NCBI GenBank assembly: GCA_015494795.1
Contig: WGAM01000018.1
Span: 1 to 33,137 of the forward strand
Source: Campylobacterota bacterium
GTDB lineage: Bacteria; Campylobacterota; Campylobacteria; Campylobacterales; Sulfurovaceae
DNA length: 33,137 nucleotides
Direction: 5' to 3'
The position numbers and the translations under genes are program-made. Shown here piece after piece: positions 1-33,137 of this stretch (the first letter of the stretch is position 1; the number at the start of each line of letters is the position of its first letter). Below the pieces are notes generated by a model that saw only the letters and a program-made list of their open reading frames with translations, did not search any database and was not told where the DNA came from.

Positions 1-258
1 GAGAGCTATACTTCTAAGTGCTCGTACCTTGACAATGAACCAATAGAAAAACACGAAGTCTATATGGGCTCACGCATAAAGCGTGGACTATTTAGAACCT
101 CAAAAGGATATTTGATTAATGCCGATGTAAATGGTGCTGCAAATATCCTATCTAAGTTCTTAAAAAGTAACTCTCAGCCCCTACCAAAAGTAGTAGCCAA
201 GAGATATGGGTGCGTCAATCATCCGCTAAGATTAAAATTAAACGACTTAGTCGCTTAA
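1..258 (+). CDS. tnpB: TnpB (IS200/IS605 OrfB family) C-terminal fragment, cut by window edge
   Basis: The reading frame is open from base 1 to a TAA at 256-258, giving 85 visible residues; the N-terminus lies outside the window. The motif [11 protein letters not shown] (codons 39-49) matches the third RuvC catalytic motif of TnpB, with the likely catalytic Asp at bases 124-126. The upstream [11 protein letters not shown] segment matches the zinc-ribbon region of the family, but only one of its usual cysteines is present, as in other members that have lost the metal site. TnpB proteins are RNA-guided DNA nucleases that help keep the element at its site. No tnpA is visible; it could lie to the left or be absent. 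The ATG at 64 is internal, not a real start. Whether the full gene is intact cannot be judged. Confidence 0.85.
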
Positions 259-297
259 AAATCTTCAAGCCTCATCCTTTAGGGTGGGGTAATTGAC
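1..297 (+). mobile_element. Right end of an IS200/IS605-type element
   Basis: The tnpB fragment is followed 11 bases after its stop by a hairpin at 270-289: CCTCATCC, loop TTTA, GGGTGGGG, eight pairs counting two G-T pairs. IS200/IS605 elements end in subterminal hairpins rather than inverted repeats, and the end lies just beyond the hairpin, so I place the boundary at about 290-297. The exact last base cannot be fixed without an empty-site sequence. Host sequence resumes at the rplY stop codon (304). On the minus strand this hairpin lies directly downstream of rplY, followed by a run of T, so it may also end rplY transcription (inference). Confidence 0.65.
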
Positions 298-303
298 AAT
301 AGA

Positions 304-840
304 CTATTTTGCTTTAATTACACCACAAATAGCCACATTCTCTCTATCCATTAGACGACAATTTTTAGGAGCTTCTATATCTCTCACTAATATAGCATCA
401 TCTCTATCAAGTGGAGTAACATCTAATAGAAACTCTTTAGGCATATCTTCAATAGTTCCTCTAACCTTTATTCTCTTTTTAGATTGAACTAATACACCCT
501 TATTTTTAAGACCTTTTGGAATACCTGTTGTTCTAACTGGGATAAGAAAGTTTGTAACTTGATTTGGAACGGCAACTCTTAAATCAACATGAAGAACATC
601 ACCATGAACTGGGTGTAGTTGATACTCTTGAATAACTACTTTTAACTCTTTGTCAGCAACTTTTATATCTAAGGTTAAATTCTCTTTTCTTCTTACAGAT
701 TTTATAAAATCACCTCTCTTAAAAGCAGCTTGAATATTCTCTACACCTTTTGCATAGATGTTAGCTGTTAGATAACCATCTCTTCTTAGTCTTCTTGCAG
801 AAGCTGAGCCGATACTCTCTCTAATAATACCTTCTAACAT
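304..840 (-). CDS. rplY: 50S ribosomal protein L25 (CTC form)
   Basis: This 178-residue protein matches the long CTC form of bacterial L25, which binds 5S rRNA in the large subunit. The N-terminal L25 beta-barrel spans about residues 1-90 and includes YQLHPVHGDVLHVDL, followed by the C-terminal TL5/CTC domain. The start is ATG at 838-840. An AAGGA box lies about 10 bases upstream and a TATAAT -10 box at 873-878. The gene is monocistronic here. Its stop codon abuts the right end of an IS605-type element, so the original downstream neighbour (pth in many relatives) is not seen. The reading frame is intact. Confidence 0.95.
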   Translation of the reverse strand: MLEGIIRESIGSASARRLRRDGYLTANIYAKGVENIQAAFKRGDFIKSVRRKENLTLDIKVADKELKVVIQEYQLHPVHGDVLHVDLRVAVPNQVTNFLIPVRTTGIPKGLKNKGVLVQSKKRIKVRGTIEDMPKEFLLDVTPLDRDDAILVRDIEAPKNCRLMDRENVAICGVIKAK

Positions 841-872
841 TTAATTATGTCCTTATTTTAAAATTGGACGCA

Positions 873-878
873 ATTATA
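873..878 (-). promoter_or_regulatory. Probable -10 box for rplY
   Basis: Read on the minus strand this is TATAAT preceded by AGC. The expected transcription start is near 866, leaving a leader of about 26 bases that carries the AAGGA ribosome site. No clear -35 is seen, which is normal for sigma-70 promoters in this phylum. Confidence 0.55.
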
Positions 879-967
879 GCTAAATATTTATACTAAGAAT
901 ATTAAAAGCTAACATTCTCCACCCCTAAATTAATAAGTAAAATCTATTTTTTTGTATAGAAAGTGTG

Positions 968-983
968 GAGAGCATTAGCTCTC
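968..983 (-). terminator. Hairpin spanning the kinase stop codon, possible terminator
   Basis: A perfect 6-bp stem, GAGAGC / GCTCTC with a 4-base loop, encloses the TAA of the hybrid kinase. There is no immediate T-run, so termination is uncertain. The right arm can also pair with a TCTCCAC/GTGGAGA repeat formed with 916-922. Confidence 0.35.
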
Positions 984-3119
984 TTCTATATTTAATATAT
1001 CTAATGCTACATCAAATTTATAACTCTTTACTAAAGTTTTAATTTTTGTAAATATCTCTATCTCTTCATCAGATAGACTATAACCCTCTATCTCCTTTAT
1101 AACAGCATTACACCGTTTTGGTCTTCTACTCTTTAGTGCATCTCTTAATTTATAGAATATTCTATTTTGAACAGTAATAGTAGAGTGGCTTATATTACTC
1201 TGAGGTGTATATTTTAATATAGTCTCATATAGCTCCTCTACATTTATTGGCTTATTAATATGCGAGTTCATTCCACATTTTATGCTCTTAGCAATATCAT
1301 CTTTCATTGCATTTGCTGTAATTGCAATAATTGGAATATCCTTATCTTTTTTTCTAATAATCTCTGTAGCCTTATATCCATCCATAATTGGCATCTGTAT
1401 ATCCATAAGTATAAGTGTATATTTATCTGATTGAAATCTCTCTACAGCCTCTTTTCCATTAGATGCAATATCTAACTCTATTTTAGAGTTCTCTAGTAAT
1501 CCCATAACTATCTCTTGGTTTATCTCATTATCATCAACAAGCAATATTTTACACCCTCTAAGCATATTTATATTATATTTTAATTTCTTATCTCTACCTA
1601 TAGGCTCTATATATTTTATAGTCTCTCTCTTATCTCTCACCTCTTTTAACTCAATCTCAAAGGTAAAACTACTACCTACGCCATATTCACTCTCAACCCA
1701 TATCTTACCACCCATAAGTTCAACAAGTTGTTTAGATATGGTAAGTCCTAGACCTGTACCACCATAATCTCTAGTTGTACTTCCATCAGCTTGAGAAAAT
1801 GCCCTAAAAATCTTCTCTTGCTTATCTTTAGTTAAACCAATACCTGTATCTTTTACAATAAATTTAAATCTATCTTTAGCAACTCTACTTACAAATAGCG
1901 TTATTTTTCCTCCATTTTGAGTAAATTTTACAGCATTACTAAATAGATTATTTAAAATCTGTGATACCCTTAAGCTATCACCATATAGTTTTTTAGGAGT
2001 ATCTCTATTATACTCTATTTTAATCTCTATACTCTTTTTTCTAGCTTGAAACTTTATAAGGTCTAGCGTATTTTCTATTAAGTTATCTAAATTAAACTCA
2101 ACCTTATCAATTATAAGCTTTCCTGACTCTATTTTAGATAAATCTAATATATCATTAATTATAGATAGTAGTGATTTAGCAGAGTTTTCAATCTTTTCTA
2201 TATAATTTCTCTGTTTAGTTGTAAGATTTGATTGAAGTACTAGATAACTCATGCCAACAATACCATTAATAGGTGTTCTTATCTCATGTGACATATTTGC
2301 TAAAAATTCTGATTTAAGTTTAGATGTCTCTTCTGCTTTTATCTTTAATCTATTTAATCTAATAAAATTTTTTTCAAGTTGAGATTGTAGTCTATTAAAT
2401 CCATTAACAAGCATACCTATCTCATCATCTTGTTTAGGTATCATCTTTTTTGAGAAATCTGGCTTCTCTTTTATAAGATTATCTAAAGAGTTATATACCT
2501 TTTCAAATCTACTCTTAATATTATATATCAAATATAGAGCCATACCTACAATAACAAGTAGTCCCAAAATAGATAATATCAGTGAGAGTTGAAAATAGCT
2601 ATTTGTATTTTTAGATACCTCTCTAATAGAGTTTTTTAAAATATTATATGATTTTATCTTCTGACTATTATATAATCTATATATCTTATCTCTAATCTCT
2701 TGAAAAGATTTAATATGTTTGCTATCTCTTATATTTAATGCTAACTCTTTAGTTGTCTCTACTCCAATATTATAAAACTCTTGAAGTAGCTCTTTCTCTT
2801 TTCTTATTATATTTCTACTACTATATTTGCTTAACTCATCTAATCTTTTATCAATCTCAATTTTACTTTTTGTAATCTGTTTTAATCCATCTATCTCTCC
2901 TGTTGTAGCTACATCATTAAATCGAATAATAATATTTCGTAAAATAGATAGATTTTCCCTATCTAAAAAAGCAATTTGAGATTTTTTAAGTTCAATACTA
3001 TTTAACTCATCAATACTATCTCTTGTAAATTGGTAACTTATTGATATATAAACTATAAAAAAGAGTAAAATAATTATAAATATAATACGAACTTTTTGAG
3101 TTATACTAAAGTTAAACAT
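975..3119 (-). CDS. Hybrid sensor histidine kinase with receiver domain
   Basis: This 714-residue inner-membrane kinase has TM1 at about 10-30, a helical periplasmic region at 31-175, TM2 at 178-200 and a HAMP-like linker at 201-255. The HisKA domain carries the phospho-acceptor H278 (MSHEIRTP). The ATPase domain shows NLFSNAVKF (N box), DTGIGL (G1) and GGTGLGLTISK (G2). A receiver domain follows at about 522-637, with acidic pair D529/D530, acceptor D573 and K623. A tail of about 75 residues has no domain I recognise. All catalytic residues are present. It is the downstream gene of a minus-strand block with a PstS-like protein 60 bases upstream and separate HPt and receiver proteins, suggesting a multi-step phosphorelay. 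The periplasmic partner may supply the signal (inference). Confidence 0.93.
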   Translation of the reverse strand: MFNFSITQKVRIIFIIILLFFIVYISISYQFTRDSIDELNSIELKKSQIAFLDRENLSILRNIIIRFNDVATTGEIDGLKQITKSKIEIDKRLDELSKYSSRNIIRKEKELLQEFYNIGVETTKELALNIRDSKHIKSFQEIRDKIYRLYNSQKIKSYNILKNSIREVSKNTNSYFQLSLILSILGLLVIVGMALYLIYNIKSRFEKVYNSLDNLIKEKPDFSKKMIPKQDDEIGMLVNGFNRLQSQLEKNFIRLNRLKIKAEETSKLKSEFLANMSHEIRTPINGIVGMSYLVLQSNLTTKQRNYIEKIENSAKSLLSIINDILDLSKIESGKLIIDKVEFNLDNLIENTLDLIKFQARKKSIEIKIEYNRDTPKKLYGDSLRVSQILNNLFSNAVKFTQNGGKITLFVSRVAKDRFKFIVKDTGIGLTKDKQEKIFRAFSQADGSTTRDYGGTGLGLTISKQLVELMGGKIWVESEYGVGSSFTFEIELKEVRDKRETIKYIEPIGRDKKLKYNINMLRGCKILLVDDNEINQEIVMGLLENSKIELDIASNGKEAVERFQSDKYTLILMDIQMPIMDGYKATEIIRKKDKDIPIIAITANAMKDDIAKSIKCGMNSHINKPINVEELYETILKYTPQSNISHSTITVQNRIFYKLRDALKSRRPKRCNAVIKEIEGYSLSDEEIEIFTKIKTLVKSYKFDVALDILNIEES

Positions 3120-3179
3120 GTTAACATATATTTCCCTTATCTAAATATTAAGGAAATAATATCATATTTTAAAGAAGAA

Positions 3180-3563
3180 TTATCTAATAGTAAATAGAAC
3201 TTTTCCTGATAATTTACTCTTAGTATAAGATATAACTTTTGGATTTTGTTTTATTTTCTGCTCTATTTGAGAAGTTGATAGTCTCTCTGGGGGCTGTTTA
3301 TTACCTCTATATATCTCTTTCATCCAATAGGCATGTAGCTGTTTTGGTGTCTTTTTTATAACCTTTTTACAAAACTCATTATAACTATCTTTATTATCTA
3401 TCGGTATCACCTTTACCCCATTAATAGTATCTGTTTTTTTTAGATATACTTTAGCTAATGCTTCTATTGTAACTCCTTTAAGAGGGCTTTTAGGGGATAT
3501 TATGATAGAAATATCTGCAAATGCAACTGTATTAAATAGTATATAGAATGCAAATAGTTTCAT
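3180..3563 (-). CDS. Small periplasmic PstS-like (phosphate-binding-protein-like) domain protein
   Basis: This 127-residue protein has a signal peptide at about 1-16 (cleavage near VAFA-D) and one short periplasmic-binding-protein fold related to PstS. The family shows as an ISP..P segment near the mature start, a VYLKK segment, IDNKD, then QLHAYWMKEIYRGNKQPP and a YTKSKL segment. It is much shorter than true PstS (over 300 residues), with roughly one lobe, and no ABC transporter genes lie nearby. Such proteins are common in this phylum next to membrane kinases. The probable role is a periplasmic ligand-sensing partner of the adjacent hybrid kinase. Whether the ligand is phosphate is not shown. 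The ribosome site AAGGAGAG lies just upstream of the ATG at 3561-3563. Confidence 0.8.
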   Translation of the reverse strand: MKLFAFYILFNTVAFADISIIISPKSPLKGVTIEALAKVYLKKTDTINGVKVIPIDNKDSYNEFCKKVIKKTPKQLHAYWMKEIYRGNKQPPERLSTSQIEQKIKQNPKVISYTKSKLSGKVLFTIR

Positions 3564-3659
3564 TCTCTCTCCTTAACATTAATATTAAAAGTATATCCTC
3601 AAAATATTAATTAAAACTTAAAAAATAATATTTATTCAAATTTTTAAACTAAAAAATAT

Positions 3660-4334
3660 TTATTTTAAATATATATCTATGGAGTTCTCCAACTCTTTAA
3701 TGTTAATTGGTTTGAAAATATATTTAGTAGAGTTATTATCTAAAATTTTATTAAAATTTACTTTTTTACTCTCTTCAATAAGTAATATTATTGGTATTTC
3801 CATATCTGTAATATAATTATATAGTTTAAAAATATCTGTATTATCTATAGTGGTATCTAATAGAACAATTGATATTGACTCCTCTTTTAGAGTATCTAAT
3901 GCACTATCTCTATCTAATGCAACAACTACATCATATTTTTCATCAAAGACTTCAACTAAAATATCAATATCTATAATCTTATCACTAATAAGTAGAACTG
4001 TTCTATTTTCACTCTCTTCAAATGCTAAAATTAATTCATTAATAACTATAGATAACTCTTTTGAAAACTCTTTAAAACTTTCTATATTTTTGCTATTATG
4101 AATGGCTGTTGTTATTTTACTTAAATTTATCATGCCAAGAGTAGAGGAGAGTCCTTTGATACTATGTATTGTATCTTTCTGTTCACTATCTTTTAATCTA
4201 TCTATTTTTAAATCTCTATAACGATTTAAGAAATTATTTAAGATTTTAAGATATAATTTTTTATTATGGTTTAAATACTTTAAACCTATATCTGTATCTA
4301 TATTTTTAAAGTATGGTAACTCTATATTTTCCAT
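3660..4334 (-). CDS. HPt phosphotransfer protein fused to a receiver domain
   Basis: In this 224-residue cytoplasmic protein the N-terminal half is an HPt domain with the canonical HSIKG motif, phospho-acceptor His at residue 57. The C-terminal half (about 111-224) is a divergent receiver with D160 (IVLLD) and K208 (FKPIN). Its N-terminal acidic pair is reduced to a single Asp in ISDK, so Mg2+ binding and phosphorylation may be weak. The order HPt-REC is the reverse of the usual REC-HPt tail of hybrid kinases. It sits 31 bases from the single-domain receiver gene and 96 bases upstream of the PstS-like gene, all on one strand. It could carry phosphate from the hybrid kinase receiver to another receiver. 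No output domain is visible. Confidence 0.85.
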   Translation of the reverse strand: MENIELPYFKNIDTDIGLKYLNHNKKLYLKILNNFLNRYRDLKIDRLKDSEQKDTIHSIKGLSSTLGMINLSKITTAIHNSKNIESFKEFSKELSIVINELILAFEESENRTVLLISDKIIDIDILVEVFDEKYDVVVALDRDSALDTLKEESISIVLLDTTIDNTDIFKLYNYITDMEIPIILLIEESKKVNFNKILDNNSTKYIFKPINIKELENSIDIYLK

Positions 4335-4365
4335 GATATTCCCCTCTGTTTATAAAAAAATTATA

Positions 4366-4731
4366 TTATATAATATATCGAAAAAATGTTTTATATAGCC
4401 TTTTAGGCTCTATTGGTTTAGATAAATGCTCATTCATTCCTACCTCTCTGCTTCTATCTATTGAATTTCTATCAATATGTGAAGTTAATGCTACTATTGG
4501 TATATTCTTATTTACTAATCTTATCTTTTTAGTAGCTTCATAACCATTCATTATGGGCATATCAATATCCATTAAGATTAGAGAATAGTTAATATATCTA
4601 CACTTTTCTACAGCCTCTTTTCCATTATTTGCAATATCTATCTCAAATTTACTATCTTCTAAAAGTCCTAATATAATATCTTGATTAATTTTTTTATCTT
4701 CTGTGAGAAGTATTTTTATCTTTTTTATCAT
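4366..4731 (-). CDS. Single-domain response regulator
   Basis: This 121-residue protein is a receiver domain and nothing else. The acidic pair is E11/D12, the acceptor D55 (LILMD), the switch residue T83 and the conserved Lys K105 (SKPIE). It closely resembles the receiver of the hybrid kinase at 975-3119: both share an INQ(D/E)I segment, then LLE-SK, then NGKEAVE and MDI-MPIM-GY in register, pointing to a fairly recent duplication within the locus. Without an output domain it must act by protein contact or as a phosphate sink, like CheY or Spo0F. Its start at 4729-4731 has only a weak AGGT ribosome site. It lies 75 bases downstream of the phytase-like gene. Confidence 0.9.
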   Translation of the reverse strand: MIKKIKILLTEDKKINQDIILGLLEDSKFEIDIANNGKEAVEKCRYINYSLILMDIDMPIMNGYEATKKIRLVNKNIPIVALTSHIDRNSIDRSREVGMNEHLSKPIEPKRLYKTFFRYII

Positions 4732-4806
4732 CTATACCTATCTATAATGTTTTATTTTAATAAAAAAGAATAGTATCAATATAGTTAGTAATAAAAATGA
4801 AATTAT

Positions 4807-4832
4807 TTATCTATTTACTTTAAAATAGATAA
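4807..4832 (-). terminator. Inverted repeat over the 3' end of the phytase-like gene
   Basis: TTATCTATTT at 4807-4816 pairs perfectly with AAATAGATAA at 4823-4832 (10 bp, 6-base loop) and includes the stop codon. The stem is A/T-rich and the T-rich stretch begins about 9 bases later, so it is a weak terminator candidate. Confidence 0.4.
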
Positions 4833-5727
4833 GCATAGTAGATATAAAAAAGTGTCCATTATTATCTGAAACCATTACATATCTATCTTTTCCAACCCTA
4901 GCTAAACCCTCAAAATTATTATAGCCTCCCCCATTATCACTATTAAATACCTCTAAAACTTCTGATTTACAATTTCTATATCTATCACATCTATCTAAAT
5001 ATACTTTTTTTAGAGTAATATAGATAGGATAGGTTAATCCTCTATATGCTCTCTCTAATACTAAAATATTTCCATCACTCATTACCTCTAATGCTGTAAT
5101 AGCAGAGTTAGGGTAAGATTGAGCCTTAAAGTGCCACTCCTCTCCATTTAGAGAGTATATTGTTTGATTAATATTTTTTTGTCTATTAATAGGATATTCA
5201 GTTGCTACTAATATACCATATTTAGGGTGATATGCAATAGCCTCAAACATACTATTTTTACTCTTATATATATGTCTATTTTGTAGTTTTTTAGGTATTT
5301 TATAGTTAAATAGTAATCTTCCACTTTTACTTATCTTTTTTACTCTTGGATACCTCTCAAATGAAGCTATAAGTTCATCTCTACTATTATGAGTTAATCC
5401 CTCAATATCTGGGTGTAAAATTTTACCTTTTAGAGTTCTAATATGGAAAGCATTTAAATATTTAAGTCTCTCTATTCTATTTCTAAATTTAGCATAGAAA
5501 GAGTAGAAATATCCTCTATCTCCTATCATATATAATCTATGTCTCTTTTTATCATAGGTTAAATCAGATACTCCTTCAAAAGGGATACCATTTTTATCCA
5601 TAAATATAAGACTCCTCTGGTCTAATATTGTAATTTTGCTATTAATACTACCTTTTGCAATGAGAGGTGTAATTGTGCAACCTGAAAATATAAAATAGAT
5701 AATAATTAATATAATTCTCTTTTTCAT
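4807..5727 (-). CDS. Phytase-like (esterase-like activity of phytase) lipoprotein
   Basis: This 306-residue protein has a lipoprotein signal with lipobox FSGC (acylated Cys17), so it should be membrane-anchored outside the cytoplasm. The body resembles the esterase-like phytase beta-propeller family. Repeated blocks include EGVSDLTYD then YMIGDRG, DIEGLTH, FEAIAYHPKYGILVATE and NFEGLARV then VMVSDNNG. Substrate is unknown, and family members are rarely characterised, so true phytase activity is not established. It is the first gene of the minus-strand signalling block. Together with the PstS-like protein it hints at phosphate or organic-phosphate use (inference). The ATG at 5725-5727 has no Shine-Dalgarno box, and a TATAAT lies 7 bases upstream, so the mRNA may be leaderless. 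Confidence 0.72.
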   Translation of the reverse strand: MKKRIILIIIYFIFSGCTITPLIAKGSINSKITILDQRSLIFMDKNGIPFEGVSDLTYDKKRHRLYMIGDRGYFYSFYAKFRNRIERLKYLNAFHIRTLKGKILHPDIEGLTHNSRDELIASFERYPRVKKISKSGRLLFNYKIPKKLQNRHIYKSKNSMFEAIAYHPKYGILVATEYPINRQKNINQTIYSLNGEEWHFKAQSYPNSAITALEVMSDGNILVLERAYRGLTYPIYITLKKVYLDRCDRYRNCKSEVLEVFNSDNGGGYNNFEGLARVGKDRYVMVSDNNGHFFISTMLIYFKVNR

Positions 5728-5734
5728 AAAAAAG

Positions 5735-5740
5735 ATTATA
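5735..5740 (-). promoter_or_regulatory. Probable -10 box for the phytase-like gene
   Basis: On the minus strand this is TATAAT in the context TTTGATATAATC. Only 7 bases separate it from the ATG, so the transcript would begin at or next to the start codon. Confidence 0.5.
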
Positions 5741-5861
5741 TCAAAGATAACACAAAATAATATAAATTTTTTTATATTTATATCCTATTTAATCACATTA
5801 TTAATAGAAAAAAGATAAAATGGTAATATGTCATAAATTATAACATCTTAGGGAGTCTATT

Positions 5862-6506
5862 TTGCAAAGTAAACAGTATTCAGTTAAGGTTTATGAGTGT
5901 GGTATTGACGATGAAGAGAGGTTTATTGCCTTTTTTAATACAAATTATGCTCTTTTTAAAGACCATCTTATTGTTATAAATGGTTATTTAAGTCAGAATA
6001 TCAAAAACTATCTAAATTCAAAATCTTTAACTTTTATTAATAATATAAAACTTCCAAGGGGGAGGTCAAGAAAGGCTCTTGAGGAGGAGTTCTCTATTCA
6101 AAAAAGAGAGTGTGACATAGATAGAATTATTGCTCAAACAGAGTTAGAAAAACTCTCAAATAGACTTCAAAACAATCTAAGTGTAATAGATGAGATAGTC
6201 CGTAGTGGTAGAGTAATAGAGATAGATGGAGATTTACTACTACTAAATAGAGTAAATAGTGGAGCAACTATATATACTAGTGGTAATCTAATTATTACAC
6301 AGCTGGTTGAGGGTTCTATTCGGTGTGATGGTAATTTTATGATAATAATGGCTTCATCAAAAGCAAATATAATATTTCATGGTGTTGAGATTGATAGTAA
6401 ATTTTTAGAAGATAGATTAAATAGGGTTGAACTAAAAGGTGAAGAGATAGTTATTAACCCTGTTTTAAAAAGGAGACAAATTGGGTATTGTAATAGCAGT
6501 AATTAG
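5862..6506 (+). CDS. minC: Septum site-determining protein MinC
   Basis: MinC is the FtsZ antagonist of the Min system. This 214-residue protein has an N-terminal FtsZ-binding domain (about 1-95) and a C-terminal beta-helix for MinD binding and dimerisation (about 110-205). The latter is recognised from VRSGRVIEIDGDLLLL, then VNSGATIYTSGNL and a GSIRCDGN turn. The start is TTG at 5862-5864, set by a GGGAG box 6 bases upstream; no in-frame ATG fits better. The 3' end overlaps minD by 26 bases, so the two are translationally coupled. TAATAT at 5824-5829 or TAAAAT at 5816-5821 could serve as the -10 box. First gene of minCDE. Confidence 0.93.
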   Translation: MQSKQYSVKVYECGIDDEERFIAFFNTNYALFKDHLIVINGYLSQNIKNYLNSKSLTFINNIKLPRGRSRKALEEEFSIQKRECDIDRIIAQTELEKLSNRLQNNLSVIDEIVRSGRVIEIDGDLLLLNRVNSGATIYTSGNLIITQLVEGSIRCDGNFMIIMASSKANIIFHGVEIDSKFLEDRLNRVELKGEEIVINPVLKRRQIGYCNSSN

Positions 6507-7293
6507 TGGAAAAGGTGGCGTAGGTAAGACTACAGCAGTGGCTAATCTTGGATTAGGTGTGGCTATGAATGGAAAAAGATGTGCTGTTGTTGATTTTGAT
6601 ATTGGACAGAGAAATTTAGATATGATTTTAGGTTTAGAGAACCGTGTTGTTTATGATATAGTTCAAGTTATGGACGGTGAAGCATCTCTAAAACAGGCTC
6701 TAATTAAGAGTAAAGTAGATGATAATCTCCGTTTTTTAGCTGCTTCACAGAGTAAAGATAAGAGAGTTTTAAACTCTAAAAAGGTTCAAAAATTAGTAAA
6801 AGAGCTAAAAGATAATTTTGATTATGTCATATTAGACTCTCCTGCTGGAATTGAGAGTGGATTTGAGCATACAATTGAGTTTGCAGATGCAGCTATTATT
6901 GTTGTTAATCCTGAAGTATCATCTATTAGAGATGCAGATAGAGCTATTGGAATATTGGACTCTAAATCTCAAAAGGTTAAAGATGGTGGAGAGGTAGCTA
7001 AATATCTTATTATCAATAGGATTGTAGCAGATATGGTTCAGAGTGGTGAGATGCTCAAGAGTGATGATATTTTAGATATTTTAAATATCAAACTTGTGGG
7101 GAAAGTACCTGAAGATAGTGGTGTAATTGATGCTTCAAATCAAGGTAAACCTGTAATTTTAGATAAACACTCAATTGCAGGTCAAGCCTATAAGAGAATA
7201 TCTGCTCGTCTATGTGGAAAGAAGATTGATATGAAAGATGTTGAGGTTACAGACTCTAGTCTATTTAAAAAATTAGCAGGAATATTTAAATAA
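6481..7293 (+). CDS. minD: Septum site-determining ATPase MinD
   Basis: MinD is the membrane-cycling ATPase that recruits MinC and is displaced by MinE. This 270-residue protein has the deviant Walker A motif GKGGVGKTT near residues 10-18, the Walker A' block VVDFDIGQRNLD, DSPAG as Walker B region, and a C-terminal amphipathic membrane-targeting helix (LFKKLAGIFK). The start is TTG at 6481, with AGGAG at 6471-6475 and 5-base spacing, inside the end of minC. It shares one base with minE (TAATG). All features of an active MinD are present. Confidence 0.97.
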   Translation: MGIVIAVISGKGGVGKTTAVANLGLGVAMNGKRCAVVDFDIGQRNLDMILGLENRVVYDIVQVMDGEASLKQALIKSKVDDNLRFLAASQSKDKRVLNSKKVQKLVKELKDNFDYVILDSPAGIESGFEHTIEFADAAIIVVNPEVSSIRDADRAIGILDSKSQKVKDGGEVAKYLIINRIVADMVQSGEMLKSDDILDILNIKLVGKVPEDSGVIDASNQGKPVILDKHSIAGQAYKRISARLCGKKIDMKDVEVTDSSLFKKLAGIFK

Positions 7294-7529
7294 TGTTCGA
7301 TTTTTGGAGAAAAAGAAAGAGTGCATCTGTAGCAAAAGATAGATTAAGTATTGCAATTATGTCTGATAGGGGATGTAAGGATATATATCCCTTTATGGAT
7401 AACTTAAAAAAAGAGATAGTTGAAGTTGTAAGAAAATATGTTGGAGTTAGAGGAATTGAGATAAAAAAGGAGATTGATGGAAGTTTTGAGGCTATCTCTA
7501 TTGATGTATTTTTAGAAAAAGATAGATAA
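7293..7529 (+). CDS. minE: Cell division topological specificity factor MinE
   Basis: This 78-residue protein is the usual length for MinE. It has an N-terminal basic, membrane-contacting segment (MFDFWRKRKSA), an anti-MinCD segment around RLSIAIMSDRG, and a topological specificity domain ending in VFLEKDR. MinE stimulates MinD ATPase and drives pole-to-pole oscillation. The ATG overlaps the minD stop by one base. Its stop lies one base from the stop of the convergent lytic transglycosylase gene. Confidence 0.95.
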   Translation: MFDFWRKRKSASVAKDRLSIAIMSDRGCKDIYPFMDNLKKEIVEVVRKYVGVRGIEIKKEIDGSFEAISIDVFLEKDR

Positions 7530-7535
7530 TCTATC
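7521..7535. terminator. Palindrome spanning both stop codons of convergent minE and slt
   Basis: GATAGAT-A-ATCTATC is a 15-base near-perfect palindrome covering the minE TAA (7527-7529) and the slt TAG (7531-7533 on the minus strand). As RNA it forms a 6-bp AGATAG/CTATCT stem on either strand. It may act as a weak bidirectional terminator; there is no strong T-run. Confidence 0.3.
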
Positions 7536-9123
7536 TAAATTTATCTGTCTCTAATGGTTTATCTAACTGATTTAATAGGGTAGTAATTTTAGTTTTAACT
7601 CCTAAAAGATTTAGATATATGACATAATTTGTTAAAACTTTTTTTGCATACTCCTTACTCTCTGCATAATCAATAAGTTCCATACTTAAATATGGCTCAT
7701 ATCTACCTCTTTTAAACATATTATCTTTTCTAAGAGTTCTTTTTGTAAAACCTATTCCACCATTATAGGCATAGGCTATAAATAGAGGGTGATATAGAAA
7801 TCTATTTAAATAATCTAAATGTCTATTGGCATAATCTATGGCTATATAGGGGTCAAACATATCATCTAAATCAATCTTCTCTTTTTTCTGTTTTGCTAGA
7901 TGTTTAATAAGAAATGGCATTATCTGCATCATACCTAAAGCATAAGCTGGAGATACTGAGGCTGGTACAAATCTACTCTCTTGTCTAGCAATGGCATATA
8001 TTAGTGCCACTCTTTTAATATCTTTTCCAATCATAGCATCTCTATATGGCATTGGAAAATACTGCTCTTTATAATTTGATGCCTTCTCTTTTAGATAACA
8101 GTAAACCCCCTCTGTTATTGTACTTCTATAGTTATCTGCTAAAAACTCCATACTCTCTGGGTGTTCTCTCATTGATATTTTTATCTTCTCCCAATCTATT
8201 GGATTATATGGGTCAAAATACTCTACTAAATGTAGTCCTAAATTAGGTGTAATAACTTTAGGATATTTTTTTCGTAAAATATCTCTAGCTCTAAGTGTAA
8301 ATAGGTTAATTTGATTACTCTTGAGTAGAAGTTTTAGATAACTTCTATCTTTAGTTAAAAGATATAACCAAAAATTACACTTATCATGTACTGACTGTTT
8401 CTTATTCTTCTCTTTTGCTTTTTTAAGATAATATACTGCTCTATCTTTATTATTAAACTCAACTGCATTCATAGCTAATAGAAAAGTACTCTTATATGGT
8501 AGGGTCTCTATTGGTGTATTGAGTAGAGACTTTTTTAACTTATCTAAAGCAGGAGTAGTAATTATCTTAAAGAGAGTCAATCTAAATGCTTTTTCTAAAA
8601 CCAATTTTTCTAACTGCTCTTTAGAAAATGGATAGTTAAAATATCTCTTCCTATATTTAGTTTTACATCTATTAAAGATATAACATTGAGATTTAGGAGA
8701 GATACCTTTTAGAGCTTCAAATGGATTATCACTACTCATAACTTTTAATACATCTGAGTGTTGTCCTCTCTTCAATATCTTTTGATAGAGCTTCTTTAAA
8801 CTACTCTTACTCTTTTTAATTGCAACCTCTGGATAGATAATAAAATTAGATGGGTCTTTTTGAGTTTTAATCTTTTTATCTGGAATAGTCCCAATAATCT
8901 TTTTAATAGCCTTTTTTATCTTATAGCTTTTTCTTTTTGCTAAATTATAAGCCTTTAGTGCTTCATCTCTATTTGGTTTCGTCTCATTTAGAAACCTCCA
9001 AATATAGTAATCTCTACTATATGAAGAGGGCATCTTTTTTATCTCATCTAAAGAGAATACCTTAGCATATATAGTAGTGGTGACAAATATAAAAACTAAA
9101 ATAGCTTTTATTATAAGAGTCAT
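7531..9123 (-). CDS. slt: Soluble-type lytic murein transglycosylase
   Basis: This 530-residue protein cleaves the MurNAc-GlcNAc bond of peptidoglycan in the periplasm, forming 1,6-anhydroMurNAc. It has a signal peptide at 1-20 (TTIYA), a long alpha-helical superhelical region at about 25-365, and a C-terminal lysozyme-like SLT domain from about 370. The domain has catalytic E382 in ARQESRF, then SPAYALGMMQIMP and an AYNGG motif. All SLT signature blocks are intact. Its ATG directly abuts the yggT stop, in the order gltX-yggT-slt that I recall from Campylobacter jejuni. Confidence 0.92.
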   Translation of the reverse strand: MTLIIKAILVFIFVTTTIYAKVFSLDEIKKMPSSYSRDYYIWRFLNETKPNRDEALKAYNLAKRKSYKIKKAIKKIIGTIPDKKIKTQKDPSNFIIYPEVAIKKSKSSLKKLYQKILKRGQHSDVLKVMSSDNPFEALKGISPKSQCYIFNRCKTKYRKRYFNYPFSKEQLEKLVLEKAFRLTLFKIITTPALDKLKKSLLNTPIETLPYKSTFLLAMNAVEFNNKDRAVYYLKKAKEKNKKQSVHDKCNFWLYLLTKDRSYLKLLLKSNQINLFTLRARDILRKKYPKVITPNLGLHLVEYFDPYNPIDWEKIKISMREHPESMEFLADNYRSTITEGVYCYLKEKASNYKEQYFPMPYRDAMIGKDIKRVALIYAIARQESRFVPASVSPAYALGMMQIMPFLIKHLAKQKKEKIDLDDMFDPYIAIDYANRHLDYLNRFLYHPLFIAYAYNGGIGFTKRTLRKDNMFKRGRYEPYLSMELIDYAESKEYAKKVLTNYVIYLNLLGVKTKITTLLNQLDKPLETDKFR

Positions 9124-9402
9124 CTATATAGCCATTACCGAACGCATTAGAAGTGTATCTATAAACTGTAATCCAAATATAATTACAATTGGGGATAAAT
9201 CAATACCAGAAAAGATAACAAAAGGCATTTTTCTTCTTACAAAAGCAAAAGCTGGTTGAGTAAGACGATTTAAAACATCAACAATAGGATTTCTTGGGTC
9301 TGGCTGAACAAAAGATAGTACAGCAGATATAATAATAACCCAAATATATAGACTAATAACTGAATGTATCAGTTGAACAATAGCAAAAATTAATGCACTC
9401 AT
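9124..9402 (-). CDS. YggT family membrane protein
   Basis: This 92-residue protein has two hydrophobic helices (about 5-30 and 63-85) flanking the conserved linker, with FVQPDPRNPIVDVLNRLTQP as signature. YggT proteins are poorly understood envelope proteins linked to osmotic tolerance and, in Gram-positives, to division. The ATG at 9400-9402 overlaps the end of the gltX-like gene by 4 bases, and its stop abuts the start of slt, so all three are co-translated. Confidence 0.9.
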   Translation of the reverse strand: MSALIFAIVQLIHSVISLYIWVIIISAVLSFVQPDPRNPIVDVLNRLTQPAFAFVRRKMPFVIFSGIDLSPIVIIFGLQFIDTLLMRSVMAI

Positions 9403-10583
9403 GATGCAACCTCCAAAATATAATATTTAATTAGTGGATATATCTCACTAAGTTTAGGGCTATTTTCACTCCCTGTTAATAAAATCTGTAGTGGTTTAGA
9501 TAGGTTCTCTCCCTCTAAACCACTTTTAACTCTAATATACTCTCTAAAATCATTAAAATCATCAATTATAGGAGCATTTATAATTATATTCTCTATAATC
9601 CTCATCTCTCTACCCCATTTGGAGTTAAAATCTTTAGGTTTAAATATACTTTTAATTCTATTCTCTAACTCATTGAGAGTAGAGTCTTCATTTAGATATA
9701 ACTTAGCAAGTTTTCCAATAGAGCTATCTGCAAATCCAAAAACTCTTGATAACTCTTTATCATCTAATCTCTTTAGATGTTCTCTATTTATATCCCGAAG
9801 TCTATCCATATCAAACTTATAAGATTTAGAGATTTGATTTAAATTAAACCACTCAATAGCCTCTGGAAGAGTAAATATCTCTTTGGGTGGATTTTTATAT
9901 CCTAAAAGAATTAGATAATTTAATATCGCATCTGCAATAAATCCTTGTTTAAATAGAGTTTTGATAGTTATATTACCCATATTTTGATTATGAATATGTA
10001 CATATTTTGTATCTTCTAAATATCCTAATGACTCTTTTATATATACCTCTTTAGGAGTTCTATCTATCTCTTTTTTATCTCTAATAATAAACTCTATACC
10101 ACTAAGCATATCATCACAAGCTGATGCAAATATATCGGTTGGAGTTCCATCTGATTTTAAGATTATAAAATCTCCAATCTCATCTAAAGGAGTTACAACT
10201 TCTCCTTTTATAAAGTCACTATATATAATATCTTTTTTAGGCTTTTTAATAGCTATAAAACTATCTCTACTCTTCTCTTTAATCTCTTCTAAATTAGAGT
10301 TACAGATAAAAGCTCGTCCATTTTTTAAAACTCTTAATGCTAAATTTTGATAGATATTTAGATGTTCACTCTGATGATATACTAAATCATGTTTAATAGC
10401 AAACTTTTCTAAAATCATCATAATTTCACTATCTCTACCTTTTATATCTTCTTTAGAGATAGTAATATCATCAATACGAACTAAAAATCTATCTTCTCTC
10501 TGTTGTGCAACAATATAGTTTAATATAGCTACTCTAAGAGAGGCTATATCCATATCTATTGGCATTGAGGCAAATCGAAGCAT
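9399..10583 (-). CDS. Glutamyl-tRNA synthetase homologue lacking catalytic signatures
   Basis: This 394-residue protein is clearly of the GluRS family: LRVAILNYIV near the N-terminus, FIILKSDGTPT, then LNYLILLGYKNPPKEIFTL with EAIEWF. It is shorter than normal (about 430-470). The HIGH motif is replaced by MDIAS (residues 11-15), RIEDTD by RIDDIT, TPTYNFA by TPTDIFA, RGEDH by RDKKE, and the KMSKR loop is gone, with about ten residues missing near 198-204. It should therefore not activate glutamate. It sits where the gltX gene is expected in the gltX-yggT-slt cluster. The reading frame is intact with a good AGGAG site and promoter, so it is not a decayed pseudogene by frame. A working GluRS must be encoded elsewhere. 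Family placement is sure; function is unknown. Confidence 0.85.
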   Translation of the reverse strand: MLRFASMPIDMDIASLRVAILNYIVAQQREDRFLVRIDDITISKEDIKGRDSEIMMILEKFAIKHDLVYHQSEHLNIYQNLALRVLKNGRAFICNSNLEEIKEKSRDSFIAIKKPKKDIIYSDFIKGEVVTPLDEIGDFIILKSDGTPTDIFASACDDMLSGIEFIIRDKKEIDRTPKEVYIKESLGYLEDTKYVHIHNQNMGNITIKTLFKQGFIADAILNYLILLGYKNPPKEIFTLPEAIEWFNLNQISKSYKFDMDRLRDINREHLKRLDDKELSRVFGFADSSIGKLAKLYLNEDSTLNELENRIKSIFKPKDFNSKWGREMRIIENIIINAPIIDDFNDFREYIRVKSGLEGENLSKPLQILLTGSENSPKLSEIYPLIKYYILEVAS

Positions 10584-10609
10584 TAACTCTCCTATAAATT
10601 ATTGCCATA

Positions 10610-10615
10610 ATTATA
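10610..10615 (-). promoter_or_regulatory. Probable -10 box for the gltX-like-yggT-slt operon
   Basis: On the minus strand this is TATAAT within GATTATAATTATGG. The expected start is near 10603, 10-15 bases before the AGGAG site at 10588-10592. Confidence 0.5.
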
Positions 10616-10653
10616 ATCTATTTTATTAAAATATCAAATATTATTATAATTTT

Positions 10654-11454
10654 TTACTCAACAATAGCTCTAATTGCGTCAATCTGCTCTATTAGACTAT
10701 TTAATTTATCTAATTTAATCATGTTTGCCCCATCACTTAAGGCTATATCTGGATTAAAGTGTGTTTCAAAAAAGAAGCCATCAACTCCAACAGCACTAGC
10801 TCCTCTTGCTAGATACTCAACCATCTCTCTATCTCCACCACTAACTGAATTTCCACTTGCTGGAGCTTGAACAGAGTGAGTTGCATCAAATATTACAGGA
10901 GCAAAATCTCGCATAATCTTTAATCCTCTCATATCAACAACTAAATTTCCATATCCAAAAGTAGAACCTCTCTCTGTTAACCATACTCCATATCTGCTAG
11001 ACTCTTCATAAATAGGTTTTCCATTAAATCCTCGTGTTTTTAAAACTTTCTCTATAGAGTAACTCATAGCTTGTGGAGCTAAAAACTGTCCCTTTTTAAT
11101 ATTAACTATAGCATTAGTTTTAGCAGAAGCTACCAATAAATCGGTTTGACGAGATAGAAAAGCTGGGATTTGAAGAACATCAACAACTTGGGCTACTACT
11201 TCTGGTTGAGTAGCATCATGAACATCTGTTAAGAGCTTATATCCAAACTGCTCTTTAACCTCTTGAAGCATTTTTAATCCCTCATCAATCCCTGGTCCTC
11301 TAAAAGAGTTTAGGCTTGTTCTATTAGCTTTATCAAAACTAGCTTTAAAATAGAAATCTTTAGTACAATCTTCATGATAAACCATAAGCTCTTCTGCAAT
11401 TCTCATAACTCTATCTCTACTCTCTAAAACACAAGGTCCTGCAATTAGTATCAT
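10654..11454 (-). CDS. kdsA: 3-deoxy-8-phosphooctulonate synthase (Kdo-8-P synthase)
   Basis: KdsA condenses phosphoenolpyruvate with arabinose 5-phosphate to Kdo-8-phosphate, the precursor of the LPS inner core, in the cytoplasm. This 266-residue protein is full length. The N-terminal AGPCVLES has Cys8 where metal-free enzymes carry Asn, so it is the metal-dependent class, as in Helicobacter and Aquifex. Other family blocks are [29 protein letters not shown] and ETHFNPD near the C-terminus. An AAGGAT ribosome site precedes the ATG at 11452-11454. In Helicobacter kdsA is followed by ribH and nusB; here it is followed by the gltX-like gene, so the order is rearranged. It lies 49 bases downstream of the penicillin-binding protein gene. 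Confidence 0.96.
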
Positions 11455-11503
11455 TATATATCCTTAATAATTGTTTTATGGAAGTTTAACATAACTATTT
11501 GAG

Positions 11504-13444
11504 TTAAAACATATCAGGAAACTCTTGTGCTGTAGATGTCTCTGCTTTTGATGGGAGTGGTGAAGTCTCTGTATATAATTCAGAGATAACACCATCTCTT
11601 GAATTATACACACCATCTGGAACTTTAAATGTTCTTGGTAGATTTGGATATATTTGATATAACCTTTTAAAAAAGTATGCAAAGGCAGGAGCAGCTACGG
11701 CACCACCAGTAGCACCTTTTCCTATTGGTCTATTATTATCTCTTCCTATCCATACAATCACCTCTTGAGCAGGAGAGTAACCACAAAACCATGCATCAAC
11801 ATTTCTATTTGTTGTTCCTGTCTTTCCTGCAAGTTCTATACCTTTAACTTGTGCATTTCTACCTGTTCCTCTAATAATAACATCTTTTAATATATCAGTC
11901 ATAAGATATGCCTGTTCTGGTTTAGTAAAATCTCTAATCTCTTGATTTTTTGCCTCATATATAACAGTTCCATCTTTTGATACAACTTTGGATATAAGAC
12001 GAGGCTCAATCATATGTCCTCCATTTGCAAATGCAGAGTATATCTCTGCCATCTTAACAGGGCTAACTCCTAAATTTCCTAAGGATATAGACATATCTTG
12101 TGGAATATGAGAAATTTTTAGAGGTTTTAACTTCTCTAAAACTCTATCAACACCAATTTCTGTTAAAAGATTAATGGTAGCTAGATTTCGTGAATGAACA
12201 AGTGCATCTCTTAATTTAATAAATCCAACAAAGTTACTCTCATAATTTTTAGGTCTCCATATTACTCTCTTTCCATTTTTATAGTATTGAAAGGTTCTAG
12301 CCACATCTGTTAACTCTGTTGCTGGGTTATATCCTAAATCTAAAGCAACTTGATATATAAATGGTTTAAAGGCTGAACCTGGTTGTCTCTCCATCATTGT
12401 AACTCGATTAAATGCACTCTTTTTATAATCAACTCCTCCTACCATGGCTTTTATATCACCTGTACTATTATCAACTACTAAAATCGCACCATTCAACTTA
12501 GATTTTTTATATTTTCTCAAAGCTCTTCTATAAGCATACTTTAAAGCATCTCTTGCAATCTTCTGCTCTCTCATATCTACAGTTGTATAGATAGTATATC
12601 CACCTGTTTTAATATCTGGAAAATCTTTTTTTAGCCGTCTAACAACCTCATCAGTTATATATGGAGCAATATTTTGAGTGAGAGTATCATGATATATTTT
12701 TGGTGTCTCTTTTATAGCTTTTAAATAATCATCTTCTCTTATCCAGCCAAGTTTTCTCATTCTACTTAATATTGTATTTGCCCGTTTTAATGCTCTATCA
12801 AGATGTTTTACAGGATTAAAATATGATGGTGCATTAGGGAGTCCAACTAAAAGAGCGGCCTCTTTTAGAGTTAATTTATCTAGCTCTTTATGAAAATATC
12901 CTTTAGATGCTGTTCTTACACCAAAATATCCTCTACCAAAAGATATTTCATTTAAATATCTCTCTAATATCTCCTCTTTTGTTAACTCCTGCTCCACCTT
13001 TATAGCTAAAATCGCCTCTTTTAGTTTTCTAGTGTAACTCTTTTTGGGAGAGAGTAAAATCTTTTTAACTAGTTGTTGAGTTATGGTACTTCCACCCTCA
13101 ACTCTTTTACCTGCTTTATAGTTTCTTAAAAATGCTCTAATAATTGCATCTGGATTAACTCCATTATGTTCAAAAAATCTAGTATCTTCAATAGCAATTA
13201 GAGCCTCTATTAAATAGCTTGGCATATCATCATATTTTGCATATAATCTATGTCGTCCTTTCATAATATTAGCAATCTTATTACCTTTATAGTCTAGTAT
13301 TACAGATGATATTTTTGGATGATAATTAACAATCTTATCCATATCAAGTTGTATCTCATTATAAGCATATATAAATGCAGTAATTAGTGCTATAATAAAA
13401 ACTATTACTAACATTATTGAACCCTTAATTAATTGATTAATCAT
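11504..13444 (-). CDS. mrcA: Penicillin-binding protein 1A (bifunctional glycosyltransferase/transpeptidase)
   Basis: This 646-residue class A PBP polymerises glycan strands and cross-links peptides. It has an N-terminal membrane anchor at about 8-28 and a GT51 domain at about 55-235 with catalytic E86 (IEDTRFF), GGSTITQQLVK and the RKLKEAILAIK block. The transpeptidase domain (about 315-600) has SxxK at S357-K360 (GSAFKPF), SRN at 418-420 and KTG at 541-543. All active-site residues are present. The C-terminal tail is short and polar. The ATG at 13442-13444 has an AAGGA box upstream. I see no strong promoter in the 90-base gap to mutS, so it may be read from that side. Confidence 0.95.
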   Translation of the reverse strand: MINQLIKGSIMLVIVFIIALITAFIYAYNEIQLDMDKIVNYHPKISSVILDYKGNKIANIMKGRHRLYAKYDDMPSYLIEALIAIEDTRFFEHNGVNPDAIIRAFLRNYKAGKRVEGGSTITQQLVKKILLSPKKSYTRKLKEAILAIKVEQELTKEEILERYLNEISFGRGYFGVRTASKGYFHKELDKLTLKEAALLVGLPNAPSYFNPVKHLDRALKRANTILSRMRKLGWIREDDYLKAIKETPKIYHDTLTQNIAPYITDEVVRRLKKDFPDIKTGGYTIYTTVDMREQKIARDALKYAYRRALRKYKKSKLNGAILVVDNSTGDIKAMVGGVDYKKSAFNRVTMMERQPGSAFKPFIYQVALDLGYNPATELTDVARTFQYYKNGKRVIWRPKNYESNFVGFIKLRDALVHSRNLATINLLTEIGVDRVLEKLKPLKISHIPQDMSISLGNLGVSPVKMAEIYSAFANGGHMIEPRLISKVVSKDGTVIYEAKNQEIRDFTKPEQAYLMTDILKDVIIRGTGRNAQVKGIELAGKTGTTNRNVDAWFCGYSPAQEVIVWIGRDNNRPIGKGATGGAVAAPAFAYFFKRLYQIYPNLPRTFKVPDGVYNSRDGVISELYTETSPLPSKAETSTAQEFPDMF

Positions 13445-13534
13445 CTCCCATATATCCTTATTTTATGTTTTATTATGTTGTTTGATATTTAAATATTTTC
13501 TATATTCTATCAAAATAAACTTATTATTAAATGT

Positions 13535-16450
13535 TTAACTACTCTCTTCATAGTGTAGTTGTAACCCTTCGCTACTCATCATAAATCCACTAATATAGAT
13601 TTTACCACTATGAACTAACTTATGGTGTTTTTTACAGAGTGGAATAAGATTATATTTATGGTTTTTATTAAAACTACTCTCTTTTTGTGGAGTTATATGG
13701 TGTGTATCTTCTGCCATATCGCTACATAAAGCACACTTAGTTATATATAGATTTTTATTATATCTACTTCTCTTTTTACTCTTTATACTCTTAAGTTCAG
13801 ATTGATTTCCAATAATAGAGTCTCTAATTCTATAGGCATTTTTTAGAAAACTCTTATCCATATGTAGAGATTTAGCAAACTCTAACCCATATAGAGAACT
13901 CCCCATACCAAGTTGTAGCTCTCTATTATATATTAATCTATCACTACTCTCATCATATCTTACACCAAGATGTAAAAATATAAGCTCTTTAATATCTTGA
14001 AGTTCATTAATATTTTTTAATTGATGTAGATGTGTTGCAAATATAAATGTAGCCTTTAGCTCCAAGAGTTTAAGAATTGCTCCTGATACTATGGCAACAC
14101 CTGATTCTGTCTCTGTTCCTTGTGATATTTCATCTCCTAAGATAAGACTATTAGAGGTTGCACGATTAAAGATATTTTTTAACTCCATCATCTCTACTGA
14201 AAATGTAGATAGTCCCTTATATAGATTATCTTTAGATACAATCCTTGTAAATATCTTATCATACATACTAAATTTAAGCTCAACTGCTGGAACAAAAAAA
14301 CCTGCTTGAGCTAAAATAACAGCTAATCCAATACTCTTCATAAGAGATGATTTTCCAGATGAGTTAATACCATATAGTAAGACTCCACTAACTCTCTTCC
14401 CTCCACTTGCATTTAGTGTAATGTGGTTATGAGTTGTCTTAATCCCCTCTCCTAGATATATATCATTTGGTACATATATTCCACTCTTCTCATTAGCTTC
14501 AATAATTAAGTGTCTAAGTCCAATAGCTTCAAATCCACTTCCCTCTTTAGTAATAATTGGTCTAGTTAAATTTAACTCTTTAGCAGATTTTGCATTAGAT
14601 ACTGCCACATCAATATCGGCAATAAATGAGATAATATCATCAAGTAGTCGCGAAAATCTCTTATCTAACTCATCTAAACTATCTATATATCTACTCTTTA
14701 CAAGAGCTACTAATTTTACCTGATTACTATCATAATTTTGAGTTATCTCTTCAAATAGAGGTGAGTTTATCTTAACACTATTTTTTAATATCTTATATCT
14801 AAAATCTTTAAAGAAATAGTGAGTTTTATTAATAGTAACAAAAGAGTCCTTTAACTCTTTCTCTATCATCTTAAATCTATTTTTAGTTAGATTAATAGTA
14901 AATCCCTCACTCTCTAAATAGCCTATCTCTGCATAGATTTTTTTTGAGCTATTTTTCTTCTCTTTTTGGATAAATAGTTTATCTATATGAGATACTACCT
15001 CTTCTAATTTTACAATTTCACTCTTCTGTTTATCTAATAGATTATCTATAATAGGATAAGTTCCCTCTTTAAATATATTATCATCAATCTGGTCTATTCT
15101 AAATTTAGCACAGATATTTAAATCAAATCTCTCTTTTAAATAACTCTTAAACTCCTCTACACCATCATATAGTTTACTATCATAGTTAATTTTATCTTTT
15201 GATAAATCTTTTAAGAGATTAGATATAGCATATAGTGACATATTCATATATGTAAGCTCTATTGGGTGTAGTTTTTGAAGTTTTATCCGTCTTAATATTC
15301 TCTCTAAATCATATATATTTTTTAGATGAGTCTCATATCTTTTACTATTTTTTATAAGTTTTGTAGATAAATCATATCTAGCCTCTAATATCTCCTTATC
15401 TACTATTGGAGAGAGTAGTCTCTCTTTTAATAGTCTCTTTCCAAATGCTGTAGAAGTTTTATCTATAAGTTTTAAAAGAGTTAGCTCCTTACTATCTTTA
15501 GATATAACTCCTAACTGCTCTAGTGCATTATTTCCCAAATATAGATATTTGCTACCACCTAAAAATAGAGGTCTATTCATCTTCTCTATAATAGCCTCAT
15601 CATGCTCTATAATAAAATCGATTAGTATTGCTAAAGACTCTGTAGTATATGGGTGTCTCTCTAAATCCATATACTCAATAGCAGATAAAAAAGAGTTTAT
15701 CTGATAGACTCTCTTAAATAGTTCATTTTGATAATCTATCTTACATCTATTTGAGTTAAAAGATATATGGTATTGATGAAATTCTAAATAGTTACTAATC
15801 CACTCTCTATCTATTGATTTATTATCAATGGTAATAATAATCTCTGCTGTATTGTATGTTTGTAGAAGATTAAAAAGCTCATCTAGTGCATAGGTTTTAT
15901 CATCTCTAGTTGAGTGCATCTCATTTACTATTGTTTTGCCTGTTGTAACATCAATAGCACTATATCCAACAGAGTATATTCCTCCATTCTCATCTATAAT
16001 GACAGATACAATATTATTTTCATTAACTTCTGTCTGATACTCAAAATTTGTCCCTGGAGATATAATATTTGAGATATATCTTGTAATTTTGGGTGGAGTC
16101 CCTTTCTGTTTAACCATTACAATAGTATATTTTTTAGTATCAATCAATCTAGCTAAATATCTCTCAATAGATACAGTAGGAACACCTGCAAGTAGTGGAT
16201 TTTTTATGGAGTTTTGGGCTATAGCCTTATTTTTTCTTGTTAGTTGAATATTTAAAAGAGTAGCTATCTCTTTAGCTTTCCCTATCTTTAGCTCATCATT
16301 ATTAACTTCATATATCTCAAAAAAGCTACCTATCTCAATAAGAATAATAGTATCATTCCCATACTTATTTTCAAAATATTTTTGAAGTTCAAAATAGATT
16401 TCTGTAAGTAATTTTCCCTTTTGATTTAAAATTTTTGATACTTTTTCCAA
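13535..16450 (-). CDS. mutS: MutS7-type mismatch-binding ATPase fused to an HNH nuclease domain
   Basis: This 971-residue protein has an N-terminal mismatch-recognition domain retaining the Phe-x-Glu motif (GSFFEIYE, F43 and E45), then connector, core and clamp regions. The ATPase has Walker [10 protein letters not shown] (about 693-701), Walker [13 protein letters not shown] (about 768-779) and an ATHLH switch near 804. The last 65 residues, from about 905, form an HNH domain: [22 protein letters not shown] and a final VHSG. This matches the MutS7 subfamily of Campylobacterota, giant viruses and octocoral mitochondria. The fusion could recognise a mismatch and nick DNA without MutL or MutH. 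The start is TTG at 16448-16450 with AGGTGA upstream; an in-frame stop excludes an earlier start. A hairpin precedes the ribosome site. Confidence 0.93.
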
Positions 16451-16463
16451 TAAATCACCTAAT

Positions 16464-16483
16464 CTTTATGACTACTCATAAAG
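16464..16483 (-). promoter_or_regulatory. Hairpin immediately upstream of the mutS ribosome-binding site
   Basis: CTTTATGA and TCATAAAG form a perfect 8-bp stem with a 4-base loop, ending 3 bases before AGGTGA of mutS. An overlapping alternative stem (ATTACTC with GAGTAGT, 7 bp with one G-T) uses part of the same bases, so the two cannot coexist. There is no T-run, so a terminator is unlikely; a translation-control role is possible. Confidence 0.4.
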
Positions 16484-16494
16484 AGTAATCTATT

Positions 16495-16797
16495 CTAATC
16501 TACAGACTCTATAAGTTGAGGTTTACTAATACTTGTACCATCATCACTAATATCAACCTCATTTTCAATAACTACATCTTGTAGATTTGACTCTTCTGGT
16601 TTAGCAATCTCATCTTTTTTACTCTTAACCTCTTTTTTTATATCTTTTATAACTTTTTCTGTTTTTTTTGCACTTTTATCAACTTTTTGTACCTTTTTAT
16701 CTACTTTATCAATAGTAGGTTTAGCATCTCCAAAACCTAAACAACCTGAAAATATAAAAGCCATAACTATACTACTAAATATAATCTTTTTATTCAT
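16495..16797 (-). CDS. Small lysine-rich lipoprotein, function unknown
   Basis: This 100-residue protein has a clear lipoprotein signal, with lipobox FSGC and acylated Cys19. The middle (about 30-66) is a lysine-rich, probably helical or coiled segment with VDKKVQKVDKSAKK-like repeats; the tail is acidic. I recognise no enzymatic domain. It could be a periplasmic spacer or an envelope-tethering protein, but that is a guess. The AGGAG site is at 16805-16809. It lies 44 bases upstream of mutS on the same strand, so mutS may be read from its promoter. The 140-base gap before it is very A/T-rich and shows no gene. Confidence 0.75.
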   Translation of the reverse strand: MNKKIIFSSIVMAFIFSGCLGFGDAKPTIDKVDKKVQKVDKSAKKTEKVIKDIKKEVKSKKDEIAKPEESNLQDVVIENEVDISDDGTSISKPQLIESVD

Positions 16798-16937
16798 ATA
16801 AAATCTCCTAAAAATTATAAAATTGTGTTTATGAACAACAAATCATAACATAAAAATGTTTATATATATATTTAATATCTATATTTAATTTGATATTTAA
16901 TAAATAATTAAATTATAAAGATTAAACATTATCTAAT

Positions 16938-17366
16938 CTAGGGACGCACCAATTTTATAATAAAAGCACTTGAGGTTACAAAATCTCTTGCACTTCCCAA
17001 TATCTCATTTGCCTTATTATAAGATATATATGGCCCAATTAGTGCATACTCTCCCTGACCTTTTTTTAATAAAATATATGGCAGTTGAGAAAACTTCATA
17101 CGGTTAATAAACTCATTTGTTGGTTTTCTCTCTTTAAAATATCCTACTTGAATGTAGTACCCTGGAGTTCCAGAGTTTGAAAAAATCTTTTTAATCTCTG
17201 AACTTTTAGGTATATATGGTTTATAGTTTCTATTCTCATCTACTACAATGCCAGATTTCCCACTCTCTTCTATCTTTTTATCTGTACTCTTTTTATTTTT
17301 TACTCCAGTTTCACAACCTACAAATATAAGAGCTGTTGATAATATCATAATTTTATATATGTTCAT
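16938..17366 (-). CDS. SPOR-domain lipoprotein
   Basis: In this 142-residue protein the lipobox FVGC gives acylated Cys18. A polar linker (about 20-65) leads to a C-terminal SPOR domain (about 67-140) with YYIQVGYFKE, then YALIGPYISYNKANEIL and a final IIKL strand. SPOR domains bind denuded glycan strands left by amidases at the division septum, so the protein likely localises there. This fits the nearby Min and peptidoglycan genes, though those are not in one operon with it. It has its own TATAAT at 17387-17392 and an AAAGGGA site 4 bases before the ATG. Confidence 0.85.
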   Translation of the reverse strand: MNIYKIMILSTALIFVGCETGVKNKKSTDKKIEESGKSGIVVDENRNYKPYIPKSSEIKKIFSNSGTPGYYIQVGYFKERKPTNEFINRMKFSQLPYILLKKGQGEYALIGPYISYNKANEILGSARDFVTSSAFIIKLVRP

Positions 17367-17386
17367 TTTTTCCCTTTTTATATCAA

Positions 17387-17392
17387 ATTATA
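17387..17392 (-). promoter_or_regulatory. Probable -10 box for the SPOR lipoprotein gene
   Basis: On the minus strand this is TATAAT in the 57-base gap after cobQ. The expected start is near 17380, leaving a short leader with the AAAGGGA ribosome site. Confidence 0.45.
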
Positions 17393-17423
17393 TAAGTTTA
17401 TCTTTTATTTAATTAATATTTAT

Positions 17424-18764
17424 TTAGTAAATAATTTTTTTTATGATTTTTTGTATATCTACTCTCCTCTCTATAGTAGATATAAAATCATCTATAGTTC
17501 TCTTTTTATACTCTATAAAGCTTTTATTATTAAATAATCCATGCACAAAAGTACCTCTAATATTATCTCTCTCATAATAGATTGGATATTTTCTACTAAC
17601 TCCATAGTGTATCTCAAATCCACTAACCACTTCTCCAAATATATTATAAGTTCCTCTTTTTACTATTTTCTCTTTTTGAAATATAATATCATCATCAATA
17701 AACCCCAATCCATCTACTATCTCCTTATCTCCTTCTATATGCTCTCTATCTATAAGTCTATTAAACATTATCTCATATCCACCACAAATTCCTAAAATAT
17801 TAACTCTACTCTCTTTTAATCTTCTAAACAGTCCAACATCTTTTAACCACTCTAAATCTCTTATTACCAGCTTTGAACCTGCTAGTATTATTAAATCAAA
17901 ACTATCTAAATTAATATCACTCTTTATAAACTCTAAAGTTACATTCTCATCAGCTATTAGTGGCTCAAAATCATTATAGTTACTCATTGTAGGGTATGCT
18001 ATAACTCCTATTCGCTTAGCTCCTTTTTTACTCTTTTGAGCATAATTTAATAGAGATTGAGAGTCCTCAAATCCTAAATTAAAAGGTATATAGGGTAATA
18101 CTCCTAAAACAGGTATTTTAAACTCTTTTTCTATAATCTCTACACCTCTATCAAATAGGCTTATATCACCTCTAAATTTATTGATAACTACGCCTATTAC
18201 ATTATCTCTTAATTTAGATGGCAATAGATTATATACTCCCCAAATAGATGCAAACACCCCACCCTTTTCTATATCTGCTACTAATATAATCTTAGTATTA
18301 AACTCATCTGCTATATATATATTGGATAAATCCTTATCCATTAAATTAAGCTCCACAGGGCTACCAGCACCCTCGGCAATAACACAATCATATCTACTAT
18401 CTAAGTAGTTAAAAGCTTCTTTTACAACTGGTTTTAACTCATCTAAATCTCTATAGTACTCTCTTACATCTTTATCTATTACACTTTTCCCCTTAACAAT
18501 CAGTGAAGCAGAGCTTTTTCTACCAGACTTTAATAAAATAGGATTTAGATGGTATGAGGTTTGAACTCCTAAAATTTCTGCTTGAAAATATTGAGCTACT
18601 GCTATTTCACTATTATCATCTGCAACTATAGAATTATTAGATACATTTTGAGCCTTAAATGGAGCTACACTATATCCTAATTTCTGTATAATTTTTCCTA
18701 TTGCAAATGTTAGAGTTGATTTTCCAGCATCGCTACTTGTCCCAAATATAGATATATTTTTCAA
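17424..18764 (-). CDS. cobQ: Cobyric acid synthase (glutamine-hydrolysing)
   Basis: CobQ/CbiP amidates four carboxyl side chains of adenosyl-cobyrinic a,c-diamide using glutamine and ATP, late in cobalamin synthesis. In this 446-residue protein the N-terminal synthetase domain has P-loop GTSSDAGKST (8-17), FKAQNVSNNS and EGAGSPVELN. The C-terminal class I-like amidotransferase domain has catalytic Cys327 (GICGGYE) and His408 (FVHGLF). It is slightly shorter than typical (about 490). The start is TTG at 18762-18764, overlapping the exporter stop by 4 bases, with AAAGAGA as ribosome site, so it is coupled to the exporter gene. No other cob genes are in the window. Confidence 0.95.
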   Translation of the reverse strand: MKNISIFGTSSDAGKSTLTFAIGKIIQKLGYSVAPFKAQNVSNNSIVADDNSEIAVAQYFQAEILGVQTSYHLNPILLKSGRKSSASLIVKGKSVIDKDVREYYRDLDELKPVVKEAFNYLDSRYDCVIAEGAGSPVELNLMDKDLSNIYIADEFNTKIILVADIEKGGVFASIWGVYNLLPSKLRDNVIGVVINKFRGDISLFDRGVEIIEKEFKIPVLGVLPYIPFNLGFEDSQSLLNYAQKSKKGAKRIGVIAYPTMSNYNDFEPLIADENVTLEFIKSDINLDSFDLIILAGSKLVIRDLEWLKDVGLFRRLKESRVNILGICGGYEIMFNRLIDREHIEGDKEIVDGLGFIDDDIIFQKEKIVKRGTYNIFGEVVSGFEIHYGVSRKYPIYYERDNIRGTFVHGLFNNKSFIEYKKRTIDDFISTIERRVDIQKIIKKIIY

Positions 18765-21157
18765 AAAATCTCTTTTTTAGCCACTATCATCATTAAAGCA
18801 GGAGCTAAAAGTAAATCTGCAAATAGAGCAAATAGTATCACTGAGCCTGTAATCAAACCAAAGTTTTGAACAGAAATCATATTGGCAGCCAAGTAGGCAA
18901 AGAAACCAAGAGAGAGAACTATTGAGGTAATTACCATCGCTTTACCTGTAGTAAAAAAGGTCTGCTCTATTGCTTTAGCAGGGTCACCACTTGCTAGATA
19001 GTATCGTCTAAAATTGTGCATAAAATGTATGGTATCATCAACAGCTAAACCTATAGCGATTGAGCCAATAAGTAGAGTAAACATATCAAGTGGAATATTA
19101 TCTATATACATAATAAGTAATCCCATAATAATTGGTGTTATATTTGGAACCATACTTAAAATTCCCAATCTAAATGAGCCTAAGATTAACATCATCATTA
19201 GAGTAATTCCTATACCTGCTATAATATAACTTACTACAGAAGAGTGTATAGCTTGAGAGAATGTATTTACTAAAAGTGGGGTCATTCCTGTAACATCTAC
19301 CTTATCTTGTTCAAAAGTCTTTTTTGCCTCTTTGGTTACATAATCTAACACTTTGGTTGAGTGGATTGCATCTTGCCATGGTAGTTTAATCGTAACTCTT
19401 GCTTTAGAGAATTGACTATCAACTACATCTTCTAAATCATCAGAGCCTGAATTTTCAAAAAGTAGTAACTCTTGTGATACCAAATCTTGTTTAGTTGGAA
19501 TAGTATAGTATTTCTCTTGATTTTCATGTAAAGCTCTATTAGTCTCTTTGACAATAGTAGCTAAAGAGACTACTTTTCCAATATGTGTATATTCATCGCT
19601 ATATTTTTCTAACTTAGCTGACAAATCATTTAATTTTTTAAGTCGCTCTGGGTCTTGCCAACCATTTACTTTGCCTGTATCAATTACAAGTTCAATGGTA
19701 ACTGAACCATTCATTTTTTTGTCAATTATCTCTGTAGAAACTCGCACAGGGACATCTGGTTGAAACCATTTTAGAGGATTATGTGATAGTTTAACTTTAA
19801 AAGAGGCAATAAGTGCTAATATCACAAAAATAGCACTTATGATTAAAACTGTTTTAGTGTATCTTATAGGGATAATAGCTAACTTTCTCATTATCTCATC
19901 AAGAGCATCTGTAGCCTTGCTTCTTTTTGGTTTAAGTTTTGTTATTGCTAAAAGTGCAGGTAGTATAGTTAAAGTTAAAAATAGAGAAATTAAAACCCCA
20001 AGTGAAGCAAAAATCCCTAAGTCTGAAACGGGTGCTACAGCACTTCCAGAGAATGAACCAATACCAATAGCTGTTGTAATGGAGGTCATAGCAATAGCTA
20101 ACCCAGAGTGTTTAAGTGTATAGGAGAGTGCTTCTCTTTTATCTCCTGTTTTATTAAATTCATCAAAAAATATAGATAAAATATGAACTGTCGCCCCAAC
20201 AGAGACTACAATAAGAAGTGATGGGACAATCTGTGTTGGTAACTTGAAGGCTGTACCACTCCATGCCATTGTTCCAACAGTTGCAAGAAGTGATAAAACA
20301 ATTACTAAAAGAGGATATAATACTGCTGTAACTCTTCTAAATACAATAAATAAAAAGAGTAAAATAATTACAAAAGTAATACGCATAAACTTTTGAATAT
20401 CTGACCTCATCTGTGCTTTTAGTTGATTGTTTACAGTAGGTGAACCAGCCATATAGATTTTAAGCCCTTCTGCTTTATATTTATCTATTACCTTTTGTAG
20501 AGCTTCTAATATTTGATGGTTCTCTTGGTCTGTTAAGAATTTTCGGTTATCTTTTCTATTTTCTATTGGTTTATCATCAAACCCCTCACTAAACTCATCT
20601 TCTATACTAAACTCTTTTTCTCCATCATGAGAGTAGGCATCAGTCTCAATAACAATAGTTGTCATCTTTCCATCTTGACTTAAGAACAAATCTTTGTAGA
20701 AGTGTGACTCCATAGCTCTCTTTTTAATATCTGCTATATCTTTATCACTCTTAGGAAATGGCTCTAACAAATCATCGGTAATTAGTTGGTCACCTTTACC
20801 TCTTGTATTTCGTACATTATATAAAGAGGTAACATCATCAAGATAAGGAACACTCTTCTCTATATCTTTATGAAGATTACGAAGTTTGGTTAAAAAGTCG
20901 ATAGAGAAGATATTCTCATCTTCAATAGCCAAAATAATCCTCTCATCTCGTCCAAACTGAGCTCTAAACTTATTGTAGGTTAGTAAAACAGGGTCATCAT
21001 CATGCATAAAACCCTCGGTAGAGGTATCCATTTTTATTTTTGGGACATGAGAAATAGGGAAAGCTAGTAGAAGAGCTACTAGTAGTAGAACCTTAAAGGG
21101 GTTATCATGAACAAAGCCACCAAAGCGACCTAGCATATCTTCTAATTTTTTGTGCAT
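18761..21157 (-). CDS. RND/MMPL-family membrane exporter
   Basis: This 798-residue inner-membrane protein has the two-fold repeated MMPL layout. TM1 lies at about 22-40, followed by a large periplasmic loop (about 41-245) and a five- or six-helix bundle (about 250-410). A further TM lies at about 430-450, then a second loop (to about 640) and a final bundle. The second bundle contains SIAIGLAVDDTIHFMHNFRR, the family's charged transmembrane motif. Relatives include HpnN-like lipid exporters and other uncharacterised transporters; the substrate cannot be told from sequence. AGGAG lies just before the ATG at 21155-21157. It lies 81 bases downstream of the kinase of the CosR-type pair and overlaps cobQ. 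Confidence 0.88.
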   Translation of the reverse strand: MHKKLEDMLGRFGGFVHDNPFKVLLLVALLLAFPISHVPKIKMDTSTEGFMHDDDPVLLTYNKFRAQFGRDERIILAIEDENIFSIDFLTKLRNLHKDIEKSVPYLDDVTSLYNVRNTRGKGDQLITDDLLEPFPKSDKDIADIKKRAMESHFYKDLFLSQDGKMTTIVIETDAYSHDGEKEFSIEDEFSEGFDDKPIENRKDNRKFLTDQENHQILEALQKVIDKYKAEGLKIYMAGSPTVNNQLKAQMRSDIQKFMRITFVIILLFLFIVFRRVTAVLYPLLVIVLSLLATVGTMAWSGTAFKLPTQIVPSLLIVVSVGATVHILSIFFDEFNKTGDKREALSYTLKHSGLAIAMTSITTAIGIGSFSGSAVAPVSDLGIFASLGVLISLFLTLTILPALLAITKLKPKRSKATDALDEIMRKLAIIPIRYTKTVLIISAIFVILALIASFKVKLSHNPLKWFQPDVPVRVSTEIIDKKMNGSVTIELVIDTGKVNGWQDPERLKKLNDLSAKLEKYSDEYTHIGKVVSLATIVKETNRALHENQEKYYTIPTKQDLVSQELLLFENSGSDDLEDVVDSQFSKARVTIKLPWQDAIHSTKVLDYVTKEAKKTFEQDKVDVTGMTPLLVNTFSQAIHSSVVSYIIAGIGITLMMMLILGSFRLGILSMVPNITPIIMGLLIMYIDNIPLDMFTLLIGSIAIGLAVDDTIHFMHNFRRYYLASGDPAKAIEQTFFTTGKAMVITSIVLSLGFFAYLAANMISVQNFGLITGSVILFALFADLLLAPALMMIVAKKEIF

Positions 21158-21238
21158 CTAATCTCCTAAGAAAGTAATAGTGATAGTAAGTATATCTTAT
21201 TAAGATAAACTAGATATTAATATGAGACTCTATTAAAT

Positions 21239-22531
21239 CTACTTATGTAAAAATCTCTCAAATGGAAACTTAATACTAGCTACTGCTCCCTTTTCTCCAT
21301 CTTCTCTATTTTTTAGAGATATAATTACACCCATAGATTCTGCTGCATTTTGGGCTAGAAACAACCCAAGTCCTGCACCTACTGAATCTTGTGAGCGTTT
21401 AAATGGTGCAAATAGATTTTCAGACTCATCAACACCTTTTCCCTCATCTATTATATCAACTATAAAGTTTTTGGCATCAGTATGCACTAAAATTTTAACT
21501 AATCCACCCTCTGGTGTAAAACGGAGAGCATTCTGTATAAAATTTTGAAAAATCTGCATAAATAGTAGGGGTTGAATAGTAATCATAAATCTCTCTGTCT
21601 CAAAACTATATATAAAGTCTCTATTTTGTGAATGTGCTAAAAGCTCATACTCCTCTGCCTTTTTTGCTATAAGTCTAATAATATTAATTCTTTGAGGTTT
21701 TTCAAACTGTCCACCCTCTGCTCTTCCATACTCTAAGATATTGTGTATCATATTATTTAGAGTATCTATTGAGTCTATATTCTGTTTTAGAGTCTCTCTT
21801 ATCTTATCATCTTTCTTATATTTCATAAGAGTTATCTGATTTTTTAGTCTCATAACTGCTAAAGGAGTCTTTAACTCATGTGCTGTTCCTACATATAACT
21901 CTTTTCTATAATTAATTGATGTTTTTATCTTATTTATTAGACTATTAAAAGAGTCTCCCACCTTTTTAAATTCATAAGGTAACTGATTAGTTTTTATCGG
22001 CTCTAATAGACTCTCACTCATATTACTAAATTTATATGTCAATTTATTAAGTGGTTTCATAAGTTGAGAAGATAATTTAGATGAGTAGTATAGTATAAAT
22101 ATAATTCCTATTATTGTAATAATTAACATTATTAAATATATATTCTCTATTAAATCTTTCTGTGCTGTTATATTTTTTGTTAGCATAATAGATTTAGTAG
22201 AGTTTGGATATGGATATGAGACTCTAATGTAGTAGTTATTATCTATCTCAAATCTTTTTATAGATGGTTCATTTTTTTTATCTCTAATAGCTACTTCAAT
22301 ATCAAATATTCTTTTTAGATTAAATGTATTGAACTCTTTAAAAAAATCCTCTTGATTAGGATAGTAGTGAATAATATATTCTGCCTCTTTTCTAAGAGTT
22401 CTCTCTGTTGTTTTATTTATATATGATGATAAAAAAAATGATATGAATATAGTAATAGCAATGAGCATTGCTGTCATGATAACAGCAATCTCTAAGAAAA
22501 AACTAGTACCTAAGCTCCTTTTGGAAAGCAA
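21239..22531 (-). CDS. Sensor histidine kinase paired with the CosR-type regulator
   Basis: In this 430-residue kinase TM1 lies at about 14-36, a short periplasmic domain at 37-128, TM2 at about 131-150 and a HAMP-like region at 151-205. The HisKA phospho-acceptor is H218 (GTAHELKTP). The ATPase domain shows FIQNALRFTPEGG (N box), DEGKGVDES (G1) and GAGLGLFLAQN (G2). All catalytic motifs are intact. The TTG start at 22529-22531 lies inside the end of the regulator gene (22-base overlap) with a weak AGGT-like site; a clear ATG start is not available without losing TM1. The overlap indicates one transcript and a cognate pair. The signal is unknown; the short periplasmic loop may sense envelope or redox state (guess). 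Confidence 0.9.
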   Translation of the reverse strand: MLSKRSLGTSFFLEIAVIMTAMLIAITIFISFFLSSYINKTTERTLRKEAEYIIHYYPNQEDFFKEFNTFNLKRIFDIEVAIRDKKNEPSIKRFEIDNNYYIRVSYPYPNSTKSIMLTKNITAQKDLIENIYLIMLIITIIGIIFILYYSSKLSSQLMKPLNKLTYKFSNMSESLLEPIKTNQLPYEFKKVGDSFNSLINKIKTSINYRKELYVGTAHELKTPLAVMRLKNQITLMKYKKDDKIRETLKQNIDSIDTLNNMIHNILEYGRAEGGQFEKPQRINIIRLIAKKAEEYELLAHSQNRDFIYSFETERFMITIQPLLFMQIFQNFIQNALRFTPEGGLVKILVHTDAKNFIVDIIDEGKGVDESENLFAPFKRSQDSVGAGLGLFLAQNAAESMGVIISLKNREDGEKGAVASIKFPFERFLHK

Positions 22532-23181
22532 AATCTATAACCTCGTCTTCTAACTGTTTCAATGGTTGTAATATTTAATGGTTTATCCATTTTTTGTCTA
22601 ATCTGATTTATAGCAACCTCAATTACATTCGGAGTTACTAACTCAGGCTCTTCCCAAATAGCATCAAGAAGTTGCTCTTTAGATACAATCTGGTCTTTAT
22701 GCATAGCTAAGTGAGTTAAAACTTCAAAAGGTTTACCTTTTAGCTCAATCTCTTCACCATCATATATAATTCTCTCCTCTTCAGGATTGATAATTAAATT
22801 TTCTACTTCAATAATATTTGAGCCACCAAAACGGAGTTTAGCCTCAATTCTAGTTGTTAAAATCTCAAAATCAAAAGGTTTTCGTATAAAGTCATCAGCT
22901 CCAGCCTTAAGTGCTTCTATCTCACTCTCTCTATCATCTCTTGCAGATAGAATTATAACAGAAGTTTTTGGTGCTTTCTCTTTTAACTTTGTAATTATAT
23001 CAATTCCATTTCCATCTGGTAACATCCAATCTAAGAGTACTAAATCATAATTTCTAATTCCTAAATAGTATTCACCATCTTTAATATTACCTGCTACATC
23101 ATTTTGAAAACCAAACTCTTTTAATCCATCTGATAATGTTTTACTTAATGTAATCTCATCTTCTATAATTAATATTCTCAT
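22510..23181 (-). CDS. cosR: OmpR-family response regulator, CosR/HsrA orthologue
   Basis: This 223-residue protein has an N-terminal receiver with E7/D8, acceptor D51 (LLDWMLPDG), S79 and K101, and a C-terminal winged helix. The last 80 residues, with GKPFEVLTHLA, SKEQLLDAIW and VAINQIRQKMDKP, are almost exactly the C. jejuni CosR and H. pylori HsrA (HP1043) DNA-binding domain as I remember them. Those proteins are essential orphans controlling oxidative stress and central functions, and they lack the normal Asp. Here the Asp is kept and a kinase overlaps the gene. It has TATAAT at 23217-23222 and an AGGAGC site 9 bases before the ATG. Orthology is from recalled sequence, not a search. Confidence 0.9.
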   Translation of the reverse strand: MRILIIEDEITLSKTLSDGLKEFGFQNDVAGNIKDGEYYLGIRNYDLVLLDWMLPDGNGIDIITKLKEKAPKTSVIILSARDDRESEIEALKAGADDFIRKPFDFEILTTRIEAKLRFGGSNIIEVENLIINPEEERIIYDGEEIELKGKPFEVLTHLAMHKDQIVSKEQLLDAIWEEPELVTPNVIEVAINQIRQKMDKPLNITTIETVRRRGYRFCFPKGA

Positions 23182-23216
23182 TTTATTTAAAGCTCCTATT
23201 TTAATATTCGTTTAAT

Positions 23217-23222
23217 ATTATA
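23217..23222 (-). promoter_or_regulatory. Probable -10 box for the cosR-kinase operon
   Basis: On the minus strand this is TATAAT in TTTTTGTGTTATAAT. The expected start is near 23210. A second TATAAT-like hexamer lies about 15 bases further upstream. The 126-base gap is A-rich on this strand, with phased A-tracts typical of promoters in this phylum. Confidence 0.55.
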
Positions 23223-23307
23223 ACACAAAAAGATTATACTTTAAAGTTTTTTTAAATATTTTTTAATTATTTTTTCATTGTTTTATATTATTAGGTGTTA
23301 TTTGAGG

Positions 23308-23634
23308 TTAATTCCACTCTTTAGATAGGGAAACAGAGGCATTTTTTATAATATCAGGTTTAGAAATTTTAATATATAGTGAAGTAATTTTAGGATAGTG
23401 AGAGATTAAGTTTGAGCCTATATCATCTATTGCCTCCTCTAGGAGTCTATACTCCTTTTTATAAAAAAGCTCTTCAATCTCTTTTATGACTAAAGAGTAG
23501 TCAATAAAAAATTTATCTATATAGTTATAGATAATCTCAAGATTAACTATAACTCTCTGTTTGGATACTCTTTCAAAATCTAAGATACCAATAATAGTAT
23601 TGATAGTTAAATCTTCAATATGTATCTTATACAA
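23308..23634 (-). CDS. folB: Dihydroneopterin aldolase
   Basis: FolB converts 7,8-dihydroneopterin to 6-hydroxymethyl-dihydropterin and glycolaldehyde in folate synthesis. This 108-residue protein is at the lower end of the family (about 110-120). Conserved positions are seen: the GILDFER segment with E21, Y46 in the DYSLV segment and catalytic-site K92 (ISKPD). The start is TTG at 23632-23634, inside the end of plsY (8-base overlap), with an AGGAAG box about 6 bases upstream and no usable ATG. The plsY-folB pair is typical of this phylum. Confidence 0.88.
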   Translation of the reverse strand: MYKIHIEDLTINTIIGILDFERVSKQRVIVNLEIIYNYIDKFFIDYSLVIKEIEELFYKKEYRLLEEAIDDIGSNLISHYPKITSLYIKISKPDIIKNASVSLSKEWN

Positions 23635-24241
23635 CTTTAGCTTCCTCTCTTTTAAATAGTCTAATAATATTTGGTATATGTTTATAGAAGATTATAAATG
23701 AGATTATCCATATTGGTGCATGTGTATGGATTATTGGAATATCTGGGTGAATTATATAAGATGAGATAATTAAAGCACCTAAACCCATAAGAGAAGATAG
23801 AGACGATACTTTTAAAATTTTACCTGAGATAAACCATACTATAATAGCAATCATAGCCTCTATCGGTAACATAAATAGTAAAACTCCAAATCCAGTAGCT
23901 ACCCCTTTTCCACCTTCAAATCCTAAAAATATGCTAAAACAGTGTCCAATAACACTTAAAAGTGCCATTGTCCATAAGACATTATCATCTACACCTAAAA
24001 GTTTAGCAATAGCTAAAACTACAATACCTTTTGATATATCTAATATAAATGTGACAATAGTTAATTTTTTTGCCATCTTAGGAGCCTTATCCTTTAGTAC
24101 TCTTAAAACATTTGTAGCACCAATATTTCCACTACCCTCTTTTCTTATATCAACTCCAACAAAAACTTTTGCCAATATAAATCCAAAGGGTACTCCTGCA
24201 ATAATATATGCAGTTAGATATAATATAATATTTAAATCCAT
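23627..24241 (-). CDS. plsY: Acyl-phosphate:glycerol-3-phosphate acyltransferase PlsY
   Basis: PlsY moves the acyl group from acyl phosphate to glycerol 3-phosphate, the first step of phospholipid synthesis, in the inner membrane. This 204-residue protein has about five membrane helices. The three PlsY motifs are present: GSGNIGATNVLR (about 37-48), GHCFSIFLGFEGGKGVATG and the C-terminal THAPIW then FYKHIPNI segment. It lies 21 bases downstream of the M23 peptidase gene and overlaps folB by 8 bases, so the three are probably one transcript. Confidence 0.95.
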   Translation of the reverse strand: MDLNIILYLTAYIIAGVPFGFILAKVFVGVDIRKEGSGNIGATNVLRVLKDKAPKMAKKLTIVTFILDISKGIVVLAIAKLLGVDDNVLWTMALLSVIGHCFSIFLGFEGGKGVATGFGVLLFMLPIEAMIAIIVWFISGKILKVSSLSSLMGLGALIISSYIIHPDIPIIHTHAPIWIISFIIFYKHIPNIIRLFKREEAKVV

Positions 24242-24262
24242 AAAATCTCCAATTTTAAACTC

Positions 24263-25672
24263 TTATTTACCTTCAATAATCTTATCTGCCTCTTGGAATA
24301 CTTTTTCTATATTATTATGTATCCATCTCTTATCCATCCACTCCTCTGGTCTAACTTCAATTCCTTGAACCAATACTCCAAAGTGTAGATGGTCACCTAA
24401 AGCTAATCCTGTCATACCTGTTTTTGCAATTGGTGTTCCTGCATCAATCTCTTGGTCTTGTTGAACTAAAATTGTTGAGCAGTGTCCATATATAGTATAT
24501 AGTCCCATTCCATGAGAAATCATAGGCATATTCCCATATATACCATTATTTTCTGTAAATACAACTTTACCAGCATTAGAACTTATAATTGTTGCCATTT
24601 TTGTACTTGCCATATCAAGCCCTACATGATATGATTGAGAAACCTCATTACTTTTATCTTTATAATAGTAGTGTCTATGGTCTCCATAACTAGCTACCTT
24701 TTTACCATTTTTTAGAGGATAAAATGGTTTGATATGCCACTCATCAACTATATTTTGAGGTATTTTTGATGCTAGAGTATGTATAAGTTTTTCATTTGCT
24801 TCTCTCATGTTCTCATTAATCGCCTTTAGTTTTGCAATTCTATCTTCTATCAGTGCATATTGTGGATTGCTCTCTGCTAAATCTGAAATTTTTCCATCTA
24901 TAAATTTATCTGTGGCTCTTATCCATGAAGTCTTATATTTTCTTGAAACTATATAATAGGGAATATTTACAACTCTCTTATTTCCTGCCATATCTTCTGC
25001 TACGACTTTAGCAGAAAAGTGTTCTTGATTAAATGGCCATGCTATAAGTGAAGCATAATATCCCTGTTCCTTATAAGGGACAACTTTAAACTTTTTATCT
25101 CCCTCTTTTAGATAAAAATCTTTTAGATTTTCATCTTTAACTTGAAAAACAACTAATGCAGAACCACCCTGAGTAATAGAGTATGAGTTAGATAATATAT
25201 TTATATCTGGTCTATGGTAATCTATATTTACAATAATATTTTTAACTGTTCTGTTTCCTTGAAAAAATCCCCAATTACTTCTATCTCTAGCTGTTATAGT
25301 CACTTTAAACTGTGTAGCTTTAGAGTTTAACATAACTCCATTAATAGCTTTACTAGGATATTTTACTTTAATAACTTTTCTCTTTACATTTGGTTCTAAT
25401 ATTAACTCATCAGCTACAACTACACTATTATCTCCATCACTAATCTCTATCTTATATGATTTAAGCCCCATATTATCAGATATTGTTATGAGAAGTGGAT
25501 CTCTTCTATTCCAATATATATTATTTTTACTCTGAATAACAGGCTTTTCCCTCTCAAATGTAGGAGAGGTAAATATATATGCACCTACTCCTATAAGTAA
25601 TCCTAATACAATAATCCATGCACTTTTAGAATTTCTTCTTCTTCTACCATAACTACTTCTTCTATATCTCAT
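24263..25672 (-). CDS. M23-family zinc metallopeptidase, membrane-anchored
   Basis: This 469-residue peptidoglycan endopeptidase has a strongly basic N-terminus (RRSSYGRRRRN), a single membrane anchor at about 18-35 and a long extracytoplasmic beta-rich region (about 45-245, Ig-like). A helical linker follows (about 265-300). The C-terminal LytM/M23 domain carries the zinc ligands H349 and D353 (HVGLD) and the HxH motif H428-H430 (GDHLHFG), with catalytic H397 (YGHCS). All metal and catalytic residues are present, so it should be active. Homologues in Helicobacter and Campylobacter trim peptide cross-links and set cell shape; which one this matches is not certain. It is 69 bases from nadC upstream and 21 bases from plsY downstream. 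Confidence 0.92.
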   Translation of the reverse strand: MRYRRSSYGRRRRNSKSAWIIVLGLLIGVGAYIFTSPTFEREKPVIQSKNNIYWNRRDPLLITISDNMGLKSYKIEISDGDNSVVVADELILEPNVKRKVIKVKYPSKAINGVMLNSKATQFKVTITARDRSNWGFFQGNRTVKNIIVNIDYHRPDINILSNSYSITQGGSALVVFQVKDENLKDFYLKEGDKKFKVVPYKEQGYYASLIAWPFNQEHFSAKVVAEDMAGNKRVVNIPYYIVSRKYKTSWIRATDKFIDGKISDLAESNPQYALIEDRIAKLKAINENMREANEKLIHTLASKIPQNIVDEWHIKPFYPLKNGKKVASYGDHRHYYYKDKSNEVSQSYHVGLDMASTKMATIISSNAGKVVFTENNGIYGNMPMISHGMGLYTIYGHCSTILVQQDQEIDAGTPIAKTGMTGLALGDHLHFGVLVQGIEVRPEEWMDKRWIHNNIEKVFQEADKIIEGK

Positions 25673-25741
25673 TTCAATATTTCCAATCTTTTAAATTTTA
25701 TTGTAATCATATCCCATGATATATCAAAAAACTCTTTAATA

Positions 25742-26566
25742 TTATATATTTTCTATTTTCATTGATAAATCTATCCAATTTGCTTGATGTATAAGAGAAC
25801 CTGAAGATATTGCATCTACTCCACTCTTTGCTATCTCCTCAATATTATCTAAAGTTATATTACCACTAGCCTCTAATAGTATATTAGGATAGTTCTTATC
25901 TCTAAACTCTACAACCTCTCTTATCTTCTCAATCGACATATTATCACACATAATAATATCAGCTCCAACTCTCATACCCTCTCTTACCATCTCTAAACTC
26001 TCACACTCTATCTCAACTTTTGATGTAAATGGAATTTTTCTTCTAACTTCTTGCATAAATTTATCTAAATCATCTATAGTCTTTAGATGAGTATCTTTTA
26101 ACATTAAACAGTCATCTAATCCCATTCTATGGTTAACTCCTCCACCACATCTAACGGCATACTTCTCAAACTCTCTAAGAAGTGGTCTAGTTTTTCTAGT
26201 ATCAAGAAGTTTTATACCATATCTATCCACTTTTTTTACAAATCTATTAGTTAGTGTTGCAATAGAAGAAGCGTGTAACGCTATATCTAAAATAGAGCGT
26301 TCAAGAGAGAGTATCTTTTTAGAATCTCCATATATATAGAGTAACTTATCTCCTATATCGAAACTACTCCCATCTTCTACTAACCAATCTAAATCTAAAT
26401 TATAGATATTTGCCATAGTTGAGATATACTCCCTACCACCAAAAACTCCTTCACTTTTTGCTAATATGTATGCCTTAATATCTTTTGAATTACTAACTCT
26501 AGCAAAGAGGTCACCTCTACCTATATCTTCAGCTACTAAAGCCTCTATAAATCTCTTTTTTAACAT
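25742..26566 (-). CDS. nadC: Nicotinate-nucleotide pyrophosphorylase (quinolinate phosphoribosyltransferase)
   Basis: NadC converts quinolinate and PRPP to nicotinate mononucleotide, CO2 and pyrophosphate in de novo NAD synthesis. This 274-residue protein has normal length. Signature blocks are the DIGRGDL start, LDTRKTRPLLR, the VRCGGGVNHRMGLDD active-site segment with LMLKDTHL, VEIECES, IIMCDNM, EASGNI and the C-terminal GVDAISSGSLIHQ. The ATG is at 26564-26566, with an AAGGAA site upstream. TACAAT at 26597-26602 may be its -10 box. No nadA or nadB is nearby. Confidence 0.96.
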   Translation of the reverse strand: MLKKRFIEALVAEDIGRGDLFARVSNSKDIKAYILAKSEGVFGGREYISTMANIYNLDLDWLVEDGSSFDIGDKLLYIYGDSKKILSLERSILDIALHASSIATLTNRFVKKVDRYGIKLLDTRKTRPLLREFEKYAVRCGGGVNHRMGLDDCLMLKDTHLKTIDDLDKFMQEVRRKIPFTSKVEIECESLEMVREGMRVGADIIMCDNMSIEKIREVVEFRDKNYPNILLEASGNITLDNIEEIAKSGVDAISSGSLIHQANWIDLSMKIENI

Positions 26567-26648
26567 TAAATTTTTATTCCTTAATAATATAAATTTATTG
26601 TATCATAAACTAATAGTTTTTTATTTAAAAATTTTTATATAAAAAAGA

Positions 26649-26654
26649 TATAAT
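26649..26654 (+). promoter_or_regulatory. Probable -10 box for the DUF1566 gene
   Basis: TATAAT lies 31 bases before the ATG at 26686. The expected start is near 26661. The leader carries an AAGGA site at 26675-26679. Confidence 0.6.
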
Positions 26655-26685
26655 TTTGTCAAATAATTAAAAAAAAGGATTGAAA

Positions 26686-27096
26686 ATGAAAAAAATTATA
26701 GCTATCTTATTTTCTATATCACTCTTAACAGCCGATACAACTATAGTTAGAGTTAAAGGTTCTAACTTAATGTGGGAAGATACAACACATTCAGAAGAGA
26801 CAAAAGTAACTTTTTTAGAAGCCAAATCATACTGTAGAGAGTTACAACTTGGTAAATATAGTGATTGGAGACTACCTACTCTACAAGAACTCTTAAGTAT
26901 TGTAAATTATAAAAGATATAAACCTGCAATTATATATGGTTTTAGTCATGTAAATAAAGATACTCTATATTGGTCAAAAACACCTTATATTAAAGAGTCT
27001 GATGAGTATTGGGGTGTAAATTTTAAAGATGGTTCTAGTAGTAATGCAGCTATTAATTATGATAGATATATTAGATGTGTAAGAGATATAAAATAG
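26686..27096 (+). CDS. Secreted DUF1566 (Lcl C-terminal domain) protein
   Basis: This 136-residue protein has a signal peptide (MKKIIAILFSISLLTA, cleavage near residue 16). It is a single Lcl/DUF1566 domain: NLMWEDT, FLEAKSYC with YSDWRLPTLQELLSIV, a YWSKTPY segment, and the C-terminal YDRYIRCVRD. The domain has a C-type-lectin-like fold related to formylglycine-generating enzymes, with a likely disulphide between the two conserved cysteines. It probably binds something in the periplasm; no enzyme activity is known. I choose the ATG at 26686 because AAGGA ends 6 bases before it. A TTG six bases earlier would touch that box directly. It stands alone on the plus strand between nadC and infC. 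Confidence 0.88.
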   Translation: MKKIIAILFSISLLTADTTIVRVKGSNLMWEDTTHSEETKVTFLEAKSYCRELQLGKYSDWRLPTLQELLSIVNYKRYKPAIIYGFSHVNKDTLYWSKTPYIKESDEYWGVNFKDGSSSNAAINYDRYIRCVRDIK

Positions 27097-27173
27097 ATAT
27101 TCAAAAGATATAATTTTTATAGTTTTTCGATTGACCTTTTTTAAATTGATTAAACTCTATTAGAAATAAACTA

Positions 27174-27197
27174 CCCAATGGGACAAATACCATTGGG
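27174..27197. terminator. Strong 8-bp hairpin in the infC/DUF1566 intergenic region
   Basis: CCCAATGG (27174-27181) pairs perfectly with CCATTGGG (27190-27197) around an 8-base loop. It lies between two convergent genes and could end both transcripts. On the minus strand it is followed by TAGTTTATTTC, a weak T-rich tail; on the plus strand by ATTTCTG. Confidence 0.45.
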
Positions 27198-27256
27198 ATT
27201 TCTGATAAAAGTATTTAAAGAAAAATAACTATCTCTTTTAGTGGAGGAGAAGAGTA

Positions 27257-27808
27257 TTATTTTTTTATTGGTGTTACATACATATTGACATATCGTCCAT
27301 CTCGTTTTGCCGGTTGCTCTAAATTTCCTACATCTTGCAATCTTGGCCATACACGGTTCAAAACATCAACACCCCATTCAGGATTTGCCATCTCTCTACC
27401 TCTTAAAAAGACTCTTAATTTTACATGCTTTCCAGCCTCTAAAAACTCTCTAGCATGTTTTACTTTATAAGCAATATCATTTTCAGCAATTTTACATGAG
27501 AATTTAACCTCTTTAACATCTATAATTTTTTGATTTTTTCTAGCCTCTTTTTTCTTTTTTTCGAGTTGATACTTATGTTTACCATAATCCATAACTTTTG
27601 CAACAGGTGGCTTTGCATTTGGCGATACAAGTACTAAATCTAATCCTCTATTTTCAGCAATTTGTAAAGCTTTTTCCCTTGAAATAATACCAAACTGTTC
27701 ACCATTATCACTAAGAACTCTAAGCTCTCTAGCTCTAATGTTATCATTCATGATAGTCTCATCAGGTTTTTTTCTTCCTCTGTTATTTCTGTTGTTTTGT
27801 TTACTCAA
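27257..27808 (-). CDS. infC: Translation initiation factor IF-3
   Basis: IF-3 binds the 30S subunit, keeps 50S away and checks start codons. This 183-residue protein has a polar extension of about 20 residues, then the N-domain (IRARELRVL, EQFGIISREKAL, LDLVLVSPNAKPPVAKVMDYGKH). A basic linker leads to the C-domain (VKFSCKIAENDIAYK, then a KHVKLRVFLRGRE motif). The start is TTG at 27806-27808, overlapping the thrS stop by 4 bases. Non-AUG infC starts let IF-3 repress itself in E. coli (AUU there). The usual downstream rpmI and rplT are absent here. Confidence 0.96.
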   Translation of the reverse strand: MSKQNNRNNRGRKKPDETIMNDNIRARELRVLSDNGEQFGIISREKALQIAENRGLDLVLVSPNAKPPVAKVMDYGKHKYQLEKKKKEARKNQKIIDVKEVKFSCKIAENDIAYKVKHAREFLEAGKHVKLRVFLRGREMANPEWGVDVLNRVWPRLQDVGNLEQPAKRDGRYVNMYVTPIKK

Positions 27809-29619
27809 ATTTTACCTTCATTAAGTTGTTTGCTTAATTCTACCATAAAATCCTCAAATTTGAGATTATATCTCTCTTTTTTTCTTCTATCTCGTAATGC
27901 TACACTACTGTTTTGAACCTCTTCATCTCCAACAATAGCTACAAATGGAACTCTCTGTTTCTCTGCTAATCTAACTCTCTTATTTAGACTCTCATTTTTA
28001 TTATAGATTTCACAATCAATATCAATATCCATAAGTTTAGATTGAAGCTCTTTCGCATACTCATTATGAACTTCTGAAATTGGCACAATAATTACCTGTG
28101 TAGGAGCTAAAAATAGAGGAAATTCTCCTGCATAGTGTTCTGTTAAAATTCCAATAAATCTCTCAAATGAGCCTAATATTGCTCTATGTATCATTACAGG
28201 CTGTTTTCTTACATTATCTTCTGCTACATACTCAACTCCAAATCTCTCTGGAAGATTAAAATCAACCTGAATAGTTCCACACTGCCATTTTCTACCAATT
28301 GCATCTGTTATTTTAATATCAATTTTAGGTCCATAGAATGCTCCACCACCCTCATCAATAGTAAAAGGTAGATTGTTTTGATTTAGTGCCTCTTTTAATC
28401 CATCTGTTGCCAATTCCCAAACCTCATCGCTACCAATAGCTTTATCTGGTTTAGTTGAAATCTCCATAGTATAATCAAAATTAAATAGTCTCATTACACT
28501 ATCAACAAACTCTATAACATCAATAACTTCTGATGCAATCTGCTCTGGAGTGCAAAATATATGAGCATCATCTTGTGTAAACTCTCTAACTCTAAGTAGC
28601 CCATGTAATACTCCTGATTTCTCATGTCTATGGACTACACCATACTCATAATATCTTAATGGTAAATCTCTATAACTTTTACCACTCTGTTTAAATATCT
28701 GAATATGTCCAATACAGTTCATAGGCTTAATACCATACTCTTGTCCATCAATCTCTGTTAGATACATATTCTCACCATAACATGCATAGTGTCCACTAGT
28801 TCGCCACATATCAGCTTTTAAAATCTCTGGACCTCTTACAGGCATATAGCCTCTTTTAATATGTGCTTTATGTAGAATATTCTCTAGTTTATATCTAAGT
28901 TTTGCACCTTTTGGCATCCAAAATGGAAGTCCTGCACCAGACTCTTCGCTAAACATAAATAGCTCCATCTCAGCACCAATTTTTCTATGGTCTCGTTTTT
29001 TTGCCTCCTCCATCATCTTTATATAATCTTTTAGAGCATCTTTAGTAGCAAATGCAATACCATAAATTCTAGTTAACATCTCTGCATTCTCATCTCCACC
29101 AAGATAGGCACCTGCAACTCTAGTTAATTTAAAATTATTTAAAAATCTAAGAGCTGGAACATGTGGACCTCTACATAAATCTTCAAACTCTCCCTGTTTA
29201 TAGATTGAGACAACTTCATCACCTATTTTAGATAAAACTGCCTCTTTTAACTCATCATTTCCAAATTTTTTAAGAGCTTCATCTTTTGTTATCTCATACT
29301 TCTCTATCTTATATTTTTTTTTGATAAGCTCTTTCATCTTTTTTTCGATTTTTTTTAAATCATCTTGAGTAATCTTCTCATCTACCTTAAAATCATAATA
29401 AAACCCCTCATCAACAACAGGACCCACAAAAAACTTAGCATTGCTATATAACTCTTTTATTGCTTGTGCCATAAGGTGTGCTGTTGAGTGTCGAATAATC
29501 TCTAATGCCTCTTTAGAGTTACTATATTCAATCTCTCTTAACCCCTCAGAGTTACTACAACTCTGTATATCTATAATATTTCCCTGATTATCTATGTAAC
29601 CTATTAAATTCTCGTTCAA
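27805..29619 (-). CDS. thrS: Threonyl-tRNA synthetase
   Basis: This 604-residue class II synthetase charges tRNA-Thr. The N-terminal TGS-like region is short, as in Helicobacter, followed by the editing domain with the HSTAHLMAQA motif and an FVGPVVDEGFYYDF segment. The catalytic core has motif 2 (YEYGVVHRHEKSG, LHGLLRVREFTQDDAHIF) and motif 3 (GSFERFIGILTEHY), with zinc-ligand Cys in KPMNCIGH. The C-terminal anticodon domain follows from about 500. The start is TTG at 29617-29619 with AAAGGTAAG upstream; the promoter TATAAT is at 29666-29671 and the leader contains a small hairpin (29637-29647). It overlaps infC by 4 bases. Confidence 0.97.
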   Translation of the reverse strand: MNENLIGYIDNQGNIIDIQSCSNSEGLREIEYSNSKEALEIIRHSTAHLMAQAIKELYSNAKFFVGPVVDEGFYYDFKVDEKITQDDLKKIEKKMKELIKKKYKIEKYEITKDEALKKFGNDELKEAVLSKIGDEVVSIYKQGEFEDLCRGPHVPALRFLNNFKLTRVAGAYLGGDENAEMLTRIYGIAFATKDALKDYIKMMEEAKKRDHRKIGAEMELFMFSEESGAGLPFWMPKGAKLRYKLENILHKAHIKRGYMPVRGPEILKADMWRTSGHYACYGENMYLTEIDGQEYGIKPMNCIGHIQIFKQSGKSYRDLPLRYYEYGVVHRHEKSGVLHGLLRVREFTQDDAHIFCTPEQIASEVIDVIEFVDSVMRLFNFDYTMEISTKPDKAIGSDEVWELATDGLKEALNQNNLPFTIDEGGGAFYGPKIDIKITDAIGRKWQCGTIQVDFNLPERFGVEYVAEDNVRKQPVMIHRAILGSFERFIGILTEHYAGEFPLFLAPTQVIIVPISEVHNEYAKELQSKLMDIDIDCEIYNKNESLNKRVRLAEKQRVPFVAIVGDEEVQNSSVALRDRRKKERYNLKFEDFMVELSKQLNEGKI

Positions 29620-29636
29620 AACTTACCTTTAAATTT

Positions 29637-29647
29637 GCGATTATCGC
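29637..29647 (-). promoter_or_regulatory. Small hairpin in the thrS leader
   Basis: GCGA-TTA-TCGC, with partly pairing AAATT/AATTT flanks, lies between the likely transcription start and the ribosome site of thrS. It could affect translation, but the core stem is only 4 bp. Confidence 0.25.
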
Positions 29648-29665
29648 TATAAATTAAATGTGAGT

Positions 29666-29671
29666 ATTATA
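29666..29671 (-). promoter_or_regulatory. Probable -10 box for thrS-infC
   Basis: On the minus strand this is TATAAT in GATATAATACTC. The expected start is near 29659, giving a leader of about 40 bases before the TTG at 29619. Confidence 0.55.
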
Positions 29672-29708
29672 TCTTCATTTCTCTTAAGAGGTTGATTTTA
29701 TGAGATTA

Positions 29709-29717
29709 TGCTAAAAT
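29709..29717 (+). promoter_or_regulatory. Probable extended -10 box for glmM-lspA
   Basis: TGCTAAAAT fits an extended -10 (TGn plus TAAAAT). The expected start is near 29724, followed by AAGGA at 29735-29739 and the ATG at 29746. It is divergent from the thrS promoter. Confidence 0.5.
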
Positions 29718-29745
29718 TTCATTAAATTTATCTTAAGGAATATAT

Positions 29746-31083
29746 ATGGAACTATTTGGGACAGACGGAGTTAGAGGATTAGCAGGGGAGAAACTTAATG
29801 CCTTTATGGTAATGAGATTAGCAATGTCTGCTGGTATCTTTTTTAGAAAAAGAGCAAAAACAAATAAGATTTTAGTTGGAAAAGATACAAGAAGAAGTGG
29901 ATATATGATAGAGAATGCTATTGTATCTGGACTTACTGCTGTTGGCTATAATGTAGTTCAAATTGGTCCTATGCCAACACCAGCTATTGCCTTTTTAACT
30001 GAAAATATGAGATGTGATGCAGGTATTATGATTACAGCATCACACAATCCCTTTTATGATAATGGAATTAAATTTTTCAATTCAGATGGAGATAAACTAA
30101 GTAGAGTTGATGAGAGAGCAATTGAGAGAATATTTAATAATTTTGAAAAAATTGAGTCAAACTTTGCTACAAAAAAGAGTATTGGTCGCTCTAAAAGGAT
30201 AGATGATGTTATTGGTAGATATATTGTCCTAATTAAAAACTCTTTTCCAAGAGAGCTAACATTAGCAGGAATGAAGATAGTAGTAGATTGTGCTAATGGA
30301 GCATCTTATCATGTAGCCCCTACTATATTTGAAGAGTTAGGAGCAGATGTTATTCCTCTATGTATAAATCCAAATGGTTTTAATATTAATAGTAGTTGTG
30401 GAGCTATGCATCCAGACTATTTAGCAGAAAAGGTTGTAGAAAAAGGTGCTGATATTGGAATTGCACTTGATGGAGATGCAGATAGAATTGTAGTAGTTGA
30501 TGAAAAAGGTGAGATTATTGATGGAGATAAGTTAATCGGAGCTTTAGCTGTATATCTACATAGAGAGGGAAAACTTATAGATAATAAGATTGTAGCTACT
30601 ATTATGAGTAATAAAGCATTAGAGGAGTATCTAAATAGCCATGGGCTTAAGTTAGAGAGAAGTGATGTGGGAGATAAACATGTACTATCTCTAATGAAAG
30701 ATATAGGCTCTAATTTTGGTGGAGAGCAGAGTGGGCATATCATATTTTCAGACTATGCAAAAACTGGTGATGGACTATTAACCTCACTTCAAGTTTTAGC
30801 ATATATACTATATAGTAATCAAAAGGTTAGTGATGCCTTTAATCTCTTTGAACTATATCCTCAACTTCAAGAGAATATAGAGATAGTAGAAAAGAGAGAG
30901 ATAAACCAAATAGAGGGAGTTAAAGAGCTATTTAAAGAGATTGAAGATTTAGGTATTAGACATCTGGTTAGATACTCTGGTACTGAAAATCTAATGAGAA
31001 TTTTATTAGAAGGTAGAGATATAGAAGCATTAGATAGTATGATGAAAAAAACTGTAAAATTTTTTAAAGAGGCATTAGCATAA
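29746..31083 (+). CDS. glmM: Phosphoglucosamine mutase
   Basis: GlmM converts glucosamine 6-phosphate to glucosamine 1-phosphate for UDP-GlcNAc, feeding peptidoglycan and LPS. This 445-residue protein is full length. The active phosphoserine is S99 in TASHNP, the metal loop is DGDADR (241-246), the sugar-binding loop GGEQSGH, and the phosphate-binding loop [11 protein letters not shown] lies near the C-terminus. The family N-terminus LFGTDGVRG is present. The stop shares a base with the lspA ATG, a pair also seen in Helicobacter and Campylobacter. Confidence 0.98.
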
Positions 31084-31535
31084 TGATAAGATATATAACT
31101 ATCTTTCTATTAGCCTCTATTGGAACTATAACTATTGACCAAAATATTAAGAGTCTATTTGTAGATGGACTATACCATTTAGAGACCTCTTGTATAAATT
31201 TAGAGCTACACTATAATAGGGGTGTAGCCTTTTCTATGTTCTCATTTTTAGGAGAGTATCTAAAATGGATACAGTTAGTTTTAATTATTCTAATTATTGG
31301 ATTTGTAATATATGAGAGATATATAAAAAAATACCCGTTTGCAATAGGTCTAATTATTGGAGGAGCTATTGGTAATCTATATGATAGATTTACACAAGAT
31401 GGAGTTGTTGATTATGTTGCATGGCATTGTGGATTTAATTTTGCTGTATTTAACTATGCTGATGTAATGATAGATTTAGGTGTAGCAATTATATTAATCA
31501 CATCTATATTTTCTAAAAAAATTACTAATAAATAG
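31083..31535 (+). CDS. lspA: Lipoprotein signal peptidase (signal peptidase II)
   Basis: LspA is an inner-membrane aspartyl protease that cleaves the signal peptide of diacylated prolipoproteins before the lipobox Cys. This 150-residue protein has four membrane helices. Catalytic residues are D110 (DGVVDYV) and D127 (FNYADVMID), and the family motifs NRGVAFSM and GGAIGNLYDRF are present. It would process the lipobox proteins at 4807-5727, 16495-16797 and 16938-17366. The ATG overlaps the glmM stop by one base (TAATG). Confidence 0.97.
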   Translation: MIRYITIFLLASIGTITIDQNIKSLFVDGLYHLETSCINLELHYNRGVAFSMFSFLGEYLKWIQLVLIILIIGFVIYERYIKKYPFAIGLIIGGAIGNLYDRFTQDGVVDYVAWHCGFNFAVFNYADVMIDLGVAIILITSIFSKKITNK

Positions 31536-31547
31536 CAGAATGTTTGT

Positions 31548-31553
31548 TATAAT
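31548..31553 (+). promoter_or_regulatory. Probable -10 box for the unknown gene at 31575
   Basis: TATAAT in TTTGTTATAATTTT, with an expected start near 31560 and a purine-rich AAAGAGA site before the ATG. This suggests the gene can be read separately from glmM-lspA. Confidence 0.45.
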
Positions 31554-31574
31554 TTTAGTAAAAAAAGAGATATT

Positions 31575-32168
31575 ATGCAGATAAAATATAGTGGTGATAA
31601 ACCAATAATAAATCAACATGGAGTTACTTTTAATAAAACAAAAGAGGATAAGTATATCTATATAAAAGGTGCAATACATATACTCCATATTATTGATTTA
31701 AAACATAAACATGAGTTTGATAATAATATTCCAGACTCAAAAATTGTAAAGATGATAAGAGAGTATCAGACAGATATAGATAAAGATATAGAAGAGGAGA
31801 AATTAAGATATAAAAATAAATTACAAGAGGAGATATTAAAAGTTCAAGAGAGTAATTTAAACCAAATAGATAAAGAGACTTGGATTAACAATCTAAAATT
31901 AATGCAAGATTATAGAATACAAAGAGCTATTAATAAACTATATTATGAACATGCAATTAAGATAATTGTAGATATTATAGAGAAAAATCAGATAGAGAGT
32001 ATGGTTCTACCATTTAATAAAATCTATTTTCATCTATTAGAGAGCATTCAAAATGCTTTAGATAATAGCCATTTCCATAATAAAAGCAATATAGAGATAA
32101 CAAAAAATAGAGATAATAAATTAGTATTAAAATTTACTATTGAACATCTAAAAAAATTAGATATATAA
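31575..32168 (+). CDS. Protein of unknown function, charged and mostly helical
   Basis: I do not recognise this 197-residue protein. There is no signal peptide or membrane helix, so it is probably cytoplasmic. The first 50 residues look beta-rich (YIYIKGAIHILHI). Residues about 60-110 are very rich in Lys and Glu with coiled-coil character (DIDKDIEEEKLRYKNKLQEE). The C-terminal part (about 120-197) is helical, then a short strand region (IEITKNRDNKLVLKF). There are no cysteines. It follows lspA by 39 bases with its own TATAAT and is convergent with the acyl-CoA ligase. Codon use matches the neighbours, so it is likely a resident gene. Confidence 0.75.
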   Translation: MQIKYSGDKPIINQHGVTFNKTKEDKYIYIKGAIHILHIIDLKHKHEFDNNIPDSKIVKMIREYQTDIDKDIEEEKLRYKNKLQEEILKVQESNLNQIDKETWINNLKLMQDYRIQRAINKLYYEHAIKIIVDIIEKNQIESMVLPFNKIYFHLLESIQNALDNSHFHNKSNIEITKNRDNKLVLKFTIEHLKKLDI

Positions 32169-32189
32169 AGTCATAATGTTAAGATTAGA

Positions 32190-33137
32190 TTATATTTTTA
32201 AAATCTCATCTCTTAATACTTTCTTATCTACTATCTCATCATGAGATGCTTTAAGAGGAAGTTCTTTTTTATATACTATAATAGTTGGTATCATATAGGT
32301 AGCTAAATATCTCTTTAGCTCAAATATTATCTTATTTTTAGGAATTTTGCTCTTAGCACTATATACTAAAACAATTTCCTCTTCTATATCTTCATTTGGA
32401 ATACTAAATACAGCACATCTATCTATATCTTTAAAGTTTTTTTCTACGACACTCTCTATCTCTTTTGGGCTTACTCTATATCCATTTGTCTTTATCATAT
32501 CATCTTTTCTATCTACAAAATAGATATACCCCTCTCTATCTCTATATACAAAGTCTCCAGATTGAACAACTATCTCATTTGAGTTTTGATTACTTAAATC
32601 TATTACTTTATTTAAGATTGAGATATTTTTAAATCTCTTCTCTGTCTCTTCAGGACTATTCCAATAACCTTTATATATACCAGCACCTCTATGGATAAGC
32701 TCTCCAATCTCAAAATCTCTACACTCTAAACCATTCTCATCAATAATATAAACCTCTACATCTGGCACAGCTTTACCAATTGAGGTTGGTCTTATATGGA
32801 TTTGAGATGGCTCAAGATATGTAGAGCGAAACGCCTCTGTTAGCCCGTGCATTGAGTAAAAATCAGCCTCTTTAAAGTAGTTATCTATCTTTTTTATCAT
32901 CTCTTGTGTTATATTTCCACCTGATGAGGTTATAACTCTAACTCCATTTAACTGTTTAGGGAGTGGTAACTTATGAGTCTCTTCATCAAACATTTTAGAG
33001 ATATATACAGGCATTAGAGCTAATATAGTAACCTTGTCTCGTATAAGATGAGCAAAAAAGCTACTTGGTAATATAAACTTATGGACTGCTAAAGTAGCCT
33101 TTTTATATAGAGAACAGAATATCTGATTTAATCCATA
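32190..33137 (-). CDS. AMP-forming acyl-CoA ligase, C-terminal part, cut by window edge
   Basis: The frame is open to the last base, so the gene continues beyond 33137; 315 residues are visible. The ATG at 33014 is internal: upstream residues (YGLNQIFCSLYKK, then HKFILPSSFFAHL) belong to the same domain. Adenylation-domain motifs seen are YSMHGLTEAFRSTY (A5), GELIHRGAGIYKGYW (A6 region) and YFVDRKDDMIKTNGYRVSP (A7/A8 region). The end, LPLKASHDEIVDKKVLR, aligns with the A10 motif but lacks the usual Gly-Lys, so the lysine that drives adenylation may be missing or shifted. The A5 and A6 wording resembles acyl-CoA ligases found with exosortase/exopolysaccharide loci. The substrate is unknown. 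Confidence 0.88.
   Translation of the reverse strand, partial: YGLNQIFCSLYKKATLAVHKFILPSSFFAHLIRDKVTILALMPVYISKMFDEETHKLPLPKQLNGVRVITSSGGNITQEMIKKIDNYFKEADFYSMHGLTEAFRSTYLEPSQIHIRPTSIGKAVPDVEVYIIDENGLECRDFEIGELIHRGAGIYKGYWNSPEETEKRFKNISILNKVIDLSNQNSNEIVVQSGDFVYRDREGYIYFVDRKDDMIKTNGYRVSPKEIESVVEKNFKDIDRCAVFSIPNEDIEEEIVLVYSAKSKIPKNKIIFELKRYLATYMIPTIIVYKKELPLKASHDEIVDKKVLRDEILKI

Follow-up and report, generated by a model that had tools for sequence, protein, structure and literature searches.

A disarmed GltX2-type glutamyl-tRNA synthetase kept under purifying selection in GlnRS-bearing Campylobacterota

The window, i.e., the whole 33,137-nucleotide stretch of DNA analysed here, carries a GltX2 (GluRS2) orthologue that has lost its catalytic motifs, and such disarming has occurred independently in at least six families of the order. 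That the loss of GltX2 catalysis was triggered by the gain of a glutaminyl-tRNA synthetase (GlnRS) appears very probable from the sequences compared, and it is likely that the overall course was one of a takeover by GlnRS in which GltX2 was disarmed yet retained under selection. The gene, designated gltX2*, its motifs, and its neighbours are located as follows.

7531..9123, minus strand: slt, encoding a lytic transglycosylase, last of the three genes in the conserved run
9124..9402, minus strand: yggT, its ATG overlapping the gltX2* stop (ATGA)
9399..10583, minus strand: gltX2*, catalytically disarmed GluRS2 (GltX2) orthologue, 394-aa open reading frame
9409..9414, minus strand: Shine-Dalgarno GGAGGT of yggT, within the C-terminal codons of gltX2* (LEVAS), from the sequence
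9984..9989, minus strand: approximate site of the deleted KMSKR loop, at about residues 199-200 (alignment gap)
10068..10082, minus strand: former RGEDH, now RDKKE, residues 168-172 (alignment)
10125..10145, minus strand: former TPTYNFA, now TPTDIFA, residues 147-153 (alignment)
10461..10478, minus strand: former RIEDTD, now RIDDIT, residues 36-41 (alignment)
10542..10553, minus strand: former HIGH (HIGN) motif, now DIAS, residues 11-14 (alignment)
10587..10593, minus strand: Shine-Dalgarno AGGAGAG of gltX2*, 3 bases upstream of the start, from the sequence
10610..10637, minus strand: promoter-like TTGATA-16-TATAAT upstream of gltX2* (consensus match only)

Alignment of the window protein with 106 orthologues bore out every motif change claimed in an initial annotation of this DNA, namely, the replacement of HIGN, RIEDTD, TPTYNFA, and RGEDH as well as the loss of the KKMSKR segment, and revealed in addition that FAPSPTGD has become FASMPI-D. 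The reading frame and the ribosome site were also present as described, and the position of the gene does match that in relatives, with the gltX2-yggT-slt order found in 79 of 80 of them and interrupted by a contig end in the remaining one. The intact promoter proposed earlier held in part only: the sigma-70-like sequence at 10637-10610 agrees with the consensus at 11 of 12 positions, but promoter-like sites are no more numerous in the region overall than in its shuffled versions. Elsewhere in the window, positions 13535-16450 of the minus strand encode a 971-aa MutS-like protein with a C-terminus resembling an HNH nuclease domain, presumably as in MutS7-type proteins.

The kinship to canonical GluRS implied by the initial annotation had to be revised, as the gene is a member of the GltX2 subfamily (MLRFAPSP / HIGN) and not of canonical GltX1. 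The closest matches to the window protein in relatives are proteins that start with MLRFAPSPTGDMHIGNLR, which is the GltX2/GluRS2 type, and the protein nests with the intact GltX2 of its own family at the conserved locus. The GluRS2 of Helicobacter pylori is presumably of the same MLRFAPSP...HIGN type. That enzyme misacylates tRNA-Gln only (PMC9976931), and the H-phi-G-N form of the HIGH motif given for epsilon-proteobacterial GluRS2 in the cited part of PMC3927822 fits the GltX2 identity of the window gene, which is a GltX2/GluRS2 orthologue that lost its catalytic motifs.

Both Pfam (tRNA-synt_1c) and NCBIfam place the window protein among the class I Glu/Gln synthetases. Its score against gltX_bact (TIGR00464) is 197.9 bits, under the curated equivalog cut-off of 289.95, which together with DIAS in place of HIGH and the missing KMSKR sets it apart from active bacterial GluRS; from GluQRS it is separated by a score of 79.4 bits against a cut-off of 276.7 and by the presence of a C-terminal anticodon-binding domain. 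The hallmarks of a pseudogene (stops, frameshifts, an omega near 1) are missing, and the combination of lost catalytic residues with subsequent purifying selection marks it, as far as its sequence tells, as a real pseudoenzyme, predicted by the motif loss to glutamylate neither tRNA-Gln nor tRNA-Glu. Proteins of this kind match GluRS profiles below the cut-off, and looser annotation rules could call them glutamate-tRNA ligases. An AlphaFold2 model built from an alignment of the window and related loci (pLDDT, 91.2; pTM, 0.87) was grouped by Foldseek and VIA-align with full-length GluRS including the anticodon-binding domain, the best VIA-align partner being the H. pylori GluRS (6b1p; Z of 32.0 across 386 residues), followed by 3afh from Thermotoga maritima (31.8), with the GluQRS fold at 24. 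The model thus confidently predicts an intact full-length GluRS fold, in keeping with the earlier statement that the GluRS scaffold is kept.

The gene is not the only gltX of its genome: a search for a canonical copy found an intact GltX1 of 461 aa and, besides, a GlnRS of 752 aa whose C-terminal part is GatB/YqeY-like (a GlnRS-YqeY fusion). GatB is encoded as well and scores over its cut-off in 27 of 34 genomes from the genus, while no AsnRS-like match over the curated cut-off was found in any of the 34, so that GatCAB is probably kept for Asn-tRNA-Asn. Two families of the order, f14 and f17 (e.g., G049, G052, and G071), yielded neither GlnRS nor GltX2, and GltX1 is presumably non-discriminating there.

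Dasgupta and Basu (2014; PMC3927822) described the co-occurrence of GlnRS and GluRS2 in six epsilon-proteobacteria and, in the cited passages, attributed the YqeY-fused GlnRS to transfer from Deinococcus-Thermus and suggested, from the obligatory GluRS2 of these bacteria, that it is GlnRS that may be non-functional. A still-working GltX2 beside an inactive GlnRS is extremely improbable here, given that the GlnRS is full length (704 bits against a cut-off of 426) with an omega of 0.107 and that the GltX2 active site is lost. The present data therefore reverse that guess, as worded in the cited passages, on which of the two enzymes has lost its activity.

The distribution of GlnRS across the order is patchy, with the enzyme present in 49 of 160 sampled genomes and in 26 of the 34 of the genus. 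We fetched 107 GltX2 sequences, comprising all clear ones from genomes with GlnRS and a selection made by hand to span the rest, and scored them on six catalytic motifs; fragments or split sequences (G002, G025, and G075) were left unscored, and three genomes in which pieces of GlnRS were found (G010, G026, and G150) were reassigned to the GlnRS-bearing group. The fragmentary G002 also carries GlnRS pieces. With GlnRS present, 55 of the 56 scoreable GltX2 proteins retained four or fewer of the six motifs, and with GlnRS absent, 47 of 48 retained five or six. A search for GlnRS pieces in three genomes with intact GltX2 (G012, G015, and G028) found none. The two exceptions were G163, in which GlnRS adjoins an intact GltX2 and was perhaps acquired recently, and G186, a 480-contig assembly with a disarmed GltX2 and no GlnRS found. 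A second set of GTDB species genomes, partly overlapping the first, gave a similar picture, with 19 of 21 loci in which GlnRS adjoins gltX2 being disarmed; the two intact ones were L222 (G163 again) and L226.

One sequence taken at first for a disarmed GltX2, that of G075, was rejected as such, being of the intact type and split by a frameshift in the assembly: in a genome that is otherwise close to complete, the sequence at locus L136 (G075:C1:1540045-1541936) is spread over two frames, which points to either an assembly error or a recent frameshift. It was also observed that glnS adjoins gltX2 in many lineages of several families (L103, L104, L108-L110, L112, L118, L123-L127, L131, L137, L138, and part of L191-L261), though gltX2 tracks the family tree; this adjacency would be accounted for if glnS was acquired at the gltX2-yggT locus via homologous recombination. 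A role of GltX2 as a partner of GlnRS was considered because of it and set aside, as GlnRS persists where gltX2 is gone and the adjacency may reflect recombination.

The association with GlnRS arose more than once. With the motif columns left out of the GltX2 tree, families f4, f8, f16, and f20 each formed one side of a branch, and in f1, f4, f6, f8, f16, and f20 the disarmed proteins were interspersed with intact ones from the same family. The minimum number of state changes on this tree was 17, and phylogenetically independent pairs stood 9:0 for the association of GlnRS with disarming (median p, 0.004). Since GltX2 sorts by family, the disarmed form was not itself spread by transfer and the losses are convergent. 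The GlnRS tree, in turn, is incongruent with the families, which is consistent with repeated transfer.

Family-balanced profiles were used to follow loss and retention by residue. In the disarmed proteins residues 1-15, 31-45, 196-210, and 226-255, which form the active site, were lost, as was the conserved segment GLKGKALFKPLR in the C-terminal domain (residues 391-420), which we take, by its position, to be the anticodon loop. In most disarmed proteins, and in each of the six families, K400 was replaced by E or D, and F403, a conserved residue assigned to the same loop by position, was likewise lost. G200 was often D or E and N16 often D, these positions being acidic in all or most families, and the net charge per 100 residues fell from -0.9 in canonical to -3.5 in disarmed proteins, with a drop in every family; slt, used as a control in Sulfurovaceae, showed no acidic shift. 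The Zn-site cysteines were retained in most disarmed copies and are absent from the window protein, and R3, D188/D189, N307, G331, and K335 persisted in independently disarmed families. From the motif loss, the change of K400 to E or D, and the net acidification, we infer that disarmed GltX2 has lost productive binding of ATP, Glu, and tRNA while keeping its scaffold; for gltX2* itself, loss of tRNA-Gln binding is probable. The tRNA-binding role proposed in the initial annotation is accordingly disfavoured, and a tRNA-chaperone role was downgraded on the same grounds, namely, the acidic character of the disarmed proteins and the loss of K400 and F403 in all families. Could the protein instead have turned to another reaction, for example, on a different adenylated or glutamylated substrate? 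The predicted intact class I fold would allow it, and GluQRS shows that GluRS paralogues can switch acceptor, but HIGH and KMSKR, required for class I ATP activation, are both lost, and with G200 and N16 acidic as described we regard such an activity as very improbable.

The window gene and its closest relative (G000/G016) share every loss, so their divergence postdates the disarming. Pairwise omega, determined with a simple GY94 model, was 0.18 for this pair (dS, 0.42; LRT against 1, 66.9), and for other genes of the same two genomes it was 0.075 (slt), 0.095 (kdsA), 0.107 (GlnRS), and 0.027 (yggT). Other disarmed GltX2 pairs gave 0.10-0.36 and canonical pairs with usable dS 0.03-0.05; pairs with saturated dS (G110/G159, G129/G103, G111/G124, G035/G185, and others) were discarded. 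Neutral simulation led to about 11 stops per lineage, with 0 of 300 runs stop-free, and neither a stop nor a frameshift was observed in the disarmed gltX2 lineages of G000 and G016. At polar positions, classified by a third species, five of the six disarmed pairs had an omega of 0.13-0.25 and the sixth (G115/G128) one of 0.41. The best reading is that disarmed gltX2 evolves under relaxed yet clearly purifying selection, and the earlier claim of a maintained frame rather than decay stands. The constraint could be due in part to maintenance of the fold and to the overlap with yggT. A gene on its way out, caught before stops build up, would fit the graded series from intact (G163) through partial (G174/G029) and truncated (G073/G183) to deleted (G006), but this transitional decay is contradicted by the omega of 0.10-0.36 in pairs with shared losses and by the absence of the expected stops, and it has very little probability.

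The overlap itself was examined more closely. In nearly all of the relatives read, the gltX2 and yggT genes overlap, as either ATGA or TAATG, and the TTGGAGGT tail with the yggT ribosome-binding site is likewise present in nearly all of them, intact and disarmed alike, which accounts for the conservation of the extreme C-terminal tail. An apparent better conservation of the C-terminal region in disarmed than in canonical proteins mostly vanished when the canonical ones were limited to the same six families. The sister species G006 is closely related (slt 87%, kdsA 90%, and yggT 90% identical), and there the deletion of gltX2 has left some 20 codons between kdsA and yggT (L275, 3330-3500) that resemble residues 210-228 of the window protein, with GGAGGTGAG retained ahead of yggT. 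Shortened copies were found in G183 and G073, the gene is missing from f9, part of f6, and G161, and no gltX2 match was found in the stretch upstream of yggT-slt in G041, G044, G064, G116, and G161.

A serious rival, although one we hold to be unlikely, is that the frame is a mere passenger, kept open for the yggT ribosome site and translational coupling and with selection against misfolding only, the protein itself having no function; the fold would then be preserved and the functional surfaces would drift. The GGAGGT inside the LEVAS codons, the near-universal overlap, and the retention of GGAGGTGAG before yggT in G006 all agree with it, as does the better retention of hydrophobic than of polar invariants (37/63 versus 21/63). 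However, coupling bears on stops and on the 3' end but not on all 394 codons; polar positions are themselves constrained in five of the six disarmed pairs; whole-gene omega is near that of the neighbouring slt (0.075-0.145); and similar scaffold residues are kept across independently disarmed families.

We therefore favour a takeover by GlnRS with GltX2 retained. In bacteria without GlnRS, GltX2 glutamylates tRNA-Gln, with GatCAB then amidating the product. The lineage would have gained the GlnRS-YqeY fusion horizontally, and as this enzyme would charge tRNA-Gln directly, the catalytic job of GltX2 would have become redundant. GltX2* would persist as a non-catalytic scaffold, the likeliest role, most plausibly through pre-existing protein-protein contacts, possibly with GatCAB (still needed for Asn) or GltX1. 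That gltX2* retains a selected protein-level role is somewhat favoured by the evidence; that it is a partner of the amidation pathway in particular is doubtful. The deletion in G006 and the absence of the gene elsewhere imply that any role is optional, not essential, in the clade, and some GlnRS-bearing lineages have dropped the gene. For the new role put forward in the initial annotation, selection leaves a new or moonlighting function possible, but not an essential one; as a whole, that annotation rightly saw lost catalysis rather than ordinary decay and missed GlnRS as the cause, the convergence, and the GltX2 subfamily.

It has not quite an even chance that GltX2 had a second, catalysis-independent function from the start, retained after each gain of GlnRS. 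If so, the order would offer, many times over and independently, natural experiments in separating the functions of one synthetase, with selection stripping the charging and binding of tRNA-Gln, via convergent acidic substitutions, at each acquisition. In either case a synthetase has been disarmed repeatedly and predictably, very probably by the arrival of a rival enzyme, in at least six families and in a graded series from intact to deleted, and hidden non-catalytic synthetase roles as well as replacement of the indirect Gln-tRNA pathway become directly testable.

A literature search, with most subscription journals beyond its reach, found no published account of a disarmed GltX2. The co-occurrence of GlnRS and GluRS2 is the same as that reported by Dasgupta and Basu (2014), with the difference that GluRS2 is disarmed here, the cited passages of PMC3927822 mentioning no loss of GluRS2 motifs. 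The H. pylori GltX2/GluRS2 shares subfamily, fold, and domain order with gltX2*, which, unlike it, lacks the catalytic motifs, the KMSKR loop, and the anticodon-loop lysines and resides in a genome with GlnRS. GluQRS (YadB) is similar in being a GluRS-derived paralogue, with a weak profile match (79 bits) and a fold Z of 24, but it is catalytic and has no anticodon-binding domain, whereas gltX2* has a full C-terminal domain and no active site. A parallel in kind is HisZ, a synthetase-like pseudoenzyme in which a catalytically dead synthetase fold is kept under selection; HisZ is of a different class, however, and gltX2* would have arisen by GlnRS takeover, repeatedly.
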